A stretch of 64,000 bases of DNA from Treponema ruminis (lineage in GTDB: Bacteria > Spirochaetota > Spirochaetia > Treponematales > Treponemataceae): positions 2,108,001 through 2,172,000 of the forward strand of contig CP031518.1 in the NCBI GenBank assembly GCA_017161305.1. The letters run 5' to 3'. Below, piece after piece: positions 1 through 64,000 of this stretch. The position numbers and the translations under genes are program-made. The notes under the pieces were generated by a model. That model did no database searches and was not told the origin of the DNA. It was given only the letters and a program-made list of their open reading frames with translations. Numbering within the stretch: position 1 is the stretch's first letter; each line of letters starts with the position of its first letter.

Positions 1-1673
1 TTTAAAAAGCTCAGGTCGGAGGTTTTGCATTTATAGCCGTCGGGGAAGTGCAGAAAGAGGTATTCTCGCTGTGCAATCAGCTTTTCAAGCTCATCGTCCA
101 GGGAGCATGAGCAGCTGGCAACGTCTTTTCCGAACATCAAAAGTTCCTTTATGCGGTTGAGTGCTTTTTCTTCGTCCTCAAGATATTCCAGGACGGTTTG
201 GGGTTTGTCTTTCCCGTCATTTGTGGCGGACTTAAGCAATGAAGATAGAGACGTCTCTGTTTGTGAATCCTGTAGAGTTTCTAAATAGGCTTTTACTTTG
301 TCAGAATTGATTTCCTGTATACTGAGCGGAATTCCCTGCTTTCCGGCGTCGTAAAGATTTGGACTTGTTGCAAAGGCATCGGCGAAGCTTTTTGCGTAAC
401 CCTCGAGAGCCGTGTCCGTAAAAACAGGAATATTGTTTTTGCCGATGATTTGCCTTGCTCCGGTGCGGAAGGCTGCGGCATAGTTTTCGACCGGATTAAA
501 TCTGTTTGAGGTTGCCAGCCTTGCTATGTGGGCCGGTGTGTTTTTGGCGTGGGTGCGGCCAAGCGAGAAAGAAAAGTCCAGTCCGCTTACAAATACCGGC
601 AGGTTCTGGTTTTCACGCAAAAGAAGGGCAATATAGACCGCAGAAAGCCCCACTGAGCCAAGAGGCGGGACTACAGGCGGGAAAAAGTCTTTTTGGGAAA
701 GAGCCTTAAAAAAAGTGGAATCCGTGTATTTTGAAGCGATATAGGTGACAGCCTTCTCTGTGTGGCGCGTGATCTGCTTTCGGGAAGTGATGTCGGCTAT
801 TATAAGTGAAGACTTTGCTGAGCCTCCGATATAGGCCTTTTCGATTGCAAGCTGGCCTTCAAGTGCGACCAGGGCATCGATTTTGATTCCGTATGCCTTG
901 AGAGAAGTGGAGGCCGCATCAACGGCAATCACAAAGCATTTTTCGAGCAGGACTTTTGGAATTTTTGAAAGACTTTCCTCTATGCTTTCTCCTGCTCCAA
1001 AGACAAAAATCGGTCTGGTGATTTTGCCCATGAGCTTTTTAAAATCGACTGCGTTTGGAATATTCGCCAGATTTTTGAAAAGATTTCGTGAATAAAGCCT
1101 TCCAAGCCTGGTGAGTGTAATTCTGTTCTTCCAGAATGAAGCGATTGTATTTTGGGCAAGGCTTGCCAGCTGAAAGTATTTTTCCTTTGAAAACTGTGTA
1201 CCTGCGCTCATTTCAATTGGAATTGCCCGGCGGAAGGTTGAAAGGTGGGGTAATCCGATATTTTCTGAAGATGTTTCGCCGCTTAAAATATTTACGATAT
1301 AATCATTCTGCTCAAATGGAAGAAGGACGATTCTGGATAGTTTTTCCAATGCACCATTGTCTGACTCGCCGGCCTGGTCTTTCTTTATTTTTTCAAGCTG
1401 CTTTTCTGCAAATTCATGAAGATTCCTGTCCGCCTCAATTCCCAAAATAAAGGAATCTTCCGGGAGTTTTTCGAGAAGCTTATCAAGACCAAGCCAGAGG
1501 GCAGGGGAGAGGGCTAGAATCAGAGTACCGGGCAAAATTGAAAGGGAAGCGATTGCTCCGTCAATTGCACGGCTGGGAGCGTATTTTGAATAGAGAAAGC
1601 GGTTCTGATAAGAAACAGAAAAGCCCTGCGCGGTTTGAACCAGGCAGGGCTTCTGAGGAATGTTTAATTCCAA
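1..1673 (-). CDS. MptE-like / DUF115 (6-hydroxymethylpterin pyrophosphokinase-like, MAF flagellin-glycosylation family) protein, 3' end cut by window
   Basis: An uninterrupted frame reads leftward from TTG at 1673 to the window edge (557 codons, no stop). The TTG is the first possible start after an in-frame TAA and sits 6 nt from a GGGAG Shine-Dalgarno sequence (1680-1684), so a TTG start is well supported. The middle carries the DUF115 core: a strand-turn PIFVFGAGES, then FVIAVDAASTSLKAYGIK, DALVALEG, and later PPLGSVGLSAVYIALLL and FVSGLDFSFSLGRTH. This arrangement is the nucleotide-binding fold of MptE-like proteins and motility accessory factors that modify flagellins. It follows the foldase gene by 12 nt and is probably cotranscribed with it. 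The family assignment is by motif reading; the exact substrate is unknown. Confidence 0.75.
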   Translation of the reverse strand, partial: MELNIPQKPCLVQTAQGFSVSYQNRFLYSKYAPSRAIDGAIASLSILPGTLILALSPALWLGLDKLLEKLPEDSFILGIEADRNLHEFAEKQLEKIKKDQAGESDNGALEKLSRIVLLPFEQNDYIVNILSGETSSENIGLPHLSTFRRAIPIEMSAGTQFSKEKYFQLASLAQNTIASFWKNRITLTRLGRLYSRNLFKNLANIPNAVDFKKLMGKITRPIFVFGAGESIEESLSKIPKVLLEKCFVIAVDAASTSLKAYGIKIDALVALEGQLAIEKAYIGGSAKSSLIIADITSRKQITRHTEKAVTYIASKYTDSTFFKALSQKDFFPPVVPPLGSVGLSAVYIALLLRENQNLPVFVSGLDFSFSLGRTHAKNTPAHIARLATSNRFNPVENYAAAFRTGARQIIGKNNIPVFTDTALEGYAKSFADAFATSPNLYDAGKQGIPLSIQEINSDKVKAYLETLQDSQTETSLSSLLKSATNDGKDKPQTVLEYLEDEEKALNRIKELLMFGKDVASCSCSLDDELEKLIAQREYLFLHFPDGYKCKTSDLSFL

Positions 1674-1685
1674 ATTTTACTCCCT

Positions 1686-3170
1686 TTATTTAGAAAGGAA
1701 TTTGTTGAAGTAAACGTCAGCTACATTGTTCTCAACTTTTGAACTTGAAAGAAGAGCTGACTGTGCGCCAGACTGGTCATAGTCAATAACTTCGATTTTA
1801 ACTTTTGAAGTGCTGTCTTCTGTTGCCTTGTCATTCTGGATGCCTTTGAGCTGGAATACTGTAACGTAGTTGTTCATTACCATTGGCTCAGAAATGTCGT
1901 TGAGCTTCATTGTGAATGCTTTTTTGAGGAAGTCTTCGTTTGTGCTTGCGCTGGCGTAAGCCTTTGCTTCTGAAGAGTTGAGTGTGTCTGCGATTGAAGC
2001 ATTGCCGTAGTTGAGCGGGAATGCAGGAATCGAAACTACTTCAACATCTGAAGCCTTTGCAGCTGATTCAAAACCGTCTGCCTTTGCTTTTGCAACGAAG
2101 TCGTTTGCTTTTGCGATGAAGTAATCTTCAATCTTCTTTGATTCGTTTGTTGTGATGTATTTCTTAACTGCATCAACAGTTGCTGAATCTTCGATGTTAG
2201 CGGCTGTTTTGTCGCCTGTGCATTTGTAGATTGAATATCCGTTGTTTGTTTTGATTACTTCGCTCAAAGCGTCTTTTGCAAGTGAATCGATTTTTGAGAA
2301 GTCTTCTGTGTTTGCGAGGTTCTCTTTAACCTGATATGCGAAATTCTCTTTAACTTTGCCGTTGCCGTCTGTGTAATATTTTTCTGAATACTCAGAAACT
2401 GCATCGTCAAATGTGATTTCGTTGTTTGCAAGCTGACCTGCGAGCTTTTTAGCCTGAGCCTCTTCTTTAACTGTAATCATTGAAAGAGAATAGCTTGTGA
2501 AAAGGTCGAGGTTGTCTGAGCCAAACTTTTTGATTTCTGACTCCGGGTAAGCTGCCTTGTCGAATGAAACTGTGTCGAATGAGCGTTTTTCTTCGTTGAG
2601 TGAAGCGAGGAAGCTTGTTTCCTTTTCGCTTGATTTGAGTCCGAAGAACTCATAGTCGCCCAATTTTTTTGATGAACCGAAGTTGTCATCGCTGAAACGC
2701 TGCCATACGAGCTGTTTTGAAATGTCGCTCTTGAGTGACTCTTTGTCAGCGTTTGAAATCTGGCTGTAGAGTTTTGGATCATATTTTCCGTCTGCATTGA
2801 GGAAATATGGAAGCATTACTCGTGAGATTTCTGCAGCGCTTGGTTTGTAACCAGATTTTTTTACAGCGTCTTTGTAAGCTGCAGACTGAACTGCGTTGTT
2901 GAAAGCGTAGCTGTAAATGTAGAAATATGCAGACTGGTCAAGCTCCTGACCCTGTCGCTGATAGTAGTTTGTGTAGTTCTGAACTGCGTTTGCAAAATCA
3001 GTACCTGGGGCAAGAACGATATCCTTGCCGTTGTATTTTCCGAAAGAAATTCCATTGCCTTCGCCTGTAACTGCACGGATCAACTCTGTGCCTACTCCGA
3101 AAACAACGAAACAAATAACAGAAAGAATAAGGATGATTACAGAACCAACCCAAAGCATTTTGTTTTTCAT
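1686..3170 (-). CDS. SurA/PpiD-like peptidyl-prolyl isomerase, membrane-anchored
   Basis: 494 aa. A short positive N-terminus is followed by one hydrophobic segment (about residues 6-27), then a long soluble region exposed to the periplasm. Residues about 55-170 resemble the SurA_N chaperone region (tyrosine- and glutamine-rich helices ending in KQLVWQRF). Residues about 230-325 resemble a parvulin/PPIC domain (KKLAGQLANNEITFDDAVSEYS, then NGYSIYKC). This layout is that of PpiD/SurA, which help fold proteins destined for the outer membrane. The Shine-Dalgarno AAGGAAAA lies 5 nt before the ATG, and a near-consensus promoter lies upstream. Whether it is an active isomerase or only a chaperone cannot be told from sequence. 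Confidence 0.8.
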   Translation of the reverse strand: MKNKMLWVGSVIILILSVICFVVFGVGTELIRAVTGEGNGISFGKYNGKDIVLAPGTDFANAVQNYTNYYQRQGQELDQSAYFYIYSYAFNNAVQSAAYKDAVKKSGYKPSAAEISRVMLPYFLNADGKYDPKLYSQISNADKESLKSDISKQLVWQRFSDDNFGSSKKLGDYEFFGLKSSEKETSFLASLNEEKRSFDTVSFDKAAYPESEIKKFGSDNLDLFTSYSLSMITVKEEAQAKKLAGQLANNEITFDDAVSEYSEKYYTDGNGKVKENFAYQVKENLANTEDFSKIDSLAKDALSEVIKTNNGYSIYKCTGDKTAANIEDSATVDAVKKYITTNESKKIEDYFIAKANDFVAKAKADGFESAAKASDVEVVSIPAFPLNYGNASIADTLNSSEAKAYASASTNEDFLKKAFTMKLNDISEPMVMNNYVTVFQLKGIQNDKATEDSTSKVKIEVIDYDQSGAQSALLSSSKVENNVADVYFNKFLSK

Positions 3171-3206
3171 AAGACTTTTCCTTATTTTATATTAATTGTG
3201 ACAAAT

Positions 3207-3235
3207 ATTTTATCACGCTGACTTTCAACTGTCAA
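3207..3235 (-). promoter_or_regulatory. Sigma-70 type promoter of the foldase gene
   Basis: On the minus strand TTGACA (3230-3235), a 17-bp spacer and TAAAAT (3207-3212). A second TTGACA lies further upstream on the same strand (about 3243-3248), giving a short direct repeat. Confidence 0.7.
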
Positions 3236-3382
3236 TGAATACTGTCAATAGCAACAATAGTTTTTTAATGTTAATTTAGATATTTTCATACTATTGTCAT
3301 ATAAAATAGTGTTTTTTCTCATACCGTCTTTCTGTAAAAGAGACTTATACTACAATCAGTACTTAAAGATTTGGAGAAAACG

Positions 3383-5170
3383 ATGAACACTTCCGCTGTC
3401 CAGCATTATTCTTACGATAAATTTTGTTATCCGCTCAATAAAGATGAACTTCAGTTGAGCATTCAGACCGGAAATGACATAACTGCCGTTTTTTTGATTT
3501 TTGGCGACCCTTTTGACTTCAAATTTGACGGAAAGGACTGGGAATGGCAGAAAACCAGGGTTCCCATGGAAGATATCAAGCGTCTTTCTGATTCAATTTT
3601 TTGGAGCGTTTCAGTCAGGCCATTTTTTAAGAGATGCAAATACTTTTTCGAGATTCATTCATGTGATGAAAAAAAGTTTTTCTTTGAGGACGGATTTTAT
3701 TCCGAGGGGCAGACTGACTTACAGAAAAACGCAAGTCCCTTCATGTTCCCGTGGATGAACGAAGCCGACATAATCAAGCCCGCTTCCTGGGCCGAGAACA
3801 CCGTCTGGTATCAGATTTTCCCAGCCCGCTTCTGCCGCAGCTCATCATCAGCCAAAGAAGATTATCTTCCCTGGGCAGCTTCTGACCACGCCGTTACCAA
3901 TGAAGAGCGCTATGGCGGAAATATTGCCGGAATTACAGAAAAACTCGACTATCTCGAAGATTTGGGCATCAACGGCCTTTACCTCAATCCTATAAACCTT
4001 TCTGTTTCCCAGCACAAATATGACACCAAGGACTATCTTCAGATAGATCCCGATTTTGGAAGCGAAGAAGACTTGATTCATATGGTAAAAGAGGCCCACC
4101 GCCATTCAATGCACGTCATGCTTGACGGAGTTTTCAATCATTCAGGCTGGGAATTCTTTGCCTGGCAGGACCTCATTCAGAAGAGGGAGAAGTCCCGCTA
4201 TGCCAGCTGGTTCATGGTCAACGACTATAATTTCCTTCCAAAGCCCTGCGATAATGCGGCCAAGGGATTCTATTACTCATTTGCATTTTCTGACCGGATG
4301 CCCAAGTTGAATACGAATAATCCGGAAGTCAGGGATTATTTCTGCTCGGTTTGTGAAACATGGGTCAAAAAATATGACATTGATGCAATCCGCCTTGATG
4401 TAGCCAACGAGATTTCCCACGCTTTCTGCAGGGAGCTCAGGGAACGTCTCCAGAAGATTAAGCCTGATTTTTTCATTGTCGGTGAAATATGGAACAACTC
4501 CCAGCCCTGGCTTCGCGGCGATGAATTCGATTCCGTAATCAACTATCCCTTGAGGACTGCGATTGATCATTTTGCATCAAATCCAGAAAAGAGCGTGCGT
4601 TTCCTTGAAGAGTCACTCAATCAGTGCCTTACCCAGTATGCAAGGCAGACCGAGCGGGTTTTAATCAACCAGATGGACAGCCATGATACGATAAGGCTCA
4701 TCACAAAGAATGACGGAAACGTAGACATGACCCTGCTTCAGTTTGCCCTTATCCTAACCTTGCCGGGTTCTGCCTGCATGTATTACGGCACGGAAATCCT
4801 TCTTCCAGGAGGAAAAGACCCGGACTGCAGGCGCTGTATGCCATGGAAGGAAATTGAGGCCGGAAAATTTGCAGAGGCCCACTCATTCATGCGTTCACTT
4901 GTGCGCCTCAGAAGAAAGCATGCGGCTTTAAGGAGCGATAAATTCTCCTTCCAGTATCTGAGCACGGACTTGAGCGGAAAGCACCGCCTTGTAATCCTTC
5001 GAAAGTTTGATGAGTTTTCCGGAGAGACTATTGACTGCATTTTCAATTTTGGCAGGCTTCCTTTTACCCTCAAAGGTGAATTTTTGCCAAAAGAGGAGAG
5101 CATTCTTCTTTCGAGAAATGTCGACGGAAACCTTCTTCCGCCAGGAGCCTTTATCGCAATCATAAAATAA
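3383..5170 (+). CDS. Cytoplasmic GH13 alpha-glycosidase (neopullulanase / cyclomaltodextrinase type)
   Basis: 595 aa from ATG 3383, which has GGAG 6 nt upstream; a TTG at 3371 overlaps that site and is rejected. No signal peptide, so it probably acts in the cytoplasm on imported maltodextrins or branched oligosaccharides. The N-terminal about 120 residues look like a CBM34-type beta-sandwich. The GH13 barrel follows with region I DGVFNH (His253), region II IRLDVANE (nucleophile Asp339), region III VGEIW (acid/base Glu368) and region IV QMDSHDTIR (Asp435). All catalytic residues are present. It sits directly before the AraC regulator and at the edge of the starch-uptake locus, which suggests it completes maltodextrin degradation. 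Subfamily (GH13_20 or a neighbour) is inferred. Confidence 0.88.
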   Translation: MNTSAVQHYSYDKFCYPLNKDELQLSIQTGNDITAVFLIFGDPFDFKFDGKDWEWQKTRVPMEDIKRLSDSIFWSVSVRPFFKRCKYFFEIHSCDEKKFFFEDGFYSEGQTDLQKNASPFMFPWMNEADIIKPASWAENTVWYQIFPARFCRSSSSAKEDYLPWAASDHAVTNEERYGGNIAGITEKLDYLEDLGINGLYLNPINLSVSQHKYDTKDYLQIDPDFGSEEDLIHMVKEAHRHSMHVMLDGVFNHSGWEFFAWQDLIQKREKSRYASWFMVNDYNFLPKPCDNAAKGFYYSFAFSDRMPKLNTNNPEVRDYFCSVCETWVKKYDIDAIRLDVANEISHAFCRELRERLQKIKPDFFIVGEIWNNSQPWLRGDEFDSVINYPLRTAIDHFASNPEKSVRFLEESLNQCLTQYARQTERVLINQMDSHDTIRLITKNDGNVDMTLLQFALILTLPGSACMYYGTEILLPGGKDPDCRRCMPWKEIEAGKFAEAHSFMRSLVRLRRKHAALRSDKFSFQYLSTDLSGKHRLVILRKFDEFSGETIDCIFNFGRLPFTLKGEFLPKEESILLSRNVDGNLLPPGAFIAIIK

Positions 5171-5207
5171 GCAGATTCTAATTTTTAAGAGAATCTTATA
5201 AAAGAAT

Positions 5208-5236
5208 TTGCAATTTCAAATGTTGGTTGCTATACT
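5208..5236 (+). promoter_or_regulatory. Promoter of the AraC regulator (leaderless transcript)
   Basis: TTGCAA (5208-5213), exactly 17 bp, TATACT (5231-5236), with TG one base before the -10 box (extended -10, TGCTATACT). The expected transcription start falls at 5243-5244, the A of the ATG. Confidence 0.75.
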
Positions 5237-5243
5237 GAATTTT

Positions 5244-6212
5244 ATGGAAAATGCACCTATAGTTACGAAGAATCAAGCATATAGAGAGACTTTTCAGCGT
5301 GGTACAGTTGTTTTTCCTGTCCAATACAGCCTTTGTGACACTACAAATCCTCATTATGATTTGCCTTTGCACTGGCACAGCGAGTTTGAGCTGATTCATG
5401 TCATCGCGGGCAATTATAATATTTTCATTGAGGACAAAACCATAAAACTGGAAAAAAATGACCTCTGTCTGGTGCCTGCCGATTTAGTTCACGGCGACGC
5501 TCAGGACAAGGGCATGGCTCTTTATGAGTCGATTGTTTTCGAGATAGACCTTCTCCGTCTTCACAGCTATAGCCCGGACATTTTCTTTACTGATATTTTA
5601 AACGAAAGCATTATTCTCGATAATTATATTCCTGAAAAGCATACGGAAATCCTCGACGCCGCCAGCAAGATTTTTGAGGCCGTCAAGCACAAGGATGAAG
5701 AAACAGGCCTTATTGCTGTCGGCTGGATGCTCATTTTCTTCGGTCTTTTAAAGAAGAAGCGGCTTTACAGCGAAAAAAATCTCAATTTGTCGCGTGCCAA
5801 GGAAACCCGCACTGATCAGATCAGCAACGTCCTCAATTTTATCCGTAAAAACTACAACAAGGACTTAAATCTCCAGGATATGGCAGAGGCCGTAGCCCTT
5901 TCGCCCAAGTATTTCTGCCGTCTCTTCAAGGAAAATACAGGTCACACTCCGATCGAATACCTCAACTGGTTCAGAATCAACCGTGCCTGCACTCTTCTGC
6001 GTGAGACAAACGAAAAGCTGCTTGAGATTGCCATGGAATGCGGTTTTAATGATTTCAGTTATTTTACCAAGACTTTCCGGCGTTACAAGGGAATTACGCC
6101 ATCAAAATACAGAACTTTTGACCCGGCAAAGGCAAAGGAGATTATCATCGATCCTGATTACCTTTGGGAAAAAAATCACCCGGAAGAAAGTGAAGAATCT
6201 TCCGGGGATTAA
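5244..6212 (+). CDS. AraC-family transcriptional regulator with N-terminal cupin sensor
   Basis: 322 aa from ATG 5244. An in-frame TTG at 5208 is part of the -35 box of this gene's own promoter, so it cannot be the start. No Shine-Dalgarno sequence is visible and the -10 box ends 7 nt before the ATG, so translation is probably leaderless. Residues about 20-130 form an AraC_binding cupin (LHWHSEFELIHV; LVPADLVHGD). The C-terminus is a double helix-turn-helix (DMAEAVALSPKYFCRLFKE; IAMECGFNDFSYFTKTFRR; GITPSKYR). Placed between neopullulanase and the amylase/MalEFG operon, it is the best local candidate for controlling the starch locus. The effector is unknown. Confidence 0.88.
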   Translation: MENAPIVTKNQAYRETFQRGTVVFPVQYSLCDTTNPHYDLPLHWHSEFELIHVIAGNYNIFIEDKTIKLEKNDLCLVPADLVHGDAQDKGMALYESIVFEIDLLRLHSYSPDIFFTDILNESIILDNYIPEKHTEILDAASKIFEAVKHKDEETGLIAVGWMLIFFGLLKKKRLYSEKNLNLSRAKETRTDQISNVLNFIRKNYNKDLNLQDMAEAVALSPKYFCRLFKENTGHTPIEYLNWFRINRACTLLRETNEKLLEIAMECGFNDFSYFTKTFRRYKGITPSKYRTFDPAKAKEIIIDPDYLWEKNHPEESEESSGD

Positions 6213-6227
6213 AATTGCAGGAGATTA

Positions 6228-6246
6228 GGGATTTTTACTAAATCCC
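6228..6246. terminator. Small hairpin between convergent genes
   Basis: GGGATTT (6228-6234) and AAATCCC (6240-6246) form a perfect 7-bp stem with a 5-nt loop between the convergent araC-type gene and the amylase gene. It is short of a long T-run, so it is only a possible bidirectional terminator. Confidence 0.45.
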
Positions 6247-6250
6247 AGCC

Positions 6251-7912
6251 TTAAAACTCTCCGCTTGAAAGAATTACTGTTGAATAAGCTGGAATTGTAA
6301 TTGCTGAGATTGAAGCTTCGTTACCAGTGATTACAGTTCCCTCTGCATATGATTCAAAGGCTGCCTTAAATCCCTGATAGTCTTTTGGAATCTCAACATT
6401 TACGTCCTCGCCTGATACATTGACCATAACGAATGCAGTTTCTTCAGCAGACTTCATCTGCCATGATGAAACTTTGTCGCTTCCGGTTCCAACAGCCGTG
6501 AATTTTCCCTCGTAAAGGGCCGGATGAGCTGTCTTTACGCGGATAATCTTTTTGTAGTGCTGGAGAAGTGATTCCGGATCCTTTTCCTGCTCAGAAACTG
6601 GAATTGTCTTGACGTTGTAGCGTGACTCACTCCAGCTTGTCTGAAGCCTGTCCTTTGGCTTTCCATCGGAATTTGTGCCTTTCCAGAGCATTGGAGTTCT
6701 TTTTGAAGGATCATCCGTGCCGCTTCTCATGCCGATTTCTTCGCCGTAATAAACAAATGGAATGCCCTCAGTGAACATGTAGAGGCTTGCAGCTGCCTTG
6801 CACATTTCAACATCGCCTTTCAAAAGGCCTGCAGCTCTTGGCTGGTCGTGGTTTGAAAGGAAGGGGGCGTCCAGATAGTCAGGATTTGACTGGGCCATGC
6901 GCTTGTAATCCGCCTGCATTCCGTTGGCGAAGGTGTTGTTGCCGTCGTCACCGTAGCGAATCGTGTCGATAATACGCGTTCCCATGTCAAAATGGAAGTC
7001 TGAGCCAAGTCCCGCAAGATACTGAGAGCGGATTGTGTTGTTTTCCCAGACTTCGCCTACATTGTATGTGTCAGGATTGATGCTCTTGTTGTAGTCCGTA
7101 ATTTCCTTCCACCATGCAATAGCCTGTTCTGTGGAATTTGTGCCGGCCGGAGTCTTTGCGCTGTTGTAGATGTGGCCTGCCGCGTCGTAACGGAAGCCCG
7201 CAACGCCCTTGTCCAGCCAGAATTTCATGACTTTCTTGAATTCTTCGCGAAGGGCAGGGGAGTCAAGGTTGTAGTCAGGCATGTGTGGGCCGAAAAGACC
7301 TGCATAATAGTTGCCTTTGAATTTTCGGTCTTCATTCCAGACCTTGTGGCCCCACATCTGCTGATTGATGTTGTATTTTTTGTCTTCTGCCGTAATCCAG
7401 CGGTACCAGTCGTGATGTGGATCAGAAGGATCCCGACTAGCTGTGAACCAGTCAGTAAAAGTTGAAGAGTGGTTGCATGTCATGTCAAGAATTACTGAAA
7501 TTCCGCGCTTTTTGCATTCCTGAATAAGGCGCTCAAAGTCTTCCATGGTGCCGTATTCCGGATTAACGCCATAGTAATCATCAACATCGTAACCGTGATA
7601 AGTTTGTGTCGGATAAATCGGCAAAAGCCAGATTCCTGTGATGCCCAGGTCATTTGTAGTGCTGTCATCACCGTCGTTCAGGTAGTCAAGTTTTGCCGTA
7701 ATTCCGTTAAAGTCACCGATTCCGTCGCCGTTTGAGTCAGCGAAAGAACGGACGAAAAGACTGTAATAAACGCCCTGTCTTGCACCATTTGCCCTGCGGC
7801 TTAAAGGTTCAACTCCCTTTGCCACAGAAGTGCTGCCACAGCTCAAAAAAGAGAGGGCCAGTGCCGAAAATAGTCCGGCTGCATAGCTTTTATATAGAAG
7901 AGATTTTTTCAT
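6251..7912 (-). CDS. Alpha-amylase family (GH13) lipoprotein
   Basis: 553 aa. A signal peptide ends in a lipobox (ALSFLSC, Cys25), so the enzyme is probably anchored on a membrane facing the periplasm or the outside. The catalytic barrel begins at GVYYSLFVRSFADSNGDGIGD, typical of secreted alpha-amylases and oligo-1,6-glucosidases. It shows region I LDMTCNHSS, region II GFRYDAAGH, region III NVGEVWEN and region IV FLSNHDQPR, so all three carboxylates are present. A C-terminal beta domain closes the protein (SWQMKSAEETAFVMVNVSG). Its ATG overlaps the stop of the upstream permease gene (TAATG), so it is the last gene of the malE-F-G-amylase operon. It would feed maltodextrins to the adjacent importer. 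Confidence 0.88.
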   Translation of the reverse strand: MKKSLLYKSYAAGLFSALALSFLSCGSTSVAKGVEPLSRRANGARQGVYYSLFVRSFADSNGDGIGDFNGITAKLDYLNDGDDSTTNDLGITGIWLLPIYPTQTYHGYDVDDYYGVNPEYGTMEDFERLIQECKKRGISVILDMTCNHSSTFTDWFTASRDPSDPHHDWYRWITAEDKKYNINQQMWGHKVWNEDRKFKGNYYAGLFGPHMPDYNLDSPALREEFKKVMKFWLDKGVAGFRYDAAGHIYNSAKTPAGTNSTEQAIAWWKEITDYNKSINPDTYNVGEVWENNTIRSQYLAGLGSDFHFDMGTRIIDTIRYGDDGNNTFANGMQADYKRMAQSNPDYLDAPFLSNHDQPRAAGLLKGDVEMCKAAASLYMFTEGIPFVYYGEEIGMRSGTDDPSKRTPMLWKGTNSDGKPKDRLQTSWSESRYNVKTIPVSEQEKDPESLLQHYKKIIRVKTAHPALYEGKFTAVGTGSDKVSSWQMKSAEETAFVMVNVSGEDVNVEIPKDYQGFKAAFESYAEGTVITGNEASISAITIPAYSTVILSSGEF

Positions 7913-8763
7913 TATTCCTTGCCTCCAGTACCTGCGAGAGACATAAGCAATGATTTCTGGCCTTTCACGAAGAATATGATGAACGGAATTGCTACCAAAA
8001 GCGCACCCGCTGCGAACATTGTGAAGTTATCGTTTGAGCGGCCGTTAATCAAGTCGAACAGACCTACAGCAAGAGTTTTCTTTTCGTCACTTCGCAAAAC
8101 CAAACGAGGGAAGATATAGTCCATCCATGGTCCTGTAAAACTTGTGAGCGCAAGGAAGACAATCTGAGGTCGGGCTGTCGGAACAACTACGCGGATAAAA
8201 GCCGTAAATGGAGTTGCACCGTCGATGTAAGCTGCTTCTGCAATGTCCTTTGAAACTGTGTCGAAGTAGCCCTTCATGAGCCATGCGTTGTAAGGAATAC
8301 TTCCGGTTGCATAAACGAGAACCAGGCCCCAGAGAGTGTTGAGGGCGTTGATTTTCCACAAAATGACGTAAGTTGCGACCATTCCGATGAAGCTTGGGAA
8401 CATCTGAAGAACGAGCATGGAAGCCATGACGGTCTTTTTGAATGGGAACCAGAAGCGGGAGAAGATGTAGCCGGTAAAGCTGCATACAAAAACCGTGATG
8501 ACAGTGTTCATGCAGGCAACTTTGAGGGTATTAAGATACCAGTGGCCGTAGTTTGTCTCAGAAAAAAGCCTCTTAAACTGCATGAGTGAGAAAGGCTTTG
8601 AAAAAGGAATCGTTCCGACTGCTGACAAAGAATTTTCCCGGATGAAGGATGCACTGACTGTAAAGGCAATCGGGTAAATAATCAGTAAAACCTGGATAAT
8701 CAAAATGATTTTTAAGAGCGAAAGTGAAAGACCGCTTCCGCTTAATTTGAATCTGCTGTTCAT
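7912..8763 (-). CDS. malG: Maltodextrin ABC transporter permease, MalG-like
   Basis: 283 aa with about six membrane segments. It carries the cytoplasmic EAA loop that contacts the ATPase (EAAYIDGATPFTAFIRVVVP, about residues 185-205). The N-terminal segment LLIIYPIAFTVSASF and the motif GSIPYNAWLMKGYFDTV are typical of MalG. It overlaps both neighbours by one base in TAATG junctions, so malF, malG and the amylase are translationally coupled. With MalF it forms the inner-membrane channel for maltose or maltodextrin uptake; specificity is inferred from the operon. Confidence 0.85.
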   Translation of the reverse strand: MNSRFKLSGSGLSLSLLKIILIIQVLLIIYPIAFTVSASFIRENSLSAVGTIPFSKPFSLMQFKRLFSETNYGHWYLNTLKVACMNTVITVFVCSFTGYIFSRFWFPFKKTVMASMLVLQMFPSFIGMVATYVILWKINALNTLWGLVLVYATGSIPYNAWLMKGYFDTVSKDIAEAAYIDGATPFTAFIRVVVPTARPQIVFLALTSFTGPWMDYIFPRLVLRSDEKKTLAVGLFDLINGRSNDNFTMFAAGALLVAIPFIIFFVKGQKSLLMSLAGTGGKE

Positions 8764-10277
8764 TATAATTCACCTTCCTTAAATGATTTAGTGCGCATAA
8801 AGTTATACAATCCGAACGGAACCAGTACGACGAAGACGAGAATCGAAAGAACCGAAGCGATATTGTACTGGTTTGAGTTCATAGTGAGTTTGTAAATCCA
8901 TGTAATCAAGTTGTCCGTGCTTCCTGCCTGTGTTGCGATACTGAGGTTGAGGATGTCTGTGCCGGTACCAGTTTTGAGTGAAGGACCGCCGCCTGTAAGG
9001 AAGAAAATTGCACCGAAACTGTTGATGTTGCCTGCAAACTGCATGATGAGGTTTGGCTTGAGCTGATACATGACCATTGGAAGCGTGATTGACTTGAACT
9101 GCTGCCAGCGGCTTGCACCGTCGATTCCTGCTGCTTCATAAAGAGATTTTGAAATTGCAGTCATGGAACTGGTGACGAGAATCATTGAATAAGGGAAGCC
9201 AATCCAGATGTTTACAAGAATAAGGGTAACTTTTGCCAGGAAAGGATCAGAAAGCCATGGAATAGCCTTGATGCCGATTGAATTGAGCATTACGTTGATC
9301 GGACCCATTGTGCCGTTCAAGAGGTTTGCCCAGACAAAGAGGGAAAGCATCTGTGGAATGGCATATGGAAGGATGAAAACAGTTCTGTAAATCTGAGGAA
9401 GCTTGATTCTCTTGTCCAAAAGAACTACAGAGAAGAAGAAGCCTACGAAGAAACATGTGAATGTTGCGAAAACCGCCCAGATAAGAGTCCAGCTTGCTAC
9501 ATGACCGAAAGCCTTGAACCATTCGCCGTTGCCTGTTGCTGAAGAAGATGAGAACATAGTCTTGAAATTTTCAAAGCCAACCCAGTCAACAAGATTGTTA
9601 GGCGGAATGTGGTCTGGAGAAGAGTAGTTTGTGAAAGCTACCAAAGCAGAGAACAAGAGCGGAACAACAGTGAAAAAAGCCATGAGAATGACAGCCGGAG
9701 CGATACCCATGATTGGGAATGAGTTCTGAGCGATGTCATTTCGTGTCTGCTGTCTTGTTGGGAATCTATTTTTGGCGACAATCTTTTCACCGTCCTTGCG
9801 GGCATTAAAGATTGTTGAAATATACAAGAAAATAAATATTGCCAAAAGAATTACAACGATAAGACCGTTAATCATCATGAAGATTGAATGGTCACGTTCG
9901 TTTACCGGAAGTTCAGGATGCGGATCACCCAAAGTGAAAAGGCCTGTCAAACCGCCGATAATTGTATTGTTACAAAAAACAAGATTTACAAAATCCAGGA
10001 AAAAGAAAAGCATTCCGTTTAAAGCGCGAAGAAGGAAATTATCGCCTTCATAGTAAATCGAGTCAAAGAAGTCGCCCGGAATGTATATGTCAAAAAGTCC
10101 TAAAACTATATCAATAAGAATGTATGCCTCGAACAGCATCAGCAGCATACCGCGGAGACGCTGCCTTAATACTGCGAACTGCCCAAGTCCCATATAGCAA
10201 CAGGAAGCGCGCATAGCCTTCTGTGGAAGTTTTGGGTCAATTGATTGATTCTCATTAACTGTATTCGTAGTGGTCAT
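8763..10277 (-). CDS. malF: Maltodextrin ABC transporter permease, MalF-like, with extended N-terminus
   Basis: 504 aa. The C-terminal about 300 residues form a standard MalF-type permease with an EAA loop (EAAGIDGASRWQQFKSITLP) and GIAPAVILMAFFTVVPLLFSALVAF as the first core helix. About 190 residues precede this core. They hold several extra hydrophobic segments (RGMLLMLFEAYILIDIVLG; ALNGMLFFFLDFVNLVF; IFMMINGLIVVILLAIFIF). Extended N-termini of this kind occur in a subset of MalF homologues, but their role is not known. It follows malE after a 93-nt gap with a strong hairpin, and its Shine-Dalgarno is AGGGAG. Confidence 0.85.
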   Translation of the reverse strand: MTTTNTVNENQSIDPKLPQKAMRASCCYMGLGQFAVLRQRLRGMLLMLFEAYILIDIVLGLFDIYIPGDFFDSIYYEGDNFLLRALNGMLFFFLDFVNLVFCNNTIIGGLTGLFTLGDPHPELPVNERDHSIFMMINGLIVVILLAIFIFLYISTIFNARKDGEKIVAKNRFPTRQQTRNDIAQNSFPIMGIAPAVILMAFFTVVPLLFSALVAFTNYSSPDHIPPNNLVDWVGFENFKTMFSSSSATGNGEWFKAFGHVASWTLIWAVFATFTCFFVGFFFSVVLLDKRIKLPQIYRTVFILPYAIPQMLSLFVWANLLNGTMGPINVMLNSIGIKAIPWLSDPFLAKVTLILVNIWIGFPYSMILVTSSMTAISKSLYEAAGIDGASRWQQFKSITLPMVMYQLKPNLIMQFAGNINSFGAIFFLTGGGPSLKTGTGTDILNLSIATQAGSTDNLITWIYKLTMNSNQYNIASVLSILVFVVLVPFGLYNFMRTKSFKEGEL

Positions 10278-10303
10278 GGTTCACTCCCTGTACAATTACA
10301 AAT

Positions 10304-10348
10304 AAGCCAGAGCACCAATTATATAGAAGAAAGTTGATGTTCTGGCTT
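10304..10348 (-). terminator. Hairpin in the malE-malF intercistronic region
   Basis: On the mRNA AAGCCAGAACATCAA, a 15-nt loop and TTGGTGCTCTGGCTT pair over 15 positions with one mismatch and one G-U pair. No U-run follows, so it is better read as a mRNA-processing or 3'-protection hairpin that would keep MalE expression above the permeases. Confidence 0.65.
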
Positions 10349-10370
10349 TGAAATATGTTATTTTTTAATT

Positions 10371-11576
10371 TTATTTAGCACTGTCCATTGCGGCAGCAGC
10401 ACCATTCAAATCTGTAGCAACATCGTCGCCGTCCCAGATTCCAGCGTAAGCTGCACCCATGGCTGACCAGTATGTGTTCATCTGTGGGATTGTTGGCATT
10501 GGGATAGCATATTTTGTCTGCTCGAGGATTCCGTTGCTCAAAGGATCGTTTGTTGTGATGTCTTTGCGTGGAGGAATCTGTTTTGTGAGGGCAAATCGTT
10601 TCTCAAGGTTAGCTTTCTGTGTGAGGAAGTCTGCGAATTCAGCTGCTTCAGCAGGATGCTCTGTGTATGAGCTTACGAATGCAAGACGTACACCAGAGAA
10701 TGAAGTTGCTGGCTGAGACATTCCTGGGAATGCAGGAAGTGGAGCGATACCGTAGTTCAAGCCGAGGCGAGAGAATGCCTCAATCTTCCATGGACCAGTG
10801 ATGAACATAGCTGCTTTTCCCTGTGTGAATGAAGAATCACAGAAGTCGCCTGTCATATCAGCTGATGGAACGTTAAGAATCTGTTTGCGGAGTGACTGGA
10901 AGTACTGAAGACCTTTGATAGCCTCAGGGCTGTTGATGTTGTGCTGTTTGCGGTCATTTCCGTTTGGTCCGAAAAGCTGTGCACCGTAAGAGCTCATGAA
11001 CATGTAGTCGAAGTAACCGTCTGCAACCGGCCAAACCAAAGCGTATTTGCGTTCAGCATCGTTGTTGAATTTTTTTGCATAAGCGATGACTTCATCCCAT
11101 GTTTTTGGTGGTGTAGGGAGCAAGTCCTTGTTATAGAAGAGAGCGTATGTTTCGATTCCGATTGGATATCCGTAAGTTTTGCCGTTATATTTTGCTGCAA
11201 CCTGTGCGGCGTTTACGAACTGTGAGAGATAGTCTTTGTTTGTGTTCTCTGCAACATGTCCGCCGTTTACCAAAGCACCAATGTGGTCGTGTGGAGCAAC
11301 GAAAACGTCTGCACCAACTCCTGCAGGTCCGTCAAGCTCGATTTTTGCGCGTGCGTCTGTTGATTCAACGTGCTCGTACTCAATTTTTACATTTTTATGA
11401 GTTTTCATGAACTCTTTTGCAGCCCATTCAACATATTTTCTTGCTGAATCGTCTGATTCCCAAACTTTGAGAGTGACTTTTCCCGAAGACTTCTTTGAGC
11501 GTTCCTTTCTCGCAGCAAACATGTTGATTGGAGCGAGCATAGCAAGAGCTACAGCAGCACATACAATTTTTTTCAT
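10371..11576 (-). CDS. malE: Maltodextrin ABC transporter substrate-binding protein, MalE-like
   Basis: 401 aa. The N-terminus is a signal peptide cleaved by signal peptidase I (ALAMLAPINMFA then ARKER); there is no lipobox cysteine at the cleavage site, unlike most binding proteins in this window. The mature protein is a cluster-1 extracellular solute-binding fold: VTLKVWESDDSARKYVEWAAKEF at the start, then FVAPHDHIGALVNGGHVAE, and PATSFSGVRLAFVSSYTEHPAEAAEFADFL near the middle. It should bind maltose or maltodextrins in the periplasm and dock on MalFG. It is the first gene of the operon, with Shine-Dalgarno AGGAGG, and is transcribed away from the CBM48-porin gene across a 532-bp regulatory region. 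Confidence 0.87.
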   Translation of the reverse strand: MKKIVCAAVALAMLAPINMFAARKERSKKSSGKVTLKVWESDDSARKYVEWAAKEFMKTHKNVKIEYEHVESTDARAKIELDGPAGVGADVFVAPHDHIGALVNGGHVAENTNKDYLSQFVNAAQVAAKYNGKTYGYPIGIETYALFYNKDLLPTPPKTWDEVIAYAKKFNNDAERKYALVWPVADGYFDYMFMSSYGAQLFGPNGNDRKQHNINSPEAIKGLQYFQSLRKQILNVPSADMTGDFCDSSFTQGKAAMFITGPWKIEAFSRLGLNYGIAPLPAFPGMSQPATSFSGVRLAFVSSYTEHPAEAAEFADFLTQKANLEKRFALTKQIPPRKDITTNDPLSNGILEQTKYAIPMPTIPQMNTYWSAMGAAYAGIWDGDDVATDLNGAAAAMDSAK

Positions 11577-11659
11577 TTTTTAATCCTCCTATATTCTTAC
11601 GGCAAACTGCCGTCATTTCCTGTTTTATATAGAAAGAAACACAGTCCGGAAAGATTTTT

Positions 11660-11685
11660 TTGCATTGGAATCGTTTCCAATGCAA
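11660..11685. promoter_or_regulatory. LacI-type operator, malE side
   Basis: A palindrome with perfect 11-bp arms (TTGCATTGGAA and TTCCAATGCAA) around the centre TCGT. The core TGGAATCGTTTCCA fits the AAxCGxTT pattern of LacI-family sites. It lies 84 bp before the malE start. Confidence 0.72.
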
Positions 11686-11828
11686 GGCAAAAAAAATTTG
11701 GGGGATAAACAATATAGGCACTGCTATCCCCCGCGAAATAAACACAAAGGAGGCTATGCTTTCTTTCTGTTTTCACTATAGACCTTTTTATTATATTCAG
11801 TCAAAAGAATTTTCTGATTTTTTTTGAG

Positions 11829-11977
11829 AAAGTTCCTTTTGTTATAATTTTTTTGTCACTTTCATACAATTTTCACTTTTGTGAAATTTTGACAGATTTT
11901 CCCTGATTTTTTCGTCCGAAAACGTTTTTTTGGCTGAAAGTGTCCATTTTCTCCAAAATTATGACAAAAGGAACTTT
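11829..11977. repeat. 23-bp inverted repeat, 103-bp spacer
   Basis: The left arm (11829-11851) contains AGTTCCTTTTGTTATAAT. The right arm (11955-11977) is its reverse complement with one mismatch (22 of 23). Each arm carries a -10-like hexamer pointing inward. Possible paired activator sites. Confidence 0.7.
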
Positions 11978-12001
11978 TTAGTAAAATTTCGCAAAAAAAT
12001 T

Positions 12002-12030
12002 TTGAATAAGTTTTTTTTATGTCGTAACAT
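12002..12030 (+). promoter_or_regulatory. Promoter of the CBM48-porin gene
   Basis: TTGAAT (12002-12007), 17 bp, TAACAT (12025-12030). The expected start near 12037 lies just before the operator at 12046, a position suited to repression by blocking. Confidence 0.6.
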
Positions 12031-12045
12031 TAGGAAAAATGCAGT

Positions 12046-12059
12046 TGGAAACGATTCCA
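12046..12059. promoter_or_regulatory. LacI-type operator, porin side
   Basis: TGGAAACGATTCCA, the same 14-bp core as at 11666-11679 read in reverse complement, immediately downstream of the predicted transcription start of the porin gene. Confidence 0.7.
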
Positions 12060-12108
12060 TTTTACCGGAATCATTTTCTTATTTGCTAATTTTATTTTGG
12101 AGGAAAAG

Positions 12109-14448
12109 ATGAAAAAAGTTTTGACTTTCATCTCAGTCTTGGCAACTTGTTCTGCACTTCTTTTCGCAGACATTACAGCCAAAAAACTGGACGACGGTTC
12201 TGTTGAAGCTACATTCTTCTACGGAAACCCTCGTGCTACGGAAGTTCTTCTTGCTGGTGATTTCACCGACTGGCAGAACGGGGCATTATCAATGGAAAAG
12301 GGTGATAAAGGATTCACCATCGTGAAGAAATTCCCAAAAGGAACAACTGTAAAGTATAAGTTCATTGTTGATGGCAACTGGACTACTGATTTGAAAGCTC
12401 CGGACTCAGTTGATGACGGCTTTGGCGGCAAGAATGCTATGGCTGAGCTTGATTCTCTTGTTGGTGGTGGAAACGATTCCAACGCTAAAAAAGCAAATAT
12501 TAAATTCATGACCTGGACAATGCTTGGTTCACAGGCAAAATACCTCACACAGGGTGCAAATGATAAATCTAAAAAGGGCATGGATCTTGACAGTGTGACT
12601 GTAGGTGCAAAGAGCTACGCTAAATTCAGCGGCAACGTAACACCTGAAATGCCAGTTTATGTTGAACTTGCTGTTGCAGAAACTGAGCTTGATGACACAC
12701 TTACAATTGATAAAAATCATAACAAGCCAATTAAACTTTATTCAAAAGATTCTTTTGGCAATGAAAAGAAAACATTCCGTCAGTCAGCAAGCGGACTTGC
12801 TTCAAGCCCGGCTGCATGGCTTTCAAATGCTACAGACAACCAGAAATCAGATGACCAGGGACCTGGTACAAATCCTTATCTCGGCCACTTGAAATTCGGT
12901 TTTGAAACACCATGGGTTAACTACAGCACAGGTTTCAACTATGCTAAACAGGACAAACGAACAAAAATCCTTTGGACTACAATTGATGGTAACTGGGATG
13001 CAGGCTATCAGCATGTAGGCGGATTCGCATCATTCAGCACTGGTGCAAAAGCTCAGGATCTCTTTGCTGATAAAGGAATTAAACTTGACGCAGGTTTTGT
13101 TCCAAATAAGAGTGCAGACCGAAAGGGTACAAAATACGGCTACATCGGCTGGTTCGGTGCAGAACTTATGGACCTCGGCTTCACATTTGATTTCCAGTCA
13201 AACGGCATGTTTGACAGCGACGTACTCTTTGAAGAGTCTGTTGAACGCGACTTCATCTTCGGTTTGAAGGAAAAACTCAATGTTGGTACAGGTTCCCTCA
13301 CATTTGCTGCTCAGGGACTCTTTGCTACACATCAGAAAACAAGTGATGAAATTGCTGTAATGAACCTTCGAGACAACCCGAATGGCGGTGGTGTTGCTGA
13401 TTACACAGGCTATTCAACAGACGTATTCTACCGCTCTGGTGATAACGGTGCCAACAACATGGCTGCAGAAGCAAAGTTGAGCTACGATGCAGAAGAAAAA
13501 CTCTGGGGTGTAACTCTTGATTACCGTATGCGTGGTGCTGAAGCTTCAATGCTCTTCCTCCGTGAAAACCATGATGACGGCACATTCGATCTTTCAAACA
13601 CTTTGGGTGTTCTTAACAGCCAGAACATCGGTTTCTCAGGTTATGCAAATCTTTTGGATGACGCACTTTACATCGCTCTCGATGCAACAGCTGCTCTTCC
13701 TCTTAAACATCTTGCTGCTGATTCTGATCTTGTTAGAAAGTATTATTCAGAAGCTGCCTGGGGTGCATGGTATAAAGATCGTTGTTCAAGCGAAATGGAT
13801 CCATTGTTTGGCGTAAAGAGTGGTGCAAAAATGAAGTATGAGCCTACAATCGCTTACTACCTCACCGATGATATCAGCCTTACATTGAATGCCGGCCTCA
13901 AATACAATGCTTTGAACTATGACGATATTGCAAAAGAAGCTGGAAAAACAAACAAATATGAAGCTTCTGACAGCCAGTTCTTGTTCAACAATGCAGGACT
14001 TACAGTGGAATGGTCAGACTTCTCTGACGTAATCAAGCAGATGAATATCTATTATGGTTTGGATAATGCAAATGCAGTTCGCTTGTTCAATACTTTGGTT
14101 GCACAGGTAACTCTTCCAATGGACTTCAAGGTAAGCGCAGCATTCGGTCTCAAAACAGTTAAGAGCACAGATGCTGCAGACGGATACAATAAAGACGAGA
14201 ATACAAAATTTGGTTTTGCTCTTGGTGTAGCAAAACAGATTAAGCGTGTTAAGTCTCCAATTCTCTATGCTCAGTTCGTTTACAATATGGATCCGTACAA
14301 AAAATTTGGCGATGGACAGGACGGTCTTGCTCTCAACGGTGCAAACGTAAGCGACCGCTGGGATGGAAAAGGCGTTGGTGGTATTGATGCTGTTGATTAT
14401 TTCGATGGTTATGCAGCAATTCGTGGCGGAGTCCGCTGGGAATTCTAA
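12109..14448 (+). CDS. Outer-membrane beta-barrel (porin-like) protein with N-terminal CBM48/AMPK-type glycogen-binding domain
   Basis: 779 aa from ATG 12109 (Shine-Dalgarno GGAGG; an upstream in-frame TTG overlaps it and is rejected). A signal peptide ends at LLFA before Asp21. Residues about 27-115 match a CBM48/AMPK glycogen-binding module: VLLAGDFTDWQNGALSM, then VKYKFIVDGNWTTDLKAP and DGFGGKNA. A short Gly/Asn linker follows. The remaining about 640 residues have alternating polar/apolar strands rich in aromatic residues (GYIGWFGAELMDLGFTFDF; YALDATAALPL-type strands). The protein ends in GGVRWEF, with the terminal aromatic typical of outer-membrane barrels. It heads the starch operon opposite malE, so it probably passes maltodextrins across the outer membrane. 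Pore function is inferred. Confidence 0.8.
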   Translation: MKKVLTFISVLATCSALLFADITAKKLDDGSVEATFFYGNPRATEVLLAGDFTDWQNGALSMEKGDKGFTIVKKFPKGTTVKYKFIVDGNWTTDLKAPDSVDDGFGGKNAMAELDSLVGGGNDSNAKKANIKFMTWTMLGSQAKYLTQGANDKSKKGMDLDSVTVGAKSYAKFSGNVTPEMPVYVELAVAETELDDTLTIDKNHNKPIKLYSKDSFGNEKKTFRQSASGLASSPAAWLSNATDNQKSDDQGPGTNPYLGHLKFGFETPWVNYSTGFNYAKQDKRTKILWTTIDGNWDAGYQHVGGFASFSTGAKAQDLFADKGIKLDAGFVPNKSADRKGTKYGYIGWFGAELMDLGFTFDFQSNGMFDSDVLFEESVERDFIFGLKEKLNVGTGSLTFAAQGLFATHQKTSDEIAVMNLRDNPNGGGVADYTGYSTDVFYRSGDNGANNMAAEAKLSYDAEEKLWGVTLDYRMRGAEASMLFLRENHDDGTFDLSNTLGVLNSQNIGFSGYANLLDDALYIALDATAALPLKHLAADSDLVRKYYSEAAWGAWYKDRCSSEMDPLFGVKSGAKMKYEPTIAYYLTDDISLTLNAGLKYNALNYDDIAKEAGKTNKYEASDSQFLFNNAGLTVEWSDFSDVIKQMNIYYGLDNANAVRLFNTLVAQVTLPMDFKVSAAFGLKTVKSTDAADGYNKDENTKFGFALGVAKQIKRVKSPILYAQFVYNMDPYKKFGDGQDGLALNGANVSDRWDGKGVGGIDAVDYFDGYAAIRGGVRWEF
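12468..12481. promoter_or_regulatory. Intragenic LacI-type operator
   Basis: TGGAAACGATTCCA inside the porin gene, in the codons of the Gly/Asn/Ser linker after the CBM48 domain. It is identical to the 12046 site, 422 bp downstream of it. It may be an auxiliary operator for looping. Confidence 0.55.
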
Positions 14449-14472
14449 AGCGAAGTTTTAAGGAGATAAAAA

Positions 14473-15849
14473 ATGAAAAAAATACTTTCATTACTTGCAG
14501 CAGGATTGCTCGCACTCAGCCTTATCGGTTGTTCGGGTGATTTGCATGATTCTGAAGAAATTAACATGTCGGAATTGTTCCTGCGCGGCAACATGAATGG
14601 ATGGGGTTCAACTCCACTTCAGAACGGAACAGGTAATAATGCTGGTAAATATGTCGTAACTTTCAGTGCTGCTGCTACTGAAACTCAGTTCGCTATTGCA
14701 ACAAGCGATGGAAACTGGTCTACTGCTTATCGAATGACTGAAGCTGGTGGAAGTAACTGTGCGGCTTATACTTCTGCAGAACTTGATGGAAAAACTGCAA
14801 AAAAACTCTATCATGGTGGCGGAATGTCAAATGCTACAATTGAAACAGAAGTTGGTACAGATTATACAGTTATAGTTGCACCTGATTCAGGTTTCTTGAA
14901 TGTTTCAATTCTAAAAGGTGAAGCTCCTAAAACAGCTTTTGTTTCTGTAAATGGCGAAATGGCACAGATGGATCTTCTTGAAAAAGGAAGCTACAAATAT
15001 GTTATTAAAGCTGTATCAGGAACAAAACTTGATTTCCAGGTTTTGTATGACGGTGAAGTTTATGGTGCATCAACATCAAGTGTAAGTGTTGATACAGCTG
15101 TTACTTTGACAAAAGCTGCTCCAAAAGTAATTTCTGCTGCTGTTGAAGCCGGCGAACCATACAATCTTTTGCTTGATACTAAAGGAAGTGCTCCAAAACT
15201 TACTGTTGAATATGCTTCTTACAAGGCATTTGTTGCAGGTGGAATGAATGACTGGAGCTTTGCCCGAATGCCTGTTTACATCAAGGGAAAGAACATCGCT
15301 ACTTATCAATTTACAGCTCCTGATGCTGAAGTCGAGTTCAAGATTAAGAAAGTAGATAACTGGACTTCTGATAATGACAATATTTATACAGGTACTGCAC
15401 TTACAGTAAACGGTGGATTTGAATCTAATGAAGACAACAATAGCAATTGTAAGATTTCTGGTCTGGAAAAAGATTCAACATATACACTCATCTTGGATGC
15501 AAGCGATCCTGATGACATTCAGTGTGCAGTAGTTGGCGGAAGTTACGCTCTCTATATTGCAGGTGGAATGAACAGCTGGAATTTTGCAACTACAGGTCTT
15601 CTTCCTGGAGATGCCACAGGGGCTTACTATGAATTCAAAGAAGCTGCAACTGACTGTGAATTCAAAGTAAAAACTGCTCCAACATGGGATTATGGAACAG
15701 AAGTATTCTTTGGTGCAACTGTCACATCTTCAGAAACTGAATGTGGTTCTGATGGAAACGCAAAAGTTACAGCCGCAGCTGGAGATAAACTTTATATCTA
15801 CAGAAATGCTGCTGGAAAATGGTGTGCTAAACTTGTTGCAAAACAATAA
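14473..15849 (+). CDS. Tandem starch-binding surface lipoprotein, SusE/SusF-like architecture
   Basis: 458 aa. A lipoprotein signal peptide ends in LSLIGC (Cys20). The mature protein consists of repeated beta modules that open with the same signature: LFLRGNMNGWG (about residue 35), AFVAGGMNDWSFARM (about 251) and LYIAGGMNSWNFAT (about 359). Each is followed by a strand such as EVEFKIKKVDNWTSDN or CEFKVKTAPTWDYG. A divergent module fills about 155-250. Short W-containing beta-sandwich modules on a surface lipoprotein are the plan of Bacteroides SusE/SusF, though clear homology is not claimed. It lies 24 bp behind the porin gene, with Shine-Dalgarno AAGGAG. Its likely role is capture of starch at the cell surface. 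Confidence 0.7.
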   Translation: MKKILSLLAAGLLALSLIGCSGDLHDSEEINMSELFLRGNMNGWGSTPLQNGTGNNAGKYVVTFSAAATETQFAIATSDGNWSTAYRMTEAGGSNCAAYTSAELDGKTAKKLYHGGGMSNATIETEVGTDYTVIVAPDSGFLNVSILKGEAPKTAFVSVNGEMAQMDLLEKGSYKYVIKAVSGTKLDFQVLYDGEVYGASTSSVSVDTAVTLTKAAPKVISAAVEAGEPYNLLLDTKGSAPKLTVEYASYKAFVAGGMNDWSFARMPVYIKGKNIATYQFTAPDAEVEFKIKKVDNWTSDNDNIYTGTALTVNGGFESNEDNNSNCKISGLEKDSTYTLILDASDPDDIQCAVVGGSYALYIAGGMNSWNFATTGLLPGDATGAYYEFKEAATDCEFKVKTAPTWDYGTEVFFGATVTSSETECGSDGNAKVTAAAGDKLYIYRNAAGKWCAKLVAKQ

Positions 15850-15868
15850 GTTTTGAAATTCTGATTAA

Positions 15869-15912
15869 AAAGCAGGGGCTAGGATTCATCAAGATTCTGC
15901 CCCTGTTTTTTT
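15869..15912 (+). terminator. Intrinsic terminator after the SusE/F-like gene
   Basis: CAGGGGC (15873-15879) pairs with GCCCCTG (15899-15905), with further inner pairing, followed by seven T. It should reduce transcription into the GH13 genes. Confidence 0.8.
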
Positions 15913-15931
15913 AGCATACATGAGAGAATAT

Positions 15932-18900
15932 ATGAAAAAGTTAATAAAAGGTATTTTATCGGTCTCGGCACTTGTTCTTTTCTTTGCTTCATGTGGCAAT
16001 AGTGATGAGGATTCTCCTTCCGAAGCTCCTTCTGTAGCAAAAGTAATACCAAGTTTTAGTCCTATTGGAGGTTTTTATAAAGAAAAACAAAGTGTCAGTA
16101 TTTCTTGTGATGATACGGAAAAAATTTATTATACAATCACAAAAAAGACTTACGATGACAATGGAAAATGGAATGAAAGGGCCTGGCAGACAGCCGTAAA
16201 AAATTCTAAGCCTACAGAAAATTCGATTTTATATGAAAAAAGTTTTGAAATAGAAGATGATTGTATTATCCGCGCAATGGCGGTAAAAAAAGACGGAACA
16301 AAGCGCTATGCAATGACATGCTTTGATTTTGATTTGGAATCTAACACGGATTTTTCCGGCACAAATCTTGAATCCCCGGATTGGCAGAATCAGGTTATTT
16401 ACTTTCTTGTAACCGACAGATTTGCGAATGGAAACCGTGAAAACGATAAATTAACTGGTCTTACGGATCAAAATGGAAATGCCTATGATGAGTCTAAAGT
16501 CCTTCCCGGACAGCCTGTTTCTGGCTATAACGGTGGAGACCTTGCCGGCATCACTCAAAAACTTGATTATATTAAAGAACTTGGTTGCACCGCAATCTGG
16601 ATTACACCACCTGTAAAAAATCAGGTCGCAGAGGGAAACTATCACGGTTATCATGGATATTGGGCAAGTGATTTTACAAAGGTAGACGAACATTTTGGAA
16701 CACTCGAAGACTATCAGACATTGGTTGACGAGGCTCATAAGCGAGGAATCGCCGTTATCCAGGATATTGTAGTAAATCATACCGGTGACTATCAGAAAAT
16801 CTCGGATAATGTTCAGTTTACAAAAGAAAAAATCGCTTCAGGCAATACAAGTGATTTTAAATTAAATGCAGATTCTGTTCCTTTAAATCATCCGGAGCAG
16901 CTTCCATGGGCTTTCAATGATATTGCAAATTTGACGGAAGATGAATTTGAGAACTGCTCATTCTATCATTTTAACTCTACGATTACAGATTTTACCAATC
17001 CAGCCCAGCGATATACATGGCAGTCAAGCAATCTTGATGATATTGCAACTGATAACCCTGTCGTGCGAAATCTTTTGCGTGGATCATTCCGTTATTGGAT
17101 TGACAAAGCAGGAATCGATGGCTACCGAATTGATACAGTTATGTATGTTGAGGAAGATTTTTTTGAAGATTTCATAAATTCAACAGAAACAGGAAATCTT
17201 GGAATCCGCCCCTATGCTGCAACAAAAGGTAAAAAGGACTTTATTAATTTTGGCGAAGCCTGGTCAAGCGATGAAAAACTTGTAAGTGGATACACAAGAA
17301 GCGAAATAGGGCAAAAACGAATAGATGGCATGATTTACTTCCCGCTGAGGTTTGCTATTACTGACACAATCAGCGGTGGCAGTAGAACAGATGCAATTTC
17401 AAAAGTCCTCATGAATCGCTATAAAAAGGATTCAAATGTTTATTACCAGAATCCAGACCGTCTTGTAACCTGGATTGATAATCACGACACAGAGCGTTTT
17501 GGAAAAATTATGTATGGAACACCTGAGCTCGTAAAGGCTGCCTACGGAATTATATTCACTATTCCAGGAATTCCTCAGCTTTATTACGGAGTTGAACAGG
17601 GCTTTGACGGTGATGACAGGGCCGGAATGTTCGCTGGAAGTTATAAATCTGCCGGTCAGGTTCAGAGTCAGGATTATTTTGGTACAGATGGTGAATGGTT
17701 CAAATATTTCCAGAATCTCATTGCAATGCGCAAGGAAAATGCTGTATTCCGTTCAAATCGTCTTGAAATTCTGGCGGATACAAGTTCTGGCGCAGGTCTT
17801 TTTGCCTATGTTATTCAGCAGACTGATTCTGAAGGAAAAGCTGTCGATGGAAGTGCAAAAAACAAGGCAATCTATATAATGAACACATCTGGTGTAGCCC
17901 AGGTACTTTCAAATACATGCTCTCTGCTTGCTGCCGGCGAAGAATACAAAATTATTTCTGAAGTTTCTGCCTGTCCGTCTGCCTCAGAACTTGCTTCTGT
18001 TATCAATATTGGTAAAAACAAAGAGGCCGAGGCAATAATTCCTGGTCATAGCTGTGCGATTTATCTTTTGGAGAAAACTAATTCTTCTGTAGCTGATTCA
18101 TCTGGAGTTGTAAAAATTACTTCTCTTCCTGAAAATACAGTCTCAGGAAATTCTCTTGAAATAAAAGGAAAAGCAACAAAGGCTGGTCTGGTAAAAGCTG
18201 TAATTGACGGAGATTATTCTGCTGCTGTAGAAACAAACGTTAACGCAAATGAGGAATTCTCAATAAATCTAAAAACAGATTCTTTTAACACTGGCAAAAT
18301 TGAAGTTCAGCTTCTGCTTATTTCTGAAGGTGGATATTACTATTCAGAAAAGGAAAGTTTTGATTTCAGCAGGCCTTATGTTTTTGTAAAGAGAATAAAA
18401 GACGGTGTTTTGGATGACAATGGAGTTGGAATTGCACGCGGAAAGGTCGCTTTGCCAACAGATACATCATTTATTCATCAAATGGACATAATGGGAGTGG
18501 ATGTATATCGTGCCGGAAATAATATCAGGCTCGGTGTAATGATGAATACGCTTTCAAATACCTGGAATCCTACGTCAAACTATTTTGATCATGTAATCTT
18601 CCATTTATTTATTTCTGATGGTGATGATAATACCGGTTGCGAATATCATCCAAATTATGATTATAAACTGCCTGAGAATTTTGGTAAGTGGGATTATATG
18701 TATCAGTGTAACGGATGGGGACAGGCATTCTATTCCTGTGATGGAGCTGGTAAAGATTCTCTGGGAAAAGCTGTTACTCCAACACCTTCAAATAATCCTG
18801 TTGTCGATTGGAAAAATATCACAAACACAGAAGGTCTTGCAAAACTAAAATCTACATGGAACAAGTATTTGAAAAACGAAATTGCTGCCGGAACTGAATG

Positions 18901-19195
18901 GCAGGATGTCCCTGGCATGATATGGTTTACGATTCCAGCAAATGCGATTGGAAATCCGGCAAATCTTTCAGGATATAAATTCTACATCAATACTTATGAT
19001 TTCGATATGGGAAATCCAAGGGGAATGATTGTAGGAAAACCTGAACAGTACAAATACGCCACAAGCTTAAGTTTTGAAGAAACAGGAAGTTCATTGAATA
19101 AAGAATCTCTCTCAGAAGATGAGATTAACAAGATAATCTTAGATAAAACTCCTAAGGTTATTGATGAACTTGATGCTTCAATCATTTTGGAATAG
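15932..19195 (+). CDS. Large GH13 amylase/amylopullulanase lipoprotein with glucodextranase-C-like domain
   Basis: 1087 aa from ATG 15932, preceded by GAGAG; an ATG at 15920 lacks a ribosome site. Lipobox LFFASC. Residues about 40-135 resemble a chitobiase/FN3-like beta module (GGFYKEKQSVSISC). The GH13 barrel starts at WQNQVIYFLVTDRFANGN and has region I IQDIVVNHTGD, region II GYRIDTVMY, region III INFGEAW and region IV TWIDNHDTERF, so the catalytic triad is intact. After a beta-domain, the C-terminal about 270 residues (PYVFVKRIKDGVLDDNG to MGNPRGMIVGKPEQY) resemble the glucodextranase C-terminal binding domain found in amylopullulanases. It probably attacks starch at the cell surface. Bond specificity is not certain. 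Confidence 0.83.
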   Translation: MKKLIKGILSVSALVLFFASCGNSDEDSPSEAPSVAKVIPSFSPIGGFYKEKQSVSISCDDTEKIYYTITKKTYDDNGKWNERAWQTAVKNSKPTENSILYEKSFEIEDDCIIRAMAVKKDGTKRYAMTCFDFDLESNTDFSGTNLESPDWQNQVIYFLVTDRFANGNRENDKLTGLTDQNGNAYDESKVLPGQPVSGYNGGDLAGITQKLDYIKELGCTAIWITPPVKNQVAEGNYHGYHGYWASDFTKVDEHFGTLEDYQTLVDEAHKRGIAVIQDIVVNHTGDYQKISDNVQFTKEKIASGNTSDFKLNADSVPLNHPEQLPWAFNDIANLTEDEFENCSFYHFNSTITDFTNPAQRYTWQSSNLDDIATDNPVVRNLLRGSFRYWIDKAGIDGYRIDTVMYVEEDFFEDFINSTETGNLGIRPYAATKGKKDFINFGEAWSSDEKLVSGYTRSEIGQKRIDGMIYFPLRFAITDTISGGSRTDAISKVLMNRYKKDSNVYYQNPDRLVTWIDNHDTERFGKIMYGTPELVKAAYGIIFTIPGIPQLYYGVEQGFDGDDRAGMFAGSYKSAGQVQSQDYFGTDGEWFKYFQNLIAMRKENAVFRSNRLEILADTSSGAGLFAYVIQQTDSEGKAVDGSAKNKAIYIMNTSGVAQVLSNTCSLLAAGEEYKIISEVSACPSASELASVINIGKNKEAEAIIPGHSCAIYLLEKTNSSVADSSGVVKITSLPENTVSGNSLEIKGKATKAGLVKAVIDGDYSAAVETNVNANEEFSINLKTDSFNTGKIEVQLLLISEGGYYYSEKESFDFSRPYVFVKRIKDGVLDDNGVGIARGKVALPTDTSFIHQMDIMGVDVYRAGNNIRLGVMMNTLSNTWNPTSNYFDHVIFHLFISDGDDNTGCEYHPNYDYKLPENFGKWDYMYQCNGWGQAFYSCDGAGKDSLGKAVTPTPSNNPVVDWKNITNTEGLAKLKSTWNKYLKNEIAAGTEWQDVPGMIWFTIPANAIGNPANLSGYKFYINTYDFDMGNPRGMIVGKPEQYKYATSLSFEETGSSLNKESLSEDEINKIILDKTPKVIDELDASIILE

Positions 19196-19230
19196 CAGTT
19201 AATTAAAACTGAAAATAAATAGGAGGAAAT

Positions 19231-21867
19231 ATGAAAAAACTACTGAAAAATTGTGCCATGTTCCTGGCTCTTAGTGCCCTCATTTTCAATTTCGTTGCCT
19301 GTAAAAGCAATGATGACGACGATGATTCAGGCAGCTCTCCGTCATTGCCAAGTGCATCGGCTGAAATTCCTGCGGGCTATCTTCGGGTAAACATGGAAGG
19401 CTCTGGAAGCTATTATCTTTGGGCATGGAAGGACATTGATTCTTCTGAATCGGCAAAATGTACCAGCTGGAGTGATGGAGGAATTCCTTTCGACCACAGT
19501 AACGGCGGATTTTCTTGTGTTGACATAAAACTGGCAGATCCTGCATCTATAGTAGGATTGATTGTAAAGAGCAGGGATGGAAATACAAAATATTCTGGTG
19601 AGTCAGACGTATTTTTCTATTTCCCTAAGAAATACAATCAGATATACTTCAAAAAAGGAAGTGGAACCGTGTATTTGGATTCTTCATTTACAAAAGAACC
19701 TGTAGGAACAAGCAATGCGACTATTACAGGAAATAATGTAATTACCCTCTCTTGCAATGGCATAGTTTTGAGCGAAAAAACTGTAAAACTTACGGATAAA
19801 AATGGAAGCCCTGTTTCTGTTAAGTCGTATGATTCAGAAAACAAAACAATTACCCTTTCAGCCAGCTTAAAATCAAGCTATGCAACTTCTGCACCATATA
19901 CAATTGAAGTTACTGATTCAGAAGGAAATACTGACAAGCTTTCAGTCGGTGTTTCAAGTTCTCTGGTAGAAAAGTGGTTTGGAAAAAATGCCGTTTCTTC
20001 ATTGGCTGCTTCTGATCTTGCTCTCGGTCTTACTCTGACCGGAACAAGTGCTTCATTTAAAACATGGGCACCTATTGCTTCTAAAGTTGAACTTCTTTTG
20101 TTCGCAAACGCAAGCGAACTTTCAAAGCCTTCAACAGATCCTGTAAAAATGGATCTTGACGGAAACGGATTCTGGACCGTAAAAAATGTAAATGTTGCAT
20201 CTTACAAATATTATAAATTCCGAATTACAAACAATGATGTTGAAAAAGATGTCGCTGATATCTGGAGTTATATTGCAAGCGGAGACAGCGTTGCAAGCCA
20301 GATTTGCAGCATTGATGATGCTTCTGCAAAACCTGCTGACTGGGAAGAGACTTATGTCAACCCGTTTGGAAAGTCCGGTACAGAAACAAAATCTTATACA
20401 GACGCTGTAATTTATGAGATGCATATCCGCGACTGGTCTAGGGCATTTGCAAAAAGCAGCCTTGGAAAATTTGACGACATTACAGAAGCCTTAAAAGATA
20501 CTGGTGCATTCGCAAAGCATTTGAAAGATTTGGGCATTACTCACGTTCAGATTCTTCCAATGTTTGATTATGCAGAGACAAATGCTGACTCTAACTATAA
20601 CTGGGGTTACAATCCTTACCATTATAATGTTCCTGAAGGACGCTACACAAACTACGGCACAGAAAAAGATGGAACTGATTCTGTAATCCAGATGCGAAAA
20701 ATGATTAAGGCTTTCCATGATGCAGGTATCGCAGTAAATATGGATGTTGTCTACAATCACACAAGCGGAGTCGGTAACGGTTCTTTGTATGACATGACTG
20801 TTCCTGAGTATTTCTATCGCTTTGATTCTCAGGGAAATTATGCTAATGGTTCTGGCTGTGGAAATGAGATTGCAACAGATCACAAAATGGTAAACTATTA
20901 CGTTGTTGAATCATTGAAGCACTGGATGAAAGATTACCACATCAACGGTTTCCGTTTTGACCTTATGGGCTGTCTCGAACAGTCAACTATGAAGGATATT
21001 TACAATGCCCTTTACTCAATTGATAAAAATGTAATGGTTTACGGTGAGCCTTGGACTGGTGGTTCTTCGGAAGTTGAAGATGGTGCTGTTGCTGCTGTTA
21101 ATACAAGCAAAGATGGTTACGGCATAGCTGCATTTGATGATGATTTCCGTGATGCAATCAAGGGAAAGGAATTCGGCGGCTTCGGAACTGGTCAGGTTCA
21201 GGGTAAATATGCTGATTCTGGAATTATTGCAGGTCTTTGTGGTGAGCCAGGAACTAACAAGCGAAACGGAACAGGCAAGAAAGGACTTTCTTTGCATTAT
21301 GTAGAATGTCACGATAATTATACTCTGTTTGATAAACTTGCTATTTCTTATCTTGGCAAAAGTTCATATTCCGGTGATTTGTTTGCTGCAATCGGTGGTG
21401 CAGGCCTTAATGCCGTAAAAGCACAGAATAAACTTGCTGCCGCTTACATCTTCCTTTCTCAGGGAACTCCGTTCATCAACGGCGGACAGGAATTCCTGCG
21501 TACAAAACAGGGAAATGAAAACAGCTATGCTTCAAGTGATAAAATCAATCAGATTGATTTGGGCATGGCAGAAACTTATTCTGATGTCTACAAGACTTAC
21601 AAGGGATTGATTGCTCTCCGCAAGGCAAATCCACAGGCATTTGGTGCTAATGACAGTCCTGTTGCAGAAACATACAAGGGCACAAAAGGTGTAACAAAAT
21701 ACAATACCGGCGACTTCCTCGTCTACTTCAACGCAACAGACGCTGATGTTTCAATCGAGACAAACGGCTACAGCAAGGCAGTTGATGTCACAAGCGGTAC
21801 CCCAACCGAAAGCACTACATTGCCAGGTTCTGTTCCTGCAAAATCATTCCTTATCTTGAAAAAATAG
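19231..21867 (+). CDS. pulA: Type I pullulanase lipoprotein (CBM41-CBM48-GH13)
   Basis: 878 aa, lipobox NFVACK (Cys25). Domains in order: a PUD/CBM41 starch-binding module (about 45-150, LRVNMEGSGSYYLWAWKDID), an Ig-like spacer, a CBM48 module (about 270-335, SFKTWAPIASKVELLLF), and the GH13 barrel. Hallmarks of type I pullulanases are YNWGYNPYHYNVPEGRY and region I NMDVVYNHTSG. Region II is GFRFDLMG, region III VYGEPWTGG and region IV VECHDNYTLFDKL. It should hydrolyse alpha-1,6 branches of starch or pullulan outside the cytoplasm. Shine-Dalgarno AGGAGG; 35 bp behind the previous GH13 gene, so cotranscribed. A terminator follows. Confidence 0.92.
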   Translation: MKKLLKNCAMFLALSALIFNFVACKSNDDDDDSGSSPSLPSASAEIPAGYLRVNMEGSGSYYLWAWKDIDSSESAKCTSWSDGGIPFDHSNGGFSCVDIKLADPASIVGLIVKSRDGNTKYSGESDVFFYFPKKYNQIYFKKGSGTVYLDSSFTKEPVGTSNATITGNNVITLSCNGIVLSEKTVKLTDKNGSPVSVKSYDSENKTITLSASLKSSYATSAPYTIEVTDSEGNTDKLSVGVSSSLVEKWFGKNAVSSLAASDLALGLTLTGTSASFKTWAPIASKVELLLFANASELSKPSTDPVKMDLDGNGFWTVKNVNVASYKYYKFRITNNDVEKDVADIWSYIASGDSVASQICSIDDASAKPADWEETYVNPFGKSGTETKSYTDAVIYEMHIRDWSRAFAKSSLGKFDDITEALKDTGAFAKHLKDLGITHVQILPMFDYAETNADSNYNWGYNPYHYNVPEGRYTNYGTEKDGTDSVIQMRKMIKAFHDAGIAVNMDVVYNHTSGVGNGSLYDMTVPEYFYRFDSQGNYANGSGCGNEIATDHKMVNYYVVESLKHWMKDYHINGFRFDLMGCLEQSTMKDIYNALYSIDKNVMVYGEPWTGGSSEVEDGAVAAVNTSKDGYGIAAFDDDFRDAIKGKEFGGFGTGQVQGKYADSGIIAGLCGEPGTNKRNGTGKKGLSLHYVECHDNYTLFDKLAISYLGKSSYSGDLFAAIGGAGLNAVKAQNKLAAAYIFLSQGTPFINGGQEFLRTKQGNENSYASSDKINQIDLGMAETYSDVYKTYKGLIALRKANPQAFGANDSPVAETYKGTKGVTKYNTGDFLVYFNATDADVSIETNGYSKAVDVTSGTPTESTTLPGSVPAKSFLILKK

Positions 21868-21889
21868 GGCTTTGCTCAGATTTTTCTTC

Positions 21890-21929
21890 CGGCTCACTGT
21901 GCTTCCGGCATGGTGGGCCGTTTTTTTTT
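21890..21929 (+). terminator. Terminator of the starch operon
   Basis: CGGCTCAC (21890-21897) pairs with GTGGGCCG (21913-21920), one G-U pair, followed by nine T. Confidence 0.75.
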
Positions 21930-22022
21930 CCGGAAAAATAAAAATTGATTCGTTAAATTCCTATGTTTGCTTGGAATTTTCCCTTAATTTCTCAAAGTCT
22001 TTTTGGTATCATTATAATCGAA

Positions 22023-23270
22023 ATGATTAGACGCATTTTATCATTATTTTTGCTTTCTGGTTGCATTTTGGGATGCCACAGAATTGAGACCAGCAATAAA
22101 AGCAGCAGGAGCCATAAAGTGAATACAAAAGTTATTGACCAATATATCGAAGATTTGATGACTAAATCAACCGCCGAAATTCCTGTATGGAACATCGAAA
22201 AGGCCAGGGCTGGCAAAAAGTCCGGCTGGGATTACATCGACGGCTGCATGATTATGGCCCTGCTTGAACTTTACGACACCAGCAAAGATGAAAAATACCT
22301 CAAATTTGCTGATTATTACGAGGACTTCCGCATCAGCGACGACGGAAGCATCGACGGCTTTAAAAAAGAAGAATGGAATATCGACTCAATCAATGGCGGA
22401 AAAAATCTTTTCCCCCTTTATTCGCTCACTAAAAAAGAAAAATACAGGCTTGCCCTCGATAAACTTTTTGAGCAGGTAAAAGACCAGCCCCGCACAAAGG
22501 AAGGCAATTTCTGGCACAAGGCGATTTATCCAAATCAGGTCTGGCTCGACGGGCTTTACATGGGCCTGCCTTTTTACATGGAATACGATGCAAGCTTTAA
22601 CGGCGGCAAAAACAAGGACGACATTTACAGTCAGTTCTTTAATGTTGAAAAGCTGATGAAAAATCCTGCCGACGGACTTTATTATCACTGTTTCGACAGC
22701 TCAAAGTCTGCTTTCTGGTGTGATAAAAATACCGGTCTCTGCCAGAACTACTGGCTTCGCGCTCTCGGATGGTTCAGCATGGCAATGCTCGACACTTTGA
22801 ACCACGCCCCGGACAAGGGCAGCGACAACTGGAATCACTTGAAGGCAATGTTTATCGATTTGCAGGATGCAATGCTCCGGGTTCAGGATCAGAGCGGAAT
22901 GTGGTATCAGCTGCCGGCCCTGCCAGATGCAGAAGGCAATTATCTTGAGACTTCGGGAACTTCAATCTTCGCTTACTCGCTTTTGAAAGGCCTGCGTACT
23001 GGAATCTTGTCGGACGCCCCGAATGCAGAAAAGTATAAAGAGGCTGGAATCAAAGCCTTTGAGGGAATCTGTCAGAAATACCTTAAAACAGAGGACGGCG
23101 TTTTGAGTCTGGACGGAATCTGTCTGGTTGCAGGACTTGGCCCTGAAAACAACAGGCGACGTGACGGAAGCGTTGCCTACTATTTGAGCGAGCCAGTCGT
23201 AAAAGATGACGCCAAAGGTGTCGGTCCCTTCATTCTGGCATACAACGAATATAAGTTAATTAAAAAATAG
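22023..23270 (+). CDS. GH105/GH88-type unsaturated glucuronyl or rhamnogalacturonyl hydrolase, lipoprotein
   Basis: 415 aa from ATG 22023. An in-frame ATG at 21963 would add 20 residues that break the signal peptide; from 22023 the protein begins MIRRILSLFLLSGC, a clean lipobox (Cys14). The alpha6/alpha6 barrel signature is clear: WDYIDGCMIMALLEL, PNQVWLDGLYMGLPFYMEY (with the Asp equivalent to the catalytic acid of YteR), NYWLRALGWFSMAMLDTL and YLETSGTSIFAYSLLKGL. Such enzymes remove the unsaturated uronic acid left by polysaccharide lyases. No lyase is seen nearby, so its link to the starch genes is only positional. TATAAT (22013-22018) lies 4 nt before the ATG and no ribosome site is visible. 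Confidence 0.83.
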   Translation: MIRRILSLFLLSGCILGCHRIETSNKSSRSHKVNTKVIDQYIEDLMTKSTAEIPVWNIEKARAGKKSGWDYIDGCMIMALLELYDTSKDEKYLKFADYYEDFRISDDGSIDGFKKEEWNIDSINGGKNLFPLYSLTKKEKYRLALDKLFEQVKDQPRTKEGNFWHKAIYPNQVWLDGLYMGLPFYMEYDASFNGGKNKDDIYSQFFNVEKLMKNPADGLYYHCFDSSKSAFWCDKNTGLCQNYWLRALGWFSMAMLDTLNHAPDKGSDNWNHLKAMFIDLQDAMLRVQDQSGMWYQLPALPDAEGNYLETSGTSIFAYSLLKGLRTGILSDAPNAEKYKEAGIKAFEGICQKYLKTEDGVLSLDGICLVAGLGPENNRRRDGSVAYYLSEPVVKDDAKGVGPFILAYNEYKLIKK

Positions 23271-23278
23271 GTCAATGA

Positions 23279-24118
23279 CTAATTGAGCGTTACAAAGGCT
23301 GCCTGTACCGTCATGCTTCTGCTTCTTGTGTCAGCGTCAACTTCTGGCGGGAGAAAGGCGGCCTGTCTTCGGAATGAGCCGAAGATGTTCTCTCCGTTTT
23401 CAAATTTCGTGCAGCAGGTGCAGTCCCGGGCAACCACGATATTTTCTTCCTTTATACCGGCATTTTTGAGGACGGAAAGATTTGCCTCAGTCAGCGAGAG
23501 CATGAATTTGTCTCCTGCCTTCGTCACGCATTTTTTGCCGAAATTCTTTACAAAATATTCCGCCCGCTCCTGATCAACAAAATAGCAGCAGTCTCCGATG
23601 TGGGGGCCTATTGCGGCGGAAATATTCTCCCTCTTTGAGCCGTACAATTCAATCATTTTTTCGACACCGGCTCCGACGATTCCTGTTCCCTTCCAGCCTG
23701 AGTGAAAGGCGCCGATTGCTTTTTTTTCGTGGTCGTATAAAAAAATCGGAAGGCAGTCAGCGACAGTGACTGTTGGAATTAAAAGGGGATTTTTTGTTAC
23801 GATTCCATCTCCCTGCAGCTTCTCTGTGTCGCCTTCATCTTTTGCCTCGAAGACGGTCTTTGAGTGAATCAGTTCAAGCGGCGTGATTTTTTTATCCGGG
23901 AAAATTTTCTTGAGGCTTTCCGTCCTATTTTCATTTGTCTCATTCCAGCGAAACCTCATCGAACCTGCCTTTAAAAGAGTCATTCCCCAAAGGGCGTGAC
24001 TTTCCTTTTCAGTAGATTCCAGAGGAATGCCATTATAATAGAAGAAAAATGAAAAATATTTGCTTTCCTGAGAATTTGAGCTTTCAAGTTCTTTTTTGAT
24101 GGAGATGGTATTTATCAT
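23279..24118 (-). CDS. YfiH/PgeF-family multicopper-fold protein (purine nucleoside phosphorylase / cell-division-associated)
   Basis: 279 aa. Core motifs of the former DUF152 family are present: LELIHSKTVF, PTVTVADCLPIFLYD, IGAFHSGWKGTGIV, AAIGPHIGDCCYFVD and the C-terminal CTCCTKFENGENIFGSFRR. The His/Cys residues form the zinc site (HSK; CYF; H in HSGWKG). Members have been described as purine nucleoside phosphorylases or as peptidoglycan-editing factors; the sequence alone does not decide between these. The N-terminal about 45 residues are longer than in many members. It follows the DUF5312-like gene by 30 bp and may share its transcript. Confidence 0.88.
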   Translation of the reverse strand: MINTISIKKELESSNSQESKYFSFFFYYNGIPLESTEKESHALWGMTLLKAGSMRFRWNETNENRTESLKKIFPDKKITPLELIHSKTVFEAKDEGDTEKLQGDGIVTKNPLLIPTVTVADCLPIFLYDHEKKAIGAFHSGWKGTGIVGAGVEKMIELYGSKRENISAAIGPHIGDCCYFVDQERAEYFVKNFGKKCVTKAGDKFMLSLTEANLSVLKNAGIKEENIVVARDCTCCTKFENGENIFGSFRRQAAFLPPEVDADTRSRSMTVQAAFVTLN

Positions 24119-24148
24119 AAACTTAATTCCGGCCGGCTGCCACAGGAT

Positions 24149-25852
24149 TTAATTTTTGGCCTTCTTTTTATCGAGGTTTTCCAGGTCAATAACGAAATTA
24201 AGGGCGCTTTCAATCATCTTCTGAGAAGCTTCGATTTTCTTTATGAAAGGTTCGTTGTTCTTGTCCTTCATCTTGTTCAGGTTTGAAACCGTATCAAAGC
24301 GGCTGTCTTTTGAAAGCCCGAGAATTCCTGAGAGAATCTGATTGATTGCCCTCGCGTTGTCACAGAAGCGATGGATAAGGCTTCGGACATCGCTCTCGAT
24401 TTCACGCATCATCTGGTCGACTTTTGTCTGGGCCTGAAGGGTGCGAGATCCTTCCTCGTGAATTTTATTGAAAATCGCGCCGAGTTCTCCGTGGAAAGAA
24501 AGCTTTCGCTCAAGTTCCTGGAACGAAATCGAAAGCTGGATCATGGCACCGAAACTTTCCGAGAAGAGATTGTAGTTTTCTTTTTTGTTGAATGAGCCCT
24601 GGACGAGAAGGGTCTTTAAATCAAGCTCGCAGACAGAAAAACCCTCTCGCATGAACCAGTTGAGGAAGCCCAGGGTTGTTTCGTAAGTAAAATCTATGCC
24701 GCCCCAAAGACTGTCCCAAGGTCGCTGAGGGAAAAGGGGGAAGGTATCCAGTTCGAAATTGACTTTGAGGCTTGATAGAAGGGCTTCCTTTTTACAGTCG
24801 CTTTCCCATGCAGCCCACTTCTGGTCAAAAATTTTCTTCCATGTGTTTTTGTATTTGACGAACCAGTCTTCGCCGCCGGAAAATGTATTTATCCGCCACT
24901 GGGAATCAGCATGAATGAGGCGGGAGATTGAGCGGAGGGGAATGCTGGTTACGAACATCTGCAAAAGACCCAGACTCGAGTGTGCCTTGCTCAAAAAGTC
25001 TCCGGCGTCACGGCCAGTATTCTCGTCGTTCAGATGTTTGGAATTGCGGATTGCAAAAAGATAAAGTGCCTCAAGAAATTCATCGGGAATTACAATCGAA
25101 CTGCACATGATTTGGGCAAAGGAATCGAGGTCCGCCTCAATCTGACCGAAAGGACAGATGAATTCTGTTGAGGAAATCTGCGAGAACTGCAAAAGAAGCC
25201 GGGCAAAAGGAATTTTAACAAACTGCCGCATCCATTCAGTGGCCTTGGCGGCGTCGTACATCTGTTTTTTTTCGTTTGCAGGAATATTCTCAAAAATGTC
25301 GTCGAGCCGGCGCAAAAGGTTGCTTCGTGTGTCCGGCCTGATTTCCGGCGTTACCGGGTTTGAGTAAGGGTCAACGTTTGTCGTGATTTCTGCCGTTACC
25401 GCGCTCATTACAAAGGAACTGAGGAAAACATAAAATGAGCCGTCGCTGTCTTCGAGGGAATTCAAATATGGCCGGAAAAAATCCGCGCAGGCCTTTAATT
25501 CGGTGAGCTGCTGGTAAAAATTTGTGAGCAGGAGGCTCTGCTTGTAATTTACGACTTCCGGGAAATTCCGCTGGATGTTGTGGGCGATTTCAGAAAGCTT
25601 ATATTCGTTGTAGATTGTATTCTGGGTGGTGTTTGAAAGAATTGATTTGAGCCAGATGAAAAAACGGAGCAGGACAGATTCATTTTTGATTTTGATTTCC
25701 AGAGGTTCTGTATTGTCGTCAAATTTTTCATCAGCCGGCTGAATCGAAGCCGCTATGAAATTTGTGTCGGGTTTCATCTGATCAAGAATGCTCTGTCTTT
25801 CTTCGTCAGAAATTCCCGTGACCATGCGCTCAAAAGAATCTCGCTTTTCCAT
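24149..25852 (-). CDS. Spirochaete protein of unknown function, DUF5312-like
   Basis: 567 aa, no signal peptide, predicted soluble and mostly helical. It begins MEKRDSFERMVTGISDEERQ and has a central helix-rich part and a C-terminal coiled-coil-like region (about 455-560, including REIESDVRSLIHRFCDNARAINQIL). Length and opening sequence resemble the spirochaete family DUF5312; this is from memory and is tentative. No catalytic motif was recognised. A TTGTTA-17 bp-TAAAAT promoter ends 8 nt before the ATG and there is no ribosome site, so the mRNA is probably leaderless or almost so. Confidence 0.7.
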   Translation of the reverse strand: MEKRDSFERMVTGISDEERQSILDQMKPDTNFIAASIQPADEKFDDNTEPLEIKIKNESVLLRFFIWLKSILSNTTQNTIYNEYKLSEIAHNIQRNFPEVVNYKQSLLLTNFYQQLTELKACADFFRPYLNSLEDSDGSFYVFLSSFVMSAVTAEITTNVDPYSNPVTPEIRPDTRSNLLRRLDDIFENIPANEKKQMYDAAKATEWMRQFVKIPFARLLLQFSQISSTEFICPFGQIEADLDSFAQIMCSSIVIPDEFLEALYLFAIRNSKHLNDENTGRDAGDFLSKAHSSLGLLQMFVTSIPLRSISRLIHADSQWRINTFSGGEDWFVKYKNTWKKIFDQKWAAWESDCKKEALLSSLKVNFELDTFPLFPQRPWDSLWGGIDFTYETTLGFLNWFMREGFSVCELDLKTLLVQGSFNKKENYNLFSESFGAMIQLSISFQELERKLSFHGELGAIFNKIHEEGSRTLQAQTKVDQMMREIESDVRSLIHRFCDNARAINQILSGILGLSKDSRFDTVSNLNKMKDKNNEPFIKKIEASQKMIESALNFVIDLENLDKKKAKN

Positions 25853-25860
25853 AAATTAAT

Positions 25861-25889
25861 ATTTTATAAGAAAATCTGAGATATAACAA
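25861..25889 (-). promoter_or_regulatory. Promoter of the DUF5312-like gene
   Basis: Minus strand TTGTTA (25884-25889), 17 bp, TAAAAT (25861-25866); 8 nt then separate the -10 box from the ATG. Confidence 0.6.
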
Positions 25890-25912
25890 GTAAAGTAATC
25901 TTAAAAAAATAT

Positions 25913-25965
25913 AAAAAACGCCGGACTTTTGCATTCACTTGTACAAGAAAAGTCCGGCGTTTTTT
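25913..25965. terminator. Terminator of leuB
   Basis: An 18-bp perfect stem with A-run and T-run: AAAAAACGCCGGACTTTT (25913-25930) and its reverse complement (25948-25965). It terminates leuB on the minus strand and is symmetrical. Confidence 0.9.
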
Positions 25966-25981
25966 AATATAAATAAGCGAA

Positions 25982-27076
25982 TTATTTATTCAAATATTCT
26001 ACAACGAGTTCGCCCATCTTCTTTGTGCCGACGAGCTTACCTGCTGCCTTTACCTCATCGAGGTGGCTTCCTGCGATGTCACCTGTGCGGTATCCGTCAT
26101 CGAGAACTGCGTTGACTGCATTTTCGATTGCCTTAGCTTCTGTCTCAAGCTTGAAGCTGTAGCGGAGGAGCATTGCTGCAGAAAGGATTGTTGCCAGTGG
26201 GTTAGCAAGGTCTTTTCCTGCGATGTCCGGAGCTGAACCGTGGATTGGCTCGTAGAGGCCTGGGCCTGTTCCGTCACCCAAAGATGCAGAAGCCAGCATA
26301 CCGATTGAACCTGTAATCTGGCTTGCTTCGTCAGAAAGGATGTCACCGAACATGTTGCTTGTTGCGATTACGTCGAACTGGCGTGGGTTTCGAACCATCT
26401 GCATTGAAGCGTTGTCGATGTAGAGGTAAGAAAGCTGAACTTCCGGATAATCTTTTTTAACGTCTTCTGCAACACGGCGCCAGAGCTGTGAAGAGTTGAG
26501 GATGTTTGCCTTGTCTACAACGCAGAGTCTTTTCTGGCGGTTCATTGCGTATTCAAAGCCCATGCGGACGATTCGCTCGATTTCTGGGCGTGTGTATTTT
26601 TCTGTGTCCCAGGCTGTGTTTCCGTCTGCGCTTGTTCCGCGTTCACCGAAGTAGATGCCTCCTGTAAGCTCGCGGACGATGAGGATATCAAGGCCTTCGC
26701 CGACGATTTCGTCTTTGAGAGGGCAGGCATCCTTAAGCTGCTTCCACATTACAGCCGGCCGGAGGTTTGCGAAAACCTTCATGCCGCCACGCATTCCGAG
26801 CAAGGCCTTTTCCGGGCGGATTTCAGAAGGAAGGTTGTCCCATTTTGGACCGCCGACTGCACCGAGCAGGGCTGCGTCTGATTTAAGACAGATATCGAGC
26901 TGATCCTGTGGGAGCGGATGACCGAATTTGTCGATTGCGGCTCCTCCTGCAAGAACGTTTGTATAATTCCACTTGTGACCATATTTTTTTGCTACTGCAT
27001 CAAGAACTTTAACTGCCTCAGCAACAACATCAGGGCCGATTCCATCGCCAGGAATCAAAGCGATTGTCTTTTCCAT
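25982..27076 (-). CDS. leuB: 3-isopropylmalate dehydrogenase
   Basis: 364 aa, full length for the family. It oxidises and decarboxylates 3-isopropylmalate with NAD+ in leucine synthesis. Visible signatures are IALIPGDGIGPDVVAEAVKVLD at the N-terminus, DAALLGAVGGPKWDNLP, RELTGGIYFGERG, the substrate-site lysine/tyrosine region, and DNASMQMVRNPRQFDVIATSNMFGDILSDEASQITGS with the metal-binding aspartates. The NAD-site motif GSAPDIAGKDLANPLATILS is present. It stands alone with its own promoter and terminator and is not near leuCD; leuA lies about 21 kb away. Shine-Dalgarno GGAG. No leader peptide is visible here. Confidence 0.95.
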   Translation of the reverse strand: MEKTIALIPGDGIGPDVVAEAVKVLDAVAKKYGHKWNYTNVLAGGAAIDKFGHPLPQDQLDICLKSDAALLGAVGGPKWDNLPSEIRPEKALLGMRGGMKVFANLRPAVMWKQLKDACPLKDEIVGEGLDILIVRELTGGIYFGERGTSADGNTAWDTEKYTRPEIERIVRMGFEYAMNRQKRLCVVDKANILNSSQLWRRVAEDVKKDYPEVQLSYLYIDNASMQMVRNPRQFDVIATSNMFGDILSDEASQITGSIGMLASASLGDGTGPGLYEPIHGSAPDIAGKDLANPLATILSAAMLLRYSFKLETEAKAIENAVNAVLDDGYRTGDIAGSHLDEVKAAGKLVGTKKMGELVVEYLNK

Positions 27077-27112
27077 ATTTTACTCCATTAAAATGAATTA
27101 AATTACGGATTT

Positions 27113-27141
27113 ATTATAGTGATACATCTATATTGCGTAAA
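27113..27141 (-). promoter_or_regulatory. leuB promoter
   Basis: Minus strand TTTACG (27136-27141), 17 bp, TATAAT (27113-27118), about 37 nt before the ATG. Confidence 0.65.
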
Positions 27142-27221
27142 GTGAAATAATATAAAGATAATAGTGTAAGAAATGCAACGTAACACACCCGAACCGCGTA
27201 AATGTCAAAGAAACTTTTCGT

Positions 27222-27250
27222 TTGAATTCCAGAAGAAACTGTGCTTTAAT
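27222..27250 (+). promoter_or_regulatory. Promoter of the flavin reductase-like gene
   Basis: TTGAAT (27222-27227), 17 bp, TTTAAT (27245-27250). The leader is only about 13 nt and contains GGAGG. Confidence 0.65.
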
Positions 27251-27269
27251 TAGCGCATGGAGGAAAATT

Positions 27270-27824
27270 ATGGAATTTGATTCAGAAAAAGCAGTGATTG
27301 TGCCGGAAGGCGTTTTTATCATCGGAACTTATGATGAAAATGGAGTGCCCAACGCAATGAACGCAGCCTGGGGAATCCAGTCAGACTACGGTGAGATTAC
27401 CCTCTATCTTGCAAAGCACAAAACGACAGAAAACCTCAAGAAGACCGGAGCTTTCACGGTTGCCTTTGCCACAAAAAATACAATGCAGATTTCTGATTAT
27501 TTCGGAGTCGAGAGCGGCAATAATGTCAACAAAATCGAAAAGGCCGGAGTTCATGTCCACAAGAGTGCCCATGTCAATGCTCCTATTATAGAAGAATATC
27601 CTGTAACCCTTGAATGTGAGGTTACTGAGTGGAACGAGGAGAGGGAATACCTGCGCGGAAAGATTGTCGCCCAGCAGGCTGATGAATCTGTCCTCACCGA
27701 CGGAAAAATCGATTTGGGCAAGCTGCAGCCGATTATGTATGACGCTTCCTTCCATGTTTACCGCGTGATCGGCGACATCGTTGGAAATGCATTTAAAGAC
27801 GGCCTGGCAATCAAAAATTCGTAA
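27270..27824 (+). CDS. Flavin reductase-like FMN-binding protein
   Basis: 184 aa from ATG 27270 with GGAGG 6 nt upstream; an in-frame TTG at 27222 lies in the -35 box and is rejected. The protein has the split-barrel FMN-binding fold of the flavin reductase-like family: VPEGVFIIGTYDENGVPNAM, NAAWGIQSDYGEITLYLAKH, then a helix with KKTGAFTVAFATKN, and LECEVTEWNEEREYLRGKIV. The usual helper role is supply of reduced flavin, or binding FMN as a small oxidoreductase; the partner is unknown. It is monocistronic and divergent from leuB. Confidence 0.82.
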   Translation: MEFDSEKAVIVPEGVFIIGTYDENGVPNAMNAAWGIQSDYGEITLYLAKHKTTENLKKTGAFTVAFATKNTMQISDYFGVESGNNVNKIEKAGVHVHKSAHVNAPIIEEYPVTLECEVTEWNEEREYLRGKIVAQQADESVLTDGKIDLGKLQPIMYDASFHVYRVIGDIVGNAFKDGLAIKNS

Positions 27825-27869
27825 AAAACTGTTCTACTTTTTAAACTAACAGATTTTTAAAATTTTTTC

Positions 27870-27898
27870 TTGACAAAAGAATTAAAGGGGAGTAATCT
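27870..27898 (+). promoter_or_regulatory. Promoter of the xylo-oligosaccharide operon
   Basis: TTGACA (27870-27875), 17 bp, TAATCT (27893-27898). The -35 box is consensus and the -10 box is weak. The LacI-type operator begins 8 bp after the -10 box. Confidence 0.7.
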
Positions 27899-27905
27899 AA
27901 AAAAC

Positions 27906-27925
27906 ATAGGTAAGCGGTTGCCTAT
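27906..27925. promoter_or_regulatory. LacI-family operator of the xylo-oligosaccharide operon
   Basis: ATAGGTAAGC-GGTTGCCTAT is a 20-bp palindrome matching at 8 of 10 positions per arm, with AAGCGGTT at its centre (AAxCGxTT). It covers the expected transcription start, so binding should repress. The likely ligand-responsive protein is the LacI regulator encoded at 32818-33828. Confidence 0.78.
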
Positions 27926-27993
27926 ATTTCCTAAGATTCTGGCCGCCGTATACCATACACACACACTTTTTTTTCAAACATTTAGGAGGAAAT

Positions 27994-29286
27994 ATGAAAA
28001 AAAGTAATTTGATTTTGGGTGCAGTGCTCTGTGCTGCAGCATTGGTTTCTACAGGCTGCGAAAAGAAGGGCGGTGACACTTCTGCTGCAAAGAAAGACGC
28101 TAGCAAAAACCTGGTAGTCTGGTCTTTCACAGATGAGTTGGAAGGAATGATTAACAATTATTACAAACCTGCTCATCCAGATATGACAGTTGAGTATTCA
28201 ATGACACCAACTGATCAGTTCCCTAACAAACTTGACCCTGTTCTTCAGAGTGGTTCTGGTACACCAGACGTATTCGCATTGGAGAACGCTTTCGTTCGCA
28301 AATATATCGAGTCTGACCTTCTTCTCCCACTTGATGATGTTTACGAAGAGGTTAAAGGCAAAATGGCTGACTATCCTATGAAAATAGGTACTTACAATGG
28401 TCACGTTTACGGTATGGCATGGCAGGTATGTCCTGGTGCATTGTTCTACCGCCGAAGCCTTGCAAAAGCTTACCTCGGAACAGACGATCCAGTAGAAGTT
28501 CAGAAATATGTTTCTGACCTCAAAAAATTCGTAGAGACAGCAAAACTCCTCAAAGAGAAATCAAACGGAAAATGTGACATCGTTTCTTCTTCAGGCGATA
28601 TGTTCATGCCATACAAAGGCGCTCGCAAACAGCCATGGGTAGTAAACGACAAACTCGTTGTAGATCCAGCTATGGAGCAGTTCATGGATATGTGTAAGAC
28701 ACTCCATGACGAGAACCTCGACGGCCGCGTTGGTCAGTGGTCAGAAGGTTGGTTCGCTGGTATGAAGGGAACTCTCAAAGATGAAAAAGGAAATCCAGTA
28801 GAAGTATTCTGCTACCTCCTCCCAACATGGGGTCTCCACTACGTTCTCAAACAGAACTCACCAGATACAGCAGGCGACTGGGCTATGTGTGCTGGACCAG
28901 CTAACTACTACTGGGGCGGTACTTGGATCGCTGCTTACAAGAACACAAAGAATCCAAACGCTGCTAAAGAGATGATCAAATATCTCGCAACAGACGACAC
29001 ATTCCTTACAGCATATGCTAAATCTTCTGGCGATACAGTTGGTAACTTGAACGTTCAGAACGCCCTCAAAGACAGCTTCTCTGATCCATACCTTGCTGGA
29101 CAGAACCACTACAAAGAGTTCTGTGAAATGGCTAAAGGTATCGATGGTAGCTTGATTCAGGGTACAGACCAGCAGATTGAGGCTTTGTTCAACGAAGCAA
29201 CAGCTGCTTATGCAAACGGCGAAAAAACAAAGGAACAGGCTTTGAAAGACTTCAAAGACCAGGTTTCTTCAACAATGGGATATTAG
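27994..29286 (+). CDS. Sugar ABC transporter substrate-binding lipoprotein (xylo-oligosaccharide type)
   Basis: 430 aa. Signal peptide with lipobox LVSTGC (Cys22). The fold is a cluster-1 solute-binding protein: NLVVWSFTDELEGMINNYYKPAHPDM, DPVLQSGSGTPDVFALENAFVRKYIE, then YYWGGTWIAAYKNTKNPNAAKEMIKYLA. It captures the sugar for the two permeases downstream. It is the first gene of an operon with GH43, a LacI regulator, xylulokinase and an isomerase, so xylo-oligosaccharides are the most likely ligands. Shine-Dalgarno AGGAGG. Synonymous codons are strongly C-ending (CTC, AAC, GAC), which suggests high expression. Confidence 0.85.
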   Translation: MKKSNLILGAVLCAAALVSTGCEKKGGDTSAAKKDASKNLVVWSFTDELEGMINNYYKPAHPDMTVEYSMTPTDQFPNKLDPVLQSGSGTPDVFALENAFVRKYIESDLLLPLDDVYEEVKGKMADYPMKIGTYNGHVYGMAWQVCPGALFYRRSLAKAYLGTDDPVEVQKYVSDLKKFVETAKLLKEKSNGKCDIVSSSGDMFMPYKGARKQPWVVNDKLVVDPAMEQFMDMCKTLHDENLDGRVGQWSEGWFAGMKGTLKDEKGNPVEVFCYLLPTWGLHYVLKQNSPDTAGDWAMCAGPANYYWGGTWIAAYKNTKNPNAAKEMIKYLATDDTFLTAYAKSSGDTVGNLNVQNALKDSFSDPYLAGQNHYKEFCEMAKGIDGSLIQGTDQQIEALFNEATAAYANGEKTKEQALKDFKDQVSSTMGY

Positions 29287-29308
29287 TCTGACTGTACACT
29301 AATACCGT

Positions 29309-29372
29309 AAAAGGGGAGTGTATTTCTGTAATCGTGTGAATTCAGGGCGTTTTCAGAAACACTCCCCTTTTT
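29309..29372 (+). terminator. Hairpin/attenuating terminator between binding protein and permeases
   Basis: AAAAGGGGAGTG (29309-29320) pairs with CACTCCCCTTTT (29360-29371), extended inward by TTTCTG/CAGAAA, and followed by T residues. It should lower permease transcription relative to the binding protein. Confidence 0.8.
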
Positions 29373-29403
29373 ATTGCCTATTTGCATGTACTTGGGGGAA
29401 AAA

Positions 29404-30336
29404 ATGGTTAAATCTGATGTACAAAAAAGACTGAATAAATATGGATATATTTTCACGCTTCCTTTTGTCATTATTTTCTTGATTTTTAATTTATGGCCGA
29501 CAATTTATACCTTCCTTTTGTCTTTTGGTGATCTTCGCGGTCTTAAGACGAGTTATAATATTATCGGTGTTGCAAACTTTGCAAAGTTGGTTTCGGATCC
29601 TTACTTTTGGGGTGCGGTTGTAAACACATTTATTATCTGGGGATTGAACTTCGCTCCTCAGCTTGGACTTGCCTTACTTTTTGCTGTTTGGCTTACAAAT
29701 ACGAAATTTAATCTACGCGGAAAGAATTTGTTCAGGGCTTTGTTCTATATGCCTAACCTTTTGACAGCTACTTCTGTCGCAATTTTGTTCCGCAGTTTGT
29801 TTGCATATCCAGTCGGCCCTGTTAATCAGTTGCTCTTGAATATTGGTATCGTTTCGGAGGCCTTCCAGTTCTTCCGAAGTGTTCCTTCGTCTCGAATCAT
29901 TGTTGCTTTCATTCAGTGGTGGATGTGGTGTGGTCAGACCTTGATTTTGCTCATGGCTGCTATTACTGCAATTTCTCCTTCATTGTATGAATCTGCTGTT
30001 ATCGACGGTGCTAATGAATGGCAGTGTACATGGAAAATCACTGTTCCTCTGCTCCGTCCGATGATGTTCTATCTGCTTATTACATCAATGGTTGGTGGTA
30101 TGCAGATGTTCGATATTCCATTCCTTCTTACTGATATGCATGGTGGCCCGGACTACAAGATCAGAACCACGGCTATCTATATGTATAACATTGCTTTCCA
30201 GGGGCGTAACGATTATTCTTATGCGGCCGCAATTTCTATCGGCATGTTCGTTATTACGATTATTCTTGCGCTTGGAATTAATTACATGATTAAAGAGCGT
30301 GCTCCGAAAAGCTACAAAAAAGGAGTAGGAAAATGA
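29404..30336 (+). CDS. Sugar ABC transporter permease (MalF/LacF type)
   Basis: 310 aa from ATG 29404, which has GGGGGA 4 nt upstream; the in-frame codon at 29374 lacks a ribosome site. Six membrane segments are evident, starting with IFTLPFVIIFLIFNLWPTIYTFLLSF. The EAA loop reads ESAVIDGANEWQCTWKITVPLLRP (split in function across about residues 210-235), here with Glu-Ser-Ala in place of Glu-Ala-Ala. It forms the inner-membrane channel with the next permease, and overlaps it by 4 nt (ATGA), implying coupled translation. No ATPase gene is in the operon. Confidence 0.87.
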   Translation: MVKSDVQKRLNKYGYIFTLPFVIIFLIFNLWPTIYTFLLSFGDLRGLKTSYNIIGVANFAKLVSDPYFWGAVVNTFIIWGLNFAPQLGLALLFAVWLTNTKFNLRGKNLFRALFYMPNLLTATSVAILFRSLFAYPVGPVNQLLLNIGIVSEAFQFFRSVPSSRIIVAFIQWWMWCGQTLILLMAAITAISPSLYESAVIDGANEWQCTWKITVPLLRPMMFYLLITSMVGGMQMFDIPFLLTDMHGGPDYKIRTTAIYMYNIAFQGRNDYSYAAAISIGMFVITIILALGINYMIKERAPKSYKKGVGK

Positions 30337-31175
30337 AAAATTATCAGCAGGAAAAATTTACACAACAGCTTGTAATTTATGCTTTCATGATTGTTTTCGC
30401 ACTTATTGCTGTAGTTCCTATTTGGCTCATGCTCATTAATGCTACACGTTCAACTGCGGAAATTAACGAAGGAATTTCTTTGTTCCCAAGCGTTTACGCT
30501 ATGGCAAACTGGAAAGTCCTTACTGGCCGAGGTTTTAAACTTGCGGTCGGATTTAAGAACAGTCTTACAATTTCAATATTGGTAACAATGTTGAGCGTTT
30601 ATTTTTCATCATTGGTTGCTTATGGTATCCATGTTTATCGTTTCAAGGCTCGAAAGATTCTCTGGAACCTTATCATGATGCTCATCATGCTTCCGGCTTC
30701 GCTTTCATTCATCGGTTTCGTACAGTTCATGTCAAAAGCACATCTCATGAACAGCTACATTCCTTTGATTATTCCTAGCATTGCTTCTGCAGGAACTGTA
30801 TTGTTCATGAAGCAATACATGGATTCAGTTCTTTCATTCGAACTTATCGAGGCTGCCCGTATTGACGGTGCAAGTGAATTTGGTATCTTCAACGGTATCA
30901 TTCTTCCGGTTCTTAAACCGGCTCTTGCTACTCAGGCAATCTTCGCTTTCGTTGGTTCATGGAACAACTTCATGACTCCGTTCGTATTGCTCTCTAGTAC
31001 CGAAAAATATACACTCCCGATGCTCGTTCAGATGCTTCGTGGTGATATTTACCGAACAGAATACGGCGGAATTTACTTGGGTATCGCAGTTTCGTTGATC
31101 CCAATCATTATTTTCTATGCATTTATGTCACGCTATATCATCAGCGGTTTGACAATGGGTTCTGTTAAGGAATAA
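30333..31175 (+). CDS. Sugar ABC transporter permease (MalG/LacG type)
   Basis: 280 aa with six membrane segments. The conserved cytoplasmic loop is EAARIDGASEFGIFNGIILP, followed by PALATQAIFAFVGSWNNFMTPFVLL, the classical second half of this family. The start overlaps the stop of the previous permease. The GH43 gene begins 5 bp after its stop. It completes the importer; sugar specificity is inferred from neighbours. Confidence 0.87.
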   Translation: MKNYQQEKFTQQLVIYAFMIVFALIAVVPIWLMLINATRSTAEINEGISLFPSVYAMANWKVLTGRGFKLAVGFKNSLTISILVTMLSVYFSSLVAYGIHVYRFKARKILWNLIMMLIMLPASLSFIGFVQFMSKAHLMNSYIPLIIPSIASAGTVLFMKQYMDSVLSFELIEAARIDGASEFGIFNGIILPVLKPALATQAIFAFVGSWNNFMTPFVLLSSTEKYTLPMLVQMLRGDIYRTEYGGIYLGIAVSLIPIIIFYAFMSRYIISGLTMGSVKE

Positions 31176-31180
31176 AAATT

Positions 31181-32821
31181 ATGGAAAATCAGAAAACGGT
31201 TCGTGTTACAAATCCGATTCTTACAGGCTTTCATGCAGATCCTTCAATCTGCATGGCCAACGGAGAGTATTTCATCGCGAATTCAACTTTTGAATGGTAT
31301 CCTGGAGTTGAGATCAGCCGCTCAAAAGATTTGGTTCACTGGACAAGTGTTCCTTCCCCGTTGAGCGAAAAACGCCTCCTTGATATGAACGGCGAAAAAT
31401 TTTCTTGCGGAATTTGGGCACCATGCCTTTCTTATTCAGACGGTCTTTTCTGGCTGATTTACACAAATGTCCGTAACTGGAATGCCGGACCACACAAAGA
31501 TTGTCCGAATTTCCTGACTACAGCTCCTTCAATCGAAGGTCCTTGGTCAGATCCTGTTTTCCTTAATGCAAGCGGATTTGACGCTTCCATGTTCCATGAT
31601 GATGACGGAAAACACTGGTACATCAACATGGAATGGGATTTCCGCGAGACTGGTTACCGTCAGTTCTCTGGAATCGTAATGCGTGAATATGACCCGAAAA
31701 CAAAAACTTTGGGCAAAGAGCGTTACAAGATTTTCAAGGGAACTGATATCGGTGGCGTTGAAGGTCCGCATTTGTACAAACGCAACGGATGGTATTACAT
31801 TGCTGCTGCAGAAGGTGGCACTGATTACAAACATGCTCTTACTGTAGGCCGTTCTAAGTCTGTTACTGGCCCTTATGAAGTTCATCCTCAGAATCCTCTG
31901 ATTTCAGGATGGGGACACGACGATGAGATTACGATTCATAAGGCAGGTCACGGAAGCTGGTGTTCTTCTATCGATGGAAAACGCACTTATCTTGTTTACC
32001 TTTGCGGTCGACCGCTTCCTGGCAAAGAAGATTGTGTCCTCGGCCGAGAGACTGCTTTGGCTGAAATCGAATGGAAAGATGACTGGCCATATGTAAAAGA
32101 GCCAGACGGCACTCTTGATAATGTTCCGCCGGACTATGTTGACGTTCCTGTTAGCGCAGACAACGATGGAATTCAGTCTGCACCTGGCTGGGGCAAAAAT
32201 CATTATACCTTTGAAAAGGGTATTCCTGTTGATTTCAAAACCTTGCGCACTCCTGCAGATGGACGCTATTCTGTAACAGAGAGACCGGGCTGGCTTAGAA
32301 TGTACGGCGGTCAGTCACCATGGTCATTCTATGAGCAGAGCATTTTCTGTCGCCGCCAGACTGACTTCAAATTTGTCGCAGAGACAAAAATCGACTTTGA
32401 GCCTGACTATTTCCAGCAGTATGCAGGTATGGTTTACCGCTATGACGAGGAAACGCAATATCTTTTGACTGTTGGTTATAGCGAAACAAGAGGAAAAATC
32501 CTTCAGGTCAATACAATCATGCCTCCTCAGCTTGGCTTTGAGTCATGGCAGCAGGGCATGGAAATTGAACTTGAGAAAGGTCCTGTTTGGATGCGTCTTG
32601 AAGTTGATCACAATAAAGGATGGTTCTCTTGGTCTCAGGATGGAAAGAATTTCCGAAAAATCCGGCCAATCTGTGAGCCTGCAAAACTTTCTGACGAATT
32701 CTGTGGAATGGGATTCACGGGAGCCTTTGTTGGAATGTTCTGTGTAGATACAGAATTCTATAAAAAGCCTGCTGATTTTGAGTATTTTGATTATACGGGA
32801 TTCGACAGGGAATCAAAATGA
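31181..32821 (+). CDS. xynB: GH43 beta-xylosidase (possibly also alpha-L-arabinofuranosidase)
   Basis: 546 aa without signal peptide, so cytoplasmic. The five-bladed propeller begins NPILTGFHADPSICMANGEYF, where the Asp of HADPS is the catalytic base. SGFDASMFHDDDGKHWYINME supplies the pKa-modulating Asp, and DIGGVEGPHLYKRNGWYY supplies the general acid Glu. The C-terminal about 200 residues (YEQSIFCRRQTDFKFVAETKIDFEP onward) form the beta-sandwich typical of GH43_11/12 beta-xylosidases. It should cleave imported xylo-oligosaccharides to xylose. It overlaps the LacI gene by 4 nt. Confidence 0.92.
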   Translation: MENQKTVRVTNPILTGFHADPSICMANGEYFIANSTFEWYPGVEISRSKDLVHWTSVPSPLSEKRLLDMNGEKFSCGIWAPCLSYSDGLFWLIYTNVRNWNAGPHKDCPNFLTTAPSIEGPWSDPVFLNASGFDASMFHDDDGKHWYINMEWDFRETGYRQFSGIVMREYDPKTKTLGKERYKIFKGTDIGGVEGPHLYKRNGWYYIAAAEGGTDYKHALTVGRSKSVTGPYEVHPQNPLISGWGHDDEITIHKAGHGSWCSSIDGKRTYLVYLCGRPLPGKEDCVLGRETALAEIEWKDDWPYVKEPDGTLDNVPPDYVDVPVSADNDGIQSAPGWGKNHYTFEKGIPVDFKTLRTPADGRYSVTERPGWLRMYGGQSPWSFYEQSIFCRRQTDFKFVAETKIDFEPDYFQQYAGMVYRYDEETQYLLTVGYSETRGKILQVNTIMPPQLGFESWQQGMEIELEKGPVWMRLEVDHNKGWFSWSQDGKNFRKIRPICEPAKLSDEFCGMGFTGAFVGMFCVDTEFYKKPADFEYFDYTGFDRESK

Positions 32822-33828
32822 TAACGATTTATGATATCGCGAATGCAACTGGAGTCTCTGCACCAACAGTATCAAAAGCTTTGAATGGAACTGGGCATCT
32901 TTCTGAGAAGACCCGGGAATTCATTCTCAAAAAAGCTCATGAAATGGGGTATGAGCCTAACAGTGCCGCAAGAAGTCTTGCCACAAAACGAACATACCTC
33001 ATTGGGGTTATCTATGATGATCCAGGTATGCAGAGAGGTTTCAGTCATCCGGTATTTTCCGTTGTATTGAATAAATTCAAGGAAAATGTTGAGGCTGCAG
33101 GTTACGATATCATATTCTTGTCATGTCACACAAAAATGTCCTACCGGGCGCACGCTGCGTTTCGCTCGGTAGAAGGCATTGCTATTATAAATGCTGAGTC
33201 CCGATTTAGCGAGGAACTTGAGGATTTAGGAAAGGTCGGCATTCCTTGTATTTCTACAAATGCGGTTATACCTGGAATCTGCACGATAATTTCAGACAAT
33301 AAAAAGGCTGGTTACAAAGCCGCTGAATATCTTGTTTCCATGGGGCATAAAAAGATTGGTTTTTTGGGAGCACCAAATGACAGCTTTTTTTATGCTTCAA
33401 AGGAACGGCAGGAAGGGTTCTTCCAGTATTTGAGCGAGCACAATATTCCAATCGACAAGGATTTTTGCGAGGACTGCGAGGATTGGAATGTAAAAGCCGG
33501 TCAGAAAGGTTTTGAAAAACTTTACAATCGCCATCCTGACATGACGGCTGTTTTTGCGGTTTCAGATCTTCTTGCTTTGGGGATCTTAGACTATGTTCAT
33601 GAGCATAAAATAAAAATCCCGGATGATTTATCTATCGTGGGGTTTGATGATGATTATATATCGGAATACACGAATCCAAGGCTGACTACTTTCCGTCAGG
33701 ATTCAGAGTCTATTGCAAATCTTGCTGCGGATCTTTTGCTTCAGCATGTGGTTGGAGTGCCTGTTCCGAACAAAATGATTCACATACCATGTGAGTTTAT
33801 GGAACGTGATTCAGTGCAACGTCGCTAA
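32818..33828 (+). CDS. LacI-family transcriptional regulator of the xylan operon
   Basis: 336 aa. The N-terminal helix-turn-helix is complete (TIYDIANATGVSAPTVSKALNG, hinge helix NSAARSLATKRT). The periplasmic-binding-protein-like sensor follows (IGVIYDDPG; NKKAGYKAAEYLVSMGHKKIGFLG; FAVSDLLALGILDYVHEH; SIVGFDDDYISEYTNPRLTTFRQD). It starts inside the stop of the GH43 gene (ATGA). The operator at 27906-27925 has the AAxCGxTT centre used by this family, so it probably represses its own operon until xylose or a xylo-oligosaccharide binds. A GC-rich hairpin (33141-33172) lies within the sensor-domain codons. Confidence 0.92.
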   Translation: MITIYDIANATGVSAPTVSKALNGTGHLSEKTREFILKKAHEMGYEPNSAARSLATKRTYLIGVIYDDPGMQRGFSHPVFSVVLNKFKENVEAAGYDIIFLSCHTKMSYRAHAAFRSVEGIAIINAESRFSEELEDLGKVGIPCISTNAVIPGICTIISDNKKAGYKAAEYLVSMGHKKIGFLGAPNDSFFYASKERQEGFFQYLSEHNIPIDKDFCEDCEDWNVKAGQKGFEKLYNRHPDMTAVFAVSDLLALGILDYVHEHKIKIPDDLSIVGFDDDYISEYTNPRLTTFRQDSESIANLAADLLLQHVVGVPVPNKMIHIPCEFMERDSVQRR

Positions 33829-33854
33829 CGCGGAGTTTTATAGGAGAATAAATA

Positions 33855-35378
33855 ATGGAATACGTAATTGGCGTAGATTTGGGGACAAGCGGAACTAAGA
33901 CCGTTTTGTTTTCGACTGATGGGCAACCGATTGCCTCAAAAACAATCGAATATCCTCTCTATCAGCCTCAGAACGGCTGGGCAGAGCAGGCTCCGGAAGA
34001 CTGGTGGCATGCCGCTTGTGGCAGCATGAAGGAAGTGATTTCCAAAAGTGGAATCAATCCAAAGGACATCAAGGGTATTGGTATTTCAGGACAGATGCAC
34101 GGTCTTGTAATGCTCGACAAAGCCGGCAATGTTCTTCGCCGCTCAATCATCTGGTGTGACCAGAGAACAGCCGCAGAATGTGATGAAATTACAAGCAAGG
34201 TCGGAGCAAGCCGCCTCATTGAATTGACTGCAAACCCGGCCCTCACAGGCTTTACTGCTAGTAAAATCCTCTGGGTTCGAAACAATGAGCCTGAAGTTTA
34301 CGAAAAATGTGCTCATATTCTCTTGCCAAAAGACTATGTTAGATATATGCTCACGGGCGAATTTGCCACTGAGGTGAGCGATGCAAGCGGTATGCAGCTT
34401 TTGGATGTCCCTAACCGATGCTGGTCTGATGAAGTCCTTTCAAAACTCGGAATTGACAAATCTCTCCTTGCAAAAGTTTACGAGTCACCTGAAGTTACAG
34501 GAAAGGTTTCTGCTCAGGCTGCTGAGCTTTGTGGTGTTCCGGCTGGCACTCCGGTCGTTGGTGGAGCTGGCGATAATGCTGCGGCTGCTGTCGGTACAGG
34601 CACAGTTCAGGACGGAATCGCATTTACAACTTTGGGTACAAGCGGCGTAGTTTTTGCCCACACAGATAAGCTTTCAATCGACCCGAAAGGCCGAGTACAT
34701 ACATTCTGCTGTGCTGTTCCTGGCGCATGGCATGTAATGGGCGTAACTCAGGCCGCAGGTCTTTCACTCAAGTGGTTCCGCGACAATTTCTGCTCAGACG
34801 AAATTATTGTTGCAAAAGGACTGGATAAGGATCCTTACTATATTATGGACAAGCAGGCAGAACGAATCCCAATCGGAGCTGACCGCCTTCTTTATCTTCC
34901 ATATTTGATGGGCGAGCGCACACCTCACCTGGACCCGAACTGCCGTGGCGCTTTCATCGGTCTTTCTGCAATGCACACTCGTCAGCACATGCTCCGTGCA
35001 GTAATGGAAGGTGTTGTTTACAGTCAGCGTGACTCAGTTGAAGTCTTGCGCGGAATGGGCGTAAAAATCAACGACATGCTTGCCTGCGGTGGCGGTGGAA
35101 CAAGCCCTCTCTGGCGGCAGATGCTTGCTGATGTTTACGGATGTCCTGTAAAGACTGTAGTAAGCAAGGAAGGTCCTGCTCTCGGTGTTGCAATTCTTGC
35201 TTCTGTCGGTACCGGCGTTTACTCTTCTGTTCAGGAAGCATGCAAGCAGGTCATCAAGACAAATCCTGCTCAGAATCCGATTGCGGCTAATTCTGCAGAA
35301 TACGAAAAGTTCTACAAGATGTACACAGAACTTTATCCTGCACTCAAAGAGAGTTACGCAAAACTGGCTAAAATCTAG
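33855..35378 (+). CDS. xylB: Xylulokinase
   Basis: 507 aa, usual length for FGGY xylulokinases. It phosphorylates D-xylulose to xylulose 5-phosphate for the pentose phosphate pathway. Landmarks are the phosphate-binding GVDLGTSGTKTVLF at the N-terminus, GWAEQAPEDWW, GIGISGQMHGLVMLD (the xylulokinase signature with the QMHG loop), RSIIWCDQRTAAEC, the second phosphate loop TLGTSGVVFAHTD, LPYLMGERTPHLDP, and the adenine-site ACGGGGTSPLWRQMLADV. Shine-Dalgarno AGGAG. It lies 26 bp after the LacI gene and is cotranscribed with DUF4867 and the isomerase-like gene. Confidence 0.95.
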   Translation: MEYVIGVDLGTSGTKTVLFSTDGQPIASKTIEYPLYQPQNGWAEQAPEDWWHAACGSMKEVISKSGINPKDIKGIGISGQMHGLVMLDKAGNVLRRSIIWCDQRTAAECDEITSKVGASRLIELTANPALTGFTASKILWVRNNEPEVYEKCAHILLPKDYVRYMLTGEFATEVSDASGMQLLDVPNRCWSDEVLSKLGIDKSLLAKVYESPEVTGKVSAQAAELCGVPAGTPVVGGAGDNAAAAVGTGTVQDGIAFTTLGTSGVVFAHTDKLSIDPKGRVHTFCCAVPGAWHVMGVTQAAGLSLKWFRDNFCSDEIIVAKGLDKDPYYIMDKQAERIPIGADRLLYLPYLMGERTPHLDPNCRGAFIGLSAMHTRQHMLRAVMEGVVYSQRDSVEVLRGMGVKINDMLACGGGGTSPLWRQMLADVYGCPVKTVVSKEGPALGVAILASVGTGVYSSVQEACKQVIKTNPAQNPIAANSAEYEKFYKMYTELYPALKESYAKLAKI

Positions 35379-35405
35379 TCAGGCTTAAAATTGGAGGTAC
35401 AAAAA

Positions 35406-36056
35406 ATGAAAATAAAAAGCGTTTTTTCAAAAGCGTTCGCCAAGTACGGAAAGGTTCTTACAGGTTATGATGTAAGTGACCTTCTCAAAAAACTTGACGA
35501 CACTACAAAAAAGCCTGACAATGCTGTCATTTATGAGCCGGGCGATGCTGGATTGGAAAGCCTTCCAATTGCAAAAGAGCTGAGCGACAATGCTTACGGC
35601 GGAATGCCAATTCAGATTGGCTACTGCAACGGCTACAACACAAAGCTCAACTGTCTTGAATGGCACCGAGGTTCAGAACTTAACATTCCTTCAAACGACA
35701 TGGTTCTTCTGCTTGCACCTCTTCAGTCTGTTAAAAAGGGAAAACTCGACACAAACCTCGTCGAAGCTTTCTATGTTCCGAAGGGAACAGTCGTACAGGT
35801 TTATGAAACAACTTTGCACTACGCACCATGTAATGCAGTTAAAAATGGCGAAGTTTCTAAGGAAGGTTTCCGTGTAATCATTGTTCTTCCAAAGGACACA
35901 AACACAGAAAAACCTGCCATTAAGGAAGTTGATTTCGAGGACAAGCTTTTGTGGGCACGCAACAAGTGGCTCATTGCTCACCCGGATTCAAACGAGGCAA
36001 AACAGGGCGCATTTGTCGGATTGTTCGGAAAGAACATCGACATTTATAAAAAATAA
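35406..36056 (+). CDS. DUF4867 family protein (cupin-like)
   Basis: 216 aa from ATG 35406 (Shine-Dalgarno GGAGG; an in-frame TTG at 35391 overlaps that site and is rejected). No signal peptide. It resembles DUF4867, small proteins often encoded beside sugar isomerases and kinases. Visible landmarks are IQIGYCNGYNTKLNCLEWHRGSE, PSNDMVLLLAP, VEAFYVPKGTVVQVYETTLHYAPC and WLIAHPDSNEAKQGAF. The His-Tyr-Ala-Pro-Cys strand and the acidic neighbours are compatible with a metal-binding double-stranded beta-helix. Its placement between xylulokinase and a FucI-like isomerase suggests a role in sugar interconversion, for example a lyxose-type isomerase or an epimerase, but this is inference. Confidence 0.72.
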   Translation: MKIKSVFSKAFAKYGKVLTGYDVSDLLKKLDDTTKKPDNAVIYEPGDAGLESLPIAKELSDNAYGGMPIQIGYCNGYNTKLNCLEWHRGSELNIPSNDMVLLLAPLQSVKKGKLDTNLVEAFYVPKGTVVQVYETTLHYAPCNAVKNGEVSKEGFRVIIVLPKDTNTEKPAIKEVDFEDKLLWARNKWLIAHPDSNEAKQGAFVGLFGKNIDIYKK

Positions 36057-36077
36057 ATTTTTTATAAGAGGTATAAA

Positions 36078-37574
36078 ATGATTAACAACAAACCAAAAAT
36101 CAAAATCGGTATCGTAGCTGTCAGCCGCGACTGTTTCCCAGAGTCTCTCGCTGTAAACCGCAGAAAGGCTCTTGTTGCTGCATATACAAAAAAGTATGGT
36201 GCAGATGAAATTTACGAATGCCCTGTATGTATCGTAGAAAGCGAAATCCACATGTGCCAGGCATTGGAAGACATCAAGAAAGCCGGCTGTAACGCACTTT
36301 GTGTTTACCTCGGAAACTTCGGCCCAGAGATTTCTGAGACTTTGCTTGCTAAGCACTTTGATGGCCCGAAGATGTTCTGTGCTGCTGCAGAAGAGACCTC
36401 TAAAGACGGTGGACTTATCCAGGGACGAGGCGACGCTTACTGTGGTATGCTCAACGCTTCTTACAACCTCAAGCTCCGCAACATCAAGGCTTATATCCCA
36501 GAGTATCCTGTTGGAACTGCTGAGCAGTGTGCAGACATGATTCATGAATTTGCACCAATCGCAAAGGCTGTTTATGCTTTGAATCACCTCAAGATTATTT
36601 CTTTCGGACCACGTCCTCTCAACTTCCTTGCTTGTAACGCACCAATCAAACAGCTTTACAACATCGGTGTTGAAATCGAAGAGAACTCTGAGCTTGACTT
36701 GTTCGAGTCATTCAACAAGCATGCTGGCGACGCTCGTATTAAAGACGTTGTTGCAGATATGGAAAAAGAGCTTGGCGCTGGAAACAAAAAGCCTGAGATT
36801 CTTGAAAAACTCGCTCAGTACGAACTTACTCTCCTTGACTGGGTTGAAGCTCACAAAGGATACCGCGAGTTCGTTGCAATTGCTGGCAAATGCTGGCCTG
36901 CATTCCAGACACAGTTCGGATTCGTTCCTTGCTATGTAAACAGCCGTCTCACAAAGATGGGTATTCCTGTATCTTGCGAAGTTGATATCTATGGATGTCT
37001 CTCTGAGTTCATCGGTACTGTTGTTTCTGACGACACAGTTACATTGCTCGACATCAACAACACTGTTCCACAGGACATCTATGATGAAGACATCAAGGGT
37101 AAGCACGGAACTTACACAATCAAAGATACATTCATGGGCTTCCACTGCGGAAACACAGCTTCTACAAAGCTTTCATTCTGCGAAATGAAGTATCAGCTGA
37201 TTATGGCTCGTGCTCTTCCAGTTGAAGTTACAAACGGAACTTTGGAAGGAGACATCGCACCGGGACCAATCACTTTCTACCGCCTGCAGTCAACTTCTGA
37301 CAACATCCTCCGCGCTTACATTGCACAGGGTGAAGTCCTCCCGGTTGCTACACGTTCATTCGGTGGCATTGGTATTTTCGCTATCCCGGAAATGGGCCGC
37401 TTCTATCGTCACGTACTCATCGAAAAGAACTTCCCTCACCATGGTGCAGTTGCATTCGGCCACTTTGGCAAGGCACTCTACGAGGTATTCAAGTACATCG
37501 GTGTTGAAGCAGATGAAATCGGATACAATCAGCCTAAAGGCGTTTTGTATAAAGGCGAGAATCCGTTCGCATAA
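36078..37574 (+). CDS. L-fucose/L-arabinose isomerase-fold sugar isomerase
   Basis: 498 aa, cytoplasmic. It starts KPKIKIGIVAVSRDCFPESLA and has the Rossmann-like N-terminal domain of the FucI/AraA superfamily (NALCVYLGNFGPEISETLLAK). The metal site is recognisable: Glu in VSCEVDIYG, Asp in TLLDINNTVP and His in MGFHCGNTA, in the order Glu-Asp-His as in fucose isomerase. The C-terminal domain has GTLEGDIAPGPITFYRLQS and a terminal His-rich strand (NFPHHGAVAFGHFGKALYEVF). No xylose isomerase (XylA) is in the window, so this enzyme may convert the pentose to the ketose that XylB phosphorylates. Substrate is not proven. Confidence 0.8.
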   Translation: MINNKPKIKIGIVAVSRDCFPESLAVNRRKALVAAYTKKYGADEIYECPVCIVESEIHMCQALEDIKKAGCNALCVYLGNFGPEISETLLAKHFDGPKMFCAAAEETSKDGGLIQGRGDAYCGMLNASYNLKLRNIKAYIPEYPVGTAEQCADMIHEFAPIAKAVYALNHLKIISFGPRPLNFLACNAPIKQLYNIGVEIEENSELDLFESFNKHAGDARIKDVVADMEKELGAGNKKPEILEKLAQYELTLLDWVEAHKGYREFVAIAGKCWPAFQTQFGFVPCYVNSRLTKMGIPVSCEVDIYGCLSEFIGTVVSDDTVTLLDINNTVPQDIYDEDIKGKHGTYTIKDTFMGFHCGNTASTKLSFCEMKYQLIMARALPVEVTNGTLEGDIAPGPITFYRLQSTSDNILRAYIAQGEVLPVATRSFGGIGIFAIPEMGRFYRHVLIEKNFPHHGAVAFGHFGKALYEVFKYIGVEADEIGYNQPKGVLYKGENPFA

Positions 37575-37619
37575 TCTTTTTGTGAATAGGATTTCATCCT
37601 GAACTTTTCCTCCTTGTTT

Positions 37620-37672
37620 GCAATCTGTGTGAGCACTTTCTTCTAATCTAAGCTCATGCAGGTTGCTTTTTT
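37620..37672 (+). terminator. Terminator of the xylan operon
   Basis: GCAATCTGTGTGAGC (37620-37634) pairs with GCTCATGCAGGTTGC (37652-37666) over all 15 positions, with three G-U pairs, followed by six T. Confidence 0.85.
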
Positions 37673-37702
37673 ATTTTTAAATTTTTCGATATAATTTTTT
37701 TC

Positions 37703-38389
37703 ATGGAACAGTACAAAAAAGAATTTATCGACTTTATGGTCGAATGCAATGTTTTGAAATTCGGAAGCTTTACGCTCAAAAGCGGCAGGCAGTCACCATT
37801 CTTTATGAATGCCGGAGCTTATGTTACAGGAAGCCAGCTCAAAAGGCTTGGTGAATATTACGCAAAGGCAATTCACGACAACTTTGGAGACGACATTGAT
37901 GTTTTCTTCGGACCTGCCTACAAGGGAATCCCTCTCGCTGTCGTAACGGCTGTTGCTTACTCTGAGCTTTACGGCAAGGAAATCAAATACTGCTGTGACC
38001 GCAAGGAAGAAAAAGACCACGGTGCTGACAAGGGCGCTTTGCTGGGCTATAAAATCAAGGACGGGGACCGAGTTGTAATCATCGAAGACGTTACCACAAG
38101 CGGCAAATCAATCGAAGAAACTTACCCGAAAATCAAGGCTCAGGAAACAACTGAGGGCGGAATCAAAATCGTCGGTGAAATCGTAAGCCTCAACCGCATG
38201 GAAAAGGCTCCTGACTCTGACAAGGCTGCCCTCGACGTGATTTCAGAAAAATACGGCTTCCCGGCTCGTGCAATCGTAAGCATGAGCGAGGTCGTTGATG
38301 CGCTTTACACAAATGGTGACAAAAAATTGATTACCGATAAAATCAAGGCTGAAATCGACAAATATTACGAAATCTACGGAGTAAAATAA
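37703..38389 (+). CDS. pyrE: Orotate phosphoribosyltransferase
   Basis: 228 aa. Transfers phosphoribose from PRPP to orotate in pyrimidine synthesis. Motifs: FGSFTLKSGRQSPFFMNAGAY at the N-terminus, FFGPAYKGIPLAVVTAVAY, the flexible-loop Lys/His (KEIKYCCDRKEEKDHGADKGALLG), and the PRPP site RVVIIEDVTTSGKSIEE. The ATG has no Shine-Dalgarno sequence, and a perfect TATAAT (37690-37695) ends 7 nt before it, so the transcript is probably leaderless. It stands alone between two terminators. Confidence 0.95.
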   Translation: MEQYKKEFIDFMVECNVLKFGSFTLKSGRQSPFFMNAGAYVTGSQLKRLGEYYAKAIHDNFGDDIDVFFGPAYKGIPLAVVTAVAYSELYGKEIKYCCDRKEEKDHGADKGALLGYKIKDGDRVVIIEDVTTSGKSIEETYPKIKAQETTEGGIKIVGEIVSLNRMEKAPDSDKAALDVISEKYGFPARAIVSMSEVVDALYTNGDKKLITDKIKAEIDKYYEIYGVK

Positions 38390-38396
38390 AAAATAA

Positions 38397-38426
38397 GGGG
38401 TGAGAAAATCTTTCTCACCCCCTTTT
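38397..38426. terminator. Bidirectional terminator between pyrE and the SulP gene
   Basis: GGGGTGAGAAA (38397-38407), loop ATC, TTTCTCACCCC (38411-38421), with T-rich sequence on both sides. Confidence 0.85.
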
Positions 38427-38440
38427 GCTTTTATATAATC

Positions 38441-40162
38441 TTACTTGAGAATCTCTCTTGCGCGCTCCAGAGCACCATTGATATGGTCGTGGATGTTTTC
38501 TTTTCCAAGTTTTTCTGCCATGCCGGTCTTTTCAAGAAGAACGTAAGGCTGTGTATGGATTCCTGAAATAACGATTGTAATTCCTTTTTTATCACAAAGG
38601 GCTTTTGCCTGCTCGAGGGCTTTGATTCCGCCTGCATCGAGGTAGATTGTGTTCCTCATGCGGAGGATAAGGACTTTGTAGCTTACGCCAGCCATTCCTG
38701 CACGCTCCATTGCGATTTCAAATTTTCGGACTGTACCGAAGAAGAGAGGTCCGTCGATTTCGTAGACCATTGCTCCTTCCGGCAGGTCGAGCTTTTCTTC
38801 CGGCATGTCTGCTGCGTGGATTCCTGAAATGAGGGCTTCGCGCTTGTTCTGAACTTCTGACAAATCAATCATCTTTTTAATGAAGAAGAATGCTGCAAGT
38901 CCGAGTCCGAATTCGATTGCGACCGTCAAATCTACGAAAACAGTAATAAGGAAAGTAACTGCGAAAACTGTGATGTCCGATTTCTGTCCGTGAAGAAGTG
39001 CGCGGATTGCAGGGAAGCCTGCCATGTTCCATGCTACGTTGATGAGGACTGCCGCAAGGGCTGCCATCGGAATGTATGAAGCGTATTTTCCGAAGAAAAG
39101 AAGAATCAAAAGAAGTGTGAGCGCGTGAATAATTCCTGCGACCGGAGTTTTTCCGCCGTTCTTGATGTTTGTTGCTGTGCGGGCGATGGCTCCTGTTGCC
39201 GGGATTCCACCGAATAATGGCGACGCGATGTTTGCGATTCCCTGACCGATAAGCTCTGTGTTCGAGTCGTGCTTACCGCCAGTCATACCGTCAGCGACTA
39301 CTGCGCTCAAAAGTGACTCGATTGCGGCGAGGACTGCGATTGAAACTGCTGTCGGGAAGAGGGTTCTGATTGTCGTGATTGAGAAATCCGGCAGCTGTGG
39401 AGCCGGAAGTGTGTTCGGGATAACGAAATGCTCCCTTCCGTCTGCGAAGAAGCCGATTGTGTCTGTTTTGAGGCCGCAGAATTTGTCGAGAAGGATTGAA
39501 GCCACTGTAGCAAGAATCAAAACGATGAAGCTGCCAGGAATCTTTTTGACAAATTTAGACCAGATGAAAATGAAAGCCAGACAGATTGCCGCCATCACGA
39601 ATGAATACACGTTGACTGTTGAAGCCGACTTGATGTAAACGATGATTTTTGGAAGGAAATCGCCCGGCATTTTTGAGTATTCTTCGCCGAGAATCAGCAT
39701 TGGTTTTGAGAAATCCGGTACGAGACCGAAGAAGTCACCGATCTGACCTGTTGCGATTGTAACTGCGATTCCGGCCGTGAAGCCTGTGACGATTGTATAT
39801 GGAATAAACTTGACCAGACCGCCCATTTTAAATGCGCCGAGCAGAATCAAGAGGATGCCGGCCATGACGGTTGCCGTTGCAAGACCGCTCAATCCGAACT
39901 GGGCGACGACTCCGTAAACGATGACTGCGAAAGCGCCTGTCGGTCCGCCGATCTGGACAGCCGAACCGCCGAAAGCAGAGATACAGAAGCCTGCGATGAT
40001 AGCGGTGAATAAGCCTGCCGCCGGGTTTACGCCTGAAGCGATTGCGAATGCGATTGCCAGCGGAAGTGCGACAATGCCTACGATAAGACCTGCGATGAGG
40101 TCAGAAACAAAAGTTTTGCCGTTGTAGCCTTTGAGAGAGCTAATAAGCTGTGGTTTGAACAT
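38441..40162 (-). CDS. SulP-family inorganic anion transporter with STAS domain
   Basis: 573 aa. About 11-14 membrane segments occupy residues 1-430 with the SulP opening FVSDLIAGLIVGIVALPLAIAFAIASG and PTGAFAVIVYG. The cytoplasmic C-terminal STAS domain (about 450-570) has DGPLFFGTVRKFEIAMER and RMRNTIYLDAGGIKALEQ; the usual DSTG loop is DAGG, so the phosphorylatable serine is replaced. The substrate may be sulfate, bicarbonate or another anion; sequence does not decide. A CATAAT box ends 8 nt before the ATG and no ribosome site is visible, so this may be another leaderless gene. Confidence 0.9.
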   Translation of the reverse strand: MFKPQLISSLKGYNGKTFVSDLIAGLIVGIVALPLAIAFAIASGVNPAAGLFTAIIAGFCISAFGGSAVQIGGPTGAFAVIVYGVVAQFGLSGLATATVMAGILLILLGAFKMGGLVKFIPYTIVTGFTAGIAVTIATGQIGDFFGLVPDFSKPMLILGEEYSKMPGDFLPKIIVYIKSASTVNVYSFVMAAICLAFIFIWSKFVKKIPGSFIVLILATVASILLDKFCGLKTDTIGFFADGREHFVIPNTLPAPQLPDFSITTIRTLFPTAVSIAVLAAIESLLSAVVADGMTGGKHDSNTELIGQGIANIASPLFGGIPATGAIARTATNIKNGGKTPVAGIIHALTLLLILLFFGKYASYIPMAALAAVLINVAWNMAGFPAIRALLHGQKSDITVFAVTFLITVFVDLTVAIEFGLGLAAFFFIKKMIDLSEVQNKREALISGIHAADMPEEKLDLPEGAMVYEIDGPLFFGTVRKFEIAMERAGMAGVSYKVLILRMRNTIYLDAGGIKALEQAKALCDKKGITIVISGIHTQPYVLLEKTGMAEKLGKENIHDHINGALERAREILK

Positions 40163-40223
40163 AATGTAAAATTATGCTGTTTTTAGCGGTTTTGTGCAAG
40201 AATAGGGGCAGGATGCTTTTTCT

Positions 40224-41138
40224 TTATGCCTGAAGAATTAGACCGTCGTATGAAGGAGAAACGCTGCCGCCATTTTTGACAATCTGCGAAAGATTTGGAA
40301 ATTCCGCCAGGTGGTCATTTATGTAGCTTTGAATCTGCCCGTGCTTTTTGTCATGAGTGAGGTGGGTGAACCATGTGTGTCTTGCCCCGATCTGCTCTGC
40401 ATAGCCCATTGCCTGCAAGAAATTACAGTGGCTTGAATGTTCCCGCTCGCGCAGTGCGTCAATCACAAGATGCTCAATCTGGCCTCCTGCCTTTTTGACT
40501 TCGGCAAGAGATTCCTCACTGATGAAGTTGCAGTCGGTGAGGTAGGCGATTGAATGAGGCGAGCCGTCTGATCCTGTGCTGGTGAAAACGAAGCCGATTG
40601 TGTGGTGGTTTCCGTGGAGCATGGGGATTGGAACTACTTTGAGTCCGCAGAGATTGAGGGGATTTTCAGAGCTGTTTGAGTCCATGCCGATTAAGTTGAG
40701 CTTGGGAATGCCGCCGCCCTTTTCATGGTCAACGAAAATATATGGAAAGCGCTCGTGGATGTAGCCCTTTGTGCGCTCGCTCGTATAGACCGGAAGGCCT
40801 TCGCCGGAAGTTTCCGGGTATTTGCTTTTGATTACGCTGTCCTTACACATTGCGGCGGAATTCTTGTGGCTGAAAATGCGCAGGTCGTCAATTCCGTGAA
40901 GGTGGTCAGCGTGTGAGTGAGTGATGAAAACGGCATCAAGACTGCATAAATTGAATTTGAGTGCCTGGGTGCGGAAATCCGGCCCGACATCAATGAGGAA
41001 CTTTTTGCCTTCATGCTCGAGGAGGGCACAGCACCTTAGCCGCTTGTCGTGTTCGTCCGTAGATTTGCAGACTTCACAGGAGCAGGCGATTACAGGAACG
41101 CCGTGGCTTGTTCCCGTGCCCATCAAAGTCATTTTCAT
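40224..41138 (-). CDS. Metallo-beta-lactamase-fold hydrolase, PhnP-like
   Basis: 304 aa. The protein opens MTLMGTGTSHGVPVIACSCEVCKS, in which two cysteines resemble the structural zinc site of PhnP-type enzymes. The metal motif is FITHSHADHLHGIDD (HxHxDH), followed by MLHGNHHTIGFVF, IAYLTDCNFISEESL and a late THLTHD. PhnP acts on 5-phosphoribosyl 1,2-cyclic phosphate, but this family also includes other cyclic phosphodiesterases and there are no phn genes here, so the substrate is open. It is divergent from prs. TGCTACAAT ends 7 nt before the ATG, with no Shine-Dalgarno sequence, so translation is probably leaderless. Confidence 0.83.
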   Translation of the reverse strand: MKMTLMGTGTSHGVPVIACSCEVCKSTDEHDKRLRCCALLEHEGKKFLIDVGPDFRTQALKFNLCSLDAVFITHSHADHLHGIDDLRIFSHKNSAAMCKDSVIKSKYPETSGEGLPVYTSERTKGYIHERFPYIFVDHEKGGGIPKLNLIGMDSNSSENPLNLCGLKVVPIPMLHGNHHTIGFVFTSTGSDGSPHSIAYLTDCNFISEESLAEVKKAGGQIEHLVIDALREREHSSHCNFLQAMGYAEQIGARHTWFTHLTHDKKHGQIQSYINDHLAEFPNLSQIVKNGGSVSPSYDGLILQA

Positions 41139-41145
41139 GGAAGAA

Positions 41146-41154
41146 ATTGTAGCA
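41146..41154 (-). promoter_or_regulatory. Extended -10 promoter of the PhnP-like gene
   Basis: Minus strand TGCTACAAT, 7 nt before the ATG at 41138. No good -35 box was found, as is usual for extended -10 promoters. Confidence 0.5.
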
Positions 41155-41177
41155 GAAAGACGCTTTTAGATAAAGGT

Positions 41178-41193
41178 CACCCCATCAGGGGTG
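41178..41193. repeat. Small palindrome in the prs divergent region
   Basis: CACCCC-ATCA-GGGGTG lies between the PhnP-like gene and the prs promoter. No T-run follows; it may be an operator or a chance hairpin. Confidence 0.4.
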
Positions 41194-41247
41194 TGTCCGT
41201 AACATCTGCGAAATATGCTAATATTTTCATGTCTTTACACGCCTTTC

Positions 41248-41276
41248 TTGACCATGCTGGGCTAAAAGGCTAAAAT
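41248..41276 (+). promoter_or_regulatory. prs promoter
   Basis: TTGACC (41248-41253), 17 bp, TAAAAT (41271-41276). Confidence 0.75.
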
Positions 41277-41305
41277 AAAAGAATCCAATTTATAGGGAGC
41301 CTTAA

Positions 41306-42571
41306 ATGCCATATTCAGAACCGACTAATCTTGGTGTTGTTGCTTGTCCGGGTGGTGCTGTATTTGCCGATGAAGTAATCGCTCATCTCCGCCACATGTA
41401 TAAACATCGTTTCGCTTTGAAAAGCGATGTTATCTCAAAGAGATACAATCTCGAAAAGGACAAACTGGTTCAGGACATCAATTTCCGTAACGACCTTGCT
41501 ACTTCCGATCTGGTTGTGCGTGGTTCAACGGATAAATATCGTCCGCCGGTATTCAAAATCAACACGCAGTTCACTTGGTTTGCGAACGGCGAAGTCAAAG
41601 CAGAGTTGCTTGAATGCGTTCGCGGTAAAGACATCTACATTTTTCAGGATGCCGAAAATCATTCGCCAATTCCAATGAATGGCGGAAAAAACATGGTTAC
41701 TTTCTCAGTAAACGACCATGTAATGACTTTGCTTGTCACAATCGATGCCGTACAGCAGGCAGGTGCAAAGTCAATCACGCTTGTTTTACCTTCATTCCCG
41801 TACAGTCGTCAGCACAAAAAGAAGAGCCGCGAAGGTCTTACCGCAGCCCTCTTGTGCCACATCTACGAAATGAAGAATGTCACACGCGTCATCACACTCG
41901 ACATCCATTCACGCGAAATCGTAAATGCATTTAATACAGCTTATCTCGACAACCTGCACGCTTCATATCAGATTATCCGTGAGCTTGCAAAAGTCGTTAA
42001 CCTTACAGGTCCTAACAAAGAGGATTTGGTAGTCGTTTCCCCGGATACTGGTGCTATCGACCGAAACAAATTCTACGCCACAGGTCTCAAAGTGCCTCTT
42101 GCAATGATTTACAAGGAGCGCGATTATTCTGTGGTTACTCAGGACGCAAAAAATACAAATATCAAGAGCGTTAAGCTTCTTGGCGACGTTCAGGGCAAAG
42201 TTGCCTTCCTCGCAGACGATATGCTTGGTACAGGCGGTACATTGCTCAAGGCTATGGAATTCCTTCACAACAACGGAGCTACCAAAGTCATCGCCGCAAT
42301 TTCCCTTCCATTCTTCACAGGCAATGCAGTTGAGCTTTTCGACCAGGCATATAAAGACGGCCTCTTCTACCGCGTAATCGGTACAAACGCAGTCTACCAT
42401 CCTGATTTGAAGGACAAGGAATGGTTCATCAGCACAAACGTTACTGGCCTCTTCGCAAACGTAATCACACGCGTTCACCACGACCAGAGCCTCAGTGACC
42501 TTCTCGATAACCGCACGATTATCGACAAGCTGATTAAAAAAGACACTGACAAGGCCGAAAAGTCAGAATAA
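41306..42571 (+). CDS. prs: Ribose-phosphate pyrophosphokinase (PRPP synthetase), long form
   Basis: 421 aa, about 100 residues longer than the common 310-320 aa enzyme. The extra sequence is mainly at the N-terminus (the region ALKSDVISKRYNLEKDKLVQDINFRND). The catalytic motifs are VLPSFPYSRQHKKKSREGLTAALLC (flexible loop), RVITLDIHSREIVNAF with the metal-binding Asp-His, and the PRPP loop AFLADDMLGTGGTLLKAM. It makes PRPP for purine, pyrimidine and amino-acid synthesis; pyrE and guaA in this window use the pathway. Shine-Dalgarno GGGAG. Its stop codon opens directly onto a three-hairpin element shared with guaA. Confidence 0.92.
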   Translation: MPYSEPTNLGVVACPGGAVFADEVIAHLRHMYKHRFALKSDVISKRYNLEKDKLVQDINFRNDLATSDLVVRGSTDKYRPPVFKINTQFTWFANGEVKAELLECVRGKDIYIFQDAENHSPIPMNGGKNMVTFSVNDHVMTLLVTIDAVQQAGAKSITLVLPSFPYSRQHKKKSREGLTAALLCHIYEMKNVTRVITLDIHSREIVNAFNTAYLDNLHASYQIIRELAKVVNLTGPNKEDLVVVSPDTGAIDRNKFYATGLKVPLAMIYKERDYSVVTQDAKNTNIKSVKLLGDVQGKVAFLADDMLGTGGTLLKAMEFLHNNGATKVIAAISLPFFTGNAVELFDQAYKDGLFYRVIGTNAVYHPDLKDKEWFISTNVTGLFANVITRVHHDQSLSDLLDNRTIIDKLIKKDTDKAEKSE

Positions 42572-42674
42572 TTCGAACCAAAAATCCTTCCATGGATTTT
42601 TGGATTCGTACGAGAATTTTCTTGTAGAAAATTCTCTCCTTGCTTTAACACCGCATCCGTGCGGTGCTTTTTTT
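42572..42674 (+). repeat. Three-hairpin 3' element, copy 1 (after prs)
   Basis: Directly after the stop codon (TAATTCGAAC): hairpin 1 CCAAAAATCC/GGATTTTTGG (42578-42587 and 42594-42603); linker TTCGTACGA; hairpin 2 GAGAATTTTC/GAAAATTCTC (42612-42621 and 42627-42636); then CTCC-TTGC; hairpin 3 CACCGCA/TGCGGTG with loop TCCG (42649-42666) and a T-run, an intrinsic terminator. The same order, linker and second hairpin occur after guaA. Confidence 0.85.
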
Positions 42675-42682
42675 GTATATAA

Positions 42683-43741
42683 ATGACTGACACAATCCTT
42701 TGTATTGATATCGGAACTTCCTCGCTGAAGGCGGCTTTGCTGCCGGACAATCTCAGGTCAGCGGGGAAGTTTTTTGTTTCAAGGCAGGCTTTCCCGGAAT
42801 CAGCCTTTGCCGGCTCAAATTCCGCAAGTTTTTATCTTCCTGCCTTAAAGAATGCCCTTTCAGAGCTGCGGGGAAAAAATCCTGACTGTGCAATCGAGGC
42901 AATCTGCGTGAGCGGTAACGGTCCCACGGTCATTTCTGACGATGGGAGGACTTTCCTTTACAGCGAGCCTTACGAATCTTCTCTTAATACAAAATCACTT
43001 TTCATTCCAAGATTTCAGGGCTTCCGCGAGCGTTTTCCCGAAAGCTGGCAGAAGACGGAGCATCTTTTTGGTTCTCCGGAATATCTTCTTTATAAGCTTA
43101 CGGGGCAGGCTCTTTCAATCCTTCCTGAAGAGCGTTTTTTGACCGCCTACTGGACTGAGTCAGAACTTTTATCCTGCGGTTTTTCTCAGTCCGAAATCAA
43201 GAAAATCCCGCCTTTCGTAAATTCAGGTGCATTTGCGGGCAAGGTGAGCGGGGAAGCAGCCCTTGAGACTGGTCTTTTGGAGGGAACTTTTGTCTTTGCG
43301 GGTGCTCCTGATTTTGTGGTTGCCCTGATTGGAACAGGCACCGTCCTTCCAGGAAAACTCTGCGACCGAGCCGGAACAAGCGAAGGCCTGAACCTGTGTA
43401 CGTCAAAGCCGGTTTCCGCCCCGGATTTAAGGACAATGCCCAGCGTAGTGAGCGGAATGTGGAATCTTTCTTACTTAGGTAATGACCTTGCCCGCGGAAT
43501 TAATCTTCTTCGTGAGGCGGCCCTTTCTAACGGCGAGTATTTTCCTGACTTCATGACGATTACCGGCGGCCAGGCTTTGAATGATGAGCTTGTCAGACAG
43601 AAGGAAGAGGCGAGCGGGCTTAAAATCCTTAAAATGCCGATTGCCGACGCTGAGCTTATCGGTGACCTGATTCTTGCAAGAGTCGCCCTGGGTGATTATG
43701 ATGATATCCTTGAGGCAGTTTTTGCCATTTTAGGAGCGTGA
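42683..43741 (+). CDS. Short FGGY-family carbohydrate kinase
   Basis: 352 aa, about 150 residues shorter than typical FGGY kinases. Both halves of the active site remain: the N-terminal phosphate loop CIDIGTSSLKAALL, a GNGPTVI strand in place of the usual GQ(M/S) substrate loop, FGSPEYLLYKLTG, the second phosphate loop RAGTSEGLNL and the C-terminal TGGQALNDELVRQKEEASGL near the adenine site. The usual insertions of the N-terminal domain are missing. The phosphorylated sugar is unknown. No ribosome site is seen before the ATG. The stop overlaps the beginning of the HAD gene region, so the two form an operon. Confidence 0.8.
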   Translation: MTDTILCIDIGTSSLKAALLPDNLRSAGKFFVSRQAFPESAFAGSNSASFYLPALKNALSELRGKNPDCAIEAICVSGNGPTVISDDGRTFLYSEPYESSLNTKSLFIPRFQGFRERFPESWQKTEHLFGSPEYLLYKLTGQALSILPEERFLTAYWTESELLSCGFSQSEIKKIPPFVNSGAFAGKVSGEAALETGLLEGTFVFAGAPDFVVALIGTGTVLPGKLCDRAGTSEGLNLCTSKPVSAPDLRTMPSVVSGMWNLSYLGNDLARGINLLREAALSNGEYFPDFMTITGGQALNDELVRQKEEASGLKILKMPIADAELIGDLILARVALGDYDDILEAVFAILGA

Positions 43742-43746
43742 GTTTT

Positions 43747-44406
43747 ATGCAAGTCTACAATCTTCCGTCAAATCCCAAAGTCCTGATTTTTGACATAGAT
43801 GCAACTCTTTACACCTGCCCGGAATATGCTCATGAGCAGATTGACTGCCAGATCCGCCACTGGGCTAAGCTCAACGGCTATTCTGTTGAGGGCGCGCGGA
43901 ACATGATTGCCGACTTCAGGCGGAAGTGGGCGGCTGACCATGACGGCAAGAAAATTTCCCTCGGAAATCTTTTTACAAGTTTCGGAGTTTCAATCGAGAC
44001 AAGCATCGAGTGGCGCAAGACTCTTTTTAATCCGGCTGATTACCTCCACCGTGACGAAAATCTTATCGCGGCCCTTACTGAGCTTTCAAAAAAATTCTAC
44101 ATGATTTGCGTGACCAACAATCCTGTTGAGCCTGCGCGAAAAACCCTGGAAGTAATCGGAATCTCTGAATTCTTCCCGGAAATTGTCGGCCTCGACACCT
44201 GCATGGCAAGCAAGCCTTCAAAAAAGATTCTTGACAAGGCGGTTGAATATGCGGAAGCGGCCCTCGGTTCAAAAATCGAATACACGGACTGCATTTCAAT
44301 CGGTGACCGTTATGACATCGACCTTTCCCTTGCGATAGAGCTTGGCATGGGCGGCATTCTTGTAAGCGGTGCCGAGGATGTGTGCGGACTGGTTGAGATT
44401 CTTTAA
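43747..44406 (+). CDS. HAD-superfamily phosphatase (pyrimidine 5'-nucleotidase / SDT1-like)
   Basis: 219 aa from ATG 43747, which has AGGAG 10 nt upstream; a GTG at 43738 overlapping the previous stop is only 1 nt from that site. Motif I is ILIFDIDATLY-like (VLIFDIDATLY) with the nucleophile and acid Asp pair, motif II MICVTNNP, motif III Lys in ASKPSKK, and motif IV ISIGDRYDIDLSLA. The helical cap is of type C1 (IRHWAKLNGYSVEGARNMIADF). It belongs to the HAD group that contains pyrimidine nucleotidases and sugar-phosphate phosphatases. Coupling to an FGGY kinase suggests it acts on the related sugar phosphate, but this is inference. Confidence 0.83.
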   Translation: MQVYNLPSNPKVLIFDIDATLYTCPEYAHEQIDCQIRHWAKLNGYSVEGARNMIADFRRKWAADHDGKKISLGNLFTSFGVSIETSIEWRKTLFNPADYLHRDENLIAALTELSKKFYMICVTNNPVEPARKTLEVIGISEFFPEIVGLDTCMASKPSKKILDKAVEYAEAALGSKIEYTDCISIGDRYDIDLSLAIELGMGGILVSGAEDVCGLVEIL

Positions 44407-44435
44407 GTTTTTTGATAGAATAGATAATCTAAATC

Positions 44436-44524
44436 GATCCCGTAGCTCAGCTGGATAGAGCATCAAAAACGCTTTCGCGTTTTACCTAATTGAAAGGTCG
44501 TTCGTTCGAATCGCATTGGGGCTA
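44436..44524 (+). pseudogene. tRNA-Arg-like sequence, copy 1, with hairpin in the anticodon arm
   Basis: Identical to the true tRNA-Arg over GATCCCGTAGCTCAGCTGGA and on to GAGCAT, and again at AAGGTCG and TTCGAATCGCATTGGGG. The anticodon arm is replaced by CAA, a hairpin AAACGC-TTTC-GCGTTT, then TACCTAA and TTG. The T-stem has one mismatch (GTTCG for GTGCG) and the 3' acceptor strand does not pair well with the 5' strand. Instead CCGTAGC (44440-44446) and GCTACGG (44521-44527) are perfectly complementary. Not a normal tRNA. Confidence 0.7.
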
Positions 44525-44540
44525 CGGTATCAGATAAATC

Positions 44541-44630
44541 GATCCCGTAGCTCAGCTGGATAGAGCATCAAAAACGCTTTCGCGTTTTACCTAATTGAAA
44601 GGTCGTTCGTTCGAATCGCATTTGTGGCTA
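44541..44630 (+). pseudogene. tRNA-Arg-like sequence, copy 2, with hairpin in the anticodon arm
   Basis: Second tandem unit, 105 bp after the first and nearly identical, including the same anticodon-arm hairpin and T-stem mismatch. CCGTAGC (44545-44551) and GCTACGG (44627-44633) again form a closing inverted repeat. Confidence 0.7.
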
Positions 44631-44646
44631 CGGTATCAAATAAATC

Positions 44647-44720
44647 GATCCCGTAGCTCAGCTGGATAGAGCATCCGCCTCCTAAGCGGAAGGTCGTGCG
44701 TTCGAATCGCATTGGGGTCA
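44647..44720 (+). tRNA. tRNA-Arg (anticodon CCU)
   Basis: 74 nt. Acceptor GATCCCG pairs with TGGGGTC (wobbles), D-arm GCTC/GAGC, anticodon stem TCCGC/GCGGA with loop CTCCTAA (anticodon CCT, T33 and A37 normal), variable AGGTC, and T-arm GTGCG-TTCGAAT-CGCAT. Discriminator A; no CCA is encoded. Its last three bases are the stop codon of rmuC on the other strand. Confidence 0.88.
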
Positions 44721-45596
44721 ATCGTTTGTTAAGGAGCCTAGCTGATTTTCAATCTGCTGGGCTTTTTCATTTACTTCACTGAATTTGGCGCTGGCGTTGG
44801 AGAGGTGCTTTCCTAGGGTGGTCAGTTCTTCTGTAAAGCCTGTGAAATTCTTTTGAATCCCGCTGATTTTTTTGATTATTGACTCTGCCTGCTCTTCGAT
44901 TTTCATTCCCTTTAAGCCGTAGACGATTGACATCAGGTAGGCGTAGAAGGTGTTCGGGGAGACTGGAATTACCCGGCTTTTCATGGCGTAGTCAAAAAGT
45001 TCGTAGCCTTTTTTGCTGTCGTTTGTGAGGATTTCGTAGTAGACGCTCTCGCTTGGAATGTACATGAGGGCAAAGTCGAAAGTGTTTTCCTGGGGGCGGA
45101 TGTATTTTTTTGAAATCTCGTCAATCCTTGCCTTTACCGAGCGGGTGAACTCTGCCTTTGCCTTCTTTTTTGATTCTGAGTCTTGTGAGGAAATGTATCG
45201 CTCAAAACTTTCAAGCGGGAATTTTGAATCTACCGGAATTATGTTCTTTCCCAGCTTTATGACCGCATCAACTGCCGCTCCGTCCGAGAACTGGAACTGC
45301 TGTGCGTAGTTTTTTGGCGGAAGCGTGTCTTTGAGCAGATTATATAGAAGATATTCACCGAAGTTGCCCCGGAGTTTTGGCGCATGCAGAAGCGAATTAA
45401 GCGAAGTGACTTCCTGCGCGATTTTCTGCATCTGCAAAGCCGAATTTTCCAGCGCCCCCAGCTTCTGCTGAATCTCAGAAAGCCCCGAATTCGAGTGCGA
45501 TGCTGCCAGGCGCACCAGCATCCCGATAAGGAAGAGAATTATAATAGAAAGAAAAACAATTAAAATCAAAGCCGGTGAAATATTTATAGAAGACAT
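44718..45596 (-). CDS. rmuC: RmuC-family DNA recombination protein (short form)
   Basis: 292 aa, shorter than the about 450-aa enterobacterial protein because the N-terminal coiled coil is reduced. One membrane segment (about residues 8-30), a coiled coil, then the RmuC domain: LLHAPKLRGNFGEYLLYNLLKDTLP, AVIKLGKNIIPVDSKFPLESFERYI, DFALMYIPSESVYYEIL and VIPVSPNTFYAYLMSIVYGLKGM. RmuC limits inversions at short inverted repeats and has a PD-(D/E)xK nuclease-like core (Asp-Ser-Lys, Glu). The stop codon lies inside the tRNA-Arg gene. TGTTATAAT ends 6 nt before the ATG and there is no ribosome site, so it is probably leaderless. Confidence 0.88.
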   Translation of the reverse strand: MSSINISPALILIVFLSIIILFLIGMLVRLAASHSNSGLSEIQQKLGALENSALQMQKIAQEVTSLNSLLHAPKLRGNFGEYLLYNLLKDTLPPKNYAQQFQFSDGAAVDAVIKLGKNIIPVDSKFPLESFERYISSQDSESKKKAKAEFTRSVKARIDEISKKYIRPQENTFDFALMYIPSESVYYEILTNDSKKGYELFDYAMKSRVIPVSPNTFYAYLMSIVYGLKGMKIEEQAESIIKKISGIQKNFTGFTEELTTLGKHLSNASAKFSEVNEKAQQIENQLGSLTND

Positions 45597-45602
45597 GAGA
45601 AT

Positions 45603-45611
45603 ATTATAACA
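45603..45611 (-). promoter_or_regulatory. Extended -10 promoter of rmuC
   Basis: Minus strand TGTTATAAT, ending 6 nt before the rmuC ATG; transcription should begin at the start codon. Confidence 0.6.
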
Positions 45612-45667
45612 TCTTTTTTTGATTTATCCATCTATCCTCTTTTAAAGCAATTGTTTATAATATTATC

Positions 45668-47833
45668 ATGGTACAAGTCAGCAATGTGCAGAATTCTTCA
45701 CTTCTGCCTCAGTTTTATACGGAATATTTGACAGGAAAAAGACAGCTTACTCCGGAAGAAATCAAAATTTTGCGTTCTTGTAATAAAAATTCAGACTCTT
45801 CATGGAAAAACATCTGGGTTGATGAAAATGAATTTGATCCCAGCCTCATTTCATGCTGTGAGATTCAGGGATTTCTTGTAATTGGAAAGCTTTCTGACCG
45901 CACTCTAAAATACCACGACCTTGCCCTTAAAGAAGGTCTTTATGATTCTTATTTTGAAAATGTCGTAATTGGCGATGACTGTGTCGTCCGCAACGTTCAT
46001 TATCTTTCAAACTACAAAATCGGTGACCGCAACATTCTCTTCAATATCGATGAGATGAGCTGCACCTGCCACTCAAAATTCGGAAACGGCATTCTAAAAG
46101 AGGGTGAAAAGGAATCAAACCGGGTATGGATTGGTGTCGGCAATGAAAATGACGGTCGTGCTGTCCTTGCTTTTGAGAATATGATTCCCGCCGACGCCTA
46201 CATCTGGGCAAAATACCGTGATGACATTCGGCTTCAGAGGCGGCTTCTGGAAATTACGGACAATCAGTTTCCCCATGAGCTTAACACTTACGGTATTACA
46301 GGCAACGATGTAATCATTAAAAATACCACCCTGCTCAAGGATGCCAAAATCTGTGATGCCGCCTATATCAAGGGTGCCTTCAAACTCAAAAACATCACGA
46401 TTCTTTCAACAGAGGAAGAACCAAGTCAGATTGGCGAGGGCGTAGAACTTGTAAACGGAATCATGAATCCGGGTTCAAAGGCTTTCTATCAGGCTGTAGC
46501 AGTCCGTTTCGTAATCGGCCGCAACTGCCAGCTTAAATACGGTGCCCGCCTGCTCAATTCAATTTTGGGTGACAATTCAACGGTTTCCTGCTGTGAAATC
46601 TTGAATAACCTGATTTTCCCATTCCATGAGCAGCACCATAATTCTTCATTCCTCATCGCATCGATTGTCGGCGGACAGAGCAACATCGCTTCCGGGGCAA
46701 CAATCGGTTCCAACCACAATTCCCGTGCCGCAGACGGTGAGATGTATGCAGGCCGTGGATTCTGGCCGGGACTTTGTTCTGATTTTAAGCACAACTCCCG
46801 CTTTGCAAGCTTTACCCTCATTTCAAAGGGAAGCTATCAGAACGAGCTGAACATTATGTATCCCTTCTCTCTGGTTGCAAGTAACGGCCCCTGCCAGCCA
46901 ATCACGATTATTCCGGCTTACTGGTTCATGTACAACATGTATGCCGTCGCCCGCAACAAGGCAAAATTTGAAAAGCGTGACAAGAGGCTTGTTAAAGTTC
47001 AGACCATCGAAACTGACCCTCTCGCTCCGGACACGATTCAGGAAGTTGAATACGGACTCAGACGGATCATTGAGCTTACGGCTGATTATCTTCTTGAGTT
47101 GAAAAACGAAGAGGCTCTGGCTGCAGAGAACAAGGAAGAACTTTATCAGGTTGCAAAGAATTACCTTCATCAAAATCCGGATGCAAGTTTTACCCTGCAC
47201 GAAAAAAAGGCTCAGAAAAAATACGGTGCCATTATCATCAAGCCGGTCAAGGCTTACCGCTCTTATCGCCAGATAGTCAAATTTTTTGCCGTCCGCACTC
47301 TCTGTGAATACTGTCAGCGCAATGGCAAGGCTGGTCTTTCTCCAAGCGATATTAAAGAGATTTCTGAAATGCCTCTTTTCTCAGAGTGGGTTAATGTCGG
47401 CGGTCAGATTATTCCGCGAAAGCGTCTGGACCAGCTCTTTGACTATATAAAAGAAGAAAGCATCAATAGCTGGGAAGAAATTCATGCCTATTACAGGGAA
47501 TGTCAGGAGCAGTATGATGACTACAAGGTCGCCTATGCCCTGAATTTGCTCGAAAAACTCTATACAAGGCCGATTTCTGAATTCAACAAGGAAATTTATG
47601 AGGATATCGCCGCAGATTCAAAAATCGCCAACGTAAAGACTTTTGATGAAACTTTGATTTCCAGAATGAAGGACTTTGACGATGAATTCCGAATGCAGAC
47701 CTTCAATAACGCCCGCGAAATGAATGCAGTTCTTGGAAGCATTACGGACAATGAATTCATTATGGATATGCGCGAAAACATGCAGAATTTTGAGAAATGT
47801 GTCAGCACGATTTTTGACAATCTTAAGACTTGA
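45668..47833 (+). CDS. DUF4954 family protein (left-handed beta-helix, hexapeptide-repeat type)
   Basis: 721 aa, no signal peptide. Residues about 95-430 contain many hexapeptide-like turns (FENVVIGDDCVVRNVHYLSNYKIGDR, ILSTEEEPSQIGEGVELVNG, FVIGRNCQLKYGARLLNSILGDNSTVSCCEI, IASGATIGSNHNSRAADGE), as in sugar-nucleotide acyltransferases and pyrophosphorylases. The last about 280 residues are helical. DUF4954 proteins of this length are shared by spirochaetes and Bacteroidetes; the reaction is unknown. TATAAT (45656-45661) ends 6 nt before the ATG and no Shine-Dalgarno is present, so it is probably leaderless, and divergent from rmuC. The stop codon lies inside the -35 box of the leu leader promoter. 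Confidence 0.8.
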   Translation: MVQVSNVQNSSLLPQFYTEYLTGKRQLTPEEIKILRSCNKNSDSSWKNIWVDENEFDPSLISCCEIQGFLVIGKLSDRTLKYHDLALKEGLYDSYFENVVIGDDCVVRNVHYLSNYKIGDRNILFNIDEMSCTCHSKFGNGILKEGEKESNRVWIGVGNENDGRAVLAFENMIPADAYIWAKYRDDIRLQRRLLEITDNQFPHELNTYGITGNDVIIKNTTLLKDAKICDAAYIKGAFKLKNITILSTEEEPSQIGEGVELVNGIMNPGSKAFYQAVAVRFVIGRNCQLKYGARLLNSILGDNSTVSCCEILNNLIFPFHEQHHNSSFLIASIVGGQSNIASGATIGSNHNSRAADGEMYAGRGFWPGLCSDFKHNSRFASFTLISKGSYQNELNIMYPFSLVASNGPCQPITIIPAYWFMYNMYAVARNKAKFEKRDKRLVKVQTIETDPLAPDTIQEVEYGLRRIIELTADYLLELKNEEALAAENKEELYQVAKNYLHQNPDASFTLHEKKAQKKYGAIIIKPVKAYRSYRQIVKFFAVRTLCEYCQRNGKAGLSPSDIKEISEMPLFSEWVNVGGQIIPRKRLDQLFDYIKEESINSWEEIHAYYRECQEQYDDYKVAYALNLLEKLYTRPISEFNKEIYEDIAADSKIANVKTFDETLISRMKDFDDEFRMQTFNNAREMNAVLGSITDNEFIMDMRENMQNFEKCVSTIFDNLKT

Positions 47834-47858
47834 CTAAAATCGAGCAAATAAGCATACT
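47830..47858 (+). promoter_or_regulatory. Promoter of the leuA leader
   Basis: TTGACT (47830-47835, overlapping the DUF4954 stop), 17 bp, CATACT (47853-47858). Six nt separate the -10 box from the ATG of the leader peptide. Confidence 0.7.
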
Positions 47859-47864
47859 AGAGTT

Positions 47865-47912
47865 ATGAAAACACTATCACTACTACTTTTGTTTGATTTT
47901 CTCTCAAAATAG
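47865..47912 (+). CDS. Leucine-rich leader peptide of the leuA attenuator
   Basis: 15 codons encode MKTLSLLLLFDFLSK, six of them leucine, with a run CTA CTA CTT TTG at codons 6-9. It lies between a promoter and an intrinsic terminator ahead of leuA, the layout of classical amino-acid attenuators. Its own ATG is 7 nt after the -10 box, so it is probably translated leaderless. The rare codon CTA is used three times in the leader, which would sharpen sensitivity to charged tRNA-Leu. Confidence 0.82.
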   Translation: MKTLSLLLLFDFLSK

Positions 47913-47970
47913 CTCAAAAGCGTGGTGGTATTGTTATAATTTCACAAATTACAGCCCTGTTGCTTTTGGC
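47912..47970 (+). promoter_or_regulatory. Predicted antiterminator of the leuA leader
   Basis: GCTCAAAAGC (47912-47921), just behind the leader stop codon, can pair with GCTTTTGGC (47962-47970) over nine base pairs with one bulged T. The second segment is the top and loop of the terminator hairpin, so the two structures exclude each other. A ribosome at the leader stop would cover the first segment. Confidence 0.65.
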
Positions 47971-47985
47971 AATAGGGCTTTTTTT
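47953..47985 (+). terminator. leuA attenuator terminator
   Basis: AGCCCTGTTGC (47953-47963), loop TTTTG, GCAATAGGGCT (47969-47979), with one G-U pair, then a run of T to 47985. It ends 5 nt before the leuA Shine-Dalgarno. Confidence 0.9.
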
Positions 47986-48003
47986 ATTTAAGGAGTTTTA
48001 AAA

Positions 48004-49674
48004 ATGAACGCAAAAAAGTACAAAGCATTTCCTGCGATTCCAATTGAGAACCGCACCTGGCCGTCAAAACGAATCACAAAGGCACCGATCTGGTGTTCTG
48101 TAGACCTTCGTGACGGAAATCAGGCCTTGATTGACCCAATGGGTATTGAAACCAAACTTGCTTTTTTTGAACTCCTTGTAAAACTTGGTTTTAAAGAGGT
48201 CGAGATCGGCTTCCCGTCAGCCAGCGACACAGAATACGACTTTATCCGCCGACTCATCGACGAAAACCGCATCCCAAGTGACGTTACGATTCAGGTTCTC
48301 TGTCAGGCCCGCGAAAAGCTCGTAAAGCGTACAATGGAATGCATCAAGGGCGCTCCGAGCGTTATCTTCCATATATATAACTCAACTTCTCCTGCCCAGC
48401 GAAAATACACTTTCAACAAGAGCAAGGAAGAAATTATCAAGATTGCCGTTGACGGCGTAAAGTGCATCAAGGAATGCATGAAGGATTTAAGCGAGGAAGA
48501 CCGCAAAAAAATCCGTCTCGAATATTCTCCTGAAAGCTATTCAATGACTGAAATCGACTACGCAATCGAAATCTGTGAGGCTGTCGGAAACGAGTGGGGC
48601 TGGTCAAAAGAAAATAAAATCATCTTCAACCTGCCTACAACAGTTGAGTGCTACACTCCGAACGTCTATGCAGACTCAATCGAATATTTCGCATCAAAAA
48701 TCTCTCACCGTGACTGCGTGATTATTTCAACCCACTGCCACAATGACCGCGGAACCGGCGTTGCTTCTTGTGAGCTCGGTCTTCTGGCCGGTGCTGACCG
48801 TGTCGAAGGCTGTCTCTTTGGAAACGGTGAGCGCACAGGAAACCTGGACATCGTTACTGTTGCCCTCAACATGTTCTCAGAGGGCGTAGACCCTGAGCTT
48901 GATTTCTCAAACCTGCCGGACATAGCCGATGCTTACCAGGAATACACCAAAATGGAAATCAATCCCCGTTCACCATACGCAGGCGGTCTTGCTTATACTG
49001 CTCTTTCTGGCGGTCACCAGGACGCAATCGCAAAGGGCTTTGCTGCCCGTGCAAAAATGCCTGAAGATGCAATCTGGGATGTTCCTTATCTTCTTATCGA
49101 TCCGCATGACATCGGCCGAAAGTACGAGGGCATCATCCGAATCAACTCTCAGAGCGGAAAGGGCGGTGCAAGCTTTATCCTCGAGCACAACTACGGTTAC
49201 GCAATTCCAAAGGCAATGCAGCCTGCAATCGGTGACCTCATCAAGGCAAAAAGCGATGCCGCCCAGCGTGAGCTTCAGCCGGAAGAAATCCTCAAATTCT
49301 TCGAGGAACAGTGGCTGGGCAAAAAAAGGCCTCTCGAAGTGCTTGACCTTGCCTCAACTCAGCTTGAGGGACACGATGAAAGCGAGCATGTTTCAACCCG
49401 CGGTGTCGTCAACTACAACGGCGTAAAATTCTCAATCGGCGGCAAGGGAAACGGTCCTCTCGACTCATTCGTTTCAGCCCTCGCCGGAACTCCGGTTCCT
49501 GCCTTCAACATCACGGCCTTCCATGAGCACTCTGTCGGTCAGGGAAGTGATACTTACGCAGTTGCTTACGTCCAGATTACAATGGAAGACGGCAAGTCAA
49601 AATGGGGTGTCGGTAAGTCATCAAACGTAGGAAAAGCCGGTGTTGCAGCCGTAATTTCCGCCCTCAACCAATAA
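48004..49674 (+). CDS. leuA: 2-isopropylmalate synthase
   Basis: 556 aa, of the longer LeuA type (about 550-600 aa). First committed step of leucine synthesis: condensation of acetyl-CoA with 2-oxoisovalerate. The DRE-TIM barrel has WCSVDLRDGNQALIDPMG with the catalytic Arg-Asp, VEIGFPSASDTEYDFIR, and ISTHCHNDRGTGVASCELGLLAGADRVEGCLFGNGERTGN with the metal-binding His-x-His. The C-terminal LeuA regulatory domain (about 420-556) includes HSVGQGSDTYAVAYVQITMEDG, the leucine-feedback region. Shine-Dalgarno AAGGAG. Expression is controlled by the upstream leucine leader. A terminator follows. Confidence 0.95.
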   Translation: MNAKKYKAFPAIPIENRTWPSKRITKAPIWCSVDLRDGNQALIDPMGIETKLAFFELLVKLGFKEVEIGFPSASDTEYDFIRRLIDENRIPSDVTIQVLCQAREKLVKRTMECIKGAPSVIFHIYNSTSPAQRKYTFNKSKEEIIKIAVDGVKCIKECMKDLSEEDRKKIRLEYSPESYSMTEIDYAIEICEAVGNEWGWSKENKIIFNLPTTVECYTPNVYADSIEYFASKISHRDCVIISTHCHNDRGTGVASCELGLLAGADRVEGCLFGNGERTGNLDIVTVALNMFSEGVDPELDFSNLPDIADAYQEYTKMEINPRSPYAGGLAYTALSGGHQDAIAKGFAARAKMPEDAIWDVPYLLIDPHDIGRKYEGIIRINSQSGKGGASFILEHNYGYAIPKAMQPAIGDLIKAKSDAAQRELQPEEILKFFEEQWLGKKRPLEVLDLASTQLEGHDESEHVSTRGVVNYNGVKFSIGGKGNGPLDSFVSALAGTPVPAFNITAFHEHSVGQGSDTYAVAYVQITMEDGKSKWGVGKSSNVGKAGVAAVISALNQ

Positions 49675-49698
49675 AATTATCAGGCTAGCGTCTTGAGT

Positions 49699-49735
49699 AA
49701 AGTCCTTATCGGTTTTTCCGGTAAGGACTTTTTTT
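49699..49735 (+). terminator. leuA terminator
   Basis: AAAGTCCTTATCGG, loop TTTTT, and CCGGTAAGGACTTT form a 14-position stem with one mismatch, followed by T. Confidence 0.88.
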
Positions 49736-49779
49736 AATAATTCCTGTCATTCTAAATCTGTGGCTTTTTTTTGAATCTA

Positions 49780-49788
49780 TGTTATAAT
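49780..49788 (+). promoter_or_regulatory. Extended -10 promoter of the M16 peptidase gene
   Basis: TGTTATAAT, ending 8 nt before the ATG at 49797. No clear -35 box. Confidence 0.55.
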
Positions 49789-49796
49789 GGCTTCAT

Positions 49797-51320
49797 ATGT
49801 TCACGAATTTAAAAAAAACAATTTCATTAATTTTTCTGACTTCTGTCTTAACATTTGTTTTTGCAGAATCAACGGATATTCCGGGGCTTTATCGATATAA
49901 ACTTGATAACGGTCTGGAATTATTTGTCGCGGAGAATGATTCCGCACCACTGGCTTACATCGAAATTGCAGTCCGTGCGGGAGCCGTCACACAAACTCCC
50001 CAGAATGCAGGTCTTTTTCACCTTTATGAGCACATGATGTTCAAGGGAAACGAAAGATATGCAGACCAGGATGCCTTTACAGATGCTGCCAATGAAATGG
50101 GGCGGATTGACGAGAACGGCACGACTGGCGTTGACCGGGTAAATTACTATTTTACAATTCCTTCTTCTTTGGTCCGCCGCGGTCTGGAATTCTGGTCTTA
50201 TGCTATCCGTACTCCCAAACTGGATGAATCTGAGCTTGAGAACGAAAAGGCTGTCGTACTTTCAGAAATCAATGCTGACTTTACTGACCCTGCTCATATC
50301 CGTTCCGCTGCCTTGTTCAAGACCATGTTTCCAAAAAGCCCGTGGAGGCTCAGTCCTTCAGGTGATCCTGCTGTAATAAAGAGCGCCACTCCGGAAACCC
50401 TCCGTGAGATTCAAAAGAACTATTACATTCCGTCAAATTCAGCAATTTTCGTCGGTGGCAATGTCGAGCATGACGAAGTCTTTCAGTATGTAAAGGAAAT
50501 CTATTCTGACTGGAAGAATCCTGATGAACCTGTAGAATTTGAAGAGCCAGAGACAAAAACTCCGCTCCTGCGTGATAAAAAACTGGTTTTCGTAAATGCA
50601 GGGGCAGACGATGCCATGATTCAGGTCGGTTATTATCTTCGCGGTCCGGACGGTCAAATCGACGCGGCTGACACCTATGCCGCAGACGTATGGACTAAGC
50701 TTGCCGGAGACCCAAATGGAGTTTTCGCAGCTACTTTTGTTTCAGAAGAGGCCTTGTGTATTCCGGAAAGTAATTATATCGGTGCTTCTTATCCTACAAG
50801 GCGTGCCAGTGGATTAATCGGATTCTATGCCGCCATGCTCAATGTTTCAAATGAGCCTCCTGTCGAGGATTCAAATTTTGGCTTTGGAAGCATCGAGACC
50901 GTTCGAACCAGTAATCTGTCACCTGTCGAAAAGTCAGATTTATTCCTTTCAGTCCTCAAAAGAAAGGCAATTCCGGCCATGGCAAACAAGGACAAGTTTT
51001 TCAAGGATAAAAGCATTTCTTTCGTAATTCAGCAGCTTGAGGATTCAAGGATATACGAGCTTGAAAGCGCCAAGACAATACTTTCTTCCCTTTCATTTTT
51101 CTGGTCCAGCTGCGGTTCTGATTACTTCTTCTCTTATGACAAGAATATTGCCAAAGTCAGCGAAGATGACGTCGTCAATTTTATTCAAAAGTACATTCAA
51201 AACAAAAACGGAGCCCTTGTGGTCTCTGTAAGTCCTGGTGTCTGGAAGAATTATAAAAAAGCCTTCCTGAATCACGGATATGAAGAAATTACAGCAGAAA
51301 ATGCATTCTGGCAGAAATAA
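49797..51320 (+). CDS. M16-family zinc metallopeptidase (active subunit)
   Basis: 507 aa. Cleavable signal peptide (ISLIFLTSVLTFVFA), so periplasmic or exported. Residues about 28-250 are the catalytic M16 domain: LDNGLELFVAENDSAPLAYIEIAVRAG, then the inverted zinc motif HLYEH in GLFHLYEHMMFKGNERY, with the downstream Glu in the helix DESELENEKAVVLSEINADF. The C-terminal half is the inactive M16_C partner domain. It is followed 11 bp later by a second M16 gene without the zinc motif, as in two-subunit peptidases of the processing-peptidase type. An extended -10 box ends 8 nt before the ATG, and there is no ribosome site. Confidence 0.88.
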   Translation: MFTNLKKTISLIFLTSVLTFVFAESTDIPGLYRYKLDNGLELFVAENDSAPLAYIEIAVRAGAVTQTPQNAGLFHLYEHMMFKGNERYADQDAFTDAANEMGRIDENGTTGVDRVNYYFTIPSSLVRRGLEFWSYAIRTPKLDESELENEKAVVLSEINADFTDPAHIRSAALFKTMFPKSPWRLSPSGDPAVIKSATPETLREIQKNYYIPSNSAIFVGGNVEHDEVFQYVKEIYSDWKNPDEPVEFEEPETKTPLLRDKKLVFVNAGADDAMIQVGYYLRGPDGQIDAADTYAADVWTKLAGDPNGVFAATFVSEEALCIPESNYIGASYPTRRASGLIGFYAAMLNVSNEPPVEDSNFGFGSIETVRTSNLSPVEKSDLFLSVLKRKAIPAMANKDKFFKDKSISFVIQQLEDSRIYELESAKTILSSLSFFWSSCGSDYFFSYDKNIAKVSEDDVVNFIQKYIQNKNGALVVSVSPGVWKNYKKAFLNHGYEEITAENAFWQK

Positions 51321-51331
51321 GTGGGGAAAAA

Positions 51332-52729
51332 ATGCGGTTGATTAATAAAAAAATGACTTTCAAAAAAAATATTTTTGTTTCAGTTTTATTTCTGATTTCA
51401 CTTTTTGCTGCGGGGCTTTTTGTTTCCTGCGGTTCTACTAAAAACCTTGCTGATTCAAATCTCGGAAGTGTCGAAGATTTTACCCGAAAACAGCTTTCAA
51501 ACGGCGTTCCTGTGATTTTCAAGCAGAATCGCGGCAGTAAAATCATTGTTTGCCGCGTGATTTTCGAGGGCGGCACAAGCACAATCGATAAAAGCCTGAG
51601 CGGCATCGAAGAGATTGCATTGGATCTGGCCCTGCGTGGTTCAGAAAAATATCCATATTCAGAGATTCAAAAGCTCGAATATGAAAAAAGTTTTTCCCTC
51701 ACCTCATCATCGGGCAAGGATTTTTCAACAGCGGGCTTTATCTGCATTCAGCGTGACCTGGCTCAGGTTCTTTCGATTCTCCAGGACTGCATTACAAAGC
51801 CGGCTTTCCTTGAGTCTGATTTTGACCAGAAAATGAAGGAGATTTCTTCTGAAATTGCGGCCAAAAAAGCTGATCCGGCCGGAGCTCTGGGGCTTGCAAT
51901 CACAAAGGCAGCCTTTGCTGACCATCCATACGGAACCGCAACTTCTGTAACTGAGGAATCTTATCCCAACATCAATCTTACAATGGTAAAGGGCATTCAT
52001 CAGAGCCTTTTGAACGCTTTCCGCATTAAGATTGTAATCGTCGGAAATTTCAGCCAGGATTTAATCGAAAGCCTCACTTCAGAGCTTGATTCTGGAATCG
52101 GCCAGATTCCACGAAAGGCTTATTCAGCTCCAAAAATACCGAAAATTCCTGTAATGCTGAATACAGTCCGGGTCGGAAACGAGCAGGCTGGAAATACAGG
52201 ATATATCGCAGGCTTGTTTGAGTGCCCGAACAGGGGGGCGGCTGACTACATTCCTTTTGCCCTTGCTTCAATGTATATTGATGACCTCTTTTTCTCTCAG
52301 GTTCGCGAAAAGGCTGGAGCCGTTTACTCGATTAATTCCGGCGTTATCGGCGGAAAGGAACTGCTCGGCGTGATTTCAATTTATAAGGCAAGCGAAAAGA
52401 AGAATCTGAAGAATCTTGTTTATGAGGCAATCAACTCATTCAATGAAAAAGACATGGCCAAAAAACTTGACCAGTACAAGAACAAATACATTACGACAAT
52501 CTTCAGCTCAGCTCAGACTGCTTCCGGTCTTACTTCAAGCGTTGTTTCAAGCCTGGAGTATTACGACTCTGAAAGCGCATATCTTGGCCGGGCCGATCAG
52601 GTAAATGCCGTTGAGCTTAATCAGGTCATCGCAGCCTACAAAAAATACTTTGAGCCGATTTCAAGACAGGACGCGGCTCAGTGGATTATCGTAGACGGCG
52701 AAGAGAATCTTGAAGATTACGCTTTCTAA
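51332..52729 (+). CDS. M16-family peptidase-like lipoprotein (non-catalytic partner)
   Basis: 465 aa. Lipobox GLFVSC (Cys33) anchors it to a membrane. It has the M16 fold (LSNGVPVIFKQNRGSKIIVCRVIFEGG; IGEEMARKGSEKY-like helix SGIEEIALDLALRGSEKYPYSE; VREKAGAVYSINSGV), but the HxxEH zinc motif is absent (the position reads GIEEIAL). It is therefore probably inactive as an enzyme and acts as the partner of the preceding gene. The late motif FSQVREKAGAVYS keeps the conserved Arg/Tyr pair of M16 partners. Shine-Dalgarno GGGGA; 11-bp gap to the previous gene. Confidence 0.85.
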   Translation: MRLINKKMTFKKNIFVSVLFLISLFAAGLFVSCGSTKNLADSNLGSVEDFTRKQLSNGVPVIFKQNRGSKIIVCRVIFEGGTSTIDKSLSGIEEIALDLALRGSEKYPYSEIQKLEYEKSFSLTSSSGKDFSTAGFICIQRDLAQVLSILQDCITKPAFLESDFDQKMKEISSEIAAKKADPAGALGLAITKAAFADHPYGTATSVTEESYPNINLTMVKGIHQSLLNAFRIKIVIVGNFSQDLIESLTSELDSGIGQIPRKAYSAPKIPKIPVMLNTVRVGNEQAGNTGYIAGLFECPNRGAADYIPFALASMYIDDLFFSQVREKAGAVYSINSGVIGGKELLGVISIYKASEKKNLKNLVYEAINSFNEKDMAKKLDQYKNKYITTIFSSAQTASGLTSSVVSSLEYYDSESAYLGRADQVNAVELNQVIAAYKKYFEPISRQDAAQWIIVDGEENLEDYAF

Positions 52730-52731
52730 AT

Positions 52732-52803
52732 AAAAAAGAGTGGCTGAAGGATTTGAAGTGAACCCCAAAAGTTGGAGACAATTTTTGGAGGTACTCTTTT
52801 TTT
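52732..52803. terminator. Nested hairpin between convergent genes
   Basis: Outer stem AAAAAAGAGT/ACTCTTTTTT (52732-52741 and 52793-52802), and inside it a separate hairpin CCAAAAGTTG/CAATTTTTGG (52765-52774 and 52779-52788, one G-U pair). The A-run and T-run make it a bidirectional terminator with an unusually elaborate loop. Confidence 0.7.
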
Positions 52804-52817
52804 ATGCCCGTCTAAAA

Positions 52818-53636
52818 TTAAACATCTAATTTTTCGTAATCGGTTCTGTCCAGATCGCTGTTTCTGACTGATGCCCGCAGGGTTTCATTCAGATTTTCAC
52901 CGATATAGCCGCGAATCTTGTTGATTGCTTCCGGCAGGGTGGTGGTGGTGAACATGATTACGACCAAAAGGAACTCTCCCGCGTCCTTGATTGCTGAGAT
53001 TTTGATGTCAACTCCAACCTGAACGTTTTTGAGGTTGAGGGTGACACCTTCGATAACCTGATTGATAAAGACCGCATTTGCCTGACCCGGTGAAAGCTTG
53101 GCTGCAATACCAACAGCGCTTATATCGATAATCTTGAGCTTGAACATGCGGTTGTCTTTGAGCCAGAGCAAATCAGCCTGAGGCTCTGTAAGACAGTTTG
53201 CACGGATGTATTTTCGCATACCCTTGGCGTTTTTGGCATCCATTGCCTTTACAATTTCGTGGAAAAGCGTTTCCAAATCAGCAGTATGGGTAAAAACGCC
53301 TGCATCAAGCTGCAAGTCTGATATGAAATTTGTCTTTTTCTCGTCAGGGAGAGGCTGGAGAATGACGCCCATATCCAGGGGCTGGAAAACATTTTCATTT
53401 TCAAAAGATTTGATGAAATTGTGCCAGCCTTTGAGGGTAAGCTGTGCTTCGGCTATACAAAAACAGATTGAATCTGCATTTTTGCGGAGGTATGGTTTTG
53501 CCTTTCGATAGTCATTGATTGCGTAAACTTCATATTCCATGAGCCGGAGACGTTCAACAACCTGAGATTCGAAAGTTGCGTTTGCGCCAACAAAAAAAAC
53601 TTTGCGGCCATAAATTGATTTATCTGCGTCTGCCAT
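52818..53636 (-). CDS. PilZ-domain protein with N-terminal receiver-like domain
   Basis: 272 aa, cytoplasmic. Residues about 10-135 resemble a receiver-type alpha/beta fold (KVFFVGANATFESQVVERLRLMEYEVYAIND), but the phospho-acceptor pattern is not convincing. Residues about 140-250 form a PilZ domain: RKYIRAN gives the RxxxR half and DISAVGIAAKL the (D/N)xSxxG half of the cyclic-di-GMP site. It probably responds to cyclic-di-GMP in motility or surface behaviour. Shine-Dalgarno GGGAG. It is monocistronic and convergent with the M16 pair. Confidence 0.8.
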   Translation of the reverse strand: MADADKSIYGRKVFFVGANATFESQVVERLRLMEYEVYAINDYRKAKPYLRKNADSICFCIAEAQLTLKGWHNFIKSFENENVFQPLDMGVILQPLPDEKKTNFISDLQLDAGVFTHTADLETLFHEIVKAMDAKNAKGMRKYIRANCLTEPQADLLWLKDNRMFKLKIIDISAVGIAAKLSPGQANAVFINQVIEGVTLNLKNVQVGVDIKISAIKDAGEFLLVVIMFTTTTLPEAINKIRGYIGENLNETLRASVRNSDLDRTDYEKLDV

Positions 53637-53709
53637 ATGTGGACTCCCTTAAATCTATATTAAACATTTTACAATAGAACTGTAAAAAAATCCACAAAAA
53701 AAATAAACA

Positions 53710-53811
53710 AAAAAAATCCCCGCATGGATGCGGGGAATAGAGACAAGAGAGAATTTTCGTTAGAAAATTCTCGTACGAACAGAAATTACAGGGATGTAAT
53801 TTCTGTTCGAA
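53710..53811 (-). repeat. Three-hairpin 3' element, copy 2 (after guaA)
   Basis: On the guaA mRNA, directly after the stop: TAATTCGAAC, hairpin 1 (14-bp arms at 53795-53808 and 53777-53790), linker GTTCGTACGA, hairpin 2 GAGAATTTTC/GAAAATTCTC (arms 53763-53772 and 53049-independent 53749-53758), then the terminator TCCCCGCA-TCCA-TGCGGGGA (53717-53736) with a T-run. Linker, second hairpin and the CGCATCC loop region match the copy after prs; hairpin 1 differs in sequence but keeps its pairing. Confidence 0.85.
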
Positions 53812-55704
53812 TTATTCCCAGCCGAATGTTGCCGGCGGTTTGTTTGTTGCGTCGAAGTAGAGGGCGTCAACGAATGGAAGTTCTGCAATTTTTCTGACGA
53901 TTTCCTTGAAAACATCCATCGGGAACCATGCAAAGCGGGCTGTCATTACGTCTTCCGAGCAGACAGGGCGCAGAACGAAGCTGGCGTTTTCCTTTGTTGA
54001 TGCGTAAGGCAGGTCAATCGTGAGGTGCTGGAAGATTGAGTTGTAGAGATTCCTGCTGTGAAGCTCTGTCAGGACGATGTTGTCGACTTCGCGCAGCTGA
54101 TCCAGACGACGGCGGTCACAATAACCTTCCTGAAGTTTTAAATCCTCGTCCTTGAGGCCCGGCTTTTGATACAATTTGATTACAGTGCGGTTAAGGTATG
54201 CTGCTCCGTTTGTGATTGATGAAGAAGCTCCCTCGACCTTTTCACGGATGTGAGGAATGTGATAGAAGCCCTCGCCCTCGCTTTTGAAAGTGAGGCAGGC
54301 CGGGAAGCGGTAAGTGCGGAAGTCACCCTGAACGCCGACTGAGCGTACTGGCAGGACTGAACGGCTCATTGAAGCAGTACAGTCAGCACAGAACTGGTCG
54401 ATTTTGACTTTGTTGAGTTCTTCCTGGGCCTTTGCCAGCTCTTCCTTGTCCTTATCGGTGAAAGAGCCGTCCGAGCAGAGCACGTTGATTGAAAGTCCAG
54501 GACCTGGGAATGGATGTCGCATTACCAGCTGGTCGTCAAGACCGAGTTTTTTGCCCATGGCGCGAACTTCGTCCTTGTACAAGTCCTTGAGAGGCTCGAT
54601 GATGAGACCCTTTGCGATGAGCTTTTGAATTCCGTCAACGCGGTTGTGATGTGTCTTGATTGTGTGGCTGTTTTTTGTTCCGCCCGACTCGATGATATCA
54701 GGATAAAGGGTTCCCTGAGCCAGCATCCAGTCATCCTCGTTGAGTTTCTGGGCTGCTACAACCCGGTCCCTTACGGTGATGAAGTTTTCGCCGACAGCCA
54801 TGCGCTTTTTCTGCGGGTCAGTGAGGCCTGAAATTGCGCCGAGGAAGCTTTCGCTTGCATCCTCAACGATGAAGTTGTTGAAGCCGAATTTTTTGTAAGC
54901 CTCGGCAACGCTCTTTGATTCGTTCTTTCTCATGAAGCCGTTGTCGATATGAAGACCGAGAACGCGCTCCTGACCGAGTGCCTTGTTCAAAAGGGCAAAG
55001 GCTACTGTTGAGTCAACTCCGCCTGAAAGGAAGAGAAGAACGTTCTTGTCTCTTGCGTCTTTTTTGATTGTATCGAGGATGTGGGCGAGGACTGTATCTT
55101 CGTCCCAGTTTGTCGTCATGCCGCAATATTCTGCAAAGTTTTTGAAAATCTCATTGCCGCATGGAGTGTCTTTTACCTCACAGTGGAACTGGAGGCTGAA
55201 TCGCTTTTTGGAAAGATTCTGAGTTGCTGCGAAAGGACAGTCTTTTGTGCTTCCAACGGCCTCAAATCCTTCTCCCATTTGTAAAACACCGTCCTGGTGG
55301 CTCATCCAAACCTGCTGGCTTCCTTCGATTCCCTTAAAAAGCGGACATTTTGCAGAAGAACCGTTCATTCCGCTGCTGAAATTGAGTTCTGCAAAGCCAA
55401 ATTCGCCGACATCAGCCTTACCGACCTTTCCATTGTAGCCCAGCTGGACGATGTAGTGTCCGTAGCAAAGCCCCAAAATCGGAATGTCGAGGTTCAAAAT
55501 CTCTGAATTGAAGTCAGGTGTCTTTTCATCATAAACTGAAGCAGGTCCTCCTGAAAAAACAACGCCCTTGGCACCTTCAAAAACGCTTAAATCAGCAGAA
55601 GGAAGGGCGATTTCAGAATAAAAACCTAAAGCACGGAAACGCTTCGCAATCAAGTGAGCATATTGCGAACCAAAGTCAAGAACGACAATTTTAGAACGAT
55701 TCAT
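53812..55704 (-). CDS. guaA: GMP synthase (glutamine-hydrolysing), long form
   Basis: 630 aa, about 110 longer than the usual bacterial enzyme. Converts XMP to GMP using glutamine and ATP. N-terminal class I amidotransferase: VVFSGGPASVYDE, nucleophile Cys in LGLCYGHYIVQ, and LQFHCEVKDTP for the His-Glu pair. The ATP-pyrophosphatase has LFLSGGVDSTVAFALL and HPFPGPGLSINVL. The extra residues are in the C-terminal dimerisation region (about 430-560), as in the long GMP synthases of eukaryotes and some bacteria. The end is TFGWE, close to the TIEWE of common enzymes. Shine-Dalgarno GGAG; extended -10 promoter upstream. Confidence 0.94.
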   Translation of the reverse strand: MNRSKIVVLDFGSQYAHLIAKRFRALGFYSEIALPSADLSVFEGAKGVVFSGGPASVYDEKTPDFNSEILNLDIPILGLCYGHYIVQLGYNGKVGKADVGEFGFAELNFSSGMNGSSAKCPLFKGIEGSQQVWMSHQDGVLQMGEGFEAVGSTKDCPFAATQNLSKKRFSLQFHCEVKDTPCGNEIFKNFAEYCGMTTNWDEDTVLAHILDTIKKDARDKNVLLFLSGGVDSTVAFALLNKALGQERVLGLHIDNGFMRKNESKSVAEAYKKFGFNNFIVEDASESFLGAISGLTDPQKKRMAVGENFITVRDRVVAAQKLNEDDWMLAQGTLYPDIIESGGTKNSHTIKTHHNRVDGIQKLIAKGLIIEPLKDLYKDEVRAMGKKLGLDDQLVMRHPFPGPGLSINVLCSDGSFTDKDKEELAKAQEELNKVKIDQFCADCTASMSRSVLPVRSVGVQGDFRTYRFPACLTFKSEGEGFYHIPHIREKVEGASSSITNGAAYLNRTVIKLYQKPGLKDEDLKLQEGYCDRRRLDQLREVDNIVLTELHSRNLYNSIFQHLTIDLPYASTKENASFVLRPVCSEDVMTARFAWFPMDVFKEIVRKIAELPFVDALYFDATNKPPATFGWE

Positions 55705-55726
55705 ATTTTCTCCAAATGATGCAGAC

Positions 55727-55735
55727 AGTATAGCA
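55727..55735 (-). promoter_or_regulatory. Extended -10 promoter of guaA
   Basis: Minus strand TGCTATACT, the same nonamer as before the AraC and polyprenyl synthase genes; here a ribosome-binding leader of about 16 nt follows. Confidence 0.55.
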
Positions 55736-55772
55736 AAAATTCCGCACAGAGTACACAGAGGGCAGTTAGATT

Positions 55773-57053
55773 TTAAAAGAAAGGACTGATCTGCTTTAAG
55801 AGTTTTTTGGCTGCTTCCGGATTCTGGTGGACTAAAAACCTGAACCTTTCGCTGTCAATTTTGATGATTTTAGTTGAAAGGACCGCCATGGCAGTGAAAG
55901 TCCGGCTCTGATCGAGAAGACATGAGGTTTCGCCGAAGAATTCTCCGCGGTGAATGAGCACGTTGACTTCTGGAACTTCGATTTCGGGAATGAGCTTTAC
56001 GCTGCCGTTGATGATGTAGTAGGCAAAACTGTCGTTGTCGTCCTTGTTGAAGATAATTTCTCCCGGCTTGTATGAGAAGACGTTGGACTGGTTGGTCGCA
56101 ATCAAAAAATCAGGCCGGATGAAAAAAGCCCTCTTGATTTCAGCTCCAAGACCTGTCTGCTCGATATCAGGAAGAAGATAAAGCTCGCCCAAGAGAAGCT
56201 CGTCGAAAAACTGAACGACGTAGATGAACTGGGCAAAGACAAGGAAGAAAACGAAGAAGAAGAAAATGTCCATGAAAAGAATGATTACGTTGCCCAAAAC
56301 GCCGTAAATCAAATCATAACGGCTTACGTTGAGGAAAAAGTGCATTATGATTCGGAAAATCCAGAAGGAAGTGGTGCAGAGCAGACTGATTGACGTACAT
56401 AGAATGAGGGAAGGCTTTGTGCCCGAAGCTGACCTGAAAAGGACTGTGACGACCAGAAAAATCAAAAAGTTTGGCAGGAATTTAATCAGTTTGCCGGAAA
56501 GAATGTCGTAATATAAAAAATCAAGCTGGGGAATTTCCCTGATAAATTCGAATGATGCGATTGTCTGAAGTGAAATATAGACGAAAAAAACTGCTGACGA
56601 AATGAGAACGATGATGATTTCAGTACCAAAAGTAAGAATTTGATTGAAAAGCGCCTTGCGTTTGACCTGAGTGTGGAAAATATTCTGCATGGAGTCAAAA
56701 ATTGATGCAAAAAAACGCCTTGCCATCCAGATGATGAAGATGCCCGCGATGATTTCAAAAGAACTGACCGTTCTGATTGACTGCACTGACTGAATTACGA
56801 AGTCTGAATTTAAATAATTTTCGAGGGCCGGAATGGCGGAAATAATCGTTGAAATCGTTTTTGGTGAGGCGTGCAAAAACCTCACCAGAACCATAATCAC
56901 CATGATAAAAAGGGGGATTACGGAAAAGAGGAAGCTGAAGGCGCAAGACCCCGCAAAGGACAAGAGGCGATTCTGCAAAAAGTATTTCGTCGTAAGAAAA
57001 ATACTCTGTGAGAACGTAATGAATGTGACTTTGCGAGGATTCTGCCTGCTCAT
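55773..57053 (-). CDS. YihY/BrkB-family membrane protein fused to a cyclic-nucleotide-binding-like domain
   Basis: 426 aa. Residues about 10-285 form the YihY (formerly RNase BN/BrkB) membrane domain with six hydrophobic segments (LLSFAGSCAFSFLFSVIPLFIMVIMVLV; ISSAVFFVYISLQTI; FLVVTVLFRSA). Residues about 300-426 are a cyclic-nucleotide-binding-type jelly roll: FSYKPGEIIFNKDDNDSFAYYIINGSVKL, then HRGEFFGETSCLLDQSRTFTAMAVLS, close to the phosphate cassette. The fusion suggests a membrane protein gated or sensed by a small ligand. It starts 6 bp after asnS, with AGGA overlapping the asnS stop. Confidence 0.82.
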   Translation of the reverse strand: MSRQNPRKVTFITFSQSIFLTTKYFLQNRLLSFAGSCAFSFLFSVIPLFIMVIMVLVRFLHASPKTISTIISAIPALENYLNSDFVIQSVQSIRTVSSFEIIAGIFIIWMARRFFASIFDSMQNIFHTQVKRKALFNQILTFGTEIIIVLISSAVFFVYISLQTIASFEFIREIPQLDFLYYDILSGKLIKFLPNFLIFLVVTVLFRSASGTKPSLILCTSISLLCTTSFWIFRIIMHFFLNVSRYDLIYGVLGNVIILFMDIFFFFVFFLVFAQFIYVVQFFDELLLGELYLLPDIEQTGLGAEIKRAFFIRPDFLIATNQSNVFSYKPGEIIFNKDDNDSFAYYIINGSVKLIPEIEVPEVNVLIHRGEFFGETSCLLDQSRTFTAMAVLSTKIIKIDSERFRFLVHQNPEAAKKLLKQISPFF

Positions 57054-57059
57054 GCCATC

Positions 57060-58508
57060 CTAGAAATCTGCAAGTTTTGGTGCTCGTGGATATGGAATTA
57101 CGTCGCGGATGTTCTGCATTCCTGTTACATAAAGAAGCAGGCGCTCGAATCCCAAACCGAATCCTGAGTGAGGAACTGTACCGAACTTGCGGAGGTCGAG
57201 ATACCAGCTGTAGTCCTCAGGCTTGAGTCCCAGTTCATTGATGCGGGCGAGAAGCTTGTCGTAGCTTTCCTCACGCTCGCTTCCTCCGATGATTTCGCCA
57301 AGGCCTGGAACCAGAACGTCGACAGCCTTTACTGTTTTTCCGTCGTCGTTGAGCTTCATGTAGAAGGCTTTGATTTCTTTCGGGTAGTTGTAGACCATTA
57401 CAGGGCATTTGTAGATTTTTTCTGTCAGATAGCGCTCGTGCTCTGTTGCAAGGTCACAGCCCCAGTATGGCTTGAATTCAAATTCGTCTGCGTGTTTTTC
57501 GAGCTCGGCAACTGCCTCTGTGTATGAAACGCGCTTGAAAGGTGTTTCTACAACGTGCTTGAGTGTGTCGATTACGCCCGGCTGGATTCGCTTGTTGAAG
57601 AATTCCATGTCCTCTGAGCATTTTGTGAGGGCCCAGTTGAGAAGGTATTTGATGAATTCTTCCTGAATGTCCATGTCGTCGTTGAGGTCGAAGAAGGCCA
57701 TTTCAGGCTCACACATCCAGAACTCTGCGAGGTGGCGTGTTGTGTTTGAATTTTCTGCACGGAAAGTAGGTCCGAATGTGTAGACTCGTCCGAGTGAAGT
57801 TGCCAGGGTTTCTGCTTCAAGCTGACCTGAAACTGTGAGTGAAACAGGCTTTCCGAAGAAGTCCTTGCCGTAGTTTACGAGTTTTGCGGCATCTTCCTTT
57901 TTCATGCCGGCAGCGCCCTTTTCGATTGCAACTTCTGCGAGTTTTTCCAGGCTCAAGGTTGTTACCTGGAACATTTCGCCAGCACCCTCACAGTCGCTTC
58001 CTGTGATTTCCGGTGTATTAATATAGAAGAAACCGCGCTCCTGGAAGAAAGTGTGGACTGCATAAGCCATCTGGCTTCGCATTCGGAATACAGCGCCGAA
58101 TGTGTTTGTGCGGCCGCGGAGATGTGCGTTTTCACGCAAAAATTCCATTGTTGCGGCTTTTTTCTGAATCGGGTAGTCAGAAGGACATTTTCCCAAAACT
58201 TCGAGAGTCTCAAGATTGACTTCGACTGCCTGACCTGCGCCCTGTGATTCAATCAGCTTTCCTGTTGCCTTGAGTGAAGCGCCAGTTGAGATATTTGAGA
58301 GAGCGTTTTCGATTTCGTTTGCATTATTTGGATTAGAAGGATTTGTGCGGTCAAAAGTGAGCTGAATGTTTGCGAAACAGCTTCCGTCGTTTACCTGAAT
58401 GAAGACCAGGTTCTTAGAGTCGCGCATAGTGCGAACCCATCCACAGACGGTAACGATTCGTCCGTCCGGCTTAGAAGTAAGGATGTCTTTGATTAGTTCT
58501 GTTTTCAT
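57060..58508 (-). CDS. asnS: Asparaginyl-tRNA synthetase
   Basis: 482 aa. Class IIb synthetase: an N-terminal OB-fold anticodon domain ([25 protein letters not shown]), then class II motif 2 with [24 protein letters not shown] and motif 3 with [27 protein letters not shown]. The [14 protein letters not shown] stretch is typical of AsnRS. Its ATG lacks a Shine-Dalgarno sequence, and TGGTAAACT ends 8 nt before it, so the transcript may be leaderless. It is followed by the YihY-CNB gene in an operon. It is divergent from the TAXI-TRAP genes. Confidence 0.95.
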
Positions 58509-58516
58509 AATGAATT

Positions 58517-58525
58517 AGTTTACCA
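58517..58525 (-). promoter_or_regulatory. Extended -10 promoter of asnS
   Basis: Minus strand TGGTAAACT, ending 8 nt before the ATG at 58508; no clear -35 box. Confidence 0.45.
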
Positions 58526-58635
58526 CTTTGAGAAAAGAAAATCCACTAAATCTATAGAAGGTCTGGCCGCAATTTATTGAAAATAAGTCTGTTTTTTATT
58601 AGAATATAATATCTTATTAAAATAAGGGGAAAACT

Positions 58636-59583
58636 ATGAAAAAAATCGTTATTCTTGCATCTGTGCTCGGAGCCCTGCTTGCTCTCACATCTTGTAATGA
58701 CAAAAAAAATTACATCCTTGCTACCGGCGGTACATCTGGTACTTATTATCCATTTGGCGGTGCCATTGCCAACATCTGGAACACAAAAATCGCAAATATG
58801 AACGTTACAGCTCAGGCTACCGGTGCTTCTGCTGAAAACCTCCGCCTCATTTCAAAAGGTGACGCAGAGTTCGCAACAGTTCAGAACGACGTAATGGACT
58901 ACGCTTACCGCGGATCAGACATGTTCCAGGGCCAGAAGCTTCCAAACCTTGCTTCAATCGGCACTTTGTATCCAGAAGTTGTTCAGATTGCAGCTTCAAA
59001 ATCAAGCGGAATCAAATCAATCGGCGACTTGCACGGAAAACGCGTTTCTGTCGGTGATGCAGGTTCAGGCGTAGAATTCAACGCAAAACAGATTCTCGAA
59101 GGCTACGGAATCACATTCGACGACATCAAAAAGAACAACCTTTCTTTCAAAGAGTCTGCTGAAGGTCTTCAGAACGGCACTCTCGACGCATGTTTCATCA
59201 CAGCTGGTGTTCCAAACGCAGCCTTGCAGGAGCTTGCTTTCACAGCCGGTCTCGTCCTCATTCCTGTAAACGGAGCAGAGGCTGATTCAATCTGCAACAA
59301 ATATTCATTCTACACAAAGACTGTAATTCCAGCCGGCACATACAAAGGCACAGACGTTGACACAGAAGCCCTTGCAATCAAGGCAACTCTTGCAGTAAGC
59401 GCAACTTTGGACGAGAACACAGTTTACGAAATGACAAAAGCTTTGTTCGAAAACCTCGGCGAGCTTGGTGCTGCTCACGCAAAAGGAAAGGAAGTTTCTG
59501 CAAAAGCAGCCGTAACAGGTATTTCTGTTCCCTTCCATCCAGGTGCTGCAAAATACTTCAAGGAAATCGGTGTATTAGATTAA
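58636..59583 (+). CDS. TAXI-type TRAP transporter solute-binding lipoprotein
   Basis: 315 aa. Lipobox ALTSC (Cys20). The mature protein begins NYILATGGTSGTYYPFGGAIANIWN, the TAXI family signature, followed by TGASAENLRLISKGDAEFATVQNDVMDYAYRG and VSVGDAGSGVEFNAKQILEGYGI. It delivers an organic anion to the fused TRAP permease downstream; the ligand is unknown (glutamate and related acids are known for the family). Shine-Dalgarno AAGGGG; TATAAT (58605-58610) upstream. A GC-rich palindromic element separates it from the next gene. Confidence 0.93.
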   Translation: MKKIVILASVLGALLALTSCNDKKNYILATGGTSGTYYPFGGAIANIWNTKIANMNVTAQATGASAENLRLISKGDAEFATVQNDVMDYAYRGSDMFQGQKLPNLASIGTLYPEVVQIAASKSSGIKSIGDLHGKRVSVGDAGSGVEFNAKQILEGYGITFDDIKKNNLSFKESAEGLQNGTLDACFITAGVPNAALQELAFTAGLVLIPVNGAEADSICNKYSFYTKTVIPAGTYKGTDVDTEALAIKATLAVSATLDENTVYEMTKALFENLGELGAAHAKGKEVSAKAAVTGISVPFHPGAAKYFKEIGVLD

Positions 59584-59605
59584 TATTGCGCCGAATCAGC
59601 TGGCT

Positions 59606-59688
59606 GCCGCCCTTCCGCCCTTCGCTAGCGCTCATTGCATAGTTCGCTACGCTCACTAAGCAACTACGGGGCTACACGGCGGGGCGGC
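59606..59688. repeat. GC-rich palindromic intergenic element
   Basis: GCCGCCC (59606-59612) and GGGCGGC (59682-59688) enclose an about 70-nt loop with imperfect internal repeats (TTCGCTAGCGCTCATTGC and TTCGCTACGCTCACTAAGC). It is far more GC-rich than the flanking spacer and looks like a REP-type element placed inside the TRAP operon. Confidence 0.6.
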
Positions 59689-59696
59689 GTTAAATT

Positions 59697-60233
59697 ATGA
59701 AAAAAATAATTTTTTTGGCTGTATTCGCACTTCTGGTTTTAAATCTTCCATTAGTGCGGGTACTGTCAATTTCAAATCGAAAGAACTTTTCAGAAAGAAT
59801 TTTTTCGCGCAGCGGGGCCGATTCAGGCTTCGTAATCAGCTATACGCATTCTGTAAATAAAGGGCGTGTGCATGATTTTTATCTTCCGGCAAGTGACGGC
59901 GGTCTGGAACTTTTTATGACGGAATTCGTTTCTTACGGAGCCGGAATTCCTGAGCCTTACGATACTTGCGGAGCAGAATTCCACTGCACTGACAAAGGAT
60001 ATGTAATCAGCGGCTTAAACAGGCGCCTGCCCAATCTTGTAATGGCTGTTGGCGTAATTGCCGAACATTCCATTGCCTTTGGAAAAGATGCGATGGAAGG
60101 CATGTCTTTTAATGAGCAAAACGAATTTTTCCTGAAAGATTTTTTCAAAGCCCAGACGAGCCTTGTTTTTGAGATCAAAGGGGTTTCGATTTTAAATTAT
60201 TTAATTACAAAAAAGATTGGAGGACAAAAATGA
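59697..60233 (+). CDS. DUF1850 protein of the TAXI-TRAP operon
   Basis: 178 aa. An N-terminal hydrophobic segment (IIFLAVFALLVLNLPLV) anchors or exports it. The rest matches DUF1850: FVISYTHSVNKGRVHDFYLP, LELFMTEFVSYGAGIPEP, and the late ISGLNRRLPNLVMAVGVIAEHSIAF. DUF1850 genes are regularly found between or beside TAXI binding proteins and TRAP permeases; their exact job is unknown. Its end overlaps the start of the permease by 4 nt (ATGA), so the two are translationally coupled. It starts just after the palindromic element; no strong Shine-Dalgarno is visible. Confidence 0.82.
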   Translation: MKKIIFLAVFALLVLNLPLVRVLSISNRKNFSERIFSRSGADSGFVISYTHSVNKGRVHDFYLPASDGGLELFMTEFVSYGAGIPEPYDTCGAEFHCTDKGYVISGLNRRLPNLVMAVGVIAEHSIAFGKDAMEGMSFNEQNEFFLKDFFKAQTSLVFEIKGVSILNYLITKKIGGQK

Positions 60234-62293
60234 GTGACGAGATTGAAAATACCAAGGAAAGCCCTCTTGTAGAAAGTTTGCTTCCTACTACAAACGAAGA
60301 CGAGATGAAGAATCTCATGCAGAATCTGGACAGGGAACAGGCTTACCGTGAGCATAAGTGCTGGCGCCAGTACATCACGGTTCTTGTTTCAATCGCTTTT
60401 TGTATTTTTCAGCTTTATGCCACATTGAGCGGCCGTATTCCAGCCCAGATTGTCAGGGCCAGCCACCTTGCTTTCGTGCAGTTCCTTGCATTCCTGCTTT
60501 TTCCTGCCGCAAAGTCCATGCCCAAAGATACCCTTCCTCTTTATGATGTAGTCCTTGCCTTTATCGGAGCGGGCTGCTGGTCTTATTACATCGTCAATTT
60601 TGAGCAGATTGTCCGCCGTGCCGGTGCCTACACACCTCTTGATATTGCAGTCGGTATCGTCGGAATCATCATTTTGTTTGAAAGTTGCCGCCGAATCGTC
60701 GGTCTGCCGATTATGATTATCGCCGGTTCCTTCATTCTTTATGCTTTTATCGGAAAATATCTTCCTGGCTTCCTCAATCACCGCGGTTACAAGCTTACCC
60801 GAGTCGTAAGCCACTTGTATTACACCACCGAGGGAATCATGGGCACTCCAATCGGAGCATGTTCAACCTTTATCTTCTTATTTATTCTTTTCGGTGCCTT
60901 TCTTGAAAAAACTGGAATCGGCCAGTTCTTCATTGACTCTTGTAATGCCATCGCTGGCGGTGCAAGCGGCGGTCCTGCAAAAGTAGCCGTCCTTTCTTCT
61001 GCACTTCTGGGTACAGTTTCCGGCTCTTCTGTTTCAAACACTGTCGGTTCAGGCTCATTCACAATCCCGATGATGAAGCGTCTGGGCTACCGGGGAGAAT
61101 TTGCCGGTGCTGTTGAGGCTGCGGCTTCTACCGGCGGTCAGCTCATGCCTCCTATTATGGGTGCGGCTGCCTTTTTGATGGCAGAAAGCGTAGGTCTTCC
61201 TTACATCACTGTAGTTAAGGCTGCGATTATCCCAGCTTTGCTTTATTTTGCAGGAATCTTCATCACGGTTCACCTTGAGGCCCACAAACTCGGTCTCAAA
61301 GGTCTTCCAAAAGAAGATATCCCTCGCTTCCTTCCTCTTTTCCTTTCTCGCGGTTACATGATTCTTCCTCTGGCTGTAATCATTTTCTTCCTCTGCTCTG
61401 GAAAAACTGCGACATATTCAGCCCTCATGGGAATTATTTCAATTATCGTGATTGCAATCGCCGTTTCTTTTGTTGACGTTGCCAAGGGAAATAAACCCCG
61501 CTTTACGCTTCATGATTTGGTTCAGGTTCTTTGTGCGGCAGCCCGCGGAATTATCAGCGTTGCGATTGCCTGTGGAATGGCAGGAATCATCATTGGTGTA
61601 GTAACTTTGACTGGCCTGGGCTTAAAGCTCGGTGCAGGTCTTGTCGTTCTTGCCCACGGTAAGCTTTTCATCACCCTTCTTCTCACAATGATTTCTTCTA
61701 TTATATTGGGAATGGGTGCGCCAACAACAGCAAACTATTTGATTACTTCGACAATCACTGCTGGTGCAATCGTAAACTGTGTTTATGGTCAGGTATCTCC
61801 TACTCCGGAGCAGCTTTTGCCAGCCCACATGTTCGCGTTCTATTTCGGAATCATCGCCGACGTTACGCCTCCTGTAGCTCTTGCCGCAATTGCCGGAGCC
61901 GCAATCGCAAAAGCCCGCCCTATGCGTACGGCTGTCAACGCGACCAAGCTGGCAATCGGAGCTTTTATCGTTCCATACATGTTCATTTACAATCCGGCAA
62001 TGCTCATGATTGGTGCAAATGCCCTTTCAATCCTTGGAATCACGGTAACTGCCTTGCTCGGCATGTTCGGAATTTCAGTCGGTCTTGAAGGTTACGCTTT
62101 TGCCCGCACGGGATTCTTGAATAACTTCAATGTCTCTGAAAAAGTGAAAAAATCCATGTCTGCCCTTGAGCGACTCTGCTTCCTTGCAGCGGGCTTGTGT
62201 TGTATTGACCCTCATCCGGCAACAGACATTTTCGGCGTGATTCTGCTCGGCATTTTGATTGCAATGCAGATTTTCCGCCGCAGGAAAAACTAG
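60230..62293 (+). CDS. TRAP transporter permease, fused DctQM type (TAXI family)
   Basis: 687 aa with about 16-18 membrane segments. The first part (residues about 45-170) is the DctQ-like small subunit, the second part the DctM-like large subunit. Signatures are GGPAKVAVLSSALLGTVSGSSVSNTVGSGSFTIPMMKRLGY, AAASTGGQLMPPIMGAAAFLMAE and LGMGAPTTANYLITS, typical of TAXI fused permeases. It moves the bound solute across the inner membrane using a cation gradient. Shine-Dalgarno GGAGG inside the DUF1850 gene. It is the last gene of the operon. Confidence 0.93.
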   Translation: MSDEIENTKESPLVESLLPTTNEDEMKNLMQNLDREQAYREHKCWRQYITVLVSIAFCIFQLYATLSGRIPAQIVRASHLAFVQFLAFLLFPAAKSMPKDTLPLYDVVLAFIGAGCWSYYIVNFEQIVRRAGAYTPLDIAVGIVGIIILFESCRRIVGLPIMIIAGSFILYAFIGKYLPGFLNHRGYKLTRVVSHLYYTTEGIMGTPIGACSTFIFLFILFGAFLEKTGIGQFFIDSCNAIAGGASGGPAKVAVLSSALLGTVSGSSVSNTVGSGSFTIPMMKRLGYRGEFAGAVEAAASTGGQLMPPIMGAAAFLMAESVGLPYITVVKAAIIPALLYFAGIFITVHLEAHKLGLKGLPKEDIPRFLPLFLSRGYMILPLAVIIFFLCSGKTATYSALMGIISIIVIAIAVSFVDVAKGNKPRFTLHDLVQVLCAAARGIISVAIACGMAGIIIGVVTLTGLGLKLGAGLVVLAHGKLFITLLLTMISSIILGMGAPTTANYLITSTITAGAIVNCVYGQVSPTPEQLLPAHMFAFYFGIIADVTPPVALAAIAGAAIAKARPMRTAVNATKLAIGAFIVPYMFIYNPAMLMIGANALSILGITVTALLGMFGISVGLEGYAFARTGFLNNFNVSEKVKKSMSALERLCFLAAGLCCIDPHPATDIFGVILLGILIAMQIFRRRKN

Positions 62294-62296
62294 CTT

Positions 62297-62325
62297 TTGC
62301 TTTTAGCACAATTTTGTGCTATACT
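62297..62325 (+). promoter_or_regulatory. Promoter of the polyprenyl synthase gene
   Basis: TTGCTT (62297-62302), 17 bp, TATACT (62320-62325) with an upstream TG (TGCTATACT). Six nt then separate it from the ATG at 62332. Confidence 0.75.
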
Positions 62326-62331
62326 TATAGT

Positions 62332-63408
62332 ATGAACAAAGAATTTTCTGAACGCCTTCAAAAAATTGAGGGCGTTTTAAATACATATCTTCCCCACCAG
62401 GTTAATGATGACTGGCGCTCACTTTCTTTTGGAGCAATTGATTCCTGTGTCAGCCAGTCTCATCTTTCAAACCTGCTTGACCCCTGCAAAAGTCTCATTG
62501 ACTTGGGCGGAAAAAGATGGCGGCCTTTACTCCTTGTCCTCTGTGCGGAACTTGCTTCTTCAAAAAAATCAGAGGCTGAGAAAAAAACTTCCCTTGAAAA
62601 TGCCTACAATATCACGCCTCTCGTAGAATTTGCCCACACAGCAAGTTTGATTCACGACGATATCGAAGATTGTGCCGACACCCGCCGGGGAAAGCCAGCT
62701 GCCCACATCAGTTACGGCCTTGATGTCGCCCTGAATGCGGGTTCATGGCTTTATTTTGAGGCAAGCACCTGCATTAAAAATCTTAAAATTTCTGATTCAG
62801 AAAAGCTTCGTCTTTATGAGCTTTTCCTGCTGGAACTCCGCCGCCTGCATTTAGGTCAGGCCATGGACATCCTCTGGCACCGAAATCCTGATTTAATTCC
62901 TTCCGTCGCAGAGTACACGGCAATGGTCCGAAACAAAACCGGCACACTTTCCCGCCTTGCCGTCAAGCTTGGTGTTCTTGCCGGTGGAGCAGAGCCGGAG
63001 CTGATTGAAAAGGCCGGAAGCTATGCCCAGGACGTCGGCACCGGTTTTCAGATTATCGATGACGTAATCAATCTCACGACCGGAAATCCCGGCAAAAAGC
63101 GCGGTGATGACATCGTTGAGGGCAAAAAAAGTCTTCCTGTCCTCATTCATCTGGAAAAATCTCCTGACGATGCGGCTAAACTGGCTTCTCTCTTTTCACA
63201 GGCCAGGGCTGAGGGGATTGATTCACCTGCCGTTGAAGATGCAATTTCAATCCTCAGTCAGAGCGGGGCTGTCGAAGAAGCTAAAAATCAGGGCAAAAAA
63301 ATCATCAGCGAGAATGCAAATGCACTTGCAGGACTTTTCGGCGATTCCCAGTCAAAGGCTGCTCTTCTCATAAAAGAGCTTTTCGATTTGCTTCAGAGCA
63401 AGGCCTGA
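62332..63408 (+). CDS. Polyprenyl (farnesyl/geranylgeranyl-type) diphosphate synthase
   Basis: 358 aa from ATG 62332; an in-frame start at 62314 lies inside the -10 region and is rejected. The transcript should begin at or next to the ATG (leaderless). Motifs: GGKRWRPLLLVLCAELA, the first aspartate-rich motif LIHDDIEDCADTRRGKPAAH (here DDIED), GQAMDILWH, VRNKTGTLSRLAVKLGVLAGG, and the second motif FQIIDDVINLT (DDxxN rather than DDxxD). It condenses isopentenyl diphosphate into longer prenyl diphosphates. Chain length cannot be read reliably. The TPR gene follows 13 bp later. Confidence 0.9.
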   Translation: MNKEFSERLQKIEGVLNTYLPHQVNDDWRSLSFGAIDSCVSQSHLSNLLDPCKSLIDLGGKRWRPLLLVLCAELASSKKSEAEKKTSLENAYNITPLVEFAHTASLIHDDIEDCADTRRGKPAAHISYGLDVALNAGSWLYFEASTCIKNLKISDSEKLRLYELFLLELRRLHLGQAMDILWHRNPDLIPSVAEYTAMVRNKTGTLSRLAVKLGVLAGGAEPELIEKAGSYAQDVGTGFQIIDDVINLTTGNPGKKRGDDIVEGKKSLPVLIHLEKSPDDAAKLASLFSQARAEGIDSPAVEDAISILSQSGAVEEAKNQGKKIISENANALAGLFGDSQSKAALLIKELFDLLQSKA

Positions 63409-63421
63409 TCCGGGGGCTGTT

Positions 63422-63976
63422 ATGGTAGAGAATGTAGCAACACTGAACACTCAGGCTATTGAGTTTGCAGAACACGGTCAGTATTTCGAGGCTATTGCCT
63501 GTCTCAAGCGTGCGATTTCGATTGAGCGCTTCAATCATCTTCTCTGGTACAATCTGGGAATCACTTACCGTGACGCCGGCAACTTGACTGATGCCAAGCA
63601 GGCTCTTTTGCGGGCCCACGAAATCGCTGACGATGACGATGAAATCCTTGAAACTCTGGCACTTGTTTGCTTCAATCAGGGCTGTAACGAGGAAGCAATG
63701 GCTTACTGCCTTGAAGGACTGGCAAAAAACAGTCAGAATGCCCATATCTGGAACACAGTCGGTGTAATTTACTTCAATCAGAATGATTTTCCCATGGCCT
63801 GCGAGGCTTTTGAAAACGCCGTTACAATCAATTCCTACTACTACGACGCGCTTTTCAATCTTCGCGACACTTACGATGAGCTGGGGAACAAAGCCGGCTA
63901 TCAGATGTGCGTCGAGCAGATGAAGAACATTCAGCTGGGTGAGAACGATTTTAAGAACGAGGGAAGTGATGCGTGA
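63422..63976 (+). CDS. TPR-repeat protein
   Basis: 184 aa, cytoplasmic and helical. Repeating 34-residue TPR pattern from residue 5 to about 170 (ATLNTQAIEFAEHGQYFEAIACLKRAISIE; HLLWYNLGITYRDAGNLTDAKQALLRAHEIA; ILETLALVCFNQGCNEEAMAYCLEGL; HIWNTVGVIYFNQNDFPMACEAFENAV; YYDALFNLRDTYDELGNK). These are protein-interaction repeats and no enzymatic part is seen. GGGGG lies 5 nt before the ATG. The end overlaps the next start (63969). Confidence 0.88.
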   Translation: MVENVATLNTQAIEFAEHGQYFEAIACLKRAISIERFNHLLWYNLGITYRDAGNLTDAKQALLRAHEIADDDDEILETLALVCFNQGCNEEAMAYCLEGLAKNSQNAHIWNTVGVIYFNQNDFPMACEAFENAVTINSYYYDALFNLRDTYDELGNKAGYQMCVEQMKNIQLGENDFKNEGSDA

Positions 63977-64000
63977 TTTTGCTATCGTCAAGGCAATTGA
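63969..64000 (+). CDS. Start of an unidentified gene (cut by window)
   Basis: ATG at 63969 is preceded by GAGGG at 5 nt and overlaps the end of the TPR gene in another frame. The first ten residues are MRDFAIVKAI. Too short to assign. Confidence 0.55.
   Translation, partial: MRDFAIVKAI

Follow-up and report, generated by a model that had tools for sequence, protein, structure and literature searches.

In the classical leu, his, trp and ilv attenuators of enterobacteria the antiterminator pairs with the 5' arm of the terminator. Two systems from other phyla and before other genes come close to the locus discussed here, as judged by the descriptions in the accessible parts of the reports: the trpL attenuator of Sinorhizobium meliloti, whose transcript begins at the leader ATG and is therefore leaderless (PMC7298713), and the ilvBNC attenuator of Corynebacterium glutamicum with its antiantiterminator, antiterminator and terminator hairpins (PMC11857589). 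In the LEU element upstream of actinobacterial leuA, the partner of the Leu codons is the Shine-Dalgarno site of that gene, and the accessible part of that report describes no terminator (PMC1262725). The accessible part of PMC8632094 contains neither leuA nor Treponema. Among the papers searched, judged by title and opening of the abstract, none dealt with a ribosome-mediated or leader-peptide attenuator from Treponema; a 2010 survey by Lopatovskaya and colleagues may mention related ones.

Here we analyse the leader of leuA in a 64,000-nucleotide stretch of Treponema ruminis DNA (the window). With a probability of roughly 0.88 we consider this leader to act on leuA by ribosome-mediated transcription attenuation and to sense the supply of leucyl-tRNA. 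Very probably, a slowed ribosome switches leuA on under leucine shortage. Three features that define this class of attenuator are present: a leader reading frame rich in one amino acid and presumably translated, an intrinsic terminator, and at the stop codon an antiterminator that would exclude it. The proposed mechanism is that of classical attenuation, and leaderless leaders, attenuators with three hairpins and a leuA leader with a pseudoknot are already known elsewhere. The combination of features, the distribution in spirochaetes and an antiterminator directed to the loop were found neither in Rfam at gathering scores nor in the literature searched.

Layout of the leuA leader

The features of the region are collected in Table 1. 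B denotes the 5' arm of the antiterminator and T its partner in the terminator; P1 is a helix between the Leu codons and a stretch 3' of B, and it encloses B.

Table 1. Features of the leuA leader region; positions count from the first nucleotide of the window.
Feature	Position	Strand	Description	Basis
Promoter	47830..47858	+	sigma70-type; TTGACT (-35) at 47830-47835; 17-nt spacer; CATACT (-10) at 47853-47858	sequence
Predicted +1	47865	+	A of the leader ATG, i.e. leaderless	
Leader ORF MKTLSLLLLFDFLSK	47865..47912	+	ATG at 47865; 15 codons, six Leu; TAG stop at 47910-47912	
P1 5' strand (Leu codons)	47870..47891	+	contains CACTACTAC and CTTTTG	fold, duplex energies, pair counts in one clade
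TTCTC block	47899..47903	+	conserved whatever the frame	
B, antiterminator 5' arm GCTCAAAAGC	47912..47921	+	at the leader stop codon	
P1 3' strand	47915..47935	+	part of B, then GTGGTGGT and following bases	fold
Intrinsic terminator	47953..47979 (47986 with U-run)	+	AGCCCTGTTGC-TTTTG-GCAATAGGGCT	fold, -18.7 kcal/mol
T, GCTTTTGGC	47962..47970	+	terminator loop and top of the stem; partner of B	
leuA ribosome site	47990..47995	+	AAGGAG	sequence
leuA, 2-isopropylmalate synthase	48004..49674	+	ATG at 48004; 556 aa	

The gene was identified as leuA with the NCBIfam models NF002991 (766 bits, cut-off 455) and TIGR00970 (716 bits, cut-off 697), and it starts 91 nt from the leader stop. The host genome is a single contig of 2.9 Mb; the nearest LeuA proteins on named contigs come from Treponema MAGs and also from T. 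berlinense and T. zioleckii. No NCBIfam family matched the upstream gene (45668-47833), whose TGA stop (47831-47833) sits inside the -35 box of the leuA promoter.

A preliminary description of this DNA had placed a promoter, an intrinsic terminator and a ribosome site for leuA in front of the gene, and each is present at the place assigned to it. Its 15-codon leader with six Leu codons (three CTA, then CTT, TTG and CTC) was likewise confirmed. B had been described as following directly after the leader stop; the adjacency holds, but B does not lie wholly behind the stop, since it shares the G of TAG.

The locus differs from the classical attenuators in that B is directed to the terminator loop and the top of the stem rather than to the 5' arm, in that P1 mainly uses the segment 3' of the antiterminator arm, and in its predicted leaderless start and spirochaete host. 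With the LEU element (PMC1262725, as far as the accessible part goes) it shares the gene leuA, a leader peptide with a Leu run, Leu codons engaged in a helix and a possible pseudoknot. In contrast to that element, however, the Leu codons pair in the fold with a segment before the terminator (47915-47935). A pairing between the Leu codons and the Shine-Dalgarno site of leuA was not encountered, as judged by position and inspection, AAGGAG lying beyond the longest transcript folded.

We propose the following course of events. Transcription would start at the leader AUG, and ribosomes would load on the leaderless nascent RNA. When leucine is scarce, the ribosome would presumably stall on the rare CUA Leu codons and P1 would stay open, so that free B could pair with the terminator loop and the top of the stem as they emerge, and polymerase would read through into leuA. 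If leucine suffices, the ribosome would reach the stop codon and its footprint would cover B, whereupon the terminator would fold and transcription would end. On RNA free of ribosomes, P1 would tie up or enclose B, and in certain relatives it would also take in the leader AUG; P1 is probably a protector or pause hairpin. Comparison of related genomes shows conservation of the leader, the terminator and P1 as well as the positions of stop codon and promoter, and a response to leucine is predicted.

The leader and its promoter in related genomes

LeuA is present in 183 of the 196 genomes sampled from the genus. Upstream regions were taken from 30 and then 79 of these 183 genomes, mostly from the top of the similarity list, and from 24 named loci that mostly belong to the same genomes. 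The first loci collapse to 35 distinct regions (L052 has no upstream part); addition of the 79 gave 114 regions, of which 111 were distinct. A script that asked for a reading frame of 12–22 codons with at least two adjacent Leu codons, plus a terminator, found an in-frame Leu-run leader and a terminator in 101 of the 111. The conservation of Leu codons in relatives, which the preliminary description had named as a check on its reading, was therefore observed. Among the ten regions left out, two have the attenuator but the script picked the wrong terminator (L018, L131) and one is cut by the contig end (L044). In the remaining seven (L039, L041, L030, L031, L098, L128, L133) leuA has no attenuator by eye, and these may be natural losses or replacements.

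The 101 leaders contain 2–8 Leu codons (median 5), and Leu makes up 31.9% of their residues. Of the 531 Leu codons in the leaders 296 are CTA, whereas nine genes of the window use CTA for 6 of their 357 Leu codons. Codon 3 of the run is still Leu in 91 of the 101 leaders and codon 4 in 78; these codons are not required by the LL filter, but ranking by Leu count could still favour them. Single-base variants of CTA at the same two codons are synonymous in 36 cases and non-synonymous in 2. Since Leu is conserved, CTA enriched and the variants mostly synonymous, it is very probable that the leaders are translated and that leucine is what they are kept for.

In 82 of the 101 leaders TTCTC stands 3' of the Leu run and 5' of B, against 5.5 expected from shuffles. 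The block is spread over the three frames (33/28/21), and no pairing partner for it was found by eye. Directly 5' of the terminator, AAATTACA (47946-47953) is unusually conserved across the genus in the 53-sequence alignment A1 introduced below, as is the sequence of the terminator stem.

A -10 box with at least four of six matches lies 5–8 nt upstream of the leader ATG in 89 of 100 relatives, while four control offsets gave 50, 49, 6 and 26; the count of 89 is somewhat favoured because the leader ATG was chosen partly by its -10 box. A -35 box (five of six matches) follows 15–19 nt further upstream in 71 of the 100, in 58 of them at exactly 17 nt. The same promoter test placed 40 nt upstream gave none in about 98 regions of sufficient length. 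Because of the spacing between -10 box and ATG, we predict that the leader RNA is leaderless with initiation at the A of ATG.

Nine leaders have a -10 box below four of six (L064, L084, L104, L112, L117 and L120–L123). L064 is cut by the contig, and L084 and L104 have, by eye, a promoter-like sequence in another register. The other six (L112, L117 and L120–L123) are without promoter-like sequence before the ATG, and all six are among the eight leaders with a Shine-Dalgarno-like 4-mer at that place, as is expected if a leader is translated though not at the 5' end. In L112, L117 and L123 a segment after B (GGCGCC) could, by eye, pair with the Leu codons and the terminator arm, which would be a more classical layout. 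A search of the window's own genome with a pattern for the leaderless start gave 45 matches, compared with 21 for the reversed pattern; inspection of 30 of these loci revealed no obvious second attenuator in that genome.

Base pairing in the leader RNA

Conservation of the terminator stem is solid. On alignment A1 and its tree, which contain 53 sequences from a 77-sequence set thinned at 90% identity, eight of its ten pairs have changes on both sides and 99.6% of the cells are paired.

For P1, the mean duplex energy in the leaders is -15.7 kcal/mol with matched partners compared with -12.1 kcal/mol after permutation (0 of 2000 permutations as strong). We also exchanged partners within pairs of nearest relatives whose paths on the LeuA tree are separate. 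Among the 23 nearest pairs the own partner of P1 was better in 19 and worse in 2, with 2 ties (Wilcoxon p = 5e-5), so these swaps strongly support the helix. Because the register of P1 shifts between clades (alignments A1 and A3), its pairs were counted in a single clade of 16 sequences. There, six of the eight pairs of the main stem are changed on both sides, and P1 and B:T together have 18 cells with double change compared with 8.3 in shuffles, above all shuffles; the number of pairs with double change and the number of pair types were equalled in 34 and 46 of 500 shuffles. In folds of ribosome-free RNA from which the terminator has yet to emerge, 99 of the 101 leaders form P1 with at least five pairs.

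The pairing of B with T in the window, which the preliminary description had given as nine pairs with one bulge, is correct; the duplex comes to -12.1 kcal/mol when flanking bases are included and to -9.1 kcal/mol for the bare arms. In 94 of the 101 leaders the duplex is stronger than in shuffled sequence, and the mean of -12.1 kcal/mol for matched partners compares with -9.4 kcal/mol for permuted ones (sd 0.21; 0 of 2000). On A1, 78.9% of the B:T cells are paired and 34 cells are changed on both sides, compared with 8.6 in shuffles and 4–17 in slid controls; the covariation is 0.246, compared with at most 0.157 in slid controls. The loop pair 67:147 of A1, for example, occurs as AU (11 sequences), GC (11), GU (9), UA (7) and UG (2) and is unpaired in 13 of the 53. 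Five B:T pairs carry a double change, a number equalled in 30 of 500 shuffles and exceeded in one slid control (7).

The phylogenetically paired support for B:T is marginal. In the swaps between the 23 nearest pairs the own partner was better in 13, worse in 8 and tied in 2 (Wilcoxon p = 0.13). After this non-significant result the test was repeated once with changed windows, and these gave Wilcoxon p values of 0.13, 0.054 and 0.038 and sign-test values of 0.45, 0.26 and 0.19. In several nearest pairs the loop is nearly identical, and the largest B:T differences favour the own partner. Column-wise parsimony counted 6 compensatory branches, compared with 5, 1, 0 and 0 in slid controls, and none of the independent-pair tests on the tree was significant. 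The pairing put forward earlier is kept in relatives with changes on both sides, but B:T is the weakest link of the case for an attenuator and less firm than leader, terminator and P1.

Folding with a ribosome footprint at defined positions agrees with the proposed switch. For the leader of the window (G000), a footprint on the Leu codons gives B:T a probability of 0.8–1.0 while the 3' arm of the terminator is hidden, whereas a footprint at the stop codon gives 0. Without ribosome, P1 forms and takes part of B (CUUUUG in the Leu codons with CAAAAG), and B:T is again 0. At equilibrium the complete terminator outcompetes B:T in every state, the stalled ribosome included; antitermination must therefore be kinetic. 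Across the 101 leaders, at least four B:T pairs are expected in all 101 stalled states and in none of the stop-codon states, the latter partly a consequence of the windows chosen. The stalled state has a mean of 8.3 B:T pairs, compared with 3.3 with a shuffled leader. The untranslated default is predicted to be off in the leader of the window, yet B:T is favoured (at least four expected pairs) in 70 of the 101 ribosome-free leaders. That a ribosome at the leader stop would cover the antiterminator arm, as had been suggested, fits the geometry: in 91 of 101 leaders B lies between -15 and +17 nt from the first base of the stop codon, with the downstream limit set by the window, since B was sought between leader base 31 and 14 nt past the stop.

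Distribution, ilvB and hisG leaders, and interpretation

With a covariance model the element was detected in 73 of the 145 Treponemataceae genomes and in 8 of the 20 genera sampled, including that of the window. Across the phylum, with strict filters, 26 of 296 genomes were positive, and all 26 belong to the same family. A lax search gave weak matches (E 0.39–1.5) in 3 of 15 genomes from other families of the order. Six weak matches within the genus were rejected by eye as attenuators of this kind.

Leaders of the same design also precede other genes. Upstream of ilvB (TIGR00118), 9 of the 45 usable regions among 50 fetched contain a leader with Val, Ile and Leu codons, for example MNAKLLVTVVTVLVLKVFR, together with a terminator and a promoter-like sequence just before the ATG. 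These nine (L336, L337, L338, L342, L346, L267, L271, L272 and L273) come from other Treponema genomes; in T. berlinense (G018) the ilvB leader lies on the same contig (359,593 bases) as leuA, which has its own leader there. In the genome of the window, neither of the two ilvB copies examined has such a leader. P1 beats shuffles in eight of the nine, with the opposite result for L346, where another hairpin had been chosen, and B:T beats shuffles in all nine, in L338 barely. Second matches of the covariance model led to three genomes of another genus of the family (L209, L210, L211), which have leaders with His codons before hisG (MTEIRLHLHHHLFSA, MTELRLHLHRHLFSA and MTETRLHSHHHLLSA), and the gene behind L209 matches HisG (TIGR00070, 155 bits, cut-off 76). 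Here P1 is above shuffles in all three and the automatic B:T energy hardly so in two; a pairing of GCCTGAAGG with CCTTNGGC is seen by eye. TYCTC occurs in three of three His leaders and seven of nine ilvB leaders. Among genes of the window's genus with at least 200 nt of upstream sequence, none of 29 hisG genes had a His leader and none of 28 trpE genes a Trp leader. Since the ilvB leaders carry Val, Ile and Leu codons and the hisG leaders His codons, codon identity in these sequences follows the pathway.

An unlikely alternative is a pseudoknotted RNA like the LEU element. P1 and B:T would then be present together in an H-type pseudoknot, and termination would be decided by a bound protein or ligand, perhaps at UUCUC, instead of a stalled ribosome. 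An H-type pseudoknot would be possible in those 21 of the 101 leaders in which P1 is formed with B mostly free, and the succession A-B-C-T, with A and C as the strands of P1, matches such a fold; UUCUC is moreover conserved regardless of frame, and the LEU element too joins a Leu-codon leader to a pseudoknot, according to the accessible part of its report (PMC1262725). In 80 of the 101 ribosome-free RNAs, however, B is over half paired before the terminator emerges. Translation is indicated by the mostly synonymous changes of the Leu codons, by the stop codon placed near B, by codon runs that match ilvB and hisG, and by the Shine-Dalgarno-like sites in the six leaders without a promoter-adjacent start. 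It is still less probable that a plain leader terminator is combined with a short peptide that tunes expression without sensing amino acids, e.g. by ribosome protection or reinitiation. Leader peptides have been proposed as translation enhancers in the accessible part of PMC4833913, but the spacing given there is 10–11 bp, compared with 91 nt here, and the rare Leu codons, the two extra helices and the pathway-matched codon runs would be left without explanation.

We give hardly any credence to a direct leucine riboswitch or a T-box, even though a structured 5' leader with a terminator and a weak likeness to the Rfam trpB motif would suit them; the codons, the start and the stop of the leader are conserved. 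In the Rfam search of the window only a tRNA reached its gathering score, and no amino-acid leader family did so. The best weak matches were trpB (33.8 bits, gathering score 59) and Thr_leader (15.2 bits, gathering score 55). The trpB motif (RF04312; accessible part of the motif paper, PMC11109978) was rejected for its match below threshold, and T-box and the Rfam riboswitch families were rejected as well; the 13 matches obtained up to E 5 include no T-box.

Ribosome-mediated attenuation thus remains our preferred reading. The preliminary description had already read the leader as such a switch, and this part is supported; its account was incomplete, since it lacked the leaderless start, P1 and the similar leaders in front of ilvB and hisG. 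A wider proposal, which we regard as possible but rather doubtful, is that the Treponemataceae have evolved an attenuator class of their own. It would comprise leaderless, codon-specific sensors (Leu for leuA, Val/Ile/Leu for ilvB, His for hisG) with a loop-invading antiterminator, a protector resembling an H-type pseudoknot made from the codons, and a shared UUCUC that would recruit a factor or pause polymerase.

If the attenuator reading is true, spirochaetes would sense amino acids with the ribosome, and about 100 comparable examples with three codon specificities on one architecture would be at hand, with the natural losses of the attenuator as controls. It would become testable how a leaderless nascent RNA takes on ribosomes in time to govern its own termination, and how a switch of the classical type works when it is aimed at the terminator loop.
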